Shown here: piece after piece, positions 1-64,000 of the stretch
Numbering within the stretch: position 1 is the stretch's first letter
Layout of the letters: every line of letters begins with the position of its first letter
Origin: Algibacter pectinivorans
GTDB lineage: Bacteria > Bacteroidota > Bacteroidia > Flavobacteriales > Flavobacteriaceae
Reading direction: 5' to 3'
Length of the DNA stretch: 64,000 nucleotides
NCBI RefSeq assembly: GCF_900112595.1
Contig: NZ_FOMI01000007.1
Coordinates: 76,078-140,077 of the forward strand
Translations under genes and position numbers: made by a program
The notes under the pieces: generated by a model
Told to the model about the DNA's origin: nothing
Seen by the model: only the letters and a program-made list of their open reading frames with translations
Database searches by the model: none

Positions 1-883
1 AAAAAATAACTTCAGGGTTACCTTCTTCTTCAATAAATAACTGTTGGAAATTTTTTACTTTATCAGGATACTTAGTAAATAATGCATGCTCACTTTGATT
101 GATAATTTCCTTAGAGGCATTATAAGCAATCTCCCAATATCTATCCGGATTATTAATTCCTAATACACCATCCAATTGTATTGAGCCATACTCTCCAATA
201 GCACCAGCATATAATGCTGCTCTACTTTTGAGTGCCAAAGCTGCCCATTTTGAAGGTCTTCCTTGACTTGGGCTTAATGGGAGCACTTTAGAAATAGCTT
301 CTGTTTCGCTAATAATAAAATCGTAAACTTCTTGTTCTGTATTTCTTGAAACAAAAAGCACTTCGTTTGAGTCATTAAGAGATTGGGGCTCCGTTATTAT
401 TGGCACACCTCCATATCGCTTTACCATTTGAAAAAACAGATAGGCTCTTAAAAAGCGTGTTTCAGCAATTTTTGAAGCTTTAAAAGTTTCATCTAATTGA
501 GATATAGTCTCTAAATTAAAAATAATAGTATTCATATCTCTTAATGAATTATAACTCCAATATTGAAGCACTCCAGCCGGATCACCTGTTTGATCTATAA
601 CTCCCGTGGCAGCTCTAACAGGGGCTTGCCATCCTGCAAAATTTTTAAATTCGCCAGCCATATTGCCATCCAAACCAGCATTAAATCCACGATTTCCCGT
701 ATTATTTAAAAACAAAGATTCTTTATAGGCTTCATTTAATTTTAGATTTACTAAATTTTCATCTTGCCATACACTATCATCAGAAATCAATCCTAATGGT
801 TGTTTATCAAGGACATCATCACTACAACTAAAAGTTAGTACGACTGCACCTAAAACTAAAATAATATTTAAAACTTTTTTCAT
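1..883 (-). CDS. SusD/RagB-family outer-membrane glycan-binding lipoprotein (3' end outside window)
   Basis: This is the first 294 or so codons of a SusD-like protein; its C-terminus lies left of base 1. SusD proteins sit on the cell surface as the lid of a SusC transporter and capture oligosaccharides. The sequence shows a start ATG at 881-883, a short hydrophobic signal and a lipobox ending TFSCSDD, so the mature protein starts at a lipidated Cys near residue 20. The SusD-typical segment AETRFLRAYLFFQMVKRYGG lies in the first half. The gene starts only 12 bases after the SusC stop codon, so the two are co-transcribed. The ligand cannot be read from sequence; the neighbouring sulfatases and GH2 enzyme suggest a sulfated galactose-containing glycan. 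Confidence 0.93.
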   Translation of the reverse strand, partial: MKKVLNIILVLGAVVLTFSCSDDVLDKQPLGLISDDSVWQDENLVNLKLNEAYKESLFLNNTGNRGFNAGLDGNMAGEFKNFAGWQAPVRAATGVIDQTGDPAGVLQYWSYNSLRDMNTIIFNLETISQLDETFKASKIAETRFLRAYLFFQMVKRYGGVPIITEPQSLNDSNEVLFVSRNTEQEVYDFIISETEAISKVLPLSPSQGRPSKWAALALKSRAALYAGAIGEYGSIQLDGVLGINNPDRYWEIAYNASKEIINQSEHALFTKYPDKVKNFQQLFIEEEGNPEVIF

Positions 884-895
884 GATTTTATTTTT

Positions 896-3800
896 TTATA
901 ATGTTACTTTAAGACCTAATGTTAATGTTTTCATTATAGGATAATTATTCCCGTCTTGATTCGCTGGCCCTTCTGGGTCGAAAGTATCTTTATAAATCCC
1001 AAATTTGTTAAAACTAAACAAATTGGATGCAGATGCGTAAATATCAAAACTGCTAAACCCTAACCTTTTTATAAGATCTTTATTTAATGAATAGTTTAAG
1101 TTTATTGATTTTAATCTTAAATAAGTTCCATCTAACAACCAAAAATCCGATGATTTTGAGTTATTGTTAGATGTACCCGTTTCTGTTATTCTTGGGAGTC
1201 TTACATCTGGATTTATATTAGTTCCTGGATTATCGTAATCCGGTCTCCATGAATATTTATATTGGTAATCATACGGTATAGAACCATTGTTAAATGCTCC
1301 ACGTGCACCACCACCAATTTCTGTGCTAAATAAACTAGCGCCTTGAAATAATGCGGCTATTGAAAAATTCTTGTATGTAGCACTCAGGTTAAGACCATAA
1401 GATATATCTGGTGTAGCACCATAACCAATATCATCTCTATCTCTATCGTCTAAAACTCCATCTTTATTTAAATCTATATACCTAATATCTCCCGGTACTA
1501 AAGTTGTATTTCCATTACCATCTTGATCGAAAGTTAATGCATCAATATCTGCTTGAGTCATAAATAAGCCATCGCTAAGATACCCTATGTTTCTATTGGT
1601 ATAATTACCTTCTCTTTTTCTCAACCTAATATCATCTGGGTCTGTAAATTCTGTTTCAGAAAATTTCACCCACTTTTGGCGAGCCCAACCTACATTTGCA
1701 GAAACGCTATAACTAAAATCTGAACCTATTCTATTTCTGTGATTAAGCACTAAATCAAAACCTCTATCATCTCTACTATTAATATTTTCTTGAGGTAGGT
1801 TCCCTCCAAAAGTACTTGGTACATCTCTTTGGTTTGTACCAAAAATTCCTTCTGTTAGTCTATAAAACACATCAAATTCAAAGCTTAATTTACCATTCCA
1901 AAAATTACCATCAACACCAATGTTGTAAAGTGTATTATCCAACCAAGTTACTCCGGGGTTTGGCAGTCCATTACTTCTAATTATTTGTCCTGCCCCACTA
2001 TCAATTAAGTATACACTATCTAAAATATTATAACCTGTTAGATACCTAAAATCTCCCACGTTATCGAGTCCTGTTTGACTATAGGATAGCCTTAGTTTTA
2101 AATTGTTAATTGCTGAAAAATCTTCAAGAAAATTTTCTTCAGATATTCTCCAAGATCCCGAAACACTAGGAAAGTAGCCCCATCTACTATCTGGACTAAA
2201 TTTTTCTCCTGTAGCATCTGCTCTCATAGTGGCTTCTAAATAATATTTGTCTTTATAGTTATAATTTAATCTACCTACATAACTTTTTCTACCCGACTCT
2301 CTGGCATTTGAGTTATTTTCCTGTGTGTCTTGACTTCCTGAACTTAAATAAGGAATATCTGTGGAAACTAAATCGAATCGGCTTGCTTGAATTTCATCAT
2401 TAGAAAAGTCAATAGTTTCAACCAAAGCAAGCGCATCAAAACTATGGTTGCCAACTTTTTTATTATATTCTAGTGCTAAAAGCGGATACATTTGAATTCG
2501 TTTTCTATAAGTTTCGCTTATACTACTTCTAGAATTTTGTATTCCTAAATCTGTATAACTATCTGTATCATAATCATAACTATATACGTTATATGATTTT
2601 CTTAATGATTTTTCAGAATCGTTTAACGTTTCGTAATTGAAAATAGCTTTTGCAGATAGTCCAAAGTCGAATTTATATTTTAATTCAAACTTGCCTATTA
2701 AACGCTCACTAATAATCTCATCAAATCCTGCAAATTTCTTTTGGGTTGCGGCATATGGACTTCTAGTACCAAAACCGGAAAAGGCGGCTCTATTTTGGTC
2801 CGGTAAAAATGCAGAATATACTGGTTGGGCCGTTTTAAGCGCCTGATATATTGAACTTAAATCTGTCCCAGGGGACTCCCTGTTTTCTCTTCTATATGAA
2901 ATATCAACACCAATTGATAATTTTTCATTAATCTGTACATCAACATTAGACCTAGCATTGTACCTTGAAAAATTTAAATCACCAGAACGAAAAGCACTTT
3001 CTTGATCTAATAATCCAATTGATGTAAAATATTTTGCATTTTCAGTACCACCACGAACACTAAGGTTGTGCTGCATCATTGGTGTCCAATTTTTAAAAAC
3101 CGCGGCATCCCAGTCTTGATTTACGTAATTAGGGTTGTTTCCTGCACGAAAGTTCTCTACATCCTCTTGAGTATATGTATCATCCAAACTACCACCTCCG
3201 TTAAGATCGGATTCTCTAACTAATGTCGCATAGTCCCAAGAGTCTACTGTGTTACGTGATTGTGTAGGTTGTTGAAAACTGGTACTTGTATGAAAAGAAA
3301 TTTTAGGTTTTCCTACTTTACCACGTTTTGTAGTAATTAATACAACTCCATTACCTGCTCTAGATCCATAAACCGCAGCAGCACCGTCTTTTAGTACCGA
3401 AATGGTTTCTATGTCGTTAGGGTCGATTCTATCCATAGGAGTTTGTAAACCATCTACTAAAATTAAGGCATTTCCAAACCCCCTAATATTAATAGCTGTA
3501 GCATCTGCCCCAGGAACTCCTGTAGTCTGTTTAGTAATAAGCCCAGGAATACGACCTGCTAATAACTCGGTAGCCGTACTTGTAGGAGCTTGCGTAAGCT
3601 CTTTGGACTGTACAGACGATACTGCGCCTGTAATAGAAGATTTCTTTTTAGATCCATAACCAACAATAACTATTTCGTCAAGTTTAGCAGTATCTTCCTT
3701 TAAAGTTATTAGGTAGTTGTTTTTAGAAGTCACGGTAACTGTGGTTTTTAAAAACCCTAAATATGAAATTTCTAGCACATCTCCTGGCGAGGCATTTATT

Positions 3801-3976
3801 GTAAAAACACCATCAAAATCGGTATACGTCCCTGTTGTTGTATTTGTTATAGCTACAGATGCAGAAGGCACTGGTTGCAAATTTTCATCTGTTACCTTAC
3901 CAGTAATTGCATTTTGCGAAAATGCAACTTGCCCTAAAGATATTAGAATGATAAAATAAAATAGAAGTGTTTTCAT
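896..3976 (-). CDS. SusC/RagA-type TonB-dependent outer-membrane transporter
   Basis: This 1026-residue protein is a SusC-family outer-membrane channel that imports oligosaccharides using TonB energy. Residues 1-20 form a signal peptide ending FSQ. Residues 22-95 are a carboxypeptidase-regulatory-like domain (ITGKVTDENLQPVPSASV). A TonB-box-like DEIVIVGYG follows near residue 100, then a plug with NIRGFGNALILVDG and ISVLKDGAAAVYGSRAGNGV, then a 22-strand type barrel ending in an aromatic-rich C-terminus (TLTLGLKVTL). The length is normal for the family. It is followed at 12 bases by susD. A 395-base non-coding gap separates it from the upstream regulator gene, so it probably has its own inducible promoter. 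Function is secure at family level; the substrate is inferred only from context. Confidence 0.96.
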   Translation of the reverse strand: MKTLLFYFIILISLGQVAFSQNAITGKVTDENLQPVPSASVAITNTTTGTYTDFDGVFTINASPGDVLEISYLGFLKTTVTVTSKNNYLITLKEDTAKLDEIVIVGYGSKKKSSITGAVSSVQSKELTQAPTSTATELLAGRIPGLITKQTTGVPGADATAINIRGFGNALILVDGLQTPMDRIDPNDIETISVLKDGAAAVYGSRAGNGVVLITTKRGKVGKPKISFHTSTSFQQPTQSRNTVDSWDYATLVRESDLNGGGSLDDTYTQEDVENFRAGNNPNYVNQDWDAAVFKNWTPMMQHNLSVRGGTENAKYFTSIGLLDQESAFRSGDLNFSRYNARSNVDVQINEKLSIGVDISYRRENRESPGTDLSSIYQALKTAQPVYSAFLPDQNRAAFSGFGTRSPYAATQKKFAGFDEIISERLIGKFELKYKFDFGLSAKAIFNYETLNDSEKSLRKSYNVYSYDYDTDSYTDLGIQNSRSSISETYRKRIQMYPLLALEYNKKVGNHSFDALALVETIDFSNDEIQASRFDLVSTDIPYLSSGSQDTQENNSNARESGRKSYVGRLNYNYKDKYYLEATMRADATGEKFSPDSRWGYFPSVSGSWRISEENFLEDFSAINNLKLRLSYSQTGLDNVGDFRYLTGYNILDSVYLIDSGAGQIIRSNGLPNPGVTWLDNTLYNIGVDGNFWNGKLSFEFDVFYRLTEGIFGTNQRDVPSTFGGNLPQENINSRDDRGFDLVLNHRNRIGSDFSYSVSANVGWARQKWVKFSETEFTDPDDIRLRKREGNYTNRNIGYLSDGLFMTQADIDALTFDQDGNGNTTLVPGDIRYIDLNKDGVLDDRDRDDIGYGATPDISYGLNLSATYKNFSIAALFQGASLFSTEIGGGARGAFNNGSIPYDYQYKYSWRPDYDNPGTNINPDVRLPRITETGTSNNNSKSSDFWLLDGTYLRLKSINLNYSLNKDLIKRLGFSSFDIYASASNLFSFNKFGIYKDTFDPEGPANQDGNNYPIMKTLTLGLKVTL

Positions 3977-4371
3977 TGCTTTGGTTTTAAAATTTAGTTA
4001 AAATTATAGTTACACAAACTAAAAGGTTTTGAAGAGAAAACATCAGGGTAAATAGAGCAAGAAAGGGTAGAAATAATTCAATTTCTTAAAAAGAGAATAG
4101 TTACAATTGTTAATAACTTATATCCGTTTAAGCTTTGTTGGTTTATTAATATTGTTAATAACTATTTGCGCTTATATAAAAATAAGAATACCAGCACGTT
4201 ATATTTTAAAAAAGCTGTTTTTAGAATTGTATAATTATATTCTATTAAGAAGGAATAAAGCAAATTTATGCTTTTAAAACACTTGCTTAAAGGCAAAAAT
4301 TTTAAATTGACGATACTAAATTTACTAGAATAACAGATAAATTTTTAACCCTATAATGTGTTATTAAAAAA
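3977..4371 (-). promoter_or_regulatory. susC upstream region with candidate promoter and repeated operator-like sequence
   Basis: This 395-base gap between the regulator gene and susC has no ORF of note. Read on the minus strand, bases 4268-4261 give TAAATTTG, an exact match to the Bacteroidetes -7 consensus TAnnTTTG. The nearest -33-like TTTG (4294-4297) is 25 bases away, longer than the usual 19-21, so the promoter call is tentative. A 13-base sequence, ATTGTTAATAACT, occurs twice in the same orientation at 4106-4118 and 4151-4163. A dyad TAGAAT/ATTCTA lies at 4222-4244. The direct repeats could be sites for the AraC-type domain of the neighbouring hybrid regulator, but they fall downstream of the candidate -7 box. 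Confidence 0.4.
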
Positions 4372-7300
4372 CTAAATTGTTTCCTCGTTTTGCGACTGAA
4401 CAATTGATTTGTATTTAGAAGGTAAGCACCCAAACTGCTTTTTAAAAGACACCTTAAAATATTTATAGTCATTAAAACCTACCCGCATGGCAACATCTGC
4501 CATTTTAAGGTTTTCGGTAAGAATTAATTCTGCCGATTTTTTAAGCCGAATTGAACGTATAAACCCTGTTAATGAGAGACCTGTAAGTGATTTTATTTTT
4601 CTATACAGGGTAGATTGACTCATATGACAGATATCCATTAAACTATTAATACCAAAATCTTCATTTAACAGATTATTTTCCACAGCAGTAATTACCTTAT
4701 TAATAAAAACACTTTCAAAATCGTCTGTATCTACTTTTGATACTGTGGGCTCAAAACGAACTTTATTTAAAAAGTACTCTCTCATTTTTGATCGGTTTTG
4801 TAATAAAGTGGCTATTCTAGCCTTTACAATTTGTGGATCAAAAGGTTTTGTTATAAAATCGTCTGCACCAGTTTTAAGTCCTTTAATTTCGTACATATTA
4901 GATGATCTTGCGGTAAGTAAAATTACAGGAATGTGAGAGGTACTTATATTTGTTTTTAAATTTTTACAAGCCGTTAAGCCATCCATAACAGGCATCATAA
5001 TATCGCAAAGTATTAAATCGCAATTTTCTTTAGAGGCTATTTTTATGCCTTGTTTCCCGTTTTTAGCCTCTAAAACATTATAAATTGGAGAAAGAAACTG
5101 ACTTAAATATTTTCGAATGTCTTTATTATCGTCTACAATCAAAATTGTATTTTTCTTTTGTTCTAATTCAAGGTTTTTAATGTTTAATTCCTTTAAATCT
5201 AACTTTTCATAAATTTCAATTTTATCAGTGTTCTTAAAATCGGAATCAATATGTCTCTCATTATAACTTATAGACAATGGAAATTTAATTATAATTTCGG
5301 TTCCCTTATTTACTGCGCTAACCACCTCTATTATACCATGATGAAGCTCTACAATTTTTTTAGTAAAACTTAAACCAATACCGCTACCAATAAATTGAGA
5401 TGTGTTAGTTGATTGAATTTGAAAGAAACGATTAAATATTTTATCCTGAAACTCTTTGCTCATACCTGCTCCATTATCTTGAAGCCTTAATACACAAAAG
5501 TTATCTTCTGTATCGACACTTAATTTTATATTTCCACCCTTTGAAGTAAACTTAAATGCATTAGAAATTATGTTGCATAACACAATTTCTACCTTATTTC
5601 TATCAAAAGGAAAAACTATTTCATTTTTTTCCTTTTTATAGGTGTATTCTATATTATTTTCATCAGCTTGATCTTTAAAGTATAGAAATACTTCTTCTGT
5701 AAATCTCACAAAATTACCATCGCTAACATTTAGTTTTAGTAGTCCATGGTCTGCTTTTCTAAAATCCAGTAATTGATTAATTAGATTAAGTAAACGTGTT
5801 GCATTTTTATCGACAGTAATTAATTTTTCAGCAATATCGGTTTTTAAATCTTTTATGGACATAAGTTCCTTAATTGGCCCCGTTATTAGCGTAAGTGGAG
5901 TTCTAAACTCATGAGAAATGTTAGTAAAAAAAGTAAATTTGGCTTCACTTAGCTCCTGTTCTTTCTTTAATTTGTTACGTAATTTGGAGTGCCTTAATAA
6001 AACATAATAGAAGCTAGTTATTACCAAACAGAACACCAAAACATATAAGACAAATGCCCACGGACTTAGCCAAGGCGCGTAATGTATTTTTATATTTAAT
6101 GATTTTGGCTCAGACCAGTTTTGTGAATCAATAGAGGAGCTTAAAAGCAGCTTATAGTTTCCGGGAGGTAAACCTACAAAATGAACTTCATTCTGTAATT
6201 TTAAATTTACCCAGTCGTTTTGGTAGCCTTCTAGTTTATAGCGATAATTATGCACTTTGTGTGAAAAATTTGAACTTGTAAAACCAATAGCGAAAGATTT
6301 TTCTTTATGAGTAAACTCTATATCTTTAACGTAACTAAAATCTTTATTTAGGTTAACAAATTCATCTTTTGGATTGTTAGGTGTTACAATTTGATTATTT
6401 ACATACAAATGCGTTAACAAAATTTCACTATTAATCTCTGTTGCTTTTTTTATTTTATTTGGATGAAAATATGTTAAATTACCCAGTCCGCCGGCATAAA
6501 TCCATGAACTATTATCTTTAAACAAACTTCTTATATAAAATTGCGAAGTGTAAACACCATCATTTCTACCATATTCTACAAAAGAATAATCCTTAATGTT
6601 TAATTGAACCAAATTAGTTGTTGTAGTTAACCAAAGTGTCTCATCAAAACTTGTAATACCAGAAATAAAATCGTTATAAAGGCCATCTTGCTTAGAAGTT
6701 CTTTTTATTAATTTTAAGGAGTTGTTTAAATATTTTAATTGAAAAAGCCCATCTGGAGTACCTAGCCATAAATAATCTTTATAAACATATACCAGATTTA
6801 TAATTGCTGGTAAAGCCGTATTAAATAATTCTTCATGATGTACAAATTTTTTATTAGCATAATCGTATAAATAAATACCATTATAAGTACCAAGCCAAAG
6901 GTTGTTAAGGCTATCGCGAACTATAGAGGTTATACGGGTACTTCCCAGTGCATTTTTCTCATCTTTATACGTAAATCTATCCTTTATTACAGGCGCTTTA
7001 GGATTGGAAATATCTAAGAGCAATAAGCCTTCTTGTTGGGTGCCTACCCACATTAAATTGTCATTTTCTATTAAATAAGAAGTAGCTAAAGGAATTTTAA
7101 TGGAGCTTATTTTTTTGCCAGACTCACTCATTAAAAAACACTCATCTGAGGTTCCTACGTAATAAATTGAGTTATTCTCATAAATAGATAATACTTTTTT
7201 ATTTCCTATATCCTTAACTTGTTTAAGGCCTGATAAAGAGTCTCCTATAAACAAGCCATTACGTAAAGTTCCTAACCAAAATTTTTTCTTTTTAAAAACA

Positions 7301-8379
7301 GAAAGTATAACGAGGTTATCCTTTAAAACTAAATTTTGTACAACTGCATCTATGTTTTTAAAGCCTTTGCCCTCTGTTAGTTTTATTATACCTCCTAAAC
7401 CAGTGGCAATCCAGAGTACATTATCTTTATCACTATGAATATTAATTATAATATCATAATTAACAGTTTTTTTTTCATTAGGGGGATAAACCAAATTAAT
7501 TTTTTCAAATTCACCTAAAACATCATTATGCCTATATAAACCTTTACCCCAAGTACCAACCCATAATTTATTTGTTTTATCAAGAAAAAGTGTAGAAAAA
7601 AAATCTGTATCGATTGAAGTGTTAATTTTTTGAATATTTTGATTATCGAAATTAAGTTGAAAAATGGGCTTGTTATTTATTATTTCATCAGAAAAAGTAC
7701 TAACCCATAAACAATTACGTTTAGTATCTTCAACAATACCTGTTATTATAGAAAGTTCTTCATTGAGTTTAAATGATAATACCCTCTTTTCCGAAGGATC
7801 ATATTTTTTTAAAGTGTTTTTGGATCCAAACCACATATTTCCATAAGTATCTCTTATAATACTTATTACTTGTTTAAAAAGGTAATGTTCTAATAACTTA
7901 TCGTAAGTATTATTTATAACAAATAGGCCATTTTCGCTAGTACCAACCCAAATATTACCATTAGAATCCTCGTTAATTGCTCTAACTCTTAATGATACTT
8001 TTTCATTACCGCTTAATATTGTATTAAAATTATCTAATTCGCCTGTTTCTAATTTTATGCGAGACAAACCTCCACTTTTAGTACCAATCCATAAATTATT
8101 CTTACTATCTATAAAAAGAGTTTCGATATTTTCGTTATGAAGCCCCGGATATTCTGGTCCAGGCTTAATGGTTGTATAATTATGTCCATCAAATTTAATA
8201 AGTCCGTTTTCTGAAGCTATCCATTTAAAATTTAATGAATCACTAACCACTTGAGAAACATAGTTATGTGAAAGACCTTGCTCTGTTGAAATATAGTCTA
8301 ATAGATACTCTTGTTTAAACTCTTGAGAATATCCAATAAGCGAGCAAAAAAATAAAAAAGTCAAGATCACTTTATTCAT
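4372..8379 (-). CDS. Hybrid two-component system regulator (periplasmic sensor, kinase, receiver, AraC-type output)
   Basis: This 1335-residue protein joins a sensor kinase and a response regulator in one inner-membrane chain, as in Bacteroidetes HTCS proteins that detect oligosaccharides in the periplasm and activate polysaccharide loci. In order: a signal segment (residues 1-18); about 14 two-component-propeller repeats (NLWIGT, LWVGTWGKGLYRH and similar) to about 640; a Y_Y_Y domain; a membrane helix near 770-792; a HisKA box FTNISHEFRTPLTLI with His near 825; an ATPase domain with NIISNAFKFTSKGG near 940; a receiver domain whose phospho-acceptor Asp lies in CDIMMPVMDG near 1130; and an AraC helix-turn-helix pair from about 1226 to the end. 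It lies inside the locus, between the enzyme genes and susC, on the same strand. All catalytic motifs look intact. Confidence 0.96.
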   Translation of the reverse strand: MNKVILTFLFFCSLIGYSQEFKQEYLLDYISTEQGLSHNYVSQVVSDSLNFKWIASENGLIKFDGHNYTTIKPGPEYPGLHNENIETLFIDSKNNLWIGTKSGGLSRIKLETGELDNFNTILSGNEKVSLRVRAINEDSNGNIWVGTSENGLFVINNTYDKLLEHYLFKQVISIIRDTYGNMWFGSKNTLKKYDPSEKRVLSFKLNEELSIITGIVEDTKRNCLWVSTFSDEIINNKPIFQLNFDNQNIQKINTSIDTDFFSTLFLDKTNKLWVGTWGKGLYRHNDVLGEFEKINLVYPPNEKKTVNYDIIINIHSDKDNVLWIATGLGGIIKLTEGKGFKNIDAVVQNLVLKDNLVILSVFKKKKFWLGTLRNGLFIGDSLSGLKQVKDIGNKKVLSIYENNSIYYVGTSDECFLMSESGKKISSIKIPLATSYLIENDNLMWVGTQQEGLLLLDISNPKAPVIKDRFTYKDEKNALGSTRITSIVRDSLNNLWLGTYNGIYLYDYANKKFVHHEELFNTALPAIINLVYVYKDYLWLGTPDGLFQLKYLNNSLKLIKRTSKQDGLYNDFISGITSFDETLWLTTTTNLVQLNIKDYSFVEYGRNDGVYTSQFYIRSLFKDNSSWIYAGGLGNLTYFHPNKIKKATEINSEILLTHLYVNNQIVTPNNPKDEFVNLNKDFSYVKDIEFTHKEKSFAIGFTSSNFSHKVHNYRYKLEGYQNDWVNLKLQNEVHFVGLPPGNYKLLLSSSIDSQNWSEPKSLNIKIHYAPWLSPWAFVLYVLVFCLVITSFYYVLLRHSKLRNKLKKEQELSEAKFTFFTNISHEFRTPLTLITGPIKELMSIKDLKTDIAEKLITVDKNATRLLNLINQLLDFRKADHGLLKLNVSDGNFVRFTEEVFLYFKDQADENNIEYTYKKEKNEIVFPFDRNKVEIVLCNIISNAFKFTSKGGNIKLSVDTEDNFCVLRLQDNGAGMSKEFQDKIFNRFFQIQSTNTSQFIGSGIGLSFTKKIVELHHGIIEVVSAVNKGTEIIIKFPLSISYNERHIDSDFKNTDKIEIYEKLDLKELNIKNLELEQKKNTILIVDDNKDIRKYLSQFLSPIYNVLEAKNGKQGIKIASKENCDLILCDIMMPVMDGLTACKNLKTNISTSHIPVILLTARSSNMYEIKGLKTGADDFITKPFDPQIVKARIATLLQNRSKMREYFLNKVRFEPTVSKVDTDDFESVFINKVITAVENNLLNEDFGINSLMDICHMSQSTLYRKIKSLTGLSLTGFIRSIRLKKSAELILTENLKMADVAMRVGFNDYKYFKVSFKKQFGCLPSKYKSIVQSQNEETI

Positions 8380-8511
8380 AAATAAAAATATTTTAATTCA
8401 GAGACGGTTAACTCTGGTCGTTTTAGTTAGGTTGTTTAAAAATGCTTCCATAATCACCAATTTTTGTTTTAATTAGAATAAAACTAAGATTTTATTAAGA
8501 ACTAAGCACCA

Positions 8512-10350
8512 TTAATTAGTCCACCACTCCCACTGCGATTGGTGTTTTTTTAAATAATTAATTGCCGCTTTGCTACCATAATATCTTAAAGTTCCAGAAG
8601 GCATGCGTATTACACATACCGACCTTCCATTTAAAGAAGCCTCTATATACGATTTAAAATGGTAATCTTTGGCTATAAATATATTTCTAAATTGTAGTAT
8701 GTGTTCTTGCCATTTATTAATATTACCATGTGCGTCACCGTCTGCAATAATTGGTAAAACACCTTCCCACCTTTCTTTATAAGGGAAGTGCCTAACCCAA
8801 TCTATATTACCAAAATGTGCTCCTGGCACAGCATTATAACCATAACCAAAATCCAAACCTTCATCGTATACTTGGTAAGCATTAATCATAGAATAATCAA
8901 GCTCTGGATAAAAAAGTGTTTCTTTACTTAATTTCCTTATTGGCCGAATAACATTTGTTTTAAAACCAATCCAACTAAGACCTTCTTTTCCTGCATTAAA
9001 TGCCTTGTTATATATTTGCGCCTGTTTATAAGATAAATTTGGTGGCACTAAAAAATTAGAGATATGGTCTGCCTTTTGATTGTTATTCCAGGTTAATTTA
9101 TGGCTGTAATTTTCAGGCAATTCCAAAACTTCCAATTTATAGTTTTTTTGTTTTACATAACTTTTATTTTTAGTTACTTGAGCGCTAATTCCGTTTTTAA
9201 AATCGATATGCTTTGTATTTGTTTTTACGCCTATTAAATTTATATTCATTTTAACAATAGAATCAATCATACCATTACCTCCTACAGGGCTTTTATGGAA
9301 TGCCTGATAAATAGAGTATTTACCTTCAGGTATATATTTATTTTTATTTACTCTTTTCTTTTGAGTAATTGCTGAATTTGCATTTCCTGTTAGATAATGT
9401 AATGAAGAAACAGCATAATATGTGCTGTAGATTCTAGATTTCCAACCTGGTCTATCTGCAAAACCACCATCGTAATTTTGCAAAGAATTTAACCATTTAG
9501 CACATTTTTTAGAATCTTTTGGCTTAGCCCCTAATACTTGTAAAGCCTGAAGTGCACACCAGGTATACCATACATCTGGTTTATTACTAATCTCTTTGTT
9601 ATCTGGATTATATTTAAACCCGCCATTACTGGTCTGACAGGCTTGAAGCCATTGTATACATTTTTCTGAATTGGGAATATCCTTTCCTAGACTCTTTAAA
9701 ACTAATATAGCATAACTGGTAATTACTAAATTAGCATCTTTATTTGTTGGGGTGGGTATTGCACTAACATCATCGACAAAAGCACCATTGTTAGCCTGAC
9801 GACTTAGTAAATAGTTTTCAATACTACCCTTATTGGAAACATGGCCGTCTAATAAACTTATAGCTCCCAACATATGCCACAGGGAGGCTATATTAAAAAA
9901 AAAGCCCTTCTTATATTCACTAAATTCTAAATAACCTTTGCGAGGTTTAAATTTAATTTCCCAAGTTTGATTACGCTTAACACCACTTTCAAAATTTATA
10001 TCAGATACATTATATAAATGATACAAATTTGCTTTTTGATAGAAGGACCAATACCAAGGCCCATTTTTTCGAGAATTTATTTCAATCCAAGACTTATTTC
10101 CATTTTTAAAGGCCTCTTTTTCTCGCGGTATATTAGCTCCTAAAATTTTTAACGTATAAATGGCTGGGTAATTCCATGCCAAATCAGTATATTCTTTATT
10201 TTGAGGTCCAAAGGCACCGTTTTCCTTTTGATGGTCTAATAAATAAGATACAACAGAAGAAGCGTCGACCCTTTTTTGCTGAGCAAAATTAAAAAAACCA
10301 AGAAGAAAAACAGATATAAATAGCGAACTTTTAAAAAACTTAAACCTCAT
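8512..10350 (-). CDS. Secreted alpha/alpha-toroid (squalene cyclase/prenyltransferase-repeat) protein with PHP-like C-terminal half
   Basis: I choose the ATG at 10350 (612 residues) because it starts directly at a signal peptide (MRFKFFKSSLFISVFLLGFF); the longer frame starts with TTG inside the upstream gene. Residues about 30-330 carry repeats of the prenyltransferase/squalene-oxidase type: QKENGAF, QANNGAFVDD, QTSNGGFKYN and QNYDGGFADR, each at the end of a helical hairpin. The C-terminal half has a different look: AFHKSPVGGNGMIDSIVKMN followed by NLIGVKTN, then ADGDAHG near 535 and LNGRSVCVI near 573, which resemble the first and last motifs of PHP-fold metal-dependent hydrolases. Neither half has an assignable substrate. 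The place between a sulfatase and the locus regulator implies a role in glycan breakdown. It is not a terpene cyclase by context. The PHP relation is my inference. Confidence 0.75.
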   Translation of the reverse strand: MRFKFFKSSLFISVFLLGFFNFAQQKRVDASSVVSYLLDHQKENGAFGPQNKEYTDLAWNYPAIYTLKILGANIPREKEAFKNGNKSWIEINSRKNGPWYWSFYQKANLYHLYNVSDINFESGVKRNQTWEIKFKPRKGYLEFSEYKKGFFFNIASLWHMLGAISLLDGHVSNKGSIENYLLSRQANNGAFVDDVSAIPTPTNKDANLVITSYAILVLKSLGKDIPNSEKCIQWLQACQTSNGGFKYNPDNKEISNKPDVWYTWCALQALQVLGAKPKDSKKCAKWLNSLQNYDGGFADRPGWKSRIYSTYYAVSSLHYLTGNANSAITQKKRVNKNKYIPEGKYSIYQAFHKSPVGGNGMIDSIVKMNINLIGVKTNTKHIDFKNGISAQVTKNKSYVKQKNYKLEVLELPENYSHKLTWNNNQKADHISNFLVPPNLSYKQAQIYNKAFNAGKEGLSWIGFKTNVIRPIRKLSKETLFYPELDYSMINAYQVYDEGLDFGYGYNAVPGAHFGNIDWVRHFPYKERWEGVLPIIADGDAHGNINKWQEHILQFRNIFIAKDYHFKSYIEASLNGRSVCVIRMPSGTLRYYGSKAAINYLKKHQSQWEWWTN

Positions 10351-10366
10351 AAATAATTTAATTAAA

Positions 10367-11788
10367 TTACTCCATAACAAAGTACTCTACGTCAAAACGT
10401 GTTTTATGCATTAACTGCTCAATCTTCTTTACTATTTCTGGATACATCTTGGCTACATTATTTGTCTCTCCTTTATCTACAGTTAGATCATAAAGTTCTA
10501 ATCTAGCTTTTGGATTTTTAGCTATACCTTGTCTTACTGCTTTCCACTTACCCATTCTAAGAGCCTGACTTTCAAAGGCGTTTCTTTTTTTAGGGTCGTC
10601 TCCCACTTTCCATCCATAATTATATTTAAAAAATTCCCAATAAAGAAAATCATGTTCTTTTTGCTCTTTCCCTTGTAACTCATTTACAAAAGATATACCA
10701 TCTATATTTTTAGGAGTTTCTATACCGGCAATATCGCAAGCAGTAGGTAAAAAATCTGAAAAATCGGACACTAAATTACTTGTTGTACCAGGCTTAATAT
10801 TACTTGGCCAACGCACAATCATTGGTGCTTTTATTCCGCCCTCGTAAAGGTCCCTTTTAAACCCTTTAGATGGTCCATTACTATCGTAATACTTATTTAC
10901 ATTTGGAGTAGGCCCATTGTCACTTGAAAATATTATTATAGTATTTTCATCTATATTATAAGCTTTAAGCTGGTTAATAATTTTTCCAATATCACTATCC
11001 ATCCTTGTAATCATTGCTGCATAATTTTTAATAGGTTGCGGCATGTCCAAATCTGTATAAGGTGCATCATCTGGTACTTGATACTTTCCATGCGGAATGG
11101 TGTATGGCAAGTATAAAAAGAAGGGGGATTCTTTATGTTCTTTAATAAAGTTTAAGGCTTTTCCCGTAAAAAGATCATGACTATATTGTAATTCTTGATT
11201 GTTAGCATTTTTTTCTAACACGTATTTTTCTTCATTTTCCCATAAATAATTTGGATAATATTCATGTGCATTTCGTTGATCTAGATAACAAAAGGAATAA
11301 TCAAAACCTTGGCTATTTGGGCCTCCTACCGATTTTGGACCTCCTAATCCCCATTTACCAATTACTCCCGTATTATACCCCCCTTTATTAAGTAATTTTG
11401 CTACGGTTATAGTGTTTTCTGGAATAGCTAAATTCCCCTCTTCTTGTATTGAAAAATTACCTCTAATATATGCATGAGCGGTATTTAACCCAGTCATTAA
11501 TACGCCTCTTGATGGTGCACATACCGTACTACCAGAATAATGTTCTGTAAAACGTATGCCTTCGCTTGCCATCCTATCTAAAACAGGAGTTTTAATAATT
11601 TTTTGTCCATAAGACCCCAAATCTCCATATCCCATATCGTCGGCAAGGATATAAATAATATTTGGTTTACTTAGTGCTTGCTTATTATCCTTTTCAGAGG
11701 TAGTCATCTTACAAGACTGGCAAAAAACAACCATTAAAACTAAGATTGCATTTATGCTTTTTGTTTTATTTTTTATGTAAATATTCAT
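10367..11788 (-). CDS. S1-family (type I) sulfatase, lipoprotein
   Basis: This is a formylglycine-dependent sulfatase that would remove sulfate esters from a polysaccharide or oligosaccharide. I choose the ATG at 11788 (473 residues), because the longer frame uses TTG and the ATG leads into a lipoprotein signal ending VFCQSC. The metal-binding PNIIYILADDMGYGDLG and the modification motif VCAPSRGVLMTGL (C-x-P-S-R, canonical, Cys converted to formylglycine) are present. GVIGKWGLG, the central SSDNGP metal motif and a C-terminal RMGKWKAVRQG segment follow. Length and motif order are normal. The maturase (anSME) gene is not in the window. The SulfAtlas subfamily, and so the substrate, cannot be set by eye. 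It lies 16 bases upstream of the toroid gene and follows a second sulfatase. Confidence 0.93.
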   Translation of the reverse strand: MNIYIKNKTKSINAILVLMVVFCQSCKMTTSEKDNKQALSKPNIIYILADDMGYGDLGSYGQKIIKTPVLDRMASEGIRFTEHYSGSTVCAPSRGVLMTGLNTAHAYIRGNFSIQEEGNLAIPENTITVAKLLNKGGYNTGVIGKWGLGGPKSVGGPNSQGFDYSFCYLDQRNAHEYYPNYLWENEEKYVLEKNANNQELQYSHDLFTGKALNFIKEHKESPFFLYLPYTIPHGKYQVPDDAPYTDLDMPQPIKNYAAMITRMDSDIGKIINQLKAYNIDENTIIIFSSDNGPTPNVNKYYDSNGPSKGFKRDLYEGGIKAPMIVRWPSNIKPGTTSNLVSDFSDFLPTACDIAGIETPKNIDGISFVNELQGKEQKEHDFLYWEFFKYNYGWKVGDDPKKRNAFESQALRMGKWKAVRQGIAKNPKARLELYDLTVDKGETNNVAKMYPEIVKKIEQLMHKTRFDVEYFVME

Positions 11789-11889
11789 TTTTGTTTTTTT
11801 GTTTGGTAATAAATTAATTATAGAAAGAATTAACTTTAAACTAAAACAAGGCAAACGCTAAGTGGATATAGGTTTACATTGTTTTAATA

Positions 11890-13365
11890 TTACATGCCAT
11901 CATCCCCTAATAAGGTCGCTTTCCAATATTCTAAATAATCTTCATCTGATATATTTTCAGATAGACCTTTGGCCTCCATTTTCTCTTTAAATTTGCCCTC
12001 CATAAGTTTAGCCGCAAAAGTTATTTCCTGGGGGTTTTCAGGATATGTTCCGAGGTCTACTTTTTCTAACCATTTATTTAGCTCTTTTTTTAGTTCATTT
12101 TTTTCAGCGCTATATTTTTTAGAATCGGCTAAGTTATTTAACTCAAAAGGATCTGCAATTAAATCATAAAATTCTTCTGAAGGTCTGTAATTGCTAAAAA
12201 ACCGAGCTTGTTCCTTATTAAGTTCTCCTTTTTCAAACATAACTTGCATTAGTGTTAAAACAGGGTAAAAATTCTTTTTGTAGGCATTAAACTGAGTGTA
12301 TGGCCTATCAGTATAAAAATTTCTAATATATTTAAATTTTTCACTTCTTATCATACGAATTCTATCTACTGTTTCGTCCCTACGATCTCTCATACTGTAA
12401 ACAAAATTGCGTTTAAAATCATTATTTAAAAAATCATGCCCTTGAATATATTTGGGAATAGGTAGATTAGCTATTTTTAAACTAGTAGGTGCCAAATCTA
12501 AATTATTAATTAATTGATCATTTACTGTCCCTGGTTTAATTTTTTCAGGCCAGCGGACTATAAGTGGTGTATTAATACCCGAATCGTACAAAAATTGTTT
12601 TGATCTTACCATTGGTCTTCCTTGATCCCCAAGAAAAAACACTACAGTATTTTTAGAGAGTCCTTGCTTGTCTAGTCTATTTAGTATTTCGCCAACTTCT
12701 TTATCAACATATTGAACCGTTTCTAAATACATAGCCCAATCCTTCTTAGCAATGGGATGGTTAATATAATAAGGTGGCAGTTTTACATAATTGGGGTTTA
12801 TAGGATGTACTGAATCCTCTAAAAATGGTCTGTGAGGGTAAGAGATTTGTATTTGAGAGAAAAACGGCTGTTCTTTTTCTCTATTTTCCCATGATGCGCC
12901 ATTAAAAAGGTTTTCTTTAGAATGAATAAAATTGTAATCTGTTTTACCCTTATTGGTCACATAATACCCTGCTTGTTTAAAATATTCGCTAATTGGTTTT
13001 ACTGGGTTTGGTAATGAATCTTTAAACTGCTTACGGTGTTGGTGGCAATCAATACTTACAGGGTACATACCTGTTATCATAGAGGAACGACTTACCGAGC
13101 AAACTGCAGCTACTGTAAACATATTAGTGTAACGTGCTCCTTGAGAGGCGAGTTTATCTATATTAGGAGTATGAATTAAATTGTTTCCATAACACCCTAA
13201 ATCAACACCTAAATCGTCTGCAATAATCCATAAAATATTTGGTTGATTTTGCGATGTTTTATCATATTTAGTTAAGTCATTGCTACTTTTACTAGAATTT
13301 GTATTTAAGCATGAAACCATTGTAAATAAAATTCCTATTTTTAAATATTTAAATAGTTTAGGCAT
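11890..13365 (-). CDS. S1-family sulfatase with unusual C-S-V-S-R motif, lipoprotein
   Basis: This is a second type I sulfatase. I prefer the ATG at 13365 (491 residues) over a GTG at 13404 because it gives a compact lipoprotein signal, MPKLFKYLKIGILFTMVSC. Metal-binding PNILWIIADDLGVDLGCYGN and the activation motif AAVCSVSRSSMITGMYP are visible. In that motif the third position is Val where most sulfatases have Pro or Ala. PHRPF and FFLGDQGRP motifs provide further active-site residues. The overall layout recalls sulfamidase-like S1 enzymes more than arylsulfatases, but I would not fix a subfamily. The GTG start would overlap the end of the GH2 gene by 11 bases; with the ATG there is a 28-base gap. 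The tight spacing indicates one transcript with the GH2 gene. Confidence 0.9.
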   Translation of the reverse strand: MPKLFKYLKIGILFTMVSCLNTNSSKSSNDLTKYDKTSQNQPNILWIIADDLGVDLGCYGNNLIHTPNIDKLASQGARYTNMFTVAAVCSVSRSSMITGMYPVSIDCHQHRKQFKDSLPNPVKPISEYFKQAGYYVTNKGKTDYNFIHSKENLFNGASWENREKEQPFFSQIQISYPHRPFLEDSVHPINPNYVKLPPYYINHPIAKKDWAMYLETVQYVDKEVGEILNRLDKQGLSKNTVVFFLGDQGRPMVRSKQFLYDSGINTPLIVRWPEKIKPGTVNDQLINNLDLAPTSLKIANLPIPKYIQGHDFLNNDFKRNFVYSMRDRRDETVDRIRMIRSEKFKYIRNFYTDRPYTQFNAYKKNFYPVLTLMQVMFEKGELNKEQARFFSNYRPSEEFYDLIADPFELNNLADSKKYSAEKNELKKELNKWLEKVDLGTYPENPQEITFAAKLMEGKFKEKMEAKGLSENISDEDYLEYWKATLLGDDGM

Positions 13366-13393
13366 AATAAGTTTAGTTGATTTTAATTGAGTT

Positions 13394-16588
<3,195 letters not shown>

Positions 16589-17324
16589 TTAACTTAAATC
16601 ACTGTGATTTTTTGGTTACAAATAAGGCAACAATTAGCTAAATTATATCTCTATTATGGTTTAAAAATTATAAACGTGATTTAAATTATTTTTTAAAATT
16701 AGCTTAAATCCGTATAAAGGGTTTTACTATTTGTTTAATTATTATTGCTTTTAATAAGCCCCGTAATATAAATATCAAATATATAATTAGCTTAACAAAT
16801 AAATGAGGTCAAATAATGCATTTCGCAGGGGGTATAAATCAAAGTGAGACCATATTTGTTAAATTAATTTTTTCAGTTCAATAAAGAAAAATTATATGGC
16901 TTTTTCAGATAAAAACTTTAATAAAACTAAAATATATTTCTACTCACTAATAATTATGTCGTTAATTACTTTTTTTCAATTATAGCCAAAATCAATAAAT
17001 ATTAGATTAAATGGGTTTATGAAGTTGAATTAAAAAATAGAAATTTGTAAACTCCCTACACAGCCTTTAATATTATAACCTCTGTTATAACTTGAATATT
17101 ACACCTTAATCTGTTTTTTTATAAGAACAAACAAAAGCAATTATTACCCAAACATTACTGTATTTTCGGAAATTGAAATTATGATTAGTAACACTACACT
17201 TTTACTAAGCAGTAATTATTTTATATAATTTAAATATCGCTTTGAGGCCGTTTAAATATAGTATTGAAACACCAATAAAAAGAAAGGCCAAAAAAAAAGA
17301 CAAAAATAAAATCTTAAAAAATTT

Positions 17325-17347
17325 TTATTTAGAATGATTCTTGATAA
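17325..17347 (+). promoter_or_regulatory. Fur-like iron box 1
   Basis: The sequence is an inverted repeat around G17336: TTATTTAGAAT, G, ATTCTTGATAA. It matches the symmetric pattern TTATTTAGAAT-n-ATTCTAAATAA at all but two positions. That pattern is what I recall for Fur-type boxes in flavobacteria, not something I could look up. Its right edge overlaps a consensus -7 element, which fits repression of the downstream operon when iron is plentiful. Confidence 0.55.
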
Positions 17348-17352
17348 ATTTG
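17345..17352 (+). promoter_or_regulatory. Candidate -7 promoter element of the ankyrin/DUF2271/PepSY operon
   Basis: TAAATTTG is an exact match to the Bacteroidetes -7 consensus TAnnTTTG. The expected -33 region (about 17321-17324) is T-rich but lacks a clean TTTG. It sits between the two Fur-like boxes, and the implied leader is about 220 bases. Confidence 0.45.
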
Positions 17353-17364
17353 CTGAGATTAAAT

Positions 17365-17387
17365 TTATTTTTAATGAGTCTAAATAA
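17365..17387 (+). promoter_or_regulatory. Fur-like iron box 2
   Basis: TTATTTTTAATG followed by AGTCTAAATAA matches the same 23-base symmetric pattern at 20 positions. Its centre is 40 bases from the centre of box 1, close to four helical turns. It covers the likely transcription start, so binding here would block initiation. Confidence 0.5.
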
Positions 17388-17574
17388 AAACAAGTAGTTT
17401 TAACAACTACACTTATTACAATACAAACCATCAGTCGTGAGACAAAAAAAAAGAAAATTGCAAATTATTTTATTGTAACACAAGAGTCTAAACTTTTAAT
17501 AAAAATTTAAAATAAAACATTTTACATCTAATAAATTAATAACAAAATTTTAAAAACACCCATATAATAAAAAT

Positions 17575-19068
17575 ATGACTAAATTAATCCCCCTAGTATG
17601 CTCAATATTATACACATTAAATGTGCTAGCACAAGATGACAATATATTGAGAGATAGAAAATTTTGGGCAAAAAACCCCAATTTAGAAACCATTAAACAA
17701 ACGGTTAACGCTGGACACAGTCCTACACAACTAACATCTTCTGGTTTTGATGCCGTTACCAGTAGTATTTTTGCAAAGGCAAATATTGATATTGTAAAAT
17801 ATTTATTAAGCTTTAAAGAGAATAAACCCAATAAATTAACCCACGACGGACGTACATATCTATTTTGGGCGGCCTATTCTGGTAATTTAGAGCTTGTAAA
17901 TTATTTATTAAACCATGGCGCACGTGTTGATATTATTGACGATAAAGGAAATTCACCTTTAATTTTCACCGCAGCCGCAGGAGAAACAAATACTAAAATT
18001 TACGATGCTTTAATTTCAAAAGGTGCAAATGTTAAATATGAAACTAATAAAAATGGAGCAAATGCCCTTTTATTATTAATCCCTAAATTATCAGATTTTG
18101 AAATCGTTGAATATTTTGAGTCTAAAGGCATTAGCTTAAAAAGTAAAGATAATTACGGTAATGGTGTATTTAACTATACGGCACAAACTGGTAATATTAA
18201 AATGTTAAAAAAACTAGTTGCAAAAGGCATTGCTTATAACACCGTAAATACAGAAGGTGGAAATGCCTTTATCTTTGCAAGTCAAGGCAGCCGAAGACAT
18301 TCAAACGGTATAGATGTTTATAATTATTTAGAAAGCCTGGGTATTAATCCAAATATAACAACTACCGAAGGAAAAAACCCTTTAATTAATGTTGCTTCAA
18401 ACACTAAAGACACCGGAATAATTGATTACTTTATAAAAAAAGGATTAAACCCTAATGCTGCAGATAAAGATGGTAACACTCCCTTTTTAAAAGCAGCACA
18501 ATCTAATAACCTAGAAATATTACAATATCTATTTAAATTAACTAAAGACATCAATTTAGTTAATAATGATGGGCAATCTGCCTTAACTTTAGCTGTACAG
18601 TATAATAAACTAGAAATAGTTAATTATTTATTAGCACAGAAAGCTAATGCCCAAATAGTAGATAACAAAGGAAATAATTTAGCATACTATTTAGTAAATG
18701 CTTACGTACCTAGAGATAAAGCGAATTTTTATAAAAAAGGTAAATTACTTACCGATAATAATGTAGATTTTTCAGCCATACAATCAGGTAATAATACGCT
18801 TTATCAAATAGCCATTGAAAAATTAGATTTAGAACTACTTAAATTTTTAGAACCCTTAAAAATAGACATTAATGTTATTAACAACGACGGATTGTCTGTA
18901 TTGCACCTAGCAGCCATGAAATCTAAAGATGATTCCATTTTAAAATATCTATTAGAGCAAGGTGCCAATAAAAAGGCATTAACAGAATTTGACGAATCGG
19001 TTTATGATTTAGCACAAGAAAACGAACTTATTAAAGCTAACGCTATAAATATTACTTTCTTAAAATAA
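17575..19068 (+). CDS. Exported ankyrin-repeat protein
   Basis: This 497-residue protein begins with a cleavable signal peptide (SILYTLNVLAQ), so it acts in the periplasm or is secreted. The rest is nearly all ankyrin repeats, about ten, such as DGRTYLFWAAYSGNLELVNY, DGNTPFLKAAQSNNLEILQY and DGLSVLHLAAMKSKDDSILK. Ankyrin arrays bind proteins and have no catalytic residues; none are seen here. It is the first gene of an operon, six bases before the DUF2271 gene and upstream of a membrane flavo-haem reductase, so I infer a scaffold or receptor role in that redox system. A tandem iron-box region precedes it. Repeat identity is secure; its partner is unknown. Confidence 0.88.
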   Translation: MTKLIPLVCSILYTLNVLAQDDNILRDRKFWAKNPNLETIKQTVNAGHSPTQLTSSGFDAVTSSIFAKANIDIVKYLLSFKENKPNKLTHDGRTYLFWAAYSGNLELVNYLLNHGARVDIIDDKGNSPLIFTAAAGETNTKIYDALISKGANVKYETNKNGANALLLLIPKLSDFEIVEYFESKGISLKSKDNYGNGVFNYTAQTGNIKMLKKLVAKGIAYNTVNTEGGNAFIFASQGSRRHSNGIDVYNYLESLGINPNITTTEGKNPLINVASNTKDTGIIDYFIKKGLNPNAADKDGNTPFLKAAQSNNLEILQYLFKLTKDINLVNNDGQSALTLAVQYNKLEIVNYLLAQKANAQIVDNKGNNLAYYLVNAYVPRDKANFYKKGKLLTDNNVDFSAIQSGNNTLYQIAIEKLDLELLKFLEPLKIDINVINNDGLSVLHLAAMKSKDDSILKYLLEQGANKKALTEFDESVYDLAQENELIKANAINITFLK

Positions 19069-19074
19069 TTTAAT

Positions 19075-19569
19075 ATGAAAACCCTTTTTAAACAAACCAA
19101 ATACATTACCATACTATCCCTTTTATTAGTTACTTTTTTAGCTTTTACAGCTAAACCTAACACCTATAAATGTATGGTACAAATGATTAATTATAATGGT
19201 GAAGGCGCTTATGTGGTTATATCACTAATAAATCCAGAAGGAACGTATGAAAAAACACTTTATGTACAAGGCGATGATGATGAATGGTACCACGATATAG
19301 CAGAATGGTGGCGTTTTTACGGTAAAACCAAAACAGACATAGATGCTATTACAGGTGCTACAATTGGCGGAGGTGAGCGCGCTATAAATGTTATTGAAAT
19401 AGAACCAGATAAAATTAACACAGGTTATAGTTTAAGGTTTGAAACTGCTGTTGAAGACAAAGAATATTTCATTAAAGATGTAGAATTCCCATTAACTACC
19501 CAAAACATAAAGCTTAAACACGAAGGTAAAGGATATATAAGATACATACGTATGATGCCTCAAAATTAA
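19075..19569 (+). CDS. DUF2271-type periplasmic protein with flavinylation-like motif
   Basis: This 164-residue protein has an N-terminal hydrophobic export segment (residues 11-26, ILSLLLVTFLAFTA). Residues 90-96 read DAITGAT, matching the D-x-x-[S/T]-G-A-T sequence in which ApbE-type transferases link FMN covalently to the final Thr in RnfG and NqrC proteins. That would be Thr96 here. The surrounding fold, with AYVVISLINPEGTYEKTLYV and a WYHDIAEWWR segment before the motif, fits my recollection of DUF2271. It lies between the exported ankyrin gene and a PepSY-flavodoxin-reductase gene, so a periplasmic electron acceptor or carrier role is likely. No apbE gene is in this window. Family assignment is from memory, without a domain search. 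Confidence 0.72.
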   Translation: MKTLFKQTKYITILSLLLVTFLAFTAKPNTYKCMVQMINYNGEGAYVVISLINPEGTYEKTLYVQGDDDEWYHDIAEWWRFYGKTKTDIDAITGATIGGGERAINVIEIEPDKINTGYSLRFETAVEDKEYFIKDVEFPLTTQNIKLKHEGKGYIRYIRMMPQN

Positions 19570-19687
19570 GAACAAACCTCTTTAATGTCTTGCCCTTGCT
19601 TTATAATTCTAAGGCGATACATTAAAAATTTTTATTACCAAAAATCTTAAAAAACGCTTTGCTAAAAGTTATACAAATATTCCTGTA

Positions 19688-21871
19688 ATGACGATTTCTA
19701 TTTGGAGACTTAGCCACCTTATTTTAGCTATTTCCTCTTCATTATTTATAATTCTAGCTGCTTTAACCGGTACAATCTTAGCATTCGAACCAATTTCGAA
19801 TAAGCTAGAGCCGTTTGCCGTAAAAAATGCTTCAGCACTTAGTCTTTCTAGCACTATAGAAAATCTAAAAAACGAATACGATGAAATTATTAATATAGAA
19901 ATTGATAAAAATAATTTTATAACAGCCTCGGTAGTAACAAAACAAGGGCAAAGTGATAGTTTTTATCTTAATCCGTTTACAGCTAAAAAAATTGGAAACA
20001 CAATCGAAAAGGCACCTATTTTTCGTTTTACTACCAACCTTCATAGATCGTTATTTTTAAAATCTACCGGACGTGCGATAGTTGGTATAGTTTCCTTTGT
20101 ATTGTTTTTAATGGCTATAACTGGCATTATTTTAATTGCAAAACGACAAGGTAGTCTTAAGGATTTTTTTTCAAAAACTATAAAAGAAGATTTTAACCAA
20201 TACTATCATGTTCTTTTAGGTAAATACACTTTAATACCAATAATAATAGTTACTCTTACCGGTGTTTTTTTGTCTTTGGAAAGGTTTTCATTTTTACCCG
20301 AAAGTAAAACCCCTCACATTAAACAACAACAAACCTCAATTAGTACACCAAACACCGAAAGTTTTAATATTTTCAACACCTTAACTTTAGGGGATATAAA
20401 AGGGGTTGAATTTCCTTTTTCTGATGATATTGAAGATTATTTCATTATAAAATTACATGATAAAGAACTTTATGTAAACCAATATAATGGACAAATAGTA
20501 AGCGAAAAACTAGATAATTTTAAAGCTCTTGCTACGCATTGGAGCTTAGTTTTACATACTGGGCAAGGGTCTATCTTATGGTCTATCTTACTACTGTTAA
20601 CTAGTATTAGCATTTTATTTTTTGTGTATTCGGGGTTTTCTATGGCCTTAACAAGAAAAAATAACACTATAAAAATTAAAAATACTTTTAATAAAAATTC
20701 TGCCGAATATATAATTCTCGTAGGTTCTGAAACCGGAAGTACTTTTAAATTTGCTAAACTACTTTTTAACGCTTTATTGGCTTTAGGAAAATCTGTTTAC
20801 ATTTCGGAGTTAAACCAATATACTACCTATAAAAAAGCTACAAACCTATTGGTACTCACCTCAACGTATGGTGAAGGTAATGCTCCTGATAATGCTAAAT
20901 ATTTTGAAAAACTTATACAAGATACGCCACAAGAAAACACACTGCAATATGCTGTAGTTGGTTTTGGTTCTTTAGCGTACAAAGGTTTTTGTAAATACGC
21001 TATACTGGTAGATGGTCTGCTTCAACAACATAAAAAATGTACACCTAGCTTAACACTACATAAAATAAATAATAAATCGTTTACAGAGTTTAAAAATTGG
21101 GCAGATACTTGGGCTAAAAGTAAAAATTTAGCACTTCAAGTAAACCAGCCTAAAAACGAACCTAAACAAAAAATAACACCTTTTAAAGTAGTTACCCGCA
21201 TCAACTTAAATAGTGATTATTCATTTTTACTAGAAATACAACCTTTAAAAAAAATAGCTTTTAAGTCTGGAGATTTGCTTTCCATAACTCCTAAAAACGA
21301 AACAGTAGCAAGACAATATTCCATTGGTAAAACAGGTAAAACTATTTTATTAAGTATAAAAAAACATGAGTTTGGGGTATGCTCTAACTATTTAAACAAT
21401 TTAAAATTAAACGATATGTTATCTGCCAATATTGAACAAAACACAGCCTTTCATTTTCCTAAATCGGCAAAGGAAGTTATAATGATTTCTAATGGTACAG
21501 GAATTGCCCCATTTTTAGGTATGATTACAGATGAAAATTTAAAACATTCTAAAAACTATTTATTTTGGGGAGGACGAACAAATGCGTCTTACAAAATGTA
21601 CTCCAAATATATAGATGATGCTTTTTATAATAAAAAGCTATCTGGTGTTTATTTAAGTTTTTCGCAAGGCGAAAGTCAAAAAAAGTATGTTCAAAATGCG
21701 TTGATGGAAAAAGAAGATTTAGTTTCTAAAGTTTTAAAAAACAACGGTATTGTAATGATTTGCGGTTCGGTTGCCATGCAAAATGGAGTTTTAAAAACAT
21801 TAGAGCATATTTCAAGAGATAAACTTAATACACCGCTAAACATGAAACTTATAAAAACTGACTGCTACTAA
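19688..21871 (+). CDS. PepSY-TM / flavodoxin / ferredoxin-NADP reductase fusion (transmembrane reductase)
   Basis: This 727-residue protein joins a membrane electron-transfer module to a cytoplasmic flavoreductase. Four membrane helices lie near residues 10-32, 125-150, 172-200 and 291-320, with PepSY segments between them. Conserved His residues (RLSHL, NLHRSL, YYHVLLGKY, HWSLVLHTGQG) are suited to haem ligation. A flavodoxin domain starts near 345 (VGSETGSTFKFAK, STYGEGNAPDNAKYF). The C-terminal reductase has the FAD motif RQYSIG and the NAD(P) motif ISNGTGIAPFLGMI. The expected flow is NAD(P)H to FAD to FMN to haem and on to the periplasm, as in ferrisiderophore and similar PepSY reductases. 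The adjacent DUF2271 protein is the likely partner, and upstream iron boxes support an iron role. The final acceptor is not shown by sequence. Confidence 0.9.
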   Translation: MTISIWRLSHLILAISSSLFIILAALTGTILAFEPISNKLEPFAVKNASALSLSSTIENLKNEYDEIINIEIDKNNFITASVVTKQGQSDSFYLNPFTAKKIGNTIEKAPIFRFTTNLHRSLFLKSTGRAIVGIVSFVLFLMAITGIILIAKRQGSLKDFFSKTIKEDFNQYYHVLLGKYTLIPIIIVTLTGVFLSLERFSFLPESKTPHIKQQQTSISTPNTESFNIFNTLTLGDIKGVEFPFSDDIEDYFIIKLHDKELYVNQYNGQIVSEKLDNFKALATHWSLVLHTGQGSILWSILLLLTSISILFFVYSGFSMALTRKNNTIKIKNTFNKNSAEYIILVGSETGSTFKFAKLLFNALLALGKSVYISELNQYTTYKKATNLLVLTSTYGEGNAPDNAKYFEKLIQDTPQENTLQYAVVGFGSLAYKGFCKYAILVDGLLQQHKKCTPSLTLHKINNKSFTEFKNWADTWAKSKNLALQVNQPKNEPKQKITPFKVVTRINLNSDYSFLLEIQPLKKIAFKSGDLLSITPKNETVARQYSIGKTGKTILLSIKKHEFGVCSNYLNNLKLNDMLSANIEQNTAFHFPKSAKEVIMISNGTGIAPFLGMITDENLKHSKNYLFWGGRTNASYKMYSKYIDDAFYNKKLSGVYLSFSQGESQKKYVQNALMEKEDLVSKVLKNNGIVMICGSVAMQNGVLKTLEHISRDKLNTPLNMKLIKTDCY

Positions 21872-21881
21872 AACCAAAAGT

Positions 21882-22238
21882 ATGTGTACTAAAATTAAAA
21901 TCATATCAAAAGTAAAAAGTGGAGAATTGTATTTATGTCGTGATTGCCATGTTTATCATCTAGAATTTAATAATATTTATTTAGAGTTTAATGCCAAAGA
22001 ATTTAAACAATTTAAAAACTTTATTCTGGATCTTGAAATTGAATATTGGGAACATAAATATGCATCGGCAAGAGTAAAACGCAAAATACCCATTCCATCT
22101 ATGCAACAAAACCTTGTTTTAATGTTTAACAGAGAGGAAATCAAAGAATTAAAATCCCTTTTTACGAATACCACAAACAGTACTTTTACAAGAGATTTAA
22201 AAACAAAAGATATAGATTATACACTAATATTAAATTAA
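21882..22238 (+). CDS. Small CxxC protein, possibly DUF6686-like
   Basis: This 118-residue soluble protein has no signal peptide. Residues around 19-22 form CRDC in GELYLCRDCHVYHLEF, a pattern that could hold a metal or a disulfide. The rest is a short alpha/beta sequence with LEFNAKEFKQFKNFILDLE. It begins 10 bases after the PepSY reductase and ends two bases before a related gene, so it belongs to the same operon. I recall similar short Bacteroidetes proteins annotated as DUF6686 beside iron genes, but I am not certain of the number. No function can be assigned. Confidence 0.7.
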   Translation: MCTKIKIISKVKSGELYLCRDCHVYHLEFNNIYLEFNAKEFKQFKNFILDLEIEYWEHKYASARVKRKIPIPSMQQNLVLMFNREEIKELKSLFTNTTNSTFTRDLKTKDIDYTLILN

Positions 22239-22240
22239 AC

Positions 22241-22603
22241 ATGGACGATATTACAGTAATTTATAAAAATAATTTTGGTTTAGTTTTTTACTGGAAGCGC
22301 TGCGCTGCAAAAAATTACAAAAAATTAAACCTAGTTTTTAATAATACTGCGTTACATTTAACAGAGGTTGAAATGCTTATATTTTCCGGACATATTGAAA
22401 CCGCTTTAAATAAATTAATAAAAATTAATAATACTAGCGACCAAGAACACCTTATGCATTTGGAAACTCCAACGCCTCAAGTAAGTTTTATTGTTAACTA
22501 TGAAGAGTTAATTTGTGTACAAAACCTAGTAGAAGGTGCTTTATTTGAGCTCGAATTAATTACTTGTTTAGACTATATTCATAATCAAAATAAAAGTAGC
22601 TAA
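22241..22603 (+). CDS. Small protein, diverged paralogue of the preceding CxxC gene
   Basis: This 120-residue protein shares its layout with the gene before it: FGLVFYWKRCAAKNYKKLNL aligns with GELYLCRDCHVYHLEFNNIY, followed by an N-rich turn, LHLTEVEMLIF and a C-terminal VNYEELICVQNLV segment. Only one of the two Cys positions is kept. The two-base gap marks it as the last gene of the PepSY operon. I infer a tandem duplication with divergence. Function is unknown. Confidence 0.65.
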   Translation: MDDITVIYKNNFGLVFYWKRCAAKNYKKLNLVFNNTALHLTEVEMLIFSGHIETALNKLIKINNTSDQEHLMHLETPTPQVSFIVNYEELICVQNLVEGALFELELITCLDYIHNQNKSS

Positions 22604-22674
22604 CCATATTAACCAGAAAGTAGATTTATAATAATTTTTGTAACACTCCTATCACATTACATTAAAACCAAATT

Positions 22675-22715
22675 ATTTTAAAAAAAAACACCATTAATCA
22701 AAGATTAACGGTGTT
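22675..22715 (-). terminator. Terminator after the tRNA-Pro/tRNA-Ser unit
   Basis: On the minus strand, AACACC-G-TTAATC pairs with GATTAA-T-GGTGTT around a three-base loop with one mismatch, followed by a run of about nine T. It follows tRNA-Pro and faces the end of the PepSY operon, so it may serve both directions. Confidence 0.7.
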
Positions 22716-22740
22716 TTAATATTGTCTATTCCCAGACTTG

Positions 22741-22815
22741 TCGGGGTGGCAGGATTCGAACCTGCGACCTCCGCGTCCCAAACGCGGCGCGATAACCGGG
22801 CTACGCTACACCCCG
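22741..22815 (-). tRNA. tRNA-Pro (anticodon UGG)
   Basis: The minus strand folds into a 75-base cloverleaf. Acceptor arms CGGGGTG and CACCCCG close it with discriminator A. The anticodon stem CCGCG/CGCGG holds the loop TTTGGGA with anticodon TGG, and the T-arm carries GGTTCGAATCC. The CCA end is not encoded. Confidence 0.97.
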
Positions 22816-22848
22816 ATTTGGTTATCTAAACTTCTATAAAGAAATTTG

Positions 22849-22937
22849 CGGAGAGACAGGGATTCGAACCCTGGGTAAGTGTTTCCACCTACGACGATTT
22901 AGCAAACCGCTCCTTTCGGCCACTCAGGCACCTCTCC
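22849..22937 (-). tRNA. tRNA-Ser (anticodon GCU)
   Basis: An 89-base class II tRNA. The acceptor arms are GGAGAGG and the matching CTCTCC with discriminator G. The D-arm contains TGAGTGGCCGAAAGGAGC, the anticodon loop is TTGCTAA, there is a long variable arm (TAGGTGGAAACACTTACC), and the T-arm has GGTTCGAATCC. It lies 33 bases upstream of tRNA-Pro and probably shares its transcript. Confidence 0.97.
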
Positions 22938-23036
22938 AGTATTTTAATATAAGAACGTGCATTTAATTTCAAACGCGGATGCAAATTTAGTTTTTATCTT
23001 AAATAACACAAATATTTTTTAACTTTTTTTTACTTT

Positions 23037-25091
23037 TTATTCAGGATATTCAATTCTTAAATGGTAAATATTTGCAAGCTTGTGTTTTAGCACTTTTTTA
23101 ATAGATTGAATTTCTTTAAAAGTAATGTTAGCATTTAAAAACTGCCCTTCTTCTATTTGTTTATTTATAATTTTTTCTACAAACGCTTCAATTTTAGTTG
23201 AAGTTGGCTCTTTTAAACTTTTTGAAGCTGCTTCAATACTGTCACACATCATTAAAATAGCCGTTTCTTTACTAAACGGTTTTGGCCCCGGGTAACTAAA
23301 ATCTAACTTGTCTATATCTAAATCTGGATAGTCCTTTTTCTCCTGCATATAAAAATAATACACAACACTAGTGCCGTGATGCGTGCGTATAAAATCAATT
23401 ACTCGATCTGGTAAATTATTTTTTCTAGCTATTTCTATGCCATCAATAACATGGTCTGTTATTATTCTAGCACTTTCCTTTGAAGATAACTCGTCGTGCG
23501 GATTAATTCCTGTAGACTGGTTTTCTGTAAAATACGTTGGGTTTTTCATTTTACCAATATCATGATATAATGCTCCTACTCTAGCTAACATGGCATTTGC
23601 TCTTATTTCGTTTGCAGAAGCCTCTGCTAAATTAGCTACGTTTAAAGAATGATGAAATGTTCCTGGTGCTTTATTAGAAAGTTCTTTAAGCAGTTTACTA
23701 TTGGTATCAGAAAGTTCTAAAAGTGATACATCTGAAACTAAACCAAAAAGCTTTTCGTAGGCATAAATTAAAGGCTGCACAAACAAGGTGGCTAAACCGC
23801 ATAAAATAAACCAAATAAACGTTTCCCACTTTAAAGACTCTACACTGCCCTCATGTATTACAAAAAAAGCAAAATAAGCTATGATATATATTAGTGTTAT
23901 TTGACCTACAGATATAAACAAATTAGCTCGTTTATAAAGCTCGGAAACGGTTAAAATAGTAACTATACCTGCTATAATTTGCAAAAACAAATACTCGTAA
24001 CTATTAGGCACAATAAATCCTAATAAAAGCACTGTTAATACGTGAGCAAATAAACCTAAACGTGCATCAAAAAAAGCTTTAAATACTAAGGGTAAAATAC
24101 AAATAGGAACTATATAAATGTATTTAGAATCGTATTTTACAACCAGTGTGGTTATAAATACCATTAATAAGATATTAAAAAATATAAACGTAACTTTTGT
24201 ATTATTTTCAAAAACGGTAATTCTATACTTTCGTAAAAAAAGAAGCAGCATTAATAAAGCTAAAGCAACTAGTAACGTATAAGCAAACAAAACCCAATTA
24301 TAATTAGATTCATTCCATACCTGCGACTCATATTCTAACTGTAGTGATTTTAAAATTTGATACTTATCACCTTCTATAACTTCACCTTTAGAAATAATTA
24401 AAGTTTCTTTTGCAATACTTCCTCTCGTATATGATATTCGGCTTAACTCATCATTAATAGCCTTATCGGTAAAACTTTTGTTGTACGTAATATTTGGCTC
24501 TATTAAATCAAAACAAAATGCCAAAAATTGGGCTTTAAAACTAGATAAATTACTTTTTGCCAATTGGTATTCTATAACTCGATCTAAATCATTCTGCTTT
24601 ATAAGGTTGGAGTAAAAACCTTCTTGTTTTTTTTCTCTTCCATCTAAAATTACAATAGATTTATCTAAGTCAAAATTATAATTTTCACTTAAAACGCCAT
24701 AACTATATAATTCTGACACAACACGTTTTCCTGCATCAAATAAACTTTTAGAAATATTAGTAGGTATTGTATCTGGAAACGAATATTTAAACTGTTTACT
24801 AAAGGACTCTGTAACTTTATTATATACAGTATTATCTATATCAAAATATAATATACTATGGTCTAATATTCGCTTTTTCTCTAAAGCAATTTCGGCATCG
24901 GTTTTTTTTATTGCGAAATCAAACGGAGCTTGTAAGCTTTCGGACTGCCATGGCTTACCTTTTTCAAAACTATATTTAAATTTTCCACTTTTAGGAAATA
25001 AATACACAATTAAAAAAGTAGTGCTTATAAACAACAATACTTTATAAATTAAAGCGTGATTTTTGTATAATTTATTTATAACGTCTTTCAT
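23037..25091 (-). CDS. pgpH: PgpH-type 7TM-HD phosphohydrolase, probable cyclic-di-AMP phosphodiesterase
   Basis: This 684-residue membrane protein has an N-terminal helix (residues 16-32), an extracytoplasmic 7TMR-HDED region to about 265, seven membrane helices (about 268-450) and a cytoplasmic HD domain. The metal-binding His-Asp pair is in GALYHDIGKMKNP near residue 510, preceded by GTFHHSLNVANLAE and followed by IRTHHGTSVVYYF. This is the layout of PgpH, which hydrolyses c-di-AMP. The length matches the family. It is a single-gene unit downstream of a divergent gap and upstream of the two tRNAs. Confidence is high for the fold and good for the substrate. Confidence 0.9.
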   Translation of the reverse strand: MKDVINKLYKNHALIYKVLLFISTTFLIVYLFPKSGKFKYSFEKGKPWQSESLQAPFDFAIKKTDAEIALEKKRILDHSILYFDIDNTVYNKVTESFSKQFKYSFPDTIPTNISKSLFDAGKRVVSELYSYGVLSENYNFDLDKSIVILDGREKKQEGFYSNLIKQNDLDRVIEYQLAKSNLSSFKAQFLAFCFDLIEPNITYNKSFTDKAINDELSRISYTRGSIAKETLIISKGEVIEGDKYQILKSLQLEYESQVWNESNYNWVLFAYTLLVALALLMLLLFLRKYRITVFENNTKVTFIFFNILLMVFITTLVVKYDSKYIYIVPICILPLVFKAFFDARLGLFAHVLTVLLLGFIVPNSYEYLFLQIIAGIVTILTVSELYKRANLFISVGQITLIYIIAYFAFFVIHEGSVESLKWETFIWFILCGLATLFVQPLIYAYEKLFGLVSDVSLLELSDTNSKLLKELSNKAPGTFHHSLNVANLAEASANEIRANAMLARVGALYHDIGKMKNPTYFTENQSTGINPHDELSSKESARIITDHVIDGIEIARKNNLPDRVIDFIRTHHGTSVVYYFYMQEKKDYPDLDIDKLDFSYPGPKPFSKETAILMMCDSIEAASKSLKEPTSTKIEAFVEKIINKQIEEGQFLNANITFKEIQSIKKVLKHKLANIYHLRIEYPE

Positions 25092-25471
25092 GTTTCTGCT
25101 CTAAATACTCCTTTATTAAATCTAATACCCGATTACTTTCGCACTTTAATTTTTGCTTTAAACTATTAAGTTATATTTAATTTAATTAGTATAATTATCA
25201 AATGTAATAAATTTATTGTCTTTTACCTGGTTTTACAAGGTAGTCCTTCTAACAATTTTAGTTTGCTTAATGTTCTATTAAAAACGTAGCTAGGGTATAA
25301 ATATTTAACGCTTTACTTAAAGTTTAAACTTAAAAAAAGTTAAAAACACGGGTTAATACACACTCTTTTAATTTAATGAAGAAGCTTAAAAACTAGTTCT
25401 ATTCTAAACCTTTAAATTTCTACTAAAAAATCGTTATTTTCGCAAGTAGTATACTAAAAACGTGTTATTAA
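25092..25471. other. Divergent intergenic region between pgpH and the thiolase gene
   Basis: This 380-base A+T-rich gap must hold promoters for both flanking genes. A TATTTTCG at about 25434 resembles a -7 box for the thiolase gene but is not an exact match. I see no ORF, stable hairpin or repeat. Confidence 0.6.
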
Positions 25472-26650
25472 ATGAATAAAGAAGTCGTTATTGTTTCTGC
25501 CGTTAGAACTCCTATAGGGAGTTTTTTAGGTTCTTTATCAACTATTTCCGCACCTAAATTAGGTGCTATAGCTATTCAAGGGGCTTTAGAAAAAATAAGT
25601 TTAAACCCAGAACTTGTTGAAGAAGTTTTAATGGGTAACGTTGTACAAGCAGGAACAGGACAGGCTCCGGCAAGACAGGCTGCAATTTTTGCGGGTATTC
25701 CAAATACAGTACCTTGTACAACTGTTAATAAAGTTTGTGCCTCTGGAATGAAAGCTGTAATGCAAGCAGCACAATCTATAGCCCTAGGAGACGCAAATAT
25801 TATAGTTGCTGGCGGTATGGAAAACATGAGTTTAATCCCGCACTATTTATACGCAAGAAACGCAACAAAATTTGGGTCAACTACGTTGGTAGATGGTATG
25901 CAAAAAGATGGGTTGGTAGATGTTTACCATAAAAACGCTATGGGTGTATATGCAGATTTATGTGCTACTAAATATAAATTTTCTAGAGAAGATCAAGATG
26001 CATACGCTATAAATTCCTATAACAGGTCTGCCAAAGCTTGGGAAAATGGCAAATTTAATAACGAAATAGTACCTGTTGAAGTGCCTCAACGCCGCGGAGA
26101 ACCTATTATTGTGATTAAAGATGAAGAGTACAGCAAAGTAAAAATGGATAAAATTCCGCAATTACAACCTGCTTTTTCTAAAGATGGTACAGTAACTGCT
26201 GCAAACGCTTCGACTATAAATGATGGTGCAGGTGCTATGGTTTTAATGAGTAAAGAAAAAGCCCAAGAATTAGATCTAAAAGTTTTAGCAACAATAAAAA
26301 GTTATGCTGATACTGCTCATGAACCGGAGTGGTTTACAACATCCCCATCAAAAGCTCTACCTAAAGCTTTAAATAAAATTGGAATGGAGTTAGACGATGT
26401 AGATTTTTTTGAGCTCAATGAAGCGTTTTCTGTTGTTGGTTTAGCTAACATGAAAATATTAGGTCTTTCTAATGAGCGCGTAAATGTTAATGGCGGTGCT
26501 GTTTCATTAGGACACCCTTTGGGGTGTTCTGGAGTAAGAATATTAATTACATTATTAAACGTACTAGAGCAAAATAATGCAAAAATTGGTGCCGCAGCAA
26601 TTTGCAATGGTGGCGGTGGTGCATCTGCAATGATTATTGAACGCCCCTAA
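25472..26650 (+). CDS. Acetyl-CoA C-acyltransferase (thiolase)
   Basis: This 392-residue enzyme carries the full thiolase signature set. The acyl-accepting Cys is in TVNKVCASGMKA near residue 89, NEAF occurs in ELNEAFSVV, the catalytic His is in GGAVSLGHPLGCSG and the second catalytic Cys is in CNGGGGASA near the C-terminus. It condenses or cleaves acyl-CoA chains in fatty acid breakdown or acetoacetyl-CoA formation; sequence alone does not separate biosynthetic from degradative types. It stands alone on the plus strand, followed at 90 bases by an NlpC/P60 peptidase gene. The length is exactly typical for thiolases. Confidence 0.95.
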   Translation: MNKEVVIVSAVRTPIGSFLGSLSTISAPKLGAIAIQGALEKISLNPELVEEVLMGNVVQAGTGQAPARQAAIFAGIPNTVPCTTVNKVCASGMKAVMQAAQSIALGDANIIVAGGMENMSLIPHYLYARNATKFGSTTLVDGMQKDGLVDVYHKNAMGVYADLCATKYKFSREDQDAYAINSYNRSAKAWENGKFNNEIVPVEVPQRRGEPIIVIKDEEYSKVKMDKIPQLQPAFSKDGTVTAANASTINDGAGAMVLMSKEKAQELDLKVLATIKSYADTAHEPEWFTTSPSKALPKALNKIGMELDDVDFFELNEAFSVVGLANMKILGLSNERVNVNGGAVSLGHPLGCSGVRILITLLNVLEQNNAKIGAAAICNGGGGASAMIIERP

Positions 26651-26740
26651 CATATAAGTTACAAACCAATAGCATAGTAGTACTCCAAATGAACTTAAGC
26701 ACTATTTTTCCTTTTAGAAATTTTATAACACTATTTTTTA

Positions 26741-27490
26741 ATGCAGTACGGTATTTGTAATTTAAGCATTGTTCCGCTTCGAAATGAGCCAGCAGATGTT
26801 AGTGAATTAATTTCACAGGTCCTTTATGGCGATTTTTTTAAAATTTTAGAACAACGAAAGCAGTGGGCCAAAATTAGGCTAGCGTTTGATAATTATGAAG
26901 GCTGGATAGATAATAAGCAGTATATCGAAATAACAGAACAACAATACAAGGTTATCCATAAGGAAACCCCTGTATTATCTACAGACCTAGTTGAATTTAT
27001 CGAGGATAAAAACCAGCAATTATTCCCTATCGTTATTGGCTCTAGCTTAAATGGACTATCATTGATAAACCATAACTACGAAGGTAATTTTGTTAACCTA
27101 CAAATAGATAAAACCAATATTATTAAAACAGCATATATGTATTTAAATACACCTTACTTGTGGGGTGGAAAAACACCTTTTGGTATTGATTGCTCTGGAT
27201 TTACACAAATGGTATACAAGCTTAATGGTTATAAGTTATTACGTGACGCTTCGCAGCAGGCAACTCAAGGAGAGGCCTTAAGCTTTATTGAGGAAAGTGA
27301 ACCGGGTGATTTAGCTTTTTTTGATAATAGTGAAGGTATTATTACCCATGTAGGTATTATTATGAAAGATAACTATATTATACACGCTCACGGCAAAGTT
27401 AGAATTGATCGCTTAGACCATTCTGGCATCTATAACATTGACCAAAAAAGGCACACACATAAACTACGGGTTATAAAAAAGATAATATAA
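26741..27490 (+). CDS. C40-family NlpC/P60 cell-wall peptidase
   Basis: This 249-residue protein has an N-terminal SH3-like half (VPLRNEPADVSELISQVLYG, WIDNKQY) and a C-terminal NlpC/P60 domain. The nucleophile Cys is in PFGIDCSGFTQMVY, the catalytic His in ITHVGIIM, and a third polar residue in IIHAHGKVRID. Such enzymes cut gamma-D-Glu-diaminopimelate bonds in peptidoglycan stem peptides. No signal peptide is evident at the start I use, so it may act in recycling in the cytoplasm or be exported in another way. Its stop codon lies inside the left arm of a long hairpin terminator shared with the convergent TPR gene. Confidence 0.92.
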   Translation: MQYGICNLSIVPLRNEPADVSELISQVLYGDFFKILEQRKQWAKIRLAFDNYEGWIDNKQYIEITEQQYKVIHKETPVLSTDLVEFIEDKNQQLFPIVIGSSLNGLSLINHNYEGNFVNLQIDKTNIIKTAYMYLNTPYLWGGKTPFGIDCSGFTQMVYKLNGYKLLRDASQQATQGEALSFIEESEPGDLAFFDNSEGIITHVGIIMKDNYIIHAHGKVRIDRLDHSGIYNIDQKRHTHKLRVIKKII

Positions 27491-27526
27491 AAAAAGCCGC
27501 TTTAAGGCGGCTTTTTTTATATTATC
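27481..27526. terminator. Bidirectional terminator, perfect 20-bp inverted repeat
   Basis: The left arm 27481-27500 and right arm 27507-27526 are exact reverse complements around a six-base loop. The GC core GCCGC/GCGGC is flanked by seven A on one side and seven T on the other, so it works in both directions. It separates the convergent C40 peptidase and TPR genes and includes the last codons of the peptidase gene. Confidence 0.92.
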
Positions 27527-27552
27527 TTTTTTATGTTTGGTAATCCATATTA

Positions 27553-28803
27553 CTATTTTCCCGACACAGACGCTGCTTTATCGCTCATTTCATTAGCTTT
27601 AGCTGTTTCACCTAAAGCTAAGTAAATGTTTTTTAATTGAATATAAATATCCGATTTAGTATTTGAATTCTTACTTATAAAATCAAGTAATACATTAGCT
27701 CCGTCTTTAAACAATTGATTCTTTTCAACTTTATATTGTTCATATTTCACATCATCGGCTTTACTTGTTCCTAATTTACCCATAGTTGCAATAACCATAT
27801 TTCCTTTTTCAATATAGTAATTTGAAAGATTTAGTGCTGCATCACTATAACTAGGATCTATACTTAATACCGTTTCGAAAGATTTTTTAGCTGCCTCTAA
27901 ATCTCCTTTATTCATGCTAACAACACCAACGTTATAATGCAATGCGGCGTTATTTGGCTGTTTAACTAAGGCTTGCTCTATTAAATTTTTAAATTTATCT
28001 TCATCTTTCAACTGTAAATAAATATTAGCCTCGTTAATAATTAGATCTACATTGTCTGGGTTTTCTGCCCTAGCGTCCTTAATTGCAGAAAGTGCCTTTT
28101 CGTTATCGCCATTAGAAATATAAATAAGTGCAATATTTTTAACAATCTCCGGTTTTTTAGATTCCGTTTTACGCTCACCAGGCTTTATATAAGTTCCAGT
28201 TTTAACGTATAAATCACGAGTTTCTTTAGTTAAAATCTCTTCTTCGCCTGTTTCCTTATTTGTAGCAAAATACTCTTTTGTAATACCCGTATAGTTTAAA
28301 TCTTTAAGCTCTTCATAAAATCCTAGAGCTCTATCGTATTCTTGTTCGTTAATTGCAGTTGCAGCAGCAAAATACAGAAACATAGTATCCTTAGTTTTTA
28401 CCCTATATGCTTTTTCAAAATACTTTGAGGCTTTAGAATAGTTTTGGTCTTTATACGCCTTGTCTCCTATGGTTATTAAATTGTTAGAAATTGTTTGTTT
28501 TAATACCTTAATTTCATCCCCATATACATCTTTTGCTTTATTAAAGTTCTCCAATACAGCTCCAATATCACTAAGACTTCCTTTTCCATTAGCGTATAAA
28601 ACTTGTCCTTTTAAAAAGTATAACTTAGCTTTTAACTTATCGTCCATACCGGACAATAAGCCTTCAGCCTGAGTTATGGCTGTTTTAGCTTCAGCGAAAT
28701 TATTATTTTTAATAGCCTTTTCGACAAGTTTCAATTCCTTTTTCTGTGCAAATGTAAATGCACTTATTGAAAATGCTAAAGCGATGATTAATTGTTTTTT
28801 CAT
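27553..28803 (-). CDS. Exported tetratricopeptide-repeat protein
   Basis: This 416-residue protein has a signal peptide (LIIALAFSISAFTFAQ) and then TPR units spread over its length, for example YSKASKYFEKAYRVKTKDTM, NEKALSAIKDARAENPDNVD and LEAAKKSFETVLSIDPSYSD. TPR arrays mediate protein contacts; there is no catalytic motif. It starts 17 bases after gyrA on the same strand and is probably its co-transcribed follower. The role is unknown. The periplasmic location is inferred from the signal peptide and the lack of a lipobox. Confidence 0.9.
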   Translation of the reverse strand: MKKQLIIALAFSISAFTFAQKKELKLVEKAIKNNNFAEAKTAITQAEGLLSGMDDKLKAKLYFLKGQVLYANGKGSLSDIGAVLENFNKAKDVYGDEIKVLKQTISNNLITIGDKAYKDQNYSKASKYFEKAYRVKTKDTMFLYFAAATAINEQEYDRALGFYEELKDLNYTGITKEYFATNKETGEEEILTKETRDLYVKTGTYIKPGERKTESKKPEIVKNIALIYISNGDNEKALSAIKDARAENPDNVDLIINEANIYLQLKDEDKFKNLIEQALVKQPNNAALHYNVGVVSMNKGDLEAAKKSFETVLSIDPSYSDAALNLSNYYIEKGNMVIATMGKLGTSKADDVKYEQYKVEKNQLFKDGANVLLDFISKNSNTKSDIYIQLKNIYLALGETAKANEMSDKAASVSGK

Positions 28804-28820
28804 TTTAAATAATATTAAAT

Positions 28821-31385
28821 TTAAGATTCAGTGTTATTATTGTCTATATTAGTATCAAGAGTTGTGCCATCATCTGAAGCCTCAATGTTTTCGCTATTTT
28901 CAGCGATTATCACATTGCCATCTTCATCTAATTCCACCTCATCTTCATCATGCATTACTTTTGCAACAGCAGCAATGGAGTCTTTACCCTTTAGGTTAAT
29001 TAATTTAACACCTTGAGTGGCACGACCCATAACTCGTAAATCTTTTACAGCCATTCTAATTGCTATACCAGATTTATTGATAATCATTAAATCATCATCG
29101 TCTGTTACATTTTTAATAGACACTAAGTTACCTGTTTTTTCGGTAATTGAAATGGTTTTTACGCCTTTTCCGCCACGATTGGTAATTCTGTAGTCTTCTA
29201 AGCTTGAACGTTTACCATAACCGTTCTCTGAGACTACTAATACATTACTCTCCATATCATCGACGGCAATCATACCAATTACCTCGTCTGTTTTTTCATC
29301 TTGTAAACGAATACCTCTTACACCTGATGCTCCACGTCCCATAGGTCGTGTTTTAGCTTCTTCAAAACGAATAGCTTTACCAGATTTTAGTGCTAACATA
29401 ACTTGACTTTCGCCTGTTGTTAATTTAGCTTCTAATAATACATCGTCGTCTTTAATTGTAATCGCATTAATTCCGTTTGTTCTAGGACGCGAATATTGCT
29501 CTAAAGAGGTCTTTTTTACCTGACCTTTTTTAGTAGCCATAATTACGTAATGATTATTAATATACTCTTCATCTTTTAAATCTTGAGTACAAATAAACGC
29601 CATTACCTTATCGTCCTGCTCGATATTTATAAGGTTTTGAATGGCACGCCCTTTAGATGTTTTACTACCTTCAGGTATTTCGTAAACGCGCATCCAGAAA
29701 CATTTTCCTTTCTGGGTAAAGAATAACATGTATTGGTGGTTGGTACCAACAAATAGATGCTCTAAGAAATCTTCATTTCTTGTGGTAGATGCTTTTTGCC
29801 CTACACCACCTCTATTTTGAGTTTTGTATTCTGTTAATGAGGTACGTTTAATATATCCTGCATGCGAAATAGTGATTACCACTTTTTCGTTAGGAATCAT
29901 ATCTTCAATACTTAAATCGCCACCAGCGTATTCAATTACAGAACGACGCTCATCTCCATATTTATCTCTTACAACTTCCAACTCGCCTTTTATGATATCC
30001 ATACGACGCTCTTTCTTGTCTAGAATATCTTTAAGATCGATAATGGTTTTCATTATGTCTTCGTACTCGCCACGTAACTTATCTTGCTCTAAACCTGTAA
30101 GCTGACGCAATCTCATTTCTACAATTGCCTTAGCTTGAATTTCTGAAAGTTTAAAACGTTCTATTAAGTTTGTTCTTGCTTCATCGGCGTTTGAAGATGC
30201 TCTAATTATTTTTATTACTTCATCAATATTATCAGAAGCTATAATTAAACCTTCTAAAATATGAGCACGCTCTTCTGCTTTACGCAATTCGTAAGTGGTA
30301 CGTCTAACAACTACCTCATGTCTATGCTCAACAAAATAATGGATTAATTCTTTTAAGTTTAATAATTGCGGACGCCCATTAACTAATGCAATATTATTTA
30401 CACTAAATGAAGATTGTAGCGCCGTATATTTAAATAACTTATTTAAAACGATATTTGGGATAGCATCGCGTTTTAAAACGTAAACAATGCGCATTCCGTT
30501 TCTATCAGACTCATCTCTAATAAGCGAGATACCTTCTAGCTTTTTATCGTTAACTAAGTCGGCAGTTTTCTTAATCATATCTGCCTTATTCACTTGGTAC
30601 GGAATCTCGTCAACAATAATACATTCACGACCATTTACCTCTTCAATATTGGTTTTAGCACGCATTACAATACGCCCTCTACCCGTATGAAAAGCTTCTT
30701 TTACACCATCGTAACCATAAATTGTTCCTCCTGTTGGAAAATCTGGTGCTTTTATGTGTGTAATTAGCTCGTCAATTTCAATATCATTATTTTCAATGTA
30801 TGCTATTGTACCATTAACAACTTCGGTTAAATTGTGAGGTGGCATATTTGTAGCCATACCTACTGCAATACCAGAAGCTCCGTTAACCAATAATCCTGGA
30901 ATACGAGTTGGTAAAACTGTTGGTTCCTGTAAGGTATCATCAAAATTTAATTTATGATCTACAGTTTCCTTATCAATATCTGCCAACATGTCCTCAGAAA
31001 TTTTGCGCATACGCGCTTCTGTATAACGCATTGCTGCAGGACTATCTCCATCAATTGACCCAAAGTTACCTTGACCATCTACCAGCATATAACGCAAACT
31101 CCATTCCTGAGCCATACGCACCATAGCATCGTATACTGAGGTATCACCGTGTGGGTGATACTTACCTAAAACCTCTCCAACTATTCTTGCGGACTTTTTA
31201 TGTGCTGTGTTAGCTCTAACACCCAGTTCGTGCATACCGTAAAGTACACGTCTATGAACCGGTTTTAAACCATCTCTTACATCTGGTAAAGCACGTGACA
31301 CAATGACCGACATTGAATAATCAATGTAAGCCGATTTCATCTCATCCTCAATATTAATAGGGATCAATTTTTCTCCTTCTGCCAT
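28821..31385 (-). CDS. gyrA: DNA gyrase subunit A
   Basis: This 854-residue protein is the DNA-cutting subunit of gyrase. The catalytic Tyr is residue 121 in [13 protein letters not shown]. The quinolone region reads [20 protein letters not shown], with Thr82 and Asp86 in place of the Ser and Asp usual in enterobacteria. The C-terminal domain contains the GyrA box region ([11 protein letters not shown]) and six blade repeats such as [11 protein letters not shown] and [11 protein letters not shown]. The GyrA-box sequence and blade number favour GyrA over ParC. An acidic tail (about the last 50 residues, [11 protein letters not shown] onward) follows. It is co-directional with the TPR gene and divergent from clpC. 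Confidence 0.96.
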
Positions 31386-31796
31386 ATATAAATTAATTTA
31401 GTTATATGTAAATTTCTTAACACGCTAATATAAGAATTCCAATAGTTACAGAACGACTATAAAGGCTCCTTTTTCACGTAATTTATTAACAATTTAAACG
31501 ACTTATTTCGTTAATAAGTATGAGCGTTAAAATTTTGATTTAATAAAGATTTTTTCGTCAATTAGCACTAAGTAGACAAAACATTTAGATTTTTAGGTTT
31601 CTTACTTTTTTTAGCCGTATAAAATTTTACTACCGCAAATTACGCGTATCTATTTTATTTGCTTTAACAGATGTTAATTTTAAGACTTAAAATCTTGTTA
31701 AAACCATAATGTTTTTACTATTAACACATTTTTAGGTATAGTTTTTGACTTTAGTTAAAATGTTTTACTATTTTTAATGCAGAAAGGACACGATTT
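31386..31796. other. Divergent intergenic region between gyrA and clpC
   Basis: This 411-base gap holds the promoters of both flanking genes. A perfect dyad ACTTATT-5 nt-AATAAGT lies at 31501-31519 and could be an operator, but nothing ties it to a known regulator. No ORF or RNA gene is seen. Confidence 0.55.
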
Positions 31797-34343
31797 ATGG
31801 ATGATAATTTTTCCCCAAGAGTAAAAAATGTAATTGCGTACAGCAAAGAAGAAGCATTGCGATTAGGCCATGATTTTATTGGTACTGAACATCTCATGCT
31901 TGGTCTTTTGCGCGATGGCGATGGCAAAGCAATAAATATTTTAAATGCTTTAGATATAGATTTAAATCATTTAAGACGAAAAGTTGAAATATTAAGTCCT
32001 GCAAACCCCAATATTATTATAGCTTCTAATCAAAAAAAGAATCTACACCTTACAAGGCAAGCAGAACGAGCTCTAAAAACCACTTTCTTAGAAGCTAAAT
32101 TATTTCAAAGCACCTCTATTAACACGGCGCATTTATTACTTTGTATTTTAAGAAACGAAAACGACCCCACTACCAAGCTTTTAAATAAGCTGAAAGTAGA
32201 TTACGATAATGTTAAAGAACAATTTAAACTTATGATTACAAACGACAACGACTATATAGAGCCTAAGTCTGAATTTCAAGATGACGACAATGCACCAGAA
32301 GAAGAATCTACCAAGGATAACATTTTTAATGCTCCAACAGGTAAGACGAATAAAAAGTCAAAAACTCCTGTTTTAGATAATTTTGGACGTGATTTAACAG
32401 CGATGGCTGAAGAAGGTAAACTTGACCCTGTTGTAGGTAGAGAAAAAGAAATACAACGCGTGTCTCAAGTTTTAAGTAGAAGAAAGAAAAACAACCCGCT
32501 TTTAATTGGAGAACCTGGAGTTGGTAAATCTGCCATAGCCGAAGGTTTAGCACTTAGAATTGTTAAGCGTAAAGTATCGCGTATATTATTTAACAAACGT
32601 GTTGTAACTCTAGATTTGGCAAGTTTAGTTGCCGGAACAAAATACAGAGGCCAGTTTGAAGAGCGCATGAAAGCCGTAATGAACGAGCTTGAAAAAAATG
32701 ATGATGTTATTTTATTTATTGATGAAATACACACCATTGTTGGTGCTGGAGGAGCCACAGGTAGCTTAGATGCTTCAAACATGTTTAAACCCGCTTTAGC
32801 AAGAGGCGAAATACAATGTATTGGTGCTACAACCTTAGATGAATACAGACAATATATCGAGAAGGATGGTGCTTTAGAGCGTCGTTTTCAAAAGGTTATT
32901 GTAGAACCTACATCGGTTGAAGAAACTATAGAGATTCTTAATAACATAAAAGGAAAATACGAAGAACATCATAATGTTGATTATACACCAGAAGCTATTG
33001 AAGCTTGTGTAAAATTAACCAACAGATACATGACCGAACGCTTTTTACCCGACAAAGCTATTGATGCTTTAGATGAAGCAGGGTCGCGCGTACACATAAC
33101 AAACATTGAAGTTCCTAAGCAAATTATTGAGTTTGAAAAACAACTTGAAGATATTAAGGAATTAAAAAATGCGGTGGTAAGAAAGCAAAAATACGAGGAG
33201 GCTGCAAAACTTAGAGATGATGAGAAACGCATTGAAAAGGATTTGGCTATAGCTCAAGAAAAATGGGAAGAAGACACCAAACAACATAGAGAAATTGTTA
33301 CTGAAGATAATGTAGCCGACGTTGTTTCAATGATGACAGGTGTACCTGTAAACAGAATTGCGCAAACCGAAATTAACAAATTAGCAGAATTACCCAACCT
33401 TATAAAAGGAAAAGTAATTGGTCAAGATGATGCGGTTGCCAAGGTTGTTAAAGCTATTCAACGTAACAGAGCTGGACTTAAAGACCCAAACAAGCCAATT
33501 GGTTCGTTTATATTTTTAGGACAAACAGGTGTTGGAAAAACGCAACTAGCAAAAGTACTATCTCGCGAATTATTTGATAGTGAAGATTCTCTAGTAAGAA
33601 TCGACATGAGTGAATACATGGAAAAATTCGCTATTTCTAGATTAATTGGAGCACCTCCAGGATACGTAGGCTACGAAGAAGGTGGACAATTAACCGAGAA
33701 AGTTAGAAGAAAACCTTACGCCGTAATTCTTTTAGATGAAATTGAAAAAGCACACCCAGATGTATTTAACATGCTACTTCAAGTGCTTGACGATGGCTAT
33801 TTAACAGATAGTTTAGGTAGAAAGATTGATTTTAGAAATACTATTATCATCATGACGTCTAACATTGGTGCACGTAAACTAAAAGATTTTGGTACCGGAA
33901 TTGGTTTTGGTACAGCGTCTCAAAAAGCACAAGAAGATGCCAATGCAAGAAGCGTTATTGAAAACGCCCTTAAAAAATCGTTTGCACCAGAATTCTTAAA
34001 TAGAATTGACGATGTTGTTGTATTTAATGCTTTAGAAAAAGAAGACATCAATAAAATTATTGATATTGAACTTGAAAAATTATTATTCAGAATTAAAGGA
34101 TTGGGCTACCTACTAACCCTTACTGAAGCTGCTAAAGATTACATAGCAGAAAAAGGTTTCGATAAGCAATATGGCGCAAGACCGCTTAAAAGAGCGATTC
34201 AAAAATATGTTGAAGATGCGTTAGCTGAAGAAATTGTAGCATCAAATCTACAAGAAGGAGACAAGATTAAAATTGATTTAACCAATGACTCTGATGAACT
34301 TGTAATATCTATTGAAAAAGCTGAAAAACCAGCCGAATCATAA
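31797..34343 (+). CDS. clpC: ClpC-type AAA+ unfoldase of the Clp protease
   Basis: This 848-residue protein unfolds proteins for ClpP degradation. In order it has a double N-domain (SKEEALRLGHDFIGTEHLMLG and a second repeat near 80-140), AAA module 1 with Walker A GEPGVGKSAIAEG near 236, a middle domain with the UVR motif KQKYEEAAKLRDDEKR near 460-478, and AAA module 2 with GQTGVGKTQLAK near 574 and the D2-small domain ending in PLKRAIQKYVEDALAEEI. The UVR motif separates ClpC from ClpB and ClpA. A C-terminal extension ending AEKPAES follows. It is a single-gene unit closed by a GNRA-loop terminator. Confidence 0.95.
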   Translation: MDDNFSPRVKNVIAYSKEEALRLGHDFIGTEHLMLGLLRDGDGKAINILNALDIDLNHLRRKVEILSPANPNIIIASNQKKNLHLTRQAERALKTTFLEAKLFQSTSINTAHLLLCILRNENDPTTKLLNKLKVDYDNVKEQFKLMITNDNDYIEPKSEFQDDDNAPEEESTKDNIFNAPTGKTNKKSKTPVLDNFGRDLTAMAEEGKLDPVVGREKEIQRVSQVLSRRKKNNPLLIGEPGVGKSAIAEGLALRIVKRKVSRILFNKRVVTLDLASLVAGTKYRGQFEERMKAVMNELEKNDDVILFIDEIHTIVGAGGATGSLDASNMFKPALARGEIQCIGATTLDEYRQYIEKDGALERRFQKVIVEPTSVEETIEILNNIKGKYEEHHNVDYTPEAIEACVKLTNRYMTERFLPDKAIDALDEAGSRVHITNIEVPKQIIEFEKQLEDIKELKNAVVRKQKYEEAAKLRDDEKRIEKDLAIAQEKWEEDTKQHREIVTEDNVADVVSMMTGVPVNRIAQTEINKLAELPNLIKGKVIGQDDAVAKVVKAIQRNRAGLKDPNKPIGSFIFLGQTGVGKTQLAKVLSRELFDSEDSLVRIDMSEYMEKFAISRLIGAPPGYVGYEEGGQLTEKVRRKPYAVILLDEIEKAHPDVFNMLLQVLDDGYLTDSLGRKIDFRNTIIIMTSNIGARKLKDFGTGIGFGTASQKAQEDANARSVIENALKKSFAPEFLNRIDDVVVFNALEKEDINKIIDIELEKLLFRIKGLGYLLTLTEAAKDYIAEKGFDKQYGARPLKRAIQKYVEDALAEEIVASNLQEGDKIKIDLTNDSDELVISIEKAEKPAES

Positions 34344-34361
34344 TATTAAAAAGCAAACATT

Positions 34362-34397
34362 AAAAAAAGCTCGAATGGAAACATTCGGGCTTTTTTT
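34362..34397. terminator. Terminator after clpC with GAAA tetraloop
   Basis: A nine-pair stem (GCTCGAATG with CATTCGGGC, one G-T pair) closes a GAAA loop, flanked by seven A and seven T. It follows the clpC stop by 18 bases and could also stop reading from the minus-strand side. Confidence 0.88.
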
Positions 34398-34500
34398 ATA
34401 CTTTATAAATACAATTAATATTAGTAAAAACTATACGCTTATATTTTTACATTAAACCGAGAAGCTCATAAAGGCCACTATCTAGCAAATCCATTTTATA

Positions 34501-35394
34501 TTACGGAATAATTTGCTCGGGTTCTTCTTGTAAATAATGCTCCGAATAAATTTTAGTAAAATGAGCCCCGTAAAATAAAATTAAGCTAGAATAAGACACC
34601 CATAGCATAACCAAAATAATAGCTCCAGCGGCACCGTATGTAGAACCTGGTTCCATTTCGCTAAAATATAATGCCAATAAATATTTCCCTAAAACAAACA
34701 AAACAGACGTAAGAGCAGCACCAATACGGACAGCACGCCATGGTATTCTGGCATTTGGCAGTATTTTAAACATAGTTGCAAAAAGCACATAGATCATTAA
34801 CAAGGAAAGAATCACATCTAAATAATAAACATAGTCAACAAAATCTATTGGTATATAATGTTTTAAATTTTCACCAAAAGCGCTTAAAGCCGACGTTAAT
34901 ACAAAACTAATTAAAAGCAAAAAGCCAATAACAAGAATAAACCCAAAGCTTTTAATTCTGCCAAAAACAGTCTCGATTAATCCATTTTTAAATCTTGGTT
35001 TTGCTTTCCATATTTTGTCTAAAACATTCTGGATTTGAAAAAACACTCCCGTAGAACCATAAATTAAAGTTCCAACGCCAATTAATGTAGTAAAAATTGA
35101 TGTTGAGGCTTCTCCTCTATCAACCATCATAAGTCTTATCGATTCTGCAGTCTGAGTTCCCAATGCTTTAGAAATTTGGGCTAACAATTCTCCTTGCACA
35201 ATCTCCTTGCCCCAAATAGAACCTACTAAATTCACTATAATTACCATTAATGCTGGTAAAGATAAAATAGCGTAATAGGCCACCACAGCACTTCTTTCAA
35301 AAGGATCACCGCTAAACCAAGATTTACCTGCCTTAATTATCAACTTAGGCAAATCAACAATTTTAAATTTGATTTTTACGTCTTGGGTTTTCAT
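34501..35394 (-). CDS. YihY/BrkB-family inner-membrane protein
   Basis: This 297-residue protein has six membrane helices (near residues 35-58, 100-120, 148-172, 185-208, 217-240 and 254-275) with family features FERSAVVAYYAILSLPAL and YGSTGVFFQIQNVLDKIWKA. The family was long mislabelled ribonuclease BN; its real role is unsettled, with transport suggested. The C-terminus is short and ends EEPEQIIP. It starts 10 bases after the stop of the MFS gene, so the two form an operon. There is no nuclease motif. Confidence 0.9.
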   Translation of the reverse strand: MKTQDVKIKFKIVDLPKLIIKAGKSWFSGDPFERSAVVAYYAILSLPALMVIIVNLVGSIWGKEIVQGELLAQISKALGTQTAESIRLMMVDRGEASTSIFTTLIGVGTLIYGSTGVFFQIQNVLDKIWKAKPRFKNGLIETVFGRIKSFGFILVIGFLLLISFVLTSALSAFGENLKHYIPIDFVDYVYYLDVILSLLMIYVLFATMFKILPNARIPWRAVRIGAALTSVLFVLGKYLLALYFSEMEPGSTYGAAGAIILVMLWVSYSSLILFYGAHFTKIYSEHYLQEEPEQIIP

Positions 35395-35404
35395 TTTAAA
35401 CTAT

Positions 35405-36760
35405 TTATTTAATACGCTCGTTAGGCACTCTAAAAAGTAAAATAATACCAGCTAAAAAGAAAACAAATAAAAACAAAATACCATTTCGCATACTACCAGT
35501 TAATTGGTCTATAAATGCAAAAATAACCATCCCTATAACAATCCCTATTTTTTCGGCAACATCATAAAAACTAAAATAAGACGTAGTGTCTTCCGTTTCT
35601 GGTAAAAATTTAGAATAAGTAGAACGTGCCAAGGCTTGTATTCCGCCCATTACTAAACCTACCAAACCAGCAGCAATATAAAATTCTGTAGGTGTATGCA
35701 TCGTATAAGCATAAAAACACAACCCCATCCATGTTATGTTAACAGCAATTAGGGTTTTAATATTTCCAAATTTTGATGACGCAATAGAGGTTAAAAACGC
35801 CCCTAAAATAGCAACCAACTGTATTATTAGAATACTACCTATTAGGCCAAATGTTTTGGCATCATCATCGCCCCACAAAATTTCTTCTTCTCCAAAATAA
35901 ACAGCTACCAACATAATGGTTTGTACCGCCATACTAAACACAAAAAAGGCATGCAAATAGCGTTTTAATCTTAAATTTTCGTTTAAATCGTTCCATACCA
36001 AACGTAATTCTTTAAAGCCGTTAAATATAATAGCCCTGGTAACTTTATGCCCGCTAGAAGTTCCTTTTGGCAACCAGTAAAAACTATACTGACTAAAGCC
36101 TATCCACCATAAGCCAACAAGTACAAATGAATAACGCATACCTACTTGTGCTGCAGATTCAATTACTTCGCCGTTTTCTGAAATTTTATCGGCAATAAAA
36201 AAAGTAGATGGATACATAACCATGGCTAAATTTAAAACCAATAGCAAAACACTGCCCAAATACCCTAACGAAAATCCTTTGGCGCTAATACTATCTTGTT
36301 GCTCTGAAAATGCTATATCTGGCAAATACGAATTATAAAACACCAAACTTCCCCAATATCCAATTAATCCCATAAAGTAAAACAGTAAGCTTAAATGAAT
36401 CTTATCTGGAGTAATATCAAACCAATATAAACCAATACAACCAGCACCACCAACATAGCAGAAAAATTTTAAGAAATTCTTTTTGTTTCCTACGTAATCG
36501 GCAATACCAGATAAAATGGGCGATGTAATGGCTACAACCAAAAATGTAAAAGCAGTAACAAAAGTTATAAGCGCTGTACTTTTAAACTCGAAACCAAATG
36601 CAAAAACTGTTTTAACTTCCGAAGTACTTTTAAGAAACAATGCCGAGTAAAAAATAGGAAATATAGACGACGCAATTGTTAGTGTGTACACAGAATTTGC
36701 CCAATCGTAAAAGGCCCAAGCATTTAATAACTTTTTACTTCCTTTCTCTAAAACTGCCAT
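35405..36760 (-). CDS. UMF1-type MFS transporter
   Basis: This 451-residue protein has 12 predicted membrane helices in two halves, beginning LLNAWAFYDWANSVYTLTIASS, the opening typical of the UMF1/Atg22-like group of the major facilitator superfamily. Other shared features are ISPILSGIADYVGNKKNFLK and the C-terminal-half GGIQALARSTYSKFLPETED. Transported substrates are not known for most members. The start ATG comes just after the T-run of a terminator for the upstream M48 gene, so it has its own promoter or depends on read-through. It is followed by the YihY gene at 10 bases. Confidence 0.9.
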   Translation of the reverse strand: MAVLEKGSKKLLNAWAFYDWANSVYTLTIASSIFPIFYSALFLKSTSEVKTVFAFGFEFKSTALITFVTAFTFLVVAITSPILSGIADYVGNKKNFLKFFCYVGGAGCIGLYWFDITPDKIHLSLLFYFMGLIGYWGSLVFYNSYLPDIAFSEQQDSISAKGFSLGYLGSVLLLVLNLAMVMYPSTFFIADKISENGEVIESAAQVGMRYSFVLVGLWWIGFSQYSFYWLPKGTSSGHKVTRAIIFNGFKELRLVWNDLNENLRLKRYLHAFFVFSMAVQTIMLVAVYFGEEEILWGDDDAKTFGLIGSILIIQLVAILGAFLTSIASSKFGNIKTLIAVNITWMGLCFYAYTMHTPTEFYIAAGLVGLVMGGIQALARSTYSKFLPETEDTTSYFSFYDVAEKIGIVIGMVIFAFIDQLTGSMRNGILFLFVFFLAGIILLFRVPNERIK

Positions 36761-36762
36761 AA

Positions 36763-36791
36763 TAAAAAAGCTGCCCTTTTATGAGCAGCTT
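36763..36791 (-). terminator. Terminator between the M48 protease and MFS genes
   Basis: On the minus strand AAGCTGC (36791-36785) pairs with GCAGCTT (36774-36768) around a ten-base loop, then a run of six T ends just before the MFS start codon. The closeness to the ATG suggests the hairpin could also affect MFS expression. Confidence 0.75.
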
Positions 36792-36827
36792 CGAAAATAA
36801 GCAAATATTTTATTTATATGGCTATTA

Positions 36828-37646
36828 CTAATTTCTAAATGTAGTAACGCCAAATTTCTTAGCCTCAGCTTTTGCATTTGGTGCCCAATTAGTAAGATTC
36901 GCAATTCTTGTATCGTTTGATGGATGCGTACTCATAAACTCTGCAGGCGCTTCTCCTCCACTATTCGCTTTCATACGTTTCCACAATTCGGCTGCTTCAT
37001 CTGGGTTATAACCAGCAATAGCCATTAAATAAATACCAATTTGATCGGACTCTGTTTCATGACTTCTACTAAAAGGTAACATAACACCTAACTGCGATCC
37101 AATACCGTAATATTGATTAAAAGCATTTCTTGCATTCTCATCTTTAATGGCAATATTTCCTGCTACAGCAATGCCTTGTTGTAAATATCCAGCACTCATA
37201 CGTTGCTGTCCGTGATTTGCTAAAGCGTGAGCTACCTCATGCCCCATAATAGCAGCAACACCAGCCTCATTTTCTGCTATTGGTAATATTCCTGTATAAA
37301 ATACAATTTTACCACCTGGCATACACCATGCATTTACAGTAGCATCATCTACTAAATTGTACTCCCATTTATAATCATTTAAATATCCTTCATTACCATT
37401 TGCATTTAACCAACGCTCGGCAGCAACTGCTATACGTTGTCCTACTCTTTTAATCATTTCGGCATCTTGGGTTCCTGTAATGACTTTGTTTTCGTTTAAA
37501 AACTGACTGTATTGAGAGAATGCAGTTGGGAATAACTGAGAGTTAGGCACTAATGCCATTGTTTTCTTTCCTGTAAAAGGATTTGTAGCGCAAGAAAACA
37601 CTAAAGCAGATAAAGCCATTATACAAAGGGTGTGTTTCATTTTCAT
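36828..37646 (-). CDS. M48-family metalloprotease lipoprotein
   Basis: This zinc protease has the HExxH site in MGHEVAHALANHGQQRM and the third ligand Glu in SRSHETESDQIGIYLMAIAGY. Both match peptidase family M48 (HtpX/Oma1-like, periplasmic LoiP/BepA group). The ATG at 37646 or the ATG at 37640 starts a lipoprotein signal ending ALVFSC, followed by ATNPFTGKK, a typical opening for this subgroup; the longer frame would start with TTG. At about 272 residues it consists of the protease domain only, without the TPR part found in BepA. Members degrade misfolded envelope proteins. It stands alone, closed by its own terminator. Confidence 0.92.
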   Translation of the reverse strand: MKMKHTLCIMALSALVFSCATNPFTGKKTMALVPNSQLFPTAFSQYSQFLNENKVITGTQDAEMIKRVGQRIAVAAERWLNANGNEGYLNDYKWEYNLVDDATVNAWCMPGGKIVFYTGILPIAENEAGVAAIMGHEVAHALANHGQQRMSAGYLQQGIAVAGNIAIKDENARNAFNQYYGIGSQLGVMLPFSRSHETESDQIGIYLMAIAGYNPDEAAELWKRMKANSGGEAPAEFMSTHPSNDTRIANLTNWAPNAKAEAKKFGVTTFRN

Positions 37647-37806
37647 AATTCGATGGTTTAATTTCAATTCTTAAAAATACGTAAAAAATGTATTGTTATT
37701 TTAATTGGACACTTAAATAATATATTTGTCACACATAAAAAATTAATCGTTCTTTTGTTATAATTTGATTTTTTTTTCGACCTAAGTAGCATAAAAATTT
37801 AAACAA

Positions 37807-38289
37807 ATGAACAAGATAATAATTGCTTTTGTCCTAGTATTATTTTTTAATTGCAACTCTGCGGCCCAAAAAAAAACAAACAACAAAGAAGAGCCTTTTA
37901 AAATAACCAAAACTGAAGCCGAGTGGAAAGCAGAACTAAGCGCTAAAGAATTTTATGTTTTAAGGCAAGCTGGTACAGAGCGTGCTTTTTCTAGCCCTTT
38001 AAACAAAAACGAAGTAGATGGTGTTTATGTTTGTAAAGGATGCGACACACCGTTATTTAAAAGTGATCACAAGTTTGATTCTGGTACAGGTTGGCCAAGT
38101 TTTGATAGAGAGATAAAAGGTCATGTTAGTTTTTCTACAGATTACAATTTAGGCTATGCCAGAACCGAAGAGCATTGTGCTACATGTGGCGGCCATTTAG
38201 GTCATGTTTTTAATGATGGCCCCAAACACACCACAGGTAAGCGTCATTGTATAAATGGGGTGTCGTTAAAATTTATTCCTAATAACTAA
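37807..38289 (+). CDS. msrB: Peptide-methionine (R)-S-oxide reductase, lipoprotein form
   Basis: This 160-residue enzyme reduces methionine-R-sulfoxide in oxidised proteins. Zinc-binding CKGC and CATCGGHLGHVF pairs are present, GTGWPSF is the substrate pocket and the catalytic Cys is in GKRHCINGVSLKF. The N-terminus is a lipoprotein signal (VLVLFFNCNSAAQ), so the enzyme repairs envelope proteins. A four-base leader motif is not visible, and there is no Shine-Dalgarno sequence. It stands divergent from the M48 gene; the next gene, a DinB-like protein, follows 89 bases later. Confidence 0.95.
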   Translation: MNKIIIAFVLVLFFNCNSAAQKKTNNKEEPFKITKTEAEWKAELSAKEFYVLRQAGTERAFSSPLNKNEVDGVYVCKGCDTPLFKSDHKFDSGTGWPSFDREIKGHVSFSTDYNLGYARTEEHCATCGGHLGHVFNDGPKHTTGKRHCINGVSLKFIPNN

Positions 38290-38378
38290 AAGTCAATAAG
38301 TGACTATATAATTTTTATAAAATTCTTGAAATGTATTAAAAGCTTGCTATTTAAAAATTGACGCTTTACCTTTATTAT

Positions 38379-38930
38379 ATGGAAAGTTATTTAGAGAGCG
38401 TAATTAAACAATTTGAGTATTACAAAAGCTTAGGCGATAAAACGTTTAAACAGTTAAGTTTTGATGATATGCTTTGGCAAAGTGATGAAGATGCCAATAG
38501 TATTGCTATACTTGTTAAGCACACGGCAGGCAATATGCGAAGCAGATGGACCAATTTTTTAACTGATGATGGCGAGAAAACCTGGCGAAACAGAGATGAT
38601 GAATTTGTTAGTGACTTTACTTCCGAAGTAGCTGTAATAGCTGCTTGGGAAAGCGGATGGTTTTGTTTATTTAACGCTATTAAAGCTTTAAAACCTGAGG
38701 ATTTAGAACGCATTATTTACATTAGAAACGGCGGACACACAGTTACAGAGGCCATAAACAGGCAACTAGCCCATTATGCTTACCACGTGGGACAAATTGT
38801 TTTTTTAGGAAAACTATTAAAAGGAAAGGCATGGAAATCGTTATCCATTCCAAAAGGTGATTCTGAAGTGTATAATAAGGACAAGTTTAATAATGATAAG
38901 GAACGCAAACATTTTACTGATGATCTTTAA
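38379..38930 (+). CDS. DinB-like DUF1572 protein
   Basis: I use the ATG at 38379 (183 residues) rather than an upstream TTG. The sequence MESYLESVIKQFEYYKSLGD, LVKHTAGNMRSRWTNFLTDD and LAHYAYHVGQIVFLGKLLKG shows the four-helix DinB fold with three metal-ligand His residues (KHTAG, AHYAYH). DUF1572 members are thought to be metal-dependent, possibly thiol transferases, but no reaction is proven. It has no signal peptide. It may be co-transcribed with msrB. Confidence 0.85.
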   Translation: MESYLESVIKQFEYYKSLGDKTFKQLSFDDMLWQSDEDANSIAILVKHTAGNMRSRWTNFLTDDGEKTWRNRDDEFVSDFTSEVAVIAAWESGWFCLFNAIKALKPEDLERIIYIRNGGHTVTEAINRQLAHYAYHVGQIVFLGKLLKGKAWKSLSIPKGDSEVYNKDKFNNDKERKHFTDDL

Positions 38931-39333
38931 ATAAGTCGCAGTATACAGTCGCAGTATGCCATTTGTTTGGTTATGGTGATAAGCTTTAATTCATAAAAAA
39001 AAGTTGCAAGTATTTTGTCTTGTGAAGATCTGGAGTCTTAGCATTATTTAAGAAGTTTACCAGACCTGCGAGGTTTTAAAAACCTTGTAGGTCTTATTAC
39101 TTACAATAAAACTAAATCTTAAAACCATTATTTAGTAAGTATGCCCAGCCATAAGAATTTAAGCCTATATTGAAGGTCTTTTTGTGTTATTACACCCCGG
39201 TCTGCCAACATGCAAATATGCAACACAAAAAAGCGACTGCTTAAATATTTATAGTCACGATTTCATATAATAAAAATATAAAGCGATGAGTAAAGCTTGA
39301 CCCGATTTTTCTTCGGGAATCGCCCAAAGAATT
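38931..39333. other. Gene-free stretch with a dispersed repeat
   Basis: These 403 bases hold no credible gene. They include the palindromic element at 39062-39094, listed separately. A short CCCGA/TCGGG hairpin lies at 39301-39317 just past the NDH-2 stop codon and may be a weak terminator for that gene. The segment 39120-39270 has patchy, non-coding sequence and may be decayed DNA. Confidence 0.6.
39062..39094. repeat. Dispersed palindromic repeat (REP-like)
   Basis: AGACCTGCGAGGTTTT pairs with AAAACCTTGTAGGTCT, giving a 33-base near-perfect hairpin with one or two mismatches. The sequence matches a short palindrome that I recall as frequent between genes in Bacteroidetes genomes. No function is established. 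Confidence 0.7.
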
Positions 39334-40617
39334 TTATACTTTATGTTTGTTTTTAAAGGGACGAATTATTAATCGGGCTTCCCTATCGAAACGGACATAA
39401 TTATACACCCAGTTTACAAACACCACCATTCGGTTTCTGAACCCTATTAGGAAAAACAGGTGCACGAACATCCAAACATACCAAGCAAATACGCCTTGAA
39501 ATTTCCATCGTTTTAAATCGACTACAGCTTTATTTCGTCCAATGGTTGCCATAGCACCTTTGTCGGTATAGCTAAAGGGGGTCATAGGTTGATTTTCAAT
39601 AAGTTTTAAAATATTATCGCCTAATTGGTCGCCTTGTTGTATGGCAGGTTGTGCCATCATTGGGAAACCATGCGGAAACTCATCACTTACCAAGCAAGCA
39701 ATATCGCCAATAGCAAATATGTGGTTGTAGCCTTTTACTTGGTTAAACTCGTTTACTAAAAGCCTGTTGCCACGACTAACAAGATCTTGCGCATCTAGAC
39801 CTTTTATGGTGGCTCCTTTTACACCTGCCGCCCAAACCAGAGTAGCAGTTTCAAAGGTTAAATCGGTATTTGTGGTAACCGTTTTACCATCGTAATTGGT
39901 TACTCTAACGTTTTTCCATACGTTAACACCTAGTTTTTCTAGAAAATCTTCGGCCTTTGCCGAGGCTTGGGCGCTCATACCCTTTAATATACAATTACTT
40001 GATTGCACGATATGAATTTGAGCCAAACGCGTATCTAAATCTGGATAGTCTTTTGGTAGAATGCCTTTTTTTATTTCGGCCAATGCACCGGCAAGTTCTA
40101 CGCCTGTTGGTCCGCCACCTACAATTACAAAATTCATTAAGGCATTACGCTCATTTAAATCTGAGGTTAACAGAGCATCTTCAAAATTTTCGAGAATTAA
40201 ACTTCTTAAATCCAAAGACTGCGGTATGGTTTTCATGGCCATACTGTGCTTTTCGACTTCGGTATTGCCAAAAAAATTTGTTGTAGAGCCCGAAGCCACT
40301 ACTAAATAATCGAACTTTAATTCACCTATATTGGTTTTTACCTTGTTTTTCTGCGTATCTATCTCCTCTACAATAGCCAATCGGAAATAAAAATTTGGAA
40401 AGTCTTTTAAAATTTTACGAATAGGATAAGCTATAGAGTCTGGCTCTAAACCACCTGTAGACACTTGATAGAGTAATGGCTGAAACGTGTGATAGTTGTT
40501 TTTATCCAAAAGTACAACTTGTACTTCTTGTTTCGATAATTTTTTTGCTAAAGCTACGCCAGCAAAACCGCCTCCAATAATTACAATGCGAGGAAAACTC
40601 GTTCTAGGTATGTTCAT
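39334..40617 (-). CDS. ndh: Type II NADH:quinone oxidoreductase (NDH-2)
   Basis: I use the ATG at 40617 (427 residues); the longer frame starts with TTG. The enzyme oxidises NADH and reduces quinone without pumping protons. The FAD-binding motif is IVIIGGGFAGVALAKKL and the NADH-binding motif is FVIVGGGPTGVELAGALAE. GDIACL binds FAD, and the C-terminal amphipathic membrane-anchoring segment is VWMFVHLFFLIGFRNRMVVF. The length is usual for the family. It is a single-gene unit, divergent from the lipoamide dehydrogenase gene. Confidence 0.93.
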   Translation of the reverse strand: MNIPRTSFPRIVIIGGGFAGVALAKKLSKQEVQVVLLDKNNYHTFQPLLYQVSTGGLEPDSIAYPIRKILKDFPNFYFRLAIVEEIDTQKNKVKTNIGELKFDYLVVASGSTTNFFGNTEVEKHSMAMKTIPQSLDLRSLILENFEDALLTSDLNERNALMNFVIVGGGPTGVELAGALAEIKKGILPKDYPDLDTRLAQIHIVQSSNCILKGMSAQASAKAEDFLEKLGVNVWKNVRVTNYDGKTVTTNTDLTFETATLVWAAGVKGATIKGLDAQDLVSRGNRLLVNEFNQVKGYNHIFAIGDIACLVSDEFPHGFPMMAQPAIQQGDQLGDNILKLIENQPMTPFSYTDKGAMATIGRNKAVVDLKRWKFQGVFAWYVWMFVHLFFLIGFRNRMVVFVNWVYNYVRFDREARLIIRPFKNKHKV

Positions 40618-40796
40618 AAATAAAAACTTGCAACGCAAAGGTAATAAAACAAGGATATATACTATTCCCTATTACAAGGCTATAAAACAACTATTATATA
40701 ATGGATATTACATAACATTTTTTTCAGGATTTAATAAGCTCTCTATTCTTTTTTAAAAATCGATTTCGTAAATTCGCAATCTAAACTTTTTAACAA

Positions 40797-42173
40797 ATGA
40801 GTAAATACGATATTATAGTTCTTGGAAGTGGTCCTGGTGGTTATGTAACAGCTATTAGAGCATCACAATTAGGTTTTAAAACCGCAATTGTTGAAAAAGA
40901 AAATCTTGGTGGCGTTTGCTTAAACTGGGGTTGTATTCCAACAAAAGCCTTATTAAAATCGGCTCAGGTTTTTGAATACCTAAAGCATGCTGAGGACTAT
41001 GGTTTAAAAGTAAAAGATGCAGAACATGATTTTGATGCTGTTGTAAAACGTAGCCGTGGGGTTGCAGATGGCATGAGCAAAGGTGTTCAGTTTTTAATGA
41101 AGAAGAATAAAATTGATGTTATAGAAGGTTACGGAACACTAAAACCAGGTAAAAAGGTTGAAGTTGATGGTACCGAATATAGCGCTAACAACATTATAAT
41201 TGCCACTGGTGCCCGTTCTCGTGAATTACCAAGTTTACCACAAGATGGCGAAAAGGTAATTGGATACAGACAAGCCATGACCTTAAAGAAACAACCAAAG
41301 AAGATGATTGTGGTTGGATCTGGTGCTATTGGTGTTGAATTTGCATATTTTTATAACTCTATTGGAACAGAGGTTACTATAGTAGAATATTTACCGAAAA
41401 TTGTGCCTGTTGAAGATGATGATGTATCTAAACAATTAGAACGTTCTTTTACAAAATTTGGAATTAAAGTTATGACATCGGCCGAAGTAACATCGGTTGA
41501 TACTTCTGGAAAAGGTGTTAAAGCCACTGTAAAAACAAGTAAAGGTGAAGAAGTACTTGAAGCAGATATTATTTTAAGTGCCGTTGGTATTAAGTCTAAT
41601 ATTGAAAACATTGGTTTAGAAGATGTAGGTATTGTTGTTGATAGAGATAAAATTATTGTCAACGATTATTACCAAACTAATATTCCTGGTTACTATGCTA
41701 TTGGCGATGTAACTCCGGGTCAAGCTTTAGCTCACGTTGCTTCTGCTGAAGGTATACTTTGTGTAGAAAAACTTGCAGGCATGCACGTTGAAGCTATTGA
41801 CTACGGAAACATACCTGGATGTACATACTGTTCTCCGGAAATTGCATCGGTTGGATTAACCGAAAAGCAAGCCAAAGATAAAGGGTTAGATATTAAGGTT
41901 GGTAAATTCCCATTCTCTGCTTCTGGTAAAGCCAGTGCTGGTGGAAATAAAGAAGGCTTTGTAAAAGTTATTTTTGATGCCAAATATGGCGAATGGTTAG
42001 GTTGCCACATGATTGGTGCTGGAGTTACCGATATGATTGCTGAAGCTGTTTTAGGTAGAAAACTTGAAACTACAGGTCATGAGGTACTAAAAGCAATTCA
42101 CCCACACCCAACTATGAGTGAAGCGGTAATGGAAGCCGTTGCAGCGGCTTATGATGAGGTAATACATTTGTAA
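40797..42173 (+). CDS. lpdA: Dihydrolipoyl dehydrogenase
   Basis: This 458-residue flavoprotein is the E3 part of 2-oxoacid dehydrogenase complexes and the glycine cleavage system. The FAD motif is IIVLGSGPGGYVTAIRA, the redox disulfide is in GGVCLNWGCIPTKALL, the NAD motif is MIVVGSGAIGVEFAYFY, and the catalytic base His lies in IHPHPTMSEAVMEA near the C-terminus. These features separate it from glutathione and mercuric reductases. No E1 or E2 genes are adjacent. It is followed by a repeat-flanked terminator. Confidence 0.95.
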   Translation: MSKYDIIVLGSGPGGYVTAIRASQLGFKTAIVEKENLGGVCLNWGCIPTKALLKSAQVFEYLKHAEDYGLKVKDAEHDFDAVVKRSRGVADGMSKGVQFLMKKNKIDVIEGYGTLKPGKKVEVDGTEYSANNIIIATGARSRELPSLPQDGEKVIGYRQAMTLKKQPKKMIVVGSGAIGVEFAYFYNSIGTEVTIVEYLPKIVPVEDDDVSKQLERSFTKFGIKVMTSAEVTSVDTSGKGVKATVKTSKGEEVLEADIILSAVGIKSNIENIGLEDVGIVVDRDKIIVNDYYQTNIPGYYAIGDVTPGQALAHVASAEGILCVEKLAGMHVEAIDYGNIPGCTYCSPEIASVGLTEKQAKDKGLDIKVGKFPFSASGKASAGGNKEGFVKVIFDAKYGEWLGCHMIGAGVTDMIAEAVLGRKLETTGHEVLKAIHPHPTMSEAVMEAVAAAYDEVIHL

Positions 42174-42175
42174 TG

Positions 42176-42325
42176 CCCTCCACCTCCCAAAGGGGAGAAA
42201 CTCTTACTCAGATAAATAAAACAAAAAAAATGCGATTCTTAAATTTAAGAATCGCATTTTTTATAAGAATACATTTTTTTCAGCACAGTGAAAGTTCCTC
42301 CCCTTTGGGGAGACTAAGAGGGGCT
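42176..42325. repeat. Inverted repeat copies flanking the lpd terminator
   Basis: The segment 42177-42200 (CCTCCACCTCCCAAAGGGGAG) and 42296-42323 (CTCCCCTTTGGGGAGACTAA then GAGGGGC) are inverted relative to each other. Each contains its own CCCAAAGGG/CCCTTTGGG palindrome. They are GC-rich islands in an A+T background and frame the 26-base palindrome between them. I recall this GC-rich palindrome as a dispersed flavobacterial repeat. Confidence 0.6.
42223..42262. terminator. Bidirectional terminator, 26-bp perfect palindrome
   Basis: TGCGATTCTTAAA and its exact reverse complement form an unbroken 26-base palindrome at 42231-42256, with eight A before and six T after. It ends lpd transcription and, on the other strand, aroQ. 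Confidence 0.88.
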
Positions 42326-42331
42326 CTTTTC

Positions 42332-42745
42332 TTAAAAGCTCTGAATAGCCAACTCGTAACTTTGTAAGCCAAAGCCAAGAATAACGCCCTTAGCATTAGG
42401 CGAAATAAAGGATTGATGCCTAAATTCTTCGCGATTAAAAGTATTTGAAATATGTACTTCTACAACTGGCGTTTCAATACCCTTAATAGCATCTCCAATA
42501 CCAATAGACGTATGTGTGTATGCGCCCGCATTTAATATAATACCATCAAAACTAAATCCAACGTGGTGTAATTTATCTATTAACTCCCCTTCTATATTAG
42601 ATTGATAATACTCCAACTGAACATTTGGATATTTTGTTTTAATCTTGTCGAAAAACTCAGTAAAAGTTAAACTTCCGTAAATATTAGGTTCTCTTTTTCC
42701 TAATAAATTAAGATTAGGCCCGTTAATAATCATGATTTTTTTCAT
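42332..42745 (-). CDS. aroQ: Type II 3-dehydroquinate dehydratase
   Basis: I use the ATG at 42745 (137 residues), which starts directly with the family opening MKKIMIINGPNLNLLGKREP; an upstream ATG lies inside a terminator hairpin. The enzyme makes 3-dehydroshikimate in the shikimate pathway. The active-site Tyr is in NIYGS, the loop Arg in GKREP, INAGAYTHTSI-like NAGAYTHTSIGIGDA carries the substrate Asn, and the catalytic His is in VEVHISNTFNREEFRHQS. The length is normal for the dodecameric type II enzymes. It stands alone between two hairpin terminators. Confidence 0.95.
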   Translation of the reverse strand: MKKIMIINGPNLNLLGKREPNIYGSLTFTEFFDKIKTKYPNVQLEYYQSNIEGELIDKLHHVGFSFDGIILNAGAYTHTSIGIGDAIKGIETPVVEVHISNTFNREEFRHQSFISPNAKGVILGFGLQSYELAIQSF

Positions 42746-42773
42746 GATGTAAAGATATTTAAAAATTGAGCAT

Positions 42774-42806
42774 AAAAAAAACCGAAGCATTCTGCTTCGG
42801 TTTTTT
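42774..42806. terminator. Bidirectional terminator before aroQ
   Basis: ACCGAAGCA (42781-42789) pairs perfectly with TGCTTCGGT (42793-42801) around a three-base loop, with runs of A and T on either side. It ends the outer-membrane protein gene on the minus strand, 29 bases before the aroQ start. Confidence 0.88.
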
Positions 42807-42828
42807 CACCAATTACTTTGGCGTTTTA

Positions 42829-43449
42829 TTATAATTTGAATAATAAACCAAAAGAAGCATTACCACTAAAAGGGTTAGCAACATCTCCAAAACCTAAGTT
42901 AAAATTAGATTCTGCCTTAGCACCGTCTTCATCTGCTTTTGTAGAAGTGAAACCTAATACGTTTCTTAGTCCAAAAGTTAAAGCAATTTTTTCTGTTACA
43001 AAATAGTTAATACCTAAATCTAAACTAGCACCAAAAGAGTTAACTTTAAAGTCACTAATTTTATTATCACTGGTAGCATAAGCGATACCAAACTCAGTAA
43101 ACGTTTTAAAACGTTGTCCTAAATCTAAAAAATAGTAACGAGCAAACGCCCCAGCACCAAACGTAGAATTATCAACAGTATCAGTTCCTGAAACTTCTCC
43201 TTTAAATGAATTAAAAGTTAATTGCCCCCCAATAGCTAAATCTTCACTTAAAAAGAAACCAACTTTAGGAGCTAATGTAAAACTGTTTGTTTTTTCCTCT
43301 AAGTTTTTGTCATTAGTACTATTAAATCCGATGTTACCCTCTATAAAGACATCACCTTGATTAAATCCATAAGTTTTTGCATCATCTTGTGCATTAACGT
43401 TTAAAAATCCGAAAACTGCAACTGCAGTAATAATTAATAATTTTTTCAT
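42829..43449 (-). CDS. Outer-membrane beta-barrel protein (porin-like)
   Basis: This 206-residue protein has a signal peptide (KLLIITAVAVFGFLNVNAQ) and alternating-hydrophobic strands consistent with an eight-strand barrel: GNIGFNSTND, FTLAPKVGFFLSEDLAIGGQ, FGAGAFARYYF, LGINYFVTEKIALTFGLR. It ends with NASFGLLFKL, whose terminal hydrophobic residue fits BAM recognition. Family members (OmpW/OprF-like small barrels of Bacteroidetes) have no assigned role. It is a single-gene unit with its own terminator. Confidence 0.88.
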   Translation of the reverse strand: MKKLLIITAVAVFGFLNVNAQDDAKTYGFNQGDVFIEGNIGFNSTNDKNLEEKTNSFTLAPKVGFFLSEDLAIGGQLTFNSFKGEVSGTDTVDNSTFGAGAFARYYFLDLGQRFKTFTEFGIAYATSDNKISDFKVNSFGASLDLGINYFVTEKIALTFGLRNVLGFTSTKADEDGAKAESNFNLGFGDVANPFSGNASFGLLFKL

Positions 43450-43668
43450 AATTTAAAATGTTTTTAGTTTGATAACGGCAAATTAAAGCTAAATTTTTGA
43501 AAAATACTACAAACACATCAAGTTATAAATAATTTTACCAATAACACCTCACAACTCAATGTAATTCAATGTTTTAAAATCAAAAAAATCAACAATTCCA
43601 CCTAAGGATTTAACTTCATTGTTTAAAAAAACTACACTTTGTCCCTATAAATAGTTAATTTTACAGCT

Positions 43669-44565
43669 ATGAAATGGCAGCACGCTTTAAACGATTATCA
43701 ATTATATTTAAAGATAGAACGCGGGTTATCTCAAAACTCTATTGATAACTATGCTTTGGATGTTACGAAACTCATAAACTTTGTAGAAACTAATAACATA
43801 AACCACACACCTGTTAACATTACCGCGGAGCATATTCAACAGTTTATTTATGAGATTGCAAAAATTTTAAATGCCAGATCGCAATCCAGAATAATATCCG
43901 GCTTACGCAGCTTTTTTAATTATTTAGTGTTTGAAGATTACCGAAAGGACAACCCTTTAGAGTTAATTGAATCGCCAAAAATAGGCAGAAAACTTCCAGA
44001 CACCTTATCGGAAGCCGAAATAGACGACATAATAAAAGCTATTGATTTAAGCAAGCCTGAAGGCGAACGTAACAGAGCCATGTTAGAAACCTTGTACGGT
44101 TGTGGCTTACGCGTTAGCGAGTTAATAAACCTAAAAATATCAGACCTTTTTTTTGATGATGGCTTTATAAAAGTTACCGGTAAAGGCGACAAACAGCGTT
44201 TTGTTCCTATTATAGATGTTACTAAAAAGTACATAAATATGTATCGATCTAGTATCCGGGTTCACTTAAATATTAAACCTGGACATGAGGACATTTTATT
44301 TTTAAACAGACGAGGCAAACAGTTAACTCGTGCCATGATTTTTACCATAATTAAACAATTAGCCGTTAAAATTGGCCTAGAAAAAAACATTTCGCCACAT
44401 ACTTTTAGACATTCTTTTGCTACCCATTTGTTACAAAACAATGCCGATTTGCGGTCCATTCAACTTATGCTAGGTCATGAAAGCATTACTACAACCGAAA
44501 TATATGTACATCTAGATAAAAGTTACTTAAGTAAGGTTGTAGAAAAATATCACCCAAGAAAATAG
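43669..44565 (+). CDS. XerC/XerD-type tyrosine recombinase
   Basis: This 298-residue recombinase has a SAM-like N-terminal DNA-binding domain (LNDYQLYLKIERGLSQNSID) and a catalytic domain. The catalytic Arg is in YGCGLRVSELINL near 148, the HxxR box is SPHTFRHSFATHLL near 243, LGHES supplies His near 269 and the nucleophile Tyr is in TTEIYVHL near 279. Its length and context, with no integrase-type neighbours or attachment repeats, favour the housekeeping enzyme that resolves chromosome dimers at dif rather than a phage integrase. No dif-like site is seen nearby. A TAATTTTA box ends seven bases before the ATG, so the mRNA may be almost leaderless. Confidence 0.92.
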   Translation: MKWQHALNDYQLYLKIERGLSQNSIDNYALDVTKLINFVETNNINHTPVNITAEHIQQFIYEIAKILNARSQSRIISGLRSFFNYLVFEDYRKDNPLELIESPKIGRKLPDTLSEAEIDDIIKAIDLSKPEGERNRAMLETLYGCGLRVSELINLKISDLFFDDGFIKVTGKGDKQRFVPIIDVTKKYINMYRSSIRVHLNIKPGHEDILFLNRRGKQLTRAMIFTIIKQLAVKIGLEKNISPHTFRHSFATHLLQNNADLRSIQLMLGHESITTTEIYVHLDKSYLSKVVEKYHPRK

Positions 44566-44679
44566 AAAAAAGTAAACTCTAACGCAGCTATTTCTTTTAT
44601 TTCAAACTAATTATTTGTAAATTTATAAAAACCCATCCTCCAAAAAACATATTTAAACTAACGTATTAACCACGTATCC

Positions 44680-45852
44680 ATGCTAATATTTAACAAAATT
44701 AAAAGATTATTGAAGTTAGATAAAGCTAACATTTCCTCTACGACTATTGGAGAAGACAATTCGAAATGGGAATTAGCTGTAGATATTACTAATATTGGTG
44801 TTTGGGAGTTTGATGCCATAATTAATAAAGTGTATTTCTCTGAATCTTCTAAAAGAATTATTGGATTTGAGAATGATACCACATTTGGTGCTAATGTAAA
44901 CGACTGGAACAACCGAGTACACCCAGAGGATAGAGATAAATATTACAAAGACTACCAAGACCATTTAGAAGGTATAAAACCCCTATATATAAATGAACAC
45001 CGCGTAAAATGTAAAGATGGCACTTACAAATGGATTCTAGACAAAGGTAAAGTAATAAAACGAAATCATAATGGTACACCTACACGCTTTTTAGGTACAC
45101 ATATAGATATAACAAGGCTAATTGAAAACGAAATTAAAATATCGAATACACTAAACCTTGTTAGTAAGCAAAACAATAGGCTTAAAAATTTCGCACATAT
45201 TGTGACTCATAATTTAAAGCAACATGCCAGTAATTTTGAAAGTTTATTAAAACTCCATGAAGAATCTAAGTGCGAAAAAGAAAAAGAAGACTTATTACAA
45301 TACCTTAAAACACTGTCAACTTCACTATCAAAAACCATTAATAATTTAAACGAAATCGTATCGATTCAAAAACACAAACCTACAACATTTAAAAAATTGT
45401 ATTTGGCCGAAGAAACAAATAAAATTTTAAGAATGTTAAACCTTGTAATTACAAAAAGTAAGGCTACAATAATTAACAACATACACCCTCGGCTATACAT
45501 TTATTATAACGCTATTTACTTAGAAAGTATTATACAAAACCTGTTAACAAACGCCATAAAATACAAACATCCAGAGCGAGCTCCAGTAGCTACGGTTAGT
45601 ACAGTCATTAAAAATAAAAATTTACAAGTTATAGTATCTGATAATGGTATTGGAATTGATTTAGAGAAATATGGCGATTCCATTTTTGGCTTATATAAAA
45701 CATTTCATAACAATAAAGACTCGGAAGGTGTTGGTTTATACTTAATTAAAAACCAAATAGAAACCTATGGTGGGAAAATAACCGTAGAAAGTACTGTTAA
45801 TGTTGGTACTACGTTTACGGTAACTATACCAAACAAAAAAAGTCCAGATTAA
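44680..45852 (+). CDS. PAS-domain sensor histidine kinase
   Basis: This 390-residue soluble kinase has a PAS domain with PAC motif (residues about 25-145, WELAVDITNIGVWEFDAII, GTYKWILDKGKVIKRNHNGT), a dimerisation helix with phospho-acceptor His in FAHIVTHNLKQHASNF near 180, and an ATPase domain with NLLTNAIKYKHPERAP, VSDNGIGIDLEKYG and GVGLYLIKNQIETYGG. There is no membrane segment, so it senses a cytoplasmic signal. No receiver gene is adjacent. The stop codon lies in its own terminator hairpin. Confidence 0.92.
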   Translation: MLIFNKIKRLLKLDKANISSTTIGEDNSKWELAVDITNIGVWEFDAIINKVYFSESSKRIIGFENDTTFGANVNDWNNRVHPEDRDKYYKDYQDHLEGIKPLYINEHRVKCKDGTYKWILDKGKVIKRNHNGTPTRFLGTHIDITRLIENEIKISNTLNLVSKQNNRLKNFAHIVTHNLKQHASNFESLLKLHEESKCEKEKEDLLQYLKTLSTSLSKTINNLNEIVSIQKHKPTTFKKLYLAEETNKILRMLNLVITKSKATIINNIHPRLYIYYNAIYLESIIQNLLTNAIKYKHPERAPVATVSTVIKNKNLQVIVSDNGIGIDLEKYGDSIFGLYKTFHNNKDSEGVGLYLIKNQIETYGGKITVESTVNVGTTFTVTIPNKKSPD

Positions 45853-45869
45853 ATCCGGACTTTTTTTAC
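45834..45869. terminator. Bidirectional terminator between the kinase gene and rny
   Basis: AGTCC-A-GAT pairs with ATC-C-GGACT around a three-base loop with one mismatch, flanked by seven A and seven T. It overlaps the kinase stop codon and lies 35 bases from the rny stop. Confidence 0.85.
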
Positions 45870-45895
45870 ATATTAAATAAATCTTAATTTCTTTT

Positions 45896-47470
45896 CTACT
45901 TAGCTATATTAACTGCTCTTGTTTCTCTAATAACAGTTACTTTAACTTGACCTGGATACGTCATATCCGTTTGTACTTTTTGGGAAATACTAAATGATAA
46001 ATCTGCCGCTTTTTGGTCGTCTACTTTTTCGCTTTCAACAATAACACGTAGTTCTCTACCCGCTTGAATTGCGTAAGCTTTTTTAACTCCATTAAATCCA
46101 AAAGCAATATCTTCTAAATCTTTTAAACGTTGTATGTAACTGTCTAAAACTTGTCGTCTTGCTCCTGGTCTTGCTCCCGAAATAGCATCACAAACTTGAA
46201 CAATAGGTGCTAATAACGATTTCATTTCTATTTCGTCGTGGTGCGCTCCAATGGCATTACAAACATCTGGTTTCTCACCAAACTTCTCAGCCCATTGCAT
46301 ACCTAAAATAGCGTGTGGAGTTTCCATATCTGCTTCGGCATCTGGCACTTTTCCTATATCGTGTAATAAACCTGCTCTTTTAGCCATTTTAGGATTTAAA
46401 CCTAATTCTGCTGCCATTACGCCACAAAGCTTAGCCACTTCACGCGAGTGTTGTAACAAGTTCTGTCCGTAAGACGAACGGTATTTCATTCTACCTACCA
46501 TTTTAATTAACTCAGGATTTAAATTATGAATCCCTAAGTCTATAACAGTACGCTTACCAACTTCTATAATTTCCTGCTCGATTTGCTTTTGCGTTTTCTT
46601 AACAATCTCTTCAATTCTAGCTGGGTGAATTCTACCATCGGTAACTAATTTGTGCAACGATAAACGAGCTACCTCTCTTCGCACGGAATCAAAACATGAT
46701 AAAATGATAGCTTCTGGCGTATCATCAACAATAATTTCAACACCTGTTGCGGCCTCAATAGCTCTAATATTACGACCTTCTCGTCCTATAATACGTCCTT
46801 TAACATCATCAGATTCAATATTAAAAACAGACACACAGTTATCTACCGCCTCTTCTGTTCCAATACGTTGTATGGTGTTTATAATAATTTTTTTAGCATC
46901 TTGTTCGGCTGTAAGTTTAGCTTCTTCTAGAGCGCTTTGTATAAATGCCATGGCATCATTTTTAGCCTCCCCTTTTAAAGATTCCACTAATTGCTCTTTA
47001 GCTTCTTCGGCCGACAGGCTAGATATAACCTCTAACTGCTGTACTTGGCTTTTATGCAATCTATCAACCTCTTCTTGCTTTTTATCTAGCACATCAAGTC
47101 TGTGATTGTAATCGTTAATTTTACTCTCTAAACTTTCGTTATGCTTTTTACTTTTTGCTAATTCGCTAGACACTTGCGACTCTTTATCGCGCGTTCTTTT
47201 TTCAGCTTCGGCAATTTTTTTATCGCGTGCTAAAATGACCTTTTCATGCTCAGATTTTAGTTCGATAAATTTTTCTTTAGCCTGAAGAATTTTATCTTTT
47301 TTAAGGTTTTCACCTTCACTTTTTGCTTCTTTAAGAATTAAAGTCGCATTTTTTTTAGCCTCTTTAACAAGTTTAGAAGCATTATTTTTTTCTAGTGTTT
47401 TTGCTATTATAAAGCCAATTATTAGCCCTAATATAACACCACCTACTGCAAATATAATTGAGTTATCCAT
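45896..47470 (-). CDS. rny: Ribonuclease Y
   Basis: This 524-residue endoribonuclease starts mRNA decay at the inner membrane. It has an N-terminal membrane helix ([20 protein letters not shown]), a long coiled coil (about 30-195), a KH RNA-binding domain with [14 protein letters not shown] near 226, and an HD domain with [20 protein letters not shown] near 370. The length and order match RNase Y. Its start lies downstream of the 6S RNA candidate, in the order zapA - 6S RNA - rny. Confidence 0.95.
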
Positions 47471-47540
47471 CGTTAATTTAGTTGATTATAATATAAAATG
47501 CCCTTTTGACTATTTAATCATTTCAGTCAAATTGGTATAT

Positions 47541-47734
47541 AAAAAAGCCTACACCAGTATAAAATTTTGTATAAACTCCTTAAAAACAAGTTTAGGGCTA
47601 ACAAGCTGATCAAGGATCTGCTCGAGTAACCAAAAATAAATCTGGTACTAGCAGCATGCTTTTACAACTTAAACTCACCCTTTTTAAAGAATTAACGTTG
47701 AGTTTATCAAAAAAAATAACCAATGTAGGCAGTA
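47541..47734 (-). ncRNA. ssrS: 6S RNA candidate
   Basis: The gap between zapA and rny holds a 194-base segment that folds into one long hairpin. The ends pair as GCCTAC (plus-strand 47725-47730) with GTAGGC (47547-47552), followed on the minus strand by six T, giving an intrinsic end. Further in, ATAAACTC and GAGTTTAT (plus 47700-47707 and 47571-47578) pair perfectly. The apical stem is CTGCT/AGCAG (47650-47654 with 47618-47622) and TACCA/TGGT. The size, the single rod-like fold with an internal open region and the position beside zapA, as for ssrS in proteobacteria, all fit 6S RNA, which holds RNA polymerase in stationary phase. I could not run a covariance model. Confidence 0.75.
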
Positions 47735-47766
47735 ACTTTTAGTTTATTTTAAAGAACGTATAGAGA

Positions 47767-48054
47767 CTATATGTGCGATTGTAATACATCGTTTAAAGCA
47801 TTTAGTTTTTCTTCTACATGCTCACTTACAGTTGCTTTATCTATAGACTTCTGCTCTACTTGAGATGCAAACTGTAAGGCACACATAGCCAAAACATCTT
47901 GTTTATCTCGAACAGAATAACTTTGCTCAAATTGCTTTATCATTACTTCAATGTTCTTAGCCGCTTTACGCAATCCTTCCTCTTGACTTGCATCAATCGT
48001 TAATGGATATACTCGGTTAGCTATAGACAGCTTTATTTTAAGCTTTTCTGACAT
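47767..48054 (-). CDS. zapA: Cell division protein ZapA
   Basis: This 95-residue protein binds and bundles FtsZ. It has the ZapA opening KLKIKLSIANRVYPLTIDAS, the RKAAKNIEVMIKQFEQ helix and a C-terminal coiled coil (LAMCALQFASQVEQ through VEEKLNALNDVL). It starts 15 bases after a coiled-coil gene and is followed by the 6S RNA candidate. Confidence 0.92.
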   Translation of the reverse strand: MSEKLKIKLSIANRVYPLTIDASQEEGLRKAAKNIEVMIKQFEQSYSVRDKQDVLAMCALQFASQVEQKSIDKATVSEHVEEKLNALNDVLQSHI

Positions 48055-48069
48055 TGCATGTAATTAACT

Positions 48070-48360
48070 TTAATCAGCGAGTTGAGCAATACAATGATCA
48101 ATATCTCTAATTAATGCGTTTATTTTAAGCTTAGTTTCTCTTTTATTTTCGTCACTACCAAGTATTGTATTTGCCATTTTAAGCGCTTCGTACTTTTCTT
48201 CCCAACTAGCAATATGCTTTTGTTGCGTTAAAATTTCTTGCTTTGAAATCTCTAATTCTTCATTTAATTTCAAATTAGCACGTTTTAAAAGCTCAAGTTT
48301 GTGTAATACTTTACTAATCTTGTTTTCTAAAGAATCTACAATATCCTCAATATTACTCAT
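48070..48360 (-). CDS. Short coiled-coil protein, probable ZapA partner
   Basis: This 96-residue protein is predicted to be mainly one long coiled coil (residues 6-70: VDSLENKISKVLHKLELLKR, LNEELEISKQEILTQQKHIA) with no membrane segment. The C-terminal KLKINALIRDIDHCIAQLAD is the most conserved-looking part. It lies 15 bases upstream of zapA in one operon. By position and form it looks like the small coiled-coil division proteins (ZapB- or ZauP-like) that pair with ZapA. This is inference; there is no sequence signature. Confidence 0.8.
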   Translation of the reverse strand: MSNIEDIVDSLENKISKVLHKLELLKRANLKLNEELEISKQEILTQQKHIASWEEKYEALKMANTILGSDENKRETKLKINALIRDIDHCIAQLAD

Positions 48361-48537
48361 TTACAAATTTCAATACTTACCTTACAAAGTTAACATTCTT
48401 AGCCATAAATTACAATTGTTTTGTCATAAAATTTCAGTTTCATTATTTATCGTGGTATCAAAAAACTCATGGCTTGATTATTGTATTATTTTTTGAACTT
48501 TCATATCAAATTAATATTTTAGCCATAATACTCATAT

Positions 48538-50223
48538 ATGCGAATTATACTGTCCCTCATTCTGTTTTTTTCATTATTCTGTAATGCTCAAAACAACTAC
48601 CCACAAGATTATTTTAGTTCACCACTAGAAATACCATTAGTTTTGGCTGGCACCTTTGCCGAGTTACGTTCCAATCATTTTCACTCGGGTGTAGATATTA
48701 AAACCCAGCAGCGCGTGGGCTTAAAAGTTAAGACTGTAGCCGATGGTTTTGTTAGCAGAATAAAAGTATCGCATTATGGTTACGGAAAAGCCTTGTATAT
48801 AACCCATCCAAATGGTTATACCTCGGTGTATGCGCATCTTCAAAAATTCTCGCCAGATATTGAAGCCTTCATCAAAAAGCAGCAATACGAGCAAGAATCT
48901 TATGAAATTGAGTTATTCCCTAAAGCCGAAGATTTACCGGTTTTAAAAGACAGCTTAGTTGCTTACAGCGGAAACACAGGAAGTTCTGGCGGTCCACATT
49001 TACATTTCGAAATTAGAGATAAAGAGGAACGCCCAATTAACCCAATGCTTTTTGGCATGGATATAAAAGATACAACTTACCCAACGGTTAAATCCATTTA
49101 CGCTTATCCTTTAGACGACCAATCGTTTATTAACAAGTTGAATACCAAACAGAAATTACGATTAACTCCGCTTAAAAATGGCGATTACACCACCGAAAAT
49201 ATTGAAGCCTTTGGTAATATTGGTTTTGCAATAAATACTATTGACAGGCAAGATTTGGCTGCAAACTCTAATGGTGTTTACAATATTCAAACCTTTATAA
49301 ATGGAAATAGAAATTTTGAAATAGACTTTGGACGCTTCTCGTTTGACGAAACTAAACATATTAATCAGTTAATAGATTATGAACATTATACTACCGAAAA
49401 GCAACGGGTGCAAAAGTTATTCAAGAAAAACAACCCACTAAGTCTATATAAATCGGTGTTAAATGATGGCGTTATTAAAGTGGAAGACAGCACTTATTTG
49501 GTATATAAAATTAGAGTAGCCGATTTTAAAAACAATGAATCTTGGATAACCGTACATATTAAAGGCAGCAAACAAAGCATTACTAAGCCCAAAGAAAAAC
49601 GTATTACACCTTATTTTATTAAAGCTAACCAAGCTACAAACTTAAAAGCAGGTAATGTAACTGTCGATTTTTACAAAGACACTTTTTACGAAGATTTCTA
49701 TTTAGATTTTGAAGTGAAAAGTGACACGCTAAAACTTCATAAAGATATTAAACCTACTAAAAAGAATTTTAATATTACCTATGATGTAAGTAGGTTTACA
49801 AACGAAGACAAAAACAAACTATACATAGCCAAATTAATAGGATACAAAAATTATCCAGCCTACACGTCAACAAAAAGAAAAGGCGATTTACTTACTGCTA
49901 GTACAAAAAAACTAGGCACTTTTGCATTAACCATGGATACAATACGTCCTAAAATTTCGGCTGTAAACTTTAAAGAAAAACAGTGGTTAAGTAAGTATCG
50001 CTATTTAAAAATTAAAATTACAGATGAAGGCTCCGGGGTATCAAATTTTAGAGCATCTATAAACGGCAAATGGATTTTAATGGAGTATGAATACAAGAAG
50101 AATATGCTAACTTACGATTTTAATGATAGCATAATTACCGACACCAAAAACAATTTAAAAGTAATTGTTACCGATAATGTTGGAAATAATTCTACTTTTG
50201 AAACGTTCTTTTATAGAAAATAA
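48538..50223 (+). CDS. M23-family metallopeptidase
   Basis: This 561-residue exported protein (signal MRIILSLILFFSLFCNAQ) has an N-terminal LytM/M23 domain. The zinc ligands are His and Asp in NHFHSGVDIKTQQRVG and the second His set in GPHLHFEIRD; YGYGKALYITHPNGYTSVYA is the central strand. The remaining 350 residues are beta-rich domains of unknown role, ending in YRK. M23 enzymes cut peptidoglycan cross-links or act as regulators of amidases; the active-site residues appear complete, so it should be active. It ends 11 bases before the TTG start of a TonB receptor gene, so both are likely in one operon. Confidence 0.92.
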   Translation: MRIILSLILFFSLFCNAQNNYPQDYFSSPLEIPLVLAGTFAELRSNHFHSGVDIKTQQRVGLKVKTVADGFVSRIKVSHYGYGKALYITHPNGYTSVYAHLQKFSPDIEAFIKKQQYEQESYEIELFPKAEDLPVLKDSLVAYSGNTGSSGGPHLHFEIRDKEERPINPMLFGMDIKDTTYPTVKSIYAYPLDDQSFINKLNTKQKLRLTPLKNGDYTTENIEAFGNIGFAINTIDRQDLAANSNGVYNIQTFINGNRNFEIDFGRFSFDETKHINQLIDYEHYTTEKQRVQKLFKKNNPLSLYKSVLNDGVIKVEDSTYLVYKIRVADFKNNESWITVHIKGSKQSITKPKEKRITPYFIKANQATNLKAGNVTVDFYKDTFYEDFYLDFEVKSDTLKLHKDIKPTKKNFNITYDVSRFTNEDKNKLYIAKLIGYKNYPAYTSTKRKGDLLTASTKKLGTFALTMDTIRPKISAVNFKEKQWLSKYRYLKIKITDEGSGVSNFRASINGKWILMEYEYKKNMLTYDFNDSIITDTKNNLKVIVTDNVGNNSTFETFFYRK

Positions 50224-50234
50224 ACTTTAGACAC

Positions 50235-52694
50235 TTGAAGGCAAAACAACTACTAACCACTACCCTGTTTTTTTTAACCATTACTTTTAGTTTTGCCCAA
50301 AGCGCAACGCTTCGAGGTGTTATTTTAGATGAAAAAAATCAGCCCATTGAAAATGTTAATATAAAAACCGAAACCTCTGGTGCCCAAACGAACGCCAATG
50401 GTTTTTATACCTTAACAATTCCTGCAAGCAAAGATGTTACAGTAGCTTTCACTCATATTTCTCATAAAAAGATTGTAAGTACCTTTAATTTAAAAAATGG
50501 GGAAAGCTTAGAGTTTAACCCCGTAATGAGTACTACTATTGAGCAAATAGCAACCGTAATTGTAAATAGTAACAGACGTAAAGAAGTAGAAGGTATTATA
50601 ACCATAAAGCCCGATGTAATTAGAAAAATCCCTGGGGCGAATGCTGGTGTAGAAAACTTGCTATTAACCTTACCAGGAGTTAGCAACAACAACGAACTTA
50701 GTACACAATATTCTGTTCGTGGTGGAAATTATGACGAAAACTTAGTGTATGTAAATGGTATTGAAGTGTATCGTCCGTTTTTAGTACGTTCGGGGCAGCA
50801 AGAAGGACTTAGTTTTGTAAACACAAATTTAGTACAGAATGTAGATTTTTCTGCCGGTGGTTTTCAAGCGAAGTATGGCGATAAGCTATCCTCGGTATTA
50901 GATATTACCTATAAAAACCCGTATCAATTTGAAGTTAACGCAGATTTAAGTTTACTAGGTGGAGGTCTTTCAGTTGAAAACATTAGTAAAAACTCAAAAT
51001 TCACGAGTATCGTTGGTGTGCGTTACCGCGATAACAGTTTACTTGTAAATGCCAAAGAAACCGAAACCAATTTTAAACCCACTTTTGCAGATGCGCAAGG
51101 CTATTTTACATATAAATTTTCGAATAAATTTCATTTAAGTTTTTTAGGTAGTGCTTCTATAAACAAATATGATTTTGAACCGCAAACGCGCCAAACCAAC
51201 TTTGGAACTTTAAGTGAACCCGTGGCTTTATTGGTGTTTTATGATGGGCAAGAAAAAGACAGGTACCAAACCCTTTTTGGTGCCTTTAAAGGATCTTACT
51301 TTGTAAATGATGATTTAACACTAAAATTAATAGCGTCCACTTACCATACTACCGAGGAGGAGTATTTCGACATTTTAGCGCAATATAGCTTAGGCGATGT
51401 TAATAGTAATATTGGAGATGAAAATTTAGGTGAAGTTGAATTTAGCCAAGGTATTGGTAGCCAATTAAATCATGGTAGAAATGACTTAGATGCCCTAATA
51501 ACGACTATTGAACACAAAGGTGATTTTAAAGTAAACGATAACCGTTTTGAGTGGTCTGTAAAATACACCAATGAAGATATTAGAGACCGTTTGGTAGAAT
51601 GGGAAACCATAGATTCGGCAGGATTTTCATTACGTCCACCAAAAACAACTACCAACGAGCAACCTTACGCGCCTTTTACAGGGCCGTTAGTACCTTTTCA
51701 AAATGTAAGAGCTACAAATAACACCCAAATTAACCGCATACAAGCTTATGGCCAATGGAGTAAACGTAGTACTTTAGGAAGTAGTGATGTTTGGTATAAT
51801 GCTGGTATTCGGGCTCATAACTGGTCTGTTAGTGGCGATGGTATTTCAACATCAAATCAAGTGGTTTTTAGTCCGCGTGCGCAATTTGCCATAAAACCAA
51901 CTTGGGAAAAAGACATGCTATTTAGAGTAGCAGGAGGTTTATATTACCAACCCCCTTTTTATAGAGAACTTCGCGATGCTAATGGTGTAGTACAACCAGA
52001 AGTGAAGGCACAAAAATCTTTTCACTTAGTTTTAGGAAACGATTATAGCTTTAAAATGTGGAATCGTCCTTTTAAATTAACATCTGAAGCTTATTATAAA
52101 AATCTTAGCGATGTTAATCCGTATACCCTAGAAAATGTGCGTATTCGTTATGCCGCCAACAATAATGCTAAGGCCTATGCTTATGGTTTAGACTTGCGTT
52201 TAAATGGCGAATTTGTTCCTGGAACAGAATCGTGGCTTAGTTTTGGGTATTTAAAAACCGAAGAAAACATTGATGGTAGAGGTTACATTTCAAGACCAAC
52301 AGACCAACGTTTAAAATTCGCTGCCCTTTTTCAAGATTATGTGCCTAATATGCCAAACTTAAAAATGTATTTAAATATGGTGTTTAATACTGGGTTACCT
52401 GGTGGTTCTCCTAGTTATGCAGACCCCTATTTATATCAAAGTAGATTGCCATCTTACAAACGTGGAGATTTTGGACTTCAATATGTATTGGTAGATGCAA
52501 ATAAACGTTTTAATCAAGGCTGGAAGAAACCATTTAAAGACTTATCTTTTGGCTTTGAAATTTTCAACCTTTTTGATGTTCAAAATTCTATAACAAACAC
52601 ATGGGTTAGAGATGTTAGTAGTAAATCGCAAATTGCCATTCCTAACTACTTAACACCACGGGTTTTTAATGTAAGAACAACTATGAAGTTTTAA
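50235..52694 (+). CDS. TonB-dependent receptor
   Basis: This 819-residue outer-membrane receptor starts at TTG (50235); no ATG gives the signal peptide KAKQLLTTTLFFLTITFSFA, so I take TTG as the true start. A carboxypeptidase-regulatory-like domain (LRGVILDEKNQPIENVNIKT) is followed by a plug (IPGANAGVENLLLTLPGVSN, QYSVRGGNYDENLVYVNGIE) and a barrel ending VFNVRTTMKF. It is shorter than SusC proteins and lacks a SusD partner, so it imports a non-glycan ligand such as a metal chelate or vitamin, or none that can be named. It follows the M23 gene at 11 bases. Confidence 0.93.
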   Translation: MKAKQLLTTTLFFLTITFSFAQSATLRGVILDEKNQPIENVNIKTETSGAQTNANGFYTLTIPASKDVTVAFTHISHKKIVSTFNLKNGESLEFNPVMSTTIEQIATVIVNSNRRKEVEGIITIKPDVIRKIPGANAGVENLLLTLPGVSNNNELSTQYSVRGGNYDENLVYVNGIEVYRPFLVRSGQQEGLSFVNTNLVQNVDFSAGGFQAKYGDKLSSVLDITYKNPYQFEVNADLSLLGGGLSVENISKNSKFTSIVGVRYRDNSLLVNAKETETNFKPTFADAQGYFTYKFSNKFHLSFLGSASINKYDFEPQTRQTNFGTLSEPVALLVFYDGQEKDRYQTLFGAFKGSYFVNDDLTLKLIASTYHTTEEEYFDILAQYSLGDVNSNIGDENLGEVEFSQGIGSQLNHGRNDLDALITTIEHKGDFKVNDNRFEWSVKYTNEDIRDRLVEWETIDSAGFSLRPPKTTTNEQPYAPFTGPLVPFQNVRATNNTQINRIQAYGQWSKRSTLGSSDVWYNAGIRAHNWSVSGDGISTSNQVVFSPRAQFAIKPTWEKDMLFRVAGGLYYQPPFYRELRDANGVVQPEVKAQKSFHLVLGNDYSFKMWNRPFKLTSEAYYKNLSDVNPYTLENVRIRYAANNNAKAYAYGLDLRLNGEFVPGTESWLSFGYLKTEENIDGRGYISRPTDQRLKFAALFQDYVPNMPNLKMYLNMVFNTGLPGGSPSYADPYLYQSRLPSYKRGDFGLQYVLVDANKRFNQGWKKPFKDLSFGFEIFNLFDVQNSITNTWVRDVSSKSQIAIPNYLTPRVFNVRTTMKF

Positions 52695-52698
52695 TACA

Positions 52699-54132
52699 TT
52701 ACTTAATACTTAAATTTTCAGAAAATACAATAAGGCTATCAGTGCCAGTTCCAGTTAATCTTTGCGTAAACACTTCAATATAATCGCCATTAGCTAAATC
52801 GATATTAGCATTTATAGAAACATTTTGAATTTGAGTATCATTATCAATATAAACAATAGAATTAGACTCTGTAATTACAACCCCATTTTTTGCAATAACA
52901 AAAGCATAAAAATTTCCAGCAGCACCAGTTACACGTATAGATAGCGATGCGTTAATTTGGAACTCTCTAGGCTTTAATCCATCATAGTATAACCTATTAT
53001 TATCACCGGAGTCTACAATAAACCTAAACAAACTGTTAGCTTCAAAAGTACCGTTACCTTGTATTTCTACAGCAGTACCATTAGTAATACTTTGGGTAAA
53101 TCCTGTAGTTAAATTGCCATTATAATAAAAGTTGCCAGATGCTACGCCATCGGTTTCTACTGCAATTCCTGGACTATTAACATCCCAATCGTTAGTAAAA
53201 TCATATCCTGTATATGGAGACGTTCCATTTATATAATTACCTCCACCTAAAAACGACACATTACGTATAGATGCACCTCCAGCTACAGAAGTAACCCCTA
53301 AAACATCCATTCCCGCTGTAGCAGTAGTTACTTCACTAAAACCACCTTGTCTAGATATTACATCAAAATCTCCAATAAAAGTTTCATAAACACCTCCGTT
53401 ACTACTATCCCAACCACTTGAATTTATTAAAACTTCATTACTATCGGTATACGTTATGCCATCCGCATTATTTACAAACTGAACGATACTTAAAAAAATA
53501 AGATTCAATGATGACAAAGTACCAACCGATGCCGAATTTGCTATAACACAATCCCTTACAATAAGCGTTTCAGAAAAGCTTCCAGTTATATCAAATACTG
53601 CGCCACCGGTAACCGATATGGTTAGCCCTCTAATAGATCCTCCCGAAACACCTTGAAATAGTGTTCCTCCCGATTTTAACAAAATATCTTCATTAGTATC
53701 CTCACCTATTACATACGCCCCATTTAGGTTAATAGGAGCATTTAAGGCTATGGTTCCGTTTATTTCATAAAGAAAATTTTCATCCAATAAATATTCTAAG
53801 CCACCTCCAGCTGCAAGTTCATCAGCTAAGTCTGCCTCAGATTTTACTAATTTATAATTATCTCTAGTTACGGAGCCCTCTAGTTTTACCCATGCTGAAT
53901 TATCATAATAATAAAAAGCATCTTCTTCAGTATCAAACACCAATAGTCCTTCAGCTGGATTGCTTATTGCAATTCGATCTGAAGTTATCATTCTTGGAGC
54001 TAGAAAACCTTGAGAATCTGAAGTTATATCTAATGCCGAAGATTCATGTGGGGCTGTGGTTCCAATACCAACTTGCGCAGAAGCTATGGTTTGGATCGTA
54101 ATAAAAATAAAGATAAGGGGATAAAATCTCAT
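52699..54132 (-). CDS. Secreted beta-helix-like protein of unknown role
   Basis: This 477-residue protein has a signal peptide (LIFIFITIQTIASAQ) and then VGIGTTAPHESSALDITSDS followed by QGFLAPRM, an opening common in Bacteroidetes surface proteins that resemble tail-fibre trunks. The middle (about 120-330) has short repeated beta strands with N, S, T and G (APINLNGAYVIGEDTN, GSIRGLTISVTGGAVFD), consistent with a parallel beta helix. There is no type IX sorting domain and no C-terminal intramolecular chaperone motif. It is convergent with the TonB receptor gene, with a four-base gap. Function is not known. Confidence 0.8.
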   Translation of the reverse strand: MRFYPLIFIFITIQTIASAQVGIGTTAPHESSALDITSDSQGFLAPRMITSDRIAISNPAEGLLVFDTEEDAFYYYDNSAWVKLEGSVTRDNYKLVKSEADLADELAAGGGLEYLLDENFLYEINGTIALNAPINLNGAYVIGEDTNEDILLKSGGTLFQGVSGGSIRGLTISVTGGAVFDITGSFSETLIVRDCVIANSASVGTLSSLNLIFLSIVQFVNNADGITYTDSNEVLINSSGWDSSNGGVYETFIGDFDVISRQGGFSEVTTATAGMDVLGVTSVAGGASIRNVSFLGGGNYINGTSPYTGYDFTNDWDVNSPGIAVETDGVASGNFYYNGNLTTGFTQSITNGTAVEIQGNGTFEANSLFRFIVDSGDNNRLYYDGLKPREFQINASLSIRVTGAAGNFYAFVIAKNGVVITESNSIVYIDNDTQIQNVSINANIDLANGDYIEVFTQRLTGTGTDSLIVFSENLSIK

Positions 54133-54259
54133 AACGATTCATGTTGGTTAATGCGTGAGAGACTTTCAATGCAAAAATATATAAAAAGAACTACATAAAA
54201 AGCTTTTTATCCAATAAAATTGAATTTTAACATATTTTGTATGAAAAAATACACAGATA

Positions 54260-55405
54260 TTATAGCGCAAACGTCTTTAAAACATCAACCACATAGTCCA
54301 CTTCTTTTTTAGTATTAAAAATACTAAAAGAGAAGCGAATAGATGGCTTCTCTAAGTCTTCATCCGACAAAATTTCAGATAACACATGCGATTTTTGCGA
54401 GCTTCCGCTTTGGCAGGCACTTCCTTTAGAGCAAGCAATTCCTTTTAAATCTAACTGAAACAACAACATAGCTGCTTTTTTAGGATCAATAGGTAAGCAT
54501 ACATTTACTAAGGTGTAAGTACTTGTATCAAAATCATTAGAACTTCCATTAAAACTCACATTAGGAATGGCCGCTTTAATAGTATCTATAAAGTAGCCTT
54601 TTAGCTCCTTTATATGCTGTACCTCTTTTTCTAAATTAGCTTGGGCTAGTAATAATGCTTTTTCCATACCCACAATATTATGAACACTCTCGGTTCCAGC
54701 TCGAAGTCCGCGTTCTTGCTCTCCTCCAACTATTAAGGGCTTTAATAACCCGGAGTTTTTTCTAATAAAAACAAAACCAACACCTTTAGGTCCGTGAAAT
54801 TTATGCGCTGCAGCTGCAACAAAATCTACCTGAATATCTTGTAAATCTAAGTTATAATGCCCAATAGATTGCACAGCATCCGAATGAAATAAGGCTTTAT
54901 TTAATTTACATAAATTAGCCACCTTTTTAATATCTAAAACAGACCCTATCTCGTTATTAATGTGCATTAAACTCACTAAGGTTTTAGCATCAGTTTTAAG
55001 CAAATCTTCTAAATGATTATAATCTATATGTCCACTAGGTTTTACATCGACATAACTAATAGTAATGCCGCAATCTTTTTGTAATTTTTCAACGGTATGC
55101 AAAACAGCATGGTGCTCTATTTTAGTTGTAATAATATGTGTTATACCTAAATCTTTAACCGCACTATTTAAAACCAAATTATCGGCTTCGGTACCACCAG
55201 AGGTAAATATAATTTCGCCTGCCGAAACGTTTAAACTTTGTGCAATAGCTTTTCTTGATTTTTCAATTAATGCTTTTGAAGACCTACCAAAACTATGAGA
55301 AGAAGATGGGTTACCAAAATGAGTTGTCATAACTTCCGAAATAGCATGAATAACATCTTTGCGCAGAGGTGTAGTTGCTGCATTATCAAAATAAACTGAG
55401 TTCAT
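54260..55405 (-). CDS. Cysteine desulfurase (NifS/IscS family)
   Basis: This 381-residue PLP enzyme takes sulfur from cysteine for iron-sulfur clusters or tRNA thiolation. The PLP Lys is in VAAAAHKFHGPKGVGF near residue 203, and the persulfide Cys is in CSKGSACQSGSSQKSHVL near 328. FTSGGTEADNLVL and HVSAMHINNEIG-like LVSLMHINNEIGSV place it in the class V aminotransferase fold. The Cys loop is long, as in IscS/NifS rather than SufS. No isc or suf genes adjoin it. The region upstream is non-coding for 264 bases. Confidence 0.93.
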   Translation of the reverse strand: MNSVYFDNAATTPLRKDVIHAISEVMTTHFGNPSSSHSFGRSSKALIEKSRKAIAQSLNVSAGEIIFTSGGTEADNLVLNSAVKDLGITHIITTKIEHHAVLHTVEKLQKDCGITISYVDVKPSGHIDYNHLEDLLKTDAKTLVSLMHINNEIGSVLDIKKVANLCKLNKALFHSDAVQSIGHYNLDLQDIQVDFVAAAAHKFHGPKGVGFVFIRKNSGLLKPLIVGGEQERGLRAGTESVHNIVGMEKALLLAQANLEKEVQHIKELKGYFIDTIKAAIPNVSFNGSSNDFDTSTYTLVNVCLPIDPKKAAMLLFQLDLKGIACSKGSACQSGSSQKSHVLSEILSDEDLEKPSIRFSFSIFNTKKEVDYVVDVLKTFAL

Positions 55406-55669
55406 AAGCCTGTTAATTAAAGTTCAAAAATACTTGAAATAAAACGATTTGCAATTAAAGCTTTTAAAGATTACTTTTTAGTATAACAAAAACAAAATAT
55501 ATTTTCTTTGTATACAAGCCAAAACACAAGTACAGTATTGTTTCTCGTGGTTTTGTTAAACAAAACATAAAAGTTAAAACAACAAAATTTATCGATTGCC
55601 TCGAACTTTATTTACGATTACTACGTTATGAATAACAATTCTATTATTTTTGCCTAAAACCTAGATACA

Positions 55670-56587
55670 ATGCGTAAGTTATTTTTTGTTTTATTAGCTT
55701 CAATTTCATTAACCATTAATGGTTGTGACGACGGTGACATTATTACTGTTGAATTAGATTTTGACGACACTTTTCAAGTATGCGAAGGTGGGGACGATTT
55801 GGTTTTTTATAAAACTAAAAGTGATCCTGCCGAATCCCTGTCTTTGAAATTAAGCAATGTAAATATTGAAAGCATCTTAAATGTAGATGCAACTGGGGTT
55901 TATGAAATAACTTACAACATAAGCACTGCAAACCCATTTAATTATAGAACGTATAGCAATGCATCATTACCAACAAATTTATTTTGTGAAGTTATTCCTA
56001 GCGCTGAGGTAACCATTACTCAAGATATTGAAAGCACAAGTGGTACAGCTAATTTAAGAACCGTTTTAACAGAAGATGACAATGACGGCATTCCTGCCGA
56101 ACTGGAAGACTTAAATGGTAACGGCAATTATGATGATGATGATACCGATGGTGACGGCATTCCTAACTATATTGATGCCGACGACGATGGCGACAATATC
56201 TTAACCAAAGATGAAAATCCTGATCCAAATGGAGATGGCGACTTAAGTGATGCTCAAGACACCGATGGAGATGGAATTCCGGACTATTTAGATCCTGATG
56301 ATGACGGCGATGGTGTTGATACCAGAGATGAAGAAAATGATAGTCAAGACCAAAACCCTGCAAACGATTTTACAACAAATGAGGTCGCCGATTACCTAAA
56401 CAAAGAGATTTCGACCTCTGTTCCTGCCACGGCTTATAGAGAGCATACTATTAGCCAAACCTACTTAATTACAGTACAAATATCTAATTTTGATCTAGAA
56501 TTTATATCTTTAGACAATTTTGACTTTGGAGCTTTAGAGAATGGTGTTACAACTAACACAAGAACTGTAACTCCCGATTTTCCTTAA
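55670..56587 (+). CDS. Surface lipoprotein with thrombospondin type 3-like calcium repeats
   Basis: This 305-residue protein has a lipoprotein signal (LASISLTINGC, Cys19). After a beta-rich domain of about 110 residues there are Asp-rich repeats, such as DDDDTDGDGIPNYIDADDDG and AQDTDGDGIPDYLDPDDDGD, which are TSP3-like calcium-binding loops. The last 75 residues form another beta domain. In related flavobacterial proteins such repeats link a lipidated part to a peptidyl-prolyl isomerase; no such domain is seen here. Its role is unknown. The gene is immediately convergent with the Smr gene: the two stop codons are adjacent. Confidence 0.85.
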   Translation: MRKLFFVLLASISLTINGCDDGDIITVELDFDDTFQVCEGGDDLVFYKTKSDPAESLSLKLSNVNIESILNVDATGVYEITYNISTANPFNYRTYSNASLPTNLFCEVIPSAEVTITQDIESTSGTANLRTVLTEDDNDGIPAELEDLNGNGNYDDDDTDGDGIPNYIDADDDGDNILTKDENPDPNGDGDLSDAQDTDGDGIPDYLDPDDDGDGVDTRDEENDSQDQNPANDFTTNEVADYLNKEISTSVPATAYREHTISQTYLITVQISNFDLEFISLDNFDFGALENGVTTNTRTVTPDFP

Positions 56588-57148
56588 TTAGTTAGCTGCA
56601 TTTTGGTAAATATAAACCTCGGTTGCTCCTAGCCCATATTTTTGGTAGTTAGCATCGTAATATTTTACATTATTATATCTACCAAATAAATATTCGAGTT
56701 CCATTTTTAAAACACCTTCGCCTACACCATGTATAAAAACAATTTTTTGCATGCGGTTTTTAATAGCAAACTCTAGTTTATGTTTTGCTGTATCTAATTG
56801 AAGGGTTAGCATGTCATGATTAGTCATGCCACGATAAGATTTTACCAATTGATGGATATGTAAATCCACTTCCATTGTGGGCTGAAACCGTTCTTTTGCT
56901 TTAACTTTTGGTTGATTTTTTCGTTTAGGTACTTCTTTTTCTGAAACAACAGTTGCAATATTCGAATTTGAAAAAATCTGATTAGCAATAGTTTCTTTTT
57001 TATCCTTTATAACCAATTCATGGGTTTCAAAATCTAATAAAAAACCATCTTCAGTTTCAATAGCCACGGTATTTCCTTTTAAATGAGTTATAACTCCAGA
57101 TAAATCTTCATCTAAAACCAGTACAAAATCACCTACTTTAAAATTCAT
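56588..57148 (-). CDS. Smr-domain protein (DUF2027-like)
   Basis: This 186-residue protein has an N-terminal SH3-like part (FKVGDFVLVLDEDLSGVITHL) and a C-terminal Smr domain with DLHIHQL, IVFIHGVGEGVLK and GLGATEVYI. Smr domains, found at the end of MutS2, bind or cut branched DNA or RNA. A stand-alone Smr protein of this form is typical of Bacteroidetes. The DLHxH and HGxG motifs are intact. It follows, two bases away, a small membrane-protein gene in one operon. Confidence 0.9.
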   Translation of the reverse strand: MNFKVGDFVLVLDEDLSGVITHLKGNTVAIETEDGFLLDFETHELVIKDKKETIANQIFSNSNIATVVSEKEVPKRKNQPKVKAKERFQPTMEVDLHIHQLVKSYRGMTNHDMLTLQLDTAKHKLEFAIKNRMQKIVFIHGVGEGVLKMELEYLFGRYNNVKYYDANYQKYGLGATEVYIYQNAAN

Positions 57149-57150
57149 TT

Positions 57151-57339
57151 CTATTCTTCTTCAGAATTATTAATATCATTATTATTTTTACTTGGTATTG
57201 TTTTTGACACTCTGTAAATGCCTATCATTAATAAAATAATACCACCAATTAATATATATTGATTTTGATTGGCATCAACTTTAGCATACATTGCTACAAA
57301 GGCACCAACTATAATTAAAACATAATTTAAATATTTCAT
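57151..57339 (-). CDS. Small two-helix membrane protein
   Basis: This 62-residue protein has two membrane helices (residues 3-20, YLNYVLIIVGAFVAMYA, and 27-45, QYILIGGIILLMIGIYRVS) and a polar, acidic tail (NNNDINNSEEE). It has no recognised domain. It is the first gene of a two-gene operon with the Smr protein. The short gap and codon use support a real gene. Confidence 0.75.
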   Translation of the reverse strand: MKYLNYVLIIVGAFVAMYAKVDANQNQYILIGGIILLMIGIYRVSKTIPSKNNNDINNSEEE

Positions 57340-57504
57340 TCAATAATAATTTAACAACGAAATTACATTAAAAATATCATTCCCTTTAAATAACAAAGCA
57401 CTATTTTATCGACTAAAACCACACAACACCGTTAAAAAGAGCAACATAACTAAACATCCGTTAAAAAAATACTATCTTTACGTCCTAATTAACCCCATTT
57501 AATT

Positions 57505-59385
57505 ATGACTTTTAAACTTACTTTACTACTACTGTTTGCTGCTAATTTAATATTTAGCCAAGATCCAGATTTATATGTCGATGATAATAGCTACTTATAT
57601 GCTAAGGACATTGTGGTATTTGTAAATAACGATATTAGACTTGAAACACCTACATCAAATTTATTTTTTAGAGGTGATGCGCAACTTGTGCAAAATAATG
57701 ACGTTAAGAACTCTGATGCTGGAGCATTATCGATTTTTCAGAACCAAACTGCTGGAGTTTATGAATACAATTATTTTTGTTCGCCAGTAGGAGCTCCTGT
57801 TGATGGTATAACTAAAACAAATGTTCCTTTTAACGGATCTACAATTTATGATCCTGCCGATGAAACCGATGTAGAAAATGTTACATCTACACCATATAAT
57901 TTTATTCCAGCTTACGAAAGTACAGCAACGGCACTATCTAGCCACTGGATGTACACCATACGCGATGGTGAAGGCTACTGGAATTGGACTCAAATTTTAA
58001 ACACAGGTGATGCTGAAACCGGTTATGGATTTAGTTTAAAAGGGAGTCCTAACACAAATAACATGTTAGATTTTAGAGGTAGGCCAAACAATGGTACAAT
58101 TACAGTAAGTTGTTCTTTTGATGGCACTGACGACCAACCATCTGGAACACCAAACAAAGTTGTAACCTTAACAGGAAACCCCTATCCTTCCGCGCTAGAT
58201 TTAAAATTATTTTTTGTAAACTCTGCTAGCAATCAAACCAATTTAGATGGAGAACTATTCTTTTGGGAACAGCTTGTTACAGGATCTCATTATTTGGCCG
58301 AATACGAAGGAGGATATGCAACTTATGCTCCTGGCAATTTATCAGACCCTACAGATAACGGTACTTATATAAGTGCAGCTTTTAAAACTTACAATGATAG
58401 TGATGGTAGCGACAATACAACCACTACCACTAGCACAGTCGATTACTCAGCAAATAATCAAAGGCGCTATGCTGCAGTAGGACAAGGATTTGTAATACAG
58501 AGCGATGTAAACGGAGGATTTGCTACTTTTGATAATTCTATGCGTGTTTATTATCCCGAAGATGCTACAGATGGATCCATATTTGCTAAAAGTTCAGTTA
58601 AGAAAAACAAAGATACAAGTATTGCTCAAGTGATTCCTATGTCCCATAATGGTGTAGATTATAAATCTATTTTTGAAAACCCGACCATAATTCCAGAAAT
58701 AAAACTGCATTCGCATATTAACAAAACGTTTTATAAGGAAAATGTTATAGCTTTTAGAGAAGGCACACCAAATAACGAGGTTTTTAATAAGTTTTTTGAT
58801 GCACAAAACATAAATGATTTTAGAGATGATGTTTATCTTTATTCTAGTGATAAAGAGTTAGTCCTTAAATCGATAAAATATAACGAAAACACAAGATTAC
58901 CTCTAGGCATAAAAACCGCAAAGAGTAATACCGTTATAAACATTACCGTTCATGAGTTAAAAGATGTTCCAAAAGATGTAAACATCTATATTTATGATAA
59001 TGAAACCGATACCTATACCGATATTGTAAATAACACGTTTAATATTATTTTAGACAAAGGTGTGTTTAACGATCGTTTTGAAGTAACTTTTACTAAAAAT
59101 AACGCCAGTTTGAGTACTACTGAAAATAGTATTGACGATTTCATGGTATTCCAAAATAACACTATTTCTGAAATAAGTCTTGTTAACCCAAACAGTTTAG
59201 ACATCAAGTCTTTCACGCTTTATGATGTTGCTGGAAAACAGGTTATGCAGCATGTTATTTCATCTAACTCTGCTAAACTTAGCTATTCTACCAAAGCACT
59301 AAGCGATGGTGTTTATGTTGCTAAAATTAATTTAAATGACCATCAGGTTTTTAGCAAAAAAATTATAGTGAGTAATAAAAATTAA
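57505..59385 (+). CDS. Type IX secretion system substrate with C-terminal sorting domain
   Basis: This 626-residue protein has a signal peptide (LTLLLLFAANLIFSQ). Its start, DPDLYVDDNSYLYAKDIVVF then DYNYFCSPVG-like YEYNYFCSPVGAPVDG, recalls a flavobacterial surface-protein family. The C-terminal 80 residues form a type A T9SS sorting domain: FTLYDVAGKQVMQ, ALSDGVYVAKINLND and FSKKIIVSN. This sends the protein through the outer membrane by T9SS, so it is secreted or attached to the surface. There is no enzyme domain. The role is unknown. Confidence 0.9.
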   Translation: MTFKLTLLLLFAANLIFSQDPDLYVDDNSYLYAKDIVVFVNNDIRLETPTSNLFFRGDAQLVQNNDVKNSDAGALSIFQNQTAGVYEYNYFCSPVGAPVDGITKTNVPFNGSTIYDPADETDVENVTSTPYNFIPAYESTATALSSHWMYTIRDGEGYWNWTQILNTGDAETGYGFSLKGSPNTNNMLDFRGRPNNGTITVSCSFDGTDDQPSGTPNKVVTLTGNPYPSALDLKLFFVNSASNQTNLDGELFFWEQLVTGSHYLAEYEGGYATYAPGNLSDPTDNGTYISAAFKTYNDSDGSDNTTTTTSTVDYSANNQRRYAAVGQGFVIQSDVNGGFATFDNSMRVYYPEDATDGSIFAKSSVKKNKDTSIAQVIPMSHNGVDYKSIFENPTIIPEIKLHSHINKTFYKENVIAFREGTPNNEVFNKFFDAQNINDFRDDVYLYSSDKELVLKSIKYNENTRLPLGIKTAKSNTVINITVHELKDVPKDVNIYIYDNETDTYTDIVNNTFNIILDKGVFNDRFEVTFTKNNASLSTTENSIDDFMVFQNNTISEISLVNPNSLDIKSFTLYDVAGKQVMQHVISSNSAKLSYSTKALSDGVYVAKINLNDHQVFSKKIIVSNKN

Positions 59386-59448
59386 AAATAGGCCACACGT
59401 TTTCTTAAATCACTTTTAGTATTTTAGCCATATTATATTTATAATTCT

Positions 59449-59724
59449 ATGGAAGAATACATGCTACCCTGCTTAAATAAAACACTCTTTGGAGTAGATT
59501 GTATGGGTTGTGGTATGCAACGTGCCATAGCACTGTTATTTAAAGGTGAATTTGTTGCTGCCTTTAAAATGTACCCTGCCATTTACAGCTTAATTACTTT
59601 ATTTTTATTCATTGGAATAAATATTTTCTTTAAATTTAAGCATTCGAATAAAATAATTGGAACTCTAGCTATTTTAACTGTAGTAACAATTATAATAAGT
59701 TACATTATTAAAATAACTAATTAA
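59449..59724 (+). CDS. DUF2752 family membrane protein
   Basis: This 91-residue protein matches the short DUF2752 family by its Cys-rich core CLNKTLFGVDCMGCGMQRA, followed by two membrane helices (IYSLITLFLFIGINIFF and IIGTLAILTVVTIIISYIIK). No function is known for the family. It is nine bases upstream of the next gene, a CCC-motif membrane protein, in an operon. Confidence 0.88.
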   Translation: MEEYMLPCLNKTLFGVDCMGCGMQRAIALLFKGEFVAAFKMYPAIYSLITLFLFIGINIFFKFKHSNKIIGTLAILTVVTIIISYIIKITN

Positions 59725-59733
59725 AATTTACAC

Positions 59734-60060
59734 ATGGAACAACAAAAACTCAATCCAACACTTGTTTACGTATTAGCAATTTTAGGACTTTTATGCTGCT
59801 GTATGGGCGGTTTAGGATTTATTTTAGCAGGTATCGCCTTCTTTATTGCAACCAGCAAACTAAAAACTGTAAAGCTTAACCCTGAAAATTTTGACATGGC
59901 AAGTGTAAAAGCTATGAATACCGCAAAAACAGTAGCTTTGGTTATATTAATAATAAATGTTTTATACTTTGTGTATTATGTATATTTAATATCTACGGTT
60001 GGATGGGATGAAATTATGAGACAATCTCAAGTCATGATGGAGCAATACCAAAACCAATAA
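59734..60060 (+). CDS. CCC-motif membrane protein
   Basis: This 108-residue protein has two membrane helices (LVYVLAILGLLCCCMGGLGFILAGIAFFIATS and VALVILIINVLYFVYYVYLI in parts) around a Cys-Cys-Cys motif after LGLL. NCBI uses the name CCC motif membrane protein for such Bacteroidetes sequences, as I recall. The C-terminal tail is polar (MMEQYQNQ). It is co-transcribed with the DUF2752 gene and closed by a palindromic terminator. Function is unknown. Confidence 0.82.
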   Translation: MEQQKLNPTLVYVLAILGLLCCCMGGLGFILAGIAFFIATSKLKTVKLNPENFDMASVKAMNTAKTVALVILIINVLYFVYYVYLISTVGWDEIMRQSQVMMEQYQNQ

Positions 60061-60081
60061 TTAAACATAAAATTACAAATT

Positions 60082-60109
60082 AAAAAAGCGACCAATTGGT
60101 CGCTTTTTT
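60082..60109. terminator. Bidirectional terminator after the CCC-motif gene
   Basis: A perfect 28-base palindrome with core GCGACCAATTGGTCGC, flanked by six A and six T. It serves the plus-strand pair and the convergent DUF5362-like gene. Confidence 0.9.
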
Positions 60110-60131
60110 TATACCTTATTTCTAGCATTAA

Positions 60132-60581
60132 TTAAAACATTGTTGCTCCGGTTGCTATTCCTATAATCACTAAAATATAAAGCGAAAAAATAACAATAGT
60201 AAAAATACCCATATACTTATAATGCGATTTTAAATTTAAAAATGCCATTTTAAAAGCTTCATTATTTTTCAACTTTAAAGCTTGCCTCATTTTGTTCGAA
60301 AATTTAAACAAATACAAAACCGGAAATAAATAAACGAGTGCAAAAATAATATAAACTATCCCTACACCAGCAGAGTACCCTAATCCATAAGCACCGGTAC
60401 CTCCTAATTGATTCATACCCGTGTAAAGACTCACACCAATACCACCTAGAACCATAAATCCAATTCCAATAAAACCAAGAATTGACAAAAAATATGTCCA
60501 TTTAGCGGTTTCGTTTAAATATCCTCTAATATCTTCATTTACTTCCAATTCAAAGCTTTCAAAAGCAGATTTTTGTTCCAT
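60132..60581 (-). CDS. DUF5362-like four-helix membrane protein
   Basis: This 149-residue protein has membrane helices near residues 28-52, 68-90 and 115-145, with the soluble start ESFELEVNEDIRGYLNETAK. The YLFPVLYLFKFSNKMRQALK segment recalls the DUF5362 family, an assignment from memory. No function is known. It lies 10 bases downstream of rocD on the same strand and is probably co-transcribed with it. Confidence 0.8.
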   Translation of the reverse strand: MEQKSAFESFELEVNEDIRGYLNETAKWTYFLSILGFIGIGFMVLGGIGVSLYTGMNQLGGTGAYGLGYSAGVGIVYIIFALVYLFPVLYLFKFSNKMRQALKLKNNEAFKMAFLNLKSHYKYMGIFTIVIFSLYILVIIGIATGATMF

Positions 60582-60591
60582 GTATATTTAA

Positions 60592-61872
60592 TTAATTTTC
60601 AAATTGTTTTAAGGTTTTCTTTATAATCCTAACGCAATCCAATAGTTGGGCTTCCGTCATCACTAAAGGTGGCGCAAAACGAATAATATTACCATGTGTT
60701 GGTTTTGCAAGTAATCCATTATCACGAAGCGCTAAACAAATATTCCAAGCGGTATCACTTTCCTCATCATCATTAATAAGAATAGCATTAAGCAATCCCT
60801 TACCACGAACTAAATTTACAATATTGCTAGTTTTAACATAATCATTTAATTCACTTCTAAACAGGTCTCCAAGTGTGTTTGCATTTTCGGCTAGATTCTC
60901 ATCTTTAACCACATTTAATGCCGCCATAGCTACAGCAGCTGCTACCGGATTTCCACCAAAAGTACTTCCATGGTTTCCTGGTTTAATAACATCCATTACT
61001 TTATTATTAGCTAACACAGCCGATACAGGATACACGCCACCACTAATAGCTTTTCCTAAAATTAAAACATCGGGTTTAACCTCTGGTGTTTTATCACAAT
61101 TTTTTGTTTCGCAACTACAATTACCACAGGTAGCTAATAAACGCCCTGTTCTAGCAATACCAGTTTGCACTTCATCGGCAATAAACAATACATTATATTG
61201 TTCGCAAAGTGCTTTTGCCTTAATTAAGTAGTCATCGCTTGGTACATATACGCCAGCTTCACCTTGTATAGGTTCCACTAAAAAGCCAGCTACATTACTA
61301 TTGGCTTTTAAGGCCGCTTCCAAAGCCTCAATATTATTATATTCAATTTTAATAAAACCATTGGTGTAAGGGCCAAAATTTTTACGCGCCACTGGATCGT
61401 TAGAAAACGAAATTATAGTGGTTGTGCGCCCATGAAAATTATTTTCGCAAACAATAATTTCGGCTTTATTTTCGTCAATGCCTTTTACCTCGTACGCCCA
61501 TTTTCTACAAAGCTTTAATGCTGTTTCAACAGCTTCGGCACCTGTATTCATGGGTAAAAGCTTGTCGAATCCAAAAAACTCGCAAGCAAATTTTTCATAT
61601 TTACCAAGCATATCGTTATAAAATGCTCTAGATGTTAAAGCTAAGGTTTGCGCTTGCTTCACCATAGCATTTACTATTTTGGGGTGAGAATGTCCTTGGT
61701 TTACTGCAGAGTATGCCGATAAAAAATCGTAATACTTCTTGCCTTCAACATCCCAAACATACACACCTTCTCCCCTGCTTAAAACCACAGGTAACGGATG
61801 GTAATTGTGTGCACCATACTTGTTTTCTAAATCTATCGCTTGTTGCGAAGTTAATTGGTCTAAAATTGCCAT
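60592..61872 (-). CDS. rocD: Ornithine--oxo-acid transaminase
   Basis: This 426-residue PLP enzyme converts ornithine to glutamate semialdehyde in arginine and ornithine breakdown. The opening [20 protein letters not shown] is typical of RocD, the PLP Lys is in [18 protein letters not shown] near residue 275, and [11 protein letters not shown] follows. Between TGRLLAT and [11 protein letters not shown] there is an insert rich in Cys, [15 protein letters not shown], that many homologues of other phyla lack. The upstream gap contains a GC-richer leader. The neighbouring DUF5362-like gene shares its strand. Confidence 0.94.
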
Positions 61873-62182
61873 TTTAAAAAAATTTAAATATTAAAAATAT
61901 GCAATTCCTTCTGCACCTTTATCCTTTCGAAAAGTCTCGAAAATTCAGCGTGGGAGAGAAATCATCCCTAGGAATAGCGAAATTAATTAAAAAAAAACAA
62001 ATTATGTGACGTTTCAAATCTTTATGTGTCTTATAAGTAACTAGGAGTAGTTAAAACAACAAAAAAGAAAACAATTTATTACGTTTAAAAATATATAAAT
62101 ACTTAACCTCTATTTAATGGCAAGCTGCTTAGTCCCCCAACTTTAGCAGCTTTTCTTTTTCCCTTATCTCGCCTTGGTTTGG

Positions 62183-62268
62183 GCGTTACCACAAGGGTCG
62201 GGCTTTCCACTATAAGTCCTCGCACTTCCTACGTCAGGCTGTGGGCTATCCGTTTCAATCTCTAACGC
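62183..62268 (+). repeat. Structured dispersed element with GCGTTA/TAACGC ends
   Basis: An 86-base segment with 6-base inverted ends (GCGTTA at 62183-62188, TAACGC at 62263-62268). It is GC-rich against an A+T background and contains GGGTCGGGCTTTCC and GGGCTATCCGTTTCAATC, blocks I recall as recurring between genes in Bacteroidetes genomes. It could be a repeat or a structured RNA. No function is known. Confidence 0.55.
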
Positions 62269-62494
62269 AAATACCTAATGTATAGTTACACCAATTTACA
62301 AATAACTAAGCTTTATAACCCGTACAGCAAAACATATAACGTTGTAGAAAAAAAATAAAATTATACAAAGCAATGCAACATTTAAAATACTCCAAAGCCA
62401 TTACAAAACTAAAAAGGTTCATTTTTATTTAAAAAGAATTATTATTTCCCTTAAAGTTAATCTAAATAAATCCGTTTTTATTACTGGCTATTAT

Positions 62495-62502
62495 TATTTT
62501 TG
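62495..62502 (+). promoter_or_regulatory. -7 promoter element of rlmD
   Basis: TATTTTTG is an exact TAnnTTTG match that ends four bases before the rlmD ATG at 62507. Transcription would start at or very near the start codon, giving an almost leaderless mRNA. No clean -33 TTTG is seen. Confidence 0.5.
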
Positions 62503-62506
62503 CAGC

Positions 62507-63922
62507 ATGTCAAGAAGAAGTAAACAAAGAAAACAAGTTTTTGAAAGCGTAGAAGTTATTGATGCTGGCGCTAAAGGAAAAACAATAGCCAAGGCACCAG
62601 ACGGAAAGGTGATTTTTCTACCTAATGCCGTACCTGGCGATGTGGTAGATGTGCAAACGTTTAAAAAACGTAAAGCCTATTACGAAGGTAAAGCCACGGT
62701 ATTTCATAAACTTTCAGATAAAAGAACCGAACCAGCATGTTCGCATTTTGGAACTTGTGGAGGGTGTAAGTGGCAACATATGGCCTACGAACATCAACTA
62801 TATTACAAACAAAAAGAAGTTACCAATAACTTAACACGTATTGGACATATTGAGTTACCAGAGATTACGCCTATTTTAGGTTCAGCAGAACAGTATTTTT
62901 ACCGAAATAAAATGGAGTTTTCGTTTAGCGATAGCCGTTGGTTAACACTAGAGGAAATTCAGTCCGATAAAGATTTAGGCGATAAAAACGCCCTAGGGTT
63001 TCATATTCCGGGAATGTGGGATAAAATTTTGGATATCGATAAGTGCCATTTACAAGCCGATCCTTCAAACGCTATAAGAAACGCTGTTAAAACATTTGCT
63101 ATTGAAAACGATTTGGAATTCTTTAACACGAGAAACCAAACCGGATTATTAAGAACCATGATGATTAGAACCTCTACTACAGGCGATATTATGGTTATGA
63201 TTCAGTTTTTTAAAGAAGACAAAGCTAAACGCGAATTAATCTTGGATTTTTTAGCAGAAACCTTTCCGCAGATTACCTCTTTGCAATATGTAATTAACGG
63301 AAAAGCTAACGACACTATTTACGATCAAGACGTGATTTGCTACAAAGGTAACGATCATATTTTTGAAGAAATGGAGGGCTTAAAGTTTAAAATTAACGCC
63401 AAATCCTTTTACCAAACCAACTCTAACCAAGCTTTCGAACTTTATAAAATTACAAGAGATTTTGCTGGCCTAACAGGAAACGAATTGGTTTACGATTTAT
63501 ATACAGGTACCGGAACCATAGCACAATTTGTTGCTAAACAAGCTAGTAAGGTTATAGGTGTAGAGTCTGTACCCGATGCAATAACTGCTGCCAAAGAAAA
63601 TGCACAATTAAATAACATAAATAACGTTCAATTCTTTGTTGGCGATATGAAACAGGTTTTTAATACCCAGTTTATTGAAACCCACGGCCAACCAGATGTT
63701 ATAATTACAGATCCGCCAAGAGATGGTATGCATAAAGATGTTGTACAGCAAATATTAAACATTGCACCAAAACGGGTAGTTTATGTAAGTTGTAATAGCG
63801 CCACACAAGCTAGAGATTTAGCTTTAATGGATGCACAATATAAAGTGATTAAAACCCAAGCCGTAGATATGTTTCCGCAAACTTTTCATGTGGAAAATGT
63901 TGTACTTTTGGAAAGAAGATAA
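62507..63922 (+). CDS. rlmD: 23S rRNA (uracil-5-)-methyltransferase, RlmD/RumA type
   Basis: This 471-residue enzyme methylates a uracil in 23S rRNA using SAM. A TRAM domain (residues about 14-70, GAKGKTIAKAPDGKVIF) is followed by an iron-sulfur motif CSHFGTCGGCKWQHM near 77-90, with the fourth Cys in IDKCHLQAD near 179. The methylase domain has DLYTGTGTIAQFVA, ITDPPRDGMH and the catalytic Cys in YVSCNSATQARDL near 428. These place it in the RlmD/TrmA/RlmC group; RlmD versus RlmC (RumB) cannot be fixed by eye. A lipoprotein gene begins six bases after its stop. Confidence 0.94.
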   Translation: MSRRSKQRKQVFESVEVIDAGAKGKTIAKAPDGKVIFLPNAVPGDVVDVQTFKKRKAYYEGKATVFHKLSDKRTEPACSHFGTCGGCKWQHMAYEHQLYYKQKEVTNNLTRIGHIELPEITPILGSAEQYFYRNKMEFSFSDSRWLTLEEIQSDKDLGDKNALGFHIPGMWDKILDIDKCHLQADPSNAIRNAVKTFAIENDLEFFNTRNQTGLLRTMMIRTSTTGDIMVMIQFFKEDKAKRELILDFLAETFPQITSLQYVINGKANDTIYDQDVICYKGNDHIFEEMEGLKFKINAKSFYQTNSNQAFELYKITRDFAGLTGNELVYDLYTGTGTIAQFVAKQASKVIGVESVPDAITAAKENAQLNNINNVQFFVGDMKQVFNTQFIETHGQPDVIITDPPRDGMHKDVVQQILNIAPKRVVYVSCNSATQARDLALMDAQYKVIKTQAVDMFPQTFHVENVVLLERR

Positions 63923-63928
63923 ATTTTG

Positions 63929-64000
63929 ATGAAAAAAATAAGCCTGCTTTTTATAATTCTAATTACTGTTGGAAATTACAGTTGTGAACGGGATGATATT
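63929..64000 (+). CDS. Lipoprotein, 5' end only (runs off the window)
   Basis: Only 24 codons are visible: an ATG at 63929, a hydrophobic segment (KKISLLFIILITVGNY), then a lipobox SC and ERDDI. It starts six bases after rlmD and belongs to the same operon. I recall small lipoproteins of the DUF6452 type in this position in flavobacteria, but too little is visible to confirm that. Confidence 0.7.
   Translation, partial: MKKISLLFIILITVGNYSCERDDI

Follow-up and report, generated by a model that had tools for sequence, protein, structure and literature searches.

A candidate iron-linked transmembrane electron-transfer operon with a conserved ankyrin partner in Algibacter pectinivorans

Organization of the locus

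The DNA analysed here (the window) is a stretch of 64,000 nucleotides from Algibacter pectinivorans, a member of the Flavobacteriaceae, and it holds five open reading frames that run in the same direction between positions 17575 and 22603. The ORF calls agree with the initial annotation in both the outer coordinates and the order of the genes, which are separated along the operon by gaps of 6, 118, 10 and 2 bp. The first gene (17575..19068, + strand) encodes an ankyrin-repeat protein of 497 aa (ANK) that is probably exported, judging from its hydrophobic N-terminus. The second (19075..19569, +) encodes a DUF2271 protein, probably periplasmic and a predicted carrier of covalent FMN, which has, as first noted, the motif DAITGAT; this lies at residues 90-96 (19342..19362, +) and is the predicted site of flavinylation, at Thr96. 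The third (19688..21871, +) encodes a fusion (PSY) of a PepSY_TM region, with four TM-like segments and histidines 10, 119, 174 and 290, to flavodoxin and FAD/NAD(P)H reductase domains, as read from Pfam, alignment and hydropathy. Pfam matches bear out the identities originally given to these three proteins (ankyrin repeats, Ank_2 9.7e-50; DUF2271, 4e-40; and for PSY, PepSY_TM (PF03929) 1.9e-35, Flavodoxin_1 1e-15 and NAD_binding_1 1.9e-9, with a FAD_binding_6 match of 18.5 bits that falls under the cut-off of 21.1).

The two remaining genes encode small proteins that are optional members of the cluster. The first (21882..22238, +) is a DUF6686 protein (Pfam 3.4e-47), probably cytosolic, with a single CxxC (C19-x-x-C22), and the second (22241..22603, +) is DUF6686-like (9.4e-4, below cut-off), its window copy having cysteines at 21, 92 and 109 and no CxxC, so that the description of both as CxxC-type holds for the former only. 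Beyond the 3' end of the operon lies a tRNA-Pro gene (22740-22815), and a hairpin in the interval between them (22685..22717, no strand assigned, listed on the - strand) is a weak candidate for the 3' boundary, because hairpin-type matches in the region number 2 as compared to 2.8 expected from shuffles. A scan for sigma-70 promoters was uninformative (31 found, 31.4 expected).

Conservation of the core and its optional members

Among 120 related genomes of the family, ANK and PSY occur together in 40, PSY alone in four and neither in 76, and ANK is never found without PSY. The corresponding Fisher p of 1.2e-27 should not be read as one from independent observations, because the genomes are related. 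The conserved gene order on which the original proposal depended is found as ANK, DUF2271, PSY in 38 of 45 family loci (the 47 DUF2271 matches minus the window's own and that of genome G096) and in 80 of 80 named loci, although the latter count is conditional on having ANK, since the set was formed from the top 80 of 555 confirmed loci, ranked by ankyrin similarity; the phylum search scored three candidates per genome. The two sets are not independent, as six ankyrin rows are identical between them. ANK seems dispensable in some cases, given the four genomes with PSY alone, six of the 120 genomes with DUF2271 and no ANK (in one of which, G096, the DUF2271 match of 21.3 bits is sub-cut-off) and a locus (L056) whose cluster is of the usual kind but lacks ANK.

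The small proteins are the least conserved part of the cluster, with type a present in 25 of the 80 loci (best 80 of 555 by ankyrin similarity) and type b in 10. No export signal was seen in the sequence of either one. Their proposed place in the electron path is not borne out by proteins of this kind, both DUF6686 or alike, with one CxxC between them, no export signal and such limited conservation. An AlphaFold2 model of the first (pLDDT 79.8) yielded nothing at E <= 0.001 in a Foldseek search, and a fold comparison (VIA) gave a best Z of 7.0 (2it9) and values of ~6 for PUR repeats, a weak DUF155/PUR-like match that perhaps reflects a mere common arrangement; a role in binding nucleic acid is a guess. 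A PDB sequence search with the DUF6686 profile returned weak rows only (best E 0.49).

Predicted redox centres

All 126 DUF2271 copies have D-x-x-x-G-x-[S/T] at the motif position, and 97 of them, the window copy (DAITGAT) included, match the strict published motif [S/T]GA[S/T]. The other 29, in which Glu mostly replaces Ala, count against the electron route proposed below; for the window protein, covalent FMN is predicted from its sequence. A PDB sequence search with the DUF2271 profile gave weak rows only (best E 0.19). The apbE gene that the original proposal called for elsewhere in the genome is present as one copy near nqr, on contig C14, 3.1 kb after a gene read as nqrF. Its presence gives no special support, since 118 of the 120 family genomes have apbE with or without DUF2271.

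In PSY, H10, H119, H174, H290, Cys435 and Cys726 are invariant in 115 of 115 sequences of at least 700 aa (109 distinct). The four TM-like segments seen by hydropathy put two of these histidines near each membrane side, and four invariant histidines are what two transmembrane haems need, from which haem binding is predicted; at the level of sequence, PSY has the two putative haem sites with two conserved histidines each that mark FoxB-like proteins. The flavodoxin and reductase part is homologous in the PDB to P450 reductase, CysJ and the NOS reductase, the best sequence match of the flavodoxin part being a nitric oxide synthase. Together, the histidines, flavodoxin and NAD(P)H domain support the transmembrane electron route that was first suggested for this operon, and two loci (L075 and L076) in which PSY stops after the flavodoxin count against it. 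They also bear on whether PSY might instead be a siderophore permease, an idea put forward for Alteromonas, in which PepSY_TM proteins were predicted to be inner-membrane permeases (PMC7190382). We regard this as very improbable, because the fused domains and the four histidines, invariant in 115 of 115, fit electron transfer, and in the parts of later papers considered here the related XusC and HiuB are treated as likely reductases.

Fur-type boxes and the iron link

Two Fur-type boxes, to which no strand is assigned, lie upstream of ANK. Box 1 (17325..17347), TTATTTAGAATGATTCTTGATAA, scores 19.6 bits, the second best in the 64 kb window, with 2 mismatches to TTATTTAGAATNATTCTAAATAA, and box 2 (17365..17387), TTATTTTTAATGAGTCTAAATAA, scores 27.1 bits, the best in the window, with 3 mismatches. 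The best site elsewhere in the window reaches 8.7 bits, and 27.1 bits was attained in none of 2000 random sequences with the base-to-base transition frequencies of the upstream region. The whole genome has 12 such box sites, of which the operon's pair makes up two; others lie at XusAB-like and imelysin operons, and the two of nine box places with no recognised iron neighbour count against the iron link. A like pair lies upstream of ANK in Algibacter amylolyticus (L079). In 74 of the 80 named loci (best 80 of 555), DUF6607, the third receptor or ANK has a site of at least 16 bits upstream, a partly circular count because 75 HmuR-DUF6607 gaps, drawn from both the family and the named sets, served to train the matrix; the window, L079, ANK-only, TBDR55, imelysin and DUF6686 promoters lie outside the training gaps. 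DUF6686 genes that have their own box come after PSY.

The operon boxes resemble the Riemerella Fur box ATTTAGAATTATTCTAAAT, for which EMSA with promoters holding the box is described (PMC5609570), and a like box at rhuB is bound by Fur in EMSA (PMC10986502). Fur is predicted to bind the boxes of the operon. In Riemerella anatipestifer, genes B739_0173-0177 are listed in order as a TonB receptor, a hypothetical protein, 'Ankyrin', 'Predicted periplasmic protein' and 'Nitric oxide synthase', and are induced by iron limitation, with 3.31, 3.64, 2.41, 3.06 and 1.05 in the table's fold-change column (PMC5429918). We liken this cluster to the operon by gene names and order, and the last name agrees with the PSY flavodoxin part, whose best PDB match is a nitric oxide synthase. 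The promoter of B739_0173 is bound by Fur, but the box there is described as an E. coli-type sequence unlike that of the operon, which counts against the parallel (PMC7976709). Genes 0174-0177 are not themselves studied in the passages of PMC5429918 and PMC7976709 consulted.

Receptor modules and alternative substrates

The usual neighbours of the core in relatives are HmuY, TonB-receptor and DUF6607 genes, sometimes XusAB-type genes, and also imelysin-operon genes; together with the boxes, these haem and siderophore receptor neighbours uphold the link to iron suggested initially. An AraC-type regulator lies beside the XusAB-type genes in some loci. With an HmuR-type receptor in 60 and an HmuY-type gene in 61 of the 80 named loci (best 80 of 555), one may ask whether the module is specific for haem, its electrons reducing haem iron or helping to remove the iron from haem once this has entered by HmuR/HmuY-type uptake, with siderophore use secondary. 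We consider this possible but doubtful, as other loci combine the core with XusAB-type genes and the window genome keeps the whole core with no match to DUF6607 (matched in 47 of the 120 genomes) or to HmuY, the latter a weak absence because the controls likewise gave none.

No receptor gene adjoins the operon in the window, nor is there one within the 8 kb covered in A. amylolyticus. As neither HmuY nor DUF6607 was matched in the window genome, its receptor may be an unlinked XusA/XusB-like pair on contig C12. A TonB-dependent receptor of the genome (L207), unlinked to the window, matches B. theta XusA (PDB 9GBC) over residues 3-800 (6.9e-87). The XusB-like copy has no Pfam or PDB match and is 79% identical to a XusB-like neighbour of the core in another locus (L058), which itself matches DUF4374 at 17.8 bits as compared to a 25-bit cut-off.

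The same neighbours speak to a role in periplasmic protein repair or redox defence, e.g., sulfoxide reduction, in which iron control would merely reflect oxidative stress. In Pseudomonas a periplasmic ankyrin linked to catalase is known, which offers a precedent. MsrQ-like cytochromes also resemble PepSY cytochromes (PMC11334425). Such a role is nonetheless highly unlikely in our judgement, as no methionine-sulfoxide-reductase or catalase family was found among the 20 representative neighbours scanned; those that recur are TonB receptors, HmuY, DUF6607, DUF4374-like and imelysin-operon genes.

Relation to known systems

The kind of core seen here is already published. The PepSY-like flavinylation systems of PMC8238504 share with the operon a PepSY_TM protein, a DUF2271 protein with a flavinylation motif and a link to iron; that survey counts 1077 PepSY-like genes with an NAD-binding domain, and PSY, encoded directly after DUF2271, belongs to its class of PepSY-like genes clustered with a flavinylation gene. 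As described there, apbE and secreted DUF4198 are frequent members and the word 'ankyrin' is absent from the main text, whereas here an ankyrin gene precedes DUF2271, apbE is unlinked, and DUF6607 and DUF6686 recur in operons of this kind. In the XusABC system of Bacteroides thetaiotaomicron (PMC13142918), PSY would be the equivalent of XusC, and XusA/XusB-like genes adjoin the core in some relatives and occur in this genome at an unlinked place; PSY differs, on the account available, in being fused to flavodoxin and NAD(P)H domains and in travelling with ANK and DUF2271. HiuABC of Caulobacter and FoxB of Pseudomonas (PMC12424826, a preprint) resemble the module proposed here in having a PepSY inner-membrane ferri-siderophore reductase, two predicted His-ligated haem sites and a Fur-regulated operon, but hiuABC as described is without DUF2271, ankyrin or a fused reductase gene. 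A Caulobacter PepSY/DUF2271 operon is reported to show fitness loss under EDTA (PMC12004947). The initial view that the full set had not been described as one system thus stands in part: literature searches gave no such description, but the PepSY/DUF2271 core is published and the same-ordered Riemerella cluster is listed as induced by iron limitation. What is apparently new is the conserved periplasmic ankyrin partner, the exchangeable receptor modules, and the iron-linked DUF6686 and DUF6607.

A model for the operon and its ankyrin partner

We think it likely that the operon is a Fur-repressed reductase module of a TonB-dependent pathway of iron uptake, from siderophore or haem. From the gene order, domains, invariant residues, boxes and neighbours found by computation we infer a route in which NAD(P)H, probably NADPH, would reduce the FAD of the C-terminal domain of PSY, from which electrons would pass to the FMN of its cytosolic flavodoxin domain, cross the inner membrane via a pair of bis-histidine b haems (inner, His10/His174; outer, His119/His290), and go on to FMN attached covalently by ApbE to Thr96 of the DUF2271 protein. 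The latter would reduce a ferric chelate or haem delivered to the periplasm by an outer-membrane receptor, and the iron released may feed a ferrous transporter.

The AlphaFold2 model of ANK is a helix-pair solenoid (mean pLDDT 93.8), and a fold search returned ordinary ankyrin-repeat structures only and revealed no function. NCBIfam rows for Legionella ankyrin effectors were far under cut-off and reflect shared repeats, and this identity was rejected. Residues K87, T89, H90, D91, R93, Y95 and W98, and toward the C-terminus T470, E474, D478-A480 and E482-E484, are invariant in 50 aligned rows. Most likely, ANK would serve as a scaffold in the periplasm on which DUF2271, PSY or the loaded ligand are brought together. 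More tentatively, and with rather less than even confidence, we propose that ANK is a dedicated, co-evolved third subunit whose early-repeat patch (THDxRxYxxWA) and C-terminal cap may bind flavinylated DUF2271, the ferric ligand or both, forming a receptor-independent 'reduction platform' for interchangeable TonB receptor modules (HmuYR-DUF6607, XusAB and others).

For flavobacteria, which are common marine and host-associated bacteria, the core described here gives a likely electron path by which iron would be freed from chelates or haem in the periplasm, and it links the uncharacterised ankyrin, DUF2271, DUF6607 and DUF6686 proteins to iron. If ANK is indeed a third subunit, this would give periplasmic ankyrins a new role and the Flavobacteriaceae a general iron-release step.

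Operon layout and protein families

The five co-directional ORFs reported in the initial annotation lie exactly at the positions claimed, on the + strand, with intergenic gaps of 6, 118, 10 and 2 bp: an ankyrin-repeat protein (ANK, 17575-19068), a DUF2271 protein (19075-19569), a PepSY_TM-flavodoxin-reductase fusion (PSY, 19688-21871) and two small proteins (21882-22238 and 22241-22603). The operon is flanked on one side by a beta-galactosidase-type gene on the opposite strand (13394-16570), beside which stand two neighbouring, similar genes of ~500 aa each (10367-13404), and on the other by tRNA-Pro/tRNA-Ser. Pfam matches (ankyrin repeats, DUF2271, a PepSY_TM, flavodoxin and NAD-binding fusion, and DUF6686) and the DAITGAT motif of the DUF2271 protein bear out the families proposed for the three larger genes. 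The description of the small proteins as a CxxC-type pair holds for the first, which carries CxxC and belongs to DUF6686, but not for the last, which lacks CxxC in the window and matches DUF6686 below the cut-off (9.4e-4); certain relatives of the last protein (L045, L048, L067) do have CxxC.

ANK has a hydrophobic N-terminus and is modelled with high confidence as an ankyrin solenoid (pLDDT 93.8). Its conservation extends beyond the repeat positions: THDxRxYxxWA and the C-terminal cap are also kept, as might be expected of a protein that binds a partner or ligand.

Co-occurrence and gene order

Among 120 genomes of the family, DUF2271 matches occur in 45 (44 above the cut-off), PSY in 44 and ANK in 40. 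ANK was never found without PSY (both in 40, PSY only in 4, neither in 76), and it was found only once without DUF2271 (both in 39, DUF2271 only in 6, neither in 74), in a genome of 350 contigs (G015) whose ANK and PSY matches begin at contig ends. The order of these three core genes is likewise kept: 38 of 45 fetched family loci carry them collinearly on a single strand, directly consecutive in 37, with XusAB-type genes preceding PSY, after DUF2271, in L052. Of the seven exceptions, L040 has DUF2271 alone, ANK is missing from L056, PSY from L074 and both from L067, L072 matches none of the window proteins, and L075 and L076 lack ANK and have a PSY without its reductase part, stopping after the flavodoxin domain beside DUF2271 and an imelysin operon. 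The cluster at L056 reads HmuYR-DUF6607-DUF2271-PSY-DUF6686 with the usual ANK place empty, a natural test of ANK dispensability.

All 80 named loci (the best 80 of 555 by ANK similarity, a count therefore conditional on ANK presence) have the three genes in the same order, with gaps below 500 bp in 79; in the other, L116, XusAB-type genes are inserted between DUF2271 and PSY. At L118 and L125 PSY is divided into two ORFs, by assembly error or a real split. Across a phylum set of 395 genomes, ANK occurs in 29 and DUF2271 above the cut-off in 33, both together in 28; ANK stands alone in G494 (a partial match, 8.7e-41) and DUF2271 in G267, G306, G467, G498 and G506, and 28 of the 29 ANK genomes belong to the same family or class, the exception being G370. 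None of the three proteins has a match in the other searched genome of the same genus (G044); the closest named relative among the matches listed is Algibacter amylolyticus (79% ANK identity).

Fur-type boxes and links to iron

Alignment of 75 divergent HmuR-DUF6607 gaps yielded a 23-bp palindrome, present as TTATTT-N11-AAATAA in 67 of them. Its two best sites in the 64 kb window lie upstream of ANK, at 17365-17387 (27.1 bits) and 17325-17347 (19.6 bits), the third scoring 8.7 bits; none of 2000 random sequences with the base-to-base transition frequencies of the upstream region attained the best score. The stretch from the second box to the ANK start (17388-17574) is ~160 bp longer than in A. 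amylolyticus, and no function was recognised in it. With at most 3 mismatches the pattern occurs at 12 sites in the 3.65 Mb genome (reversed control, 0), forming 9 places. At 7 of these the neighbour is linked to iron, haem or respiration: the present operon, a DUF4856-imelysin-HTTM operon, the XusAB-type pair, hemA together with an AraC regulator, nqrA, a gene for cytochrome c (by Pfam) and, judged by eye, an sdh-like operon. No such neighbour was recognised at the other two. On contig C14 (L203/L077) the box lies upstream of nqrA, and apbE comes soon after the nqr operon; on contig C7 (L204) the DUF4856-imelysin-HTTM/VKGC operon, which other genomes repeatedly carry beside the core, has two boxes and an apparent TonB receptor start.

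The palindrome includes the Riemerella anatipestifer Fur box ATTTAGAATTATTCTAAAT, whose promoters are described as shifted by Fur in PMC5609570, a paper whose abstract gives an E. coli-type box instead; a similar box at rhuB is reported to be bound by Fur (PMC10986502). In that species B739_0173-0177 (TonB receptor, hypothetical protein, 'Ankyrin', 'Predicted periplasmic protein', 'Nitric oxide synthase') appear in a table of genes whose expression rises when iron is limiting (PMC5429918), and the B739_0173 promoter is reported as bound by Fur, its authors naming an E. coli-type box there (PMC7976709). Judged from names and order, the last three would be orthologues of ANK, DUF2271 and PSY; the first PDB match of the PSY flavodoxin/reductase part is a nitric oxide synthase.

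DUF6686 genes, which directly follow PSY at some loci, have their own Fur-type box 37-53 bp upstream, within the PSY-DUF6686 gap, at L083 (gene at 12373), L112 (12218) and L140 (12148), and by coordinates adjoin DUF6607 in G110 and G113; DUF6686 is therefore iron-linked. Nothing, however, connects it with electron transfer. The fold gives a weak PUR/DUF155-like match, and the family is possibly an iron-regulated cytosolic regulator.

A predicted electron route

Hydropathy gives PSY four TM-like segments. With its N-terminus inside, as a cytosolic flavodoxin part would need, His10 and His174 would lie near the inner side, with His119 and His290 near the outer; none of the four varies across the 115 PSY sequences of at least 700 aa (109 distinct). 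The C-terminal half resembles the reductase domains of P450 reductase, CysJ and NOS, and a conserved S...K.YVQ stretch may point to NADPH. The predicted flavinylation position is Ser or Thr in all 126 DUF2271 copies, 97 of which have the strict [S/T]GA[S/T], the 29 others varying mostly by Glu for Ala. The expected apbE elsewhere in the genome was found near nqr: the only copy detected lies 3.1 kb after the gene read as nqrF. Since it follows soon after the nqr operon, a single ApbE may serve both Nqr and the DUF2271 system of the window.

Receptor neighbours and relation to published systems

Flavinylation of DUF2271, systems of the PepSY-like type, fusions to NAD-binding domains and a role in iron metabolism are already published (PMC8238504); insertions in a Caulobacter PepSY/DUF2271 operon are reported to reduce fitness in EDTA (PMC12004947), and HiuB (PMC12424826) and XusC (PMC13142918) are treated as likely siderophore reductases. 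Full-text searches for ankyrin, PepSY and iron returned only an arthritis study (judged by title), those for ankyrin, HmuY and Flavobacter only the Riemerella list (PMC5429918), and DUF6607 and DUF6686 were named nowhere in the literature searched. The kind of core is thus known, whereas nothing in the literature searched appears to report the ANK partner, the switching of receptor modules or the association with DUF6607 and DUF6686, although one published supplementary table may list these genes.

Among the named loci (best 80 of 555), by Pfam on representatives of each neighbour family, DUF6607 occurs at 69, HmuY-type genes at 61, an HmuR-type TonB receptor at 60, and DUF6686 of type a at 25 and type b at 10. 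HmuYR-DUF6607 genes adjoin the core in Algibacter pacificus and A. lectus and are absent from the window and the fetched A. amylolyticus stretch. A second receptor kind stands at the core in 9 of 45 family loci, with a DUF4374-like protein next in 8 of the 9; because its homologue in our genome (72% identical) matches the B. theta XusA structure (9GBC) across residues 3-800, we label the pair XusAB-type, the partner being tentatively XusB-like. Mapped on a tree of 121 ANK rows, the receptor labels, which reflect what each fetched stretch shows, change 17 times for Hmu, 5 for Xus and 3 for a third receptor, below the shuffle counts yet above one each; such repeated switching argues that the core stays together while its receptors change.
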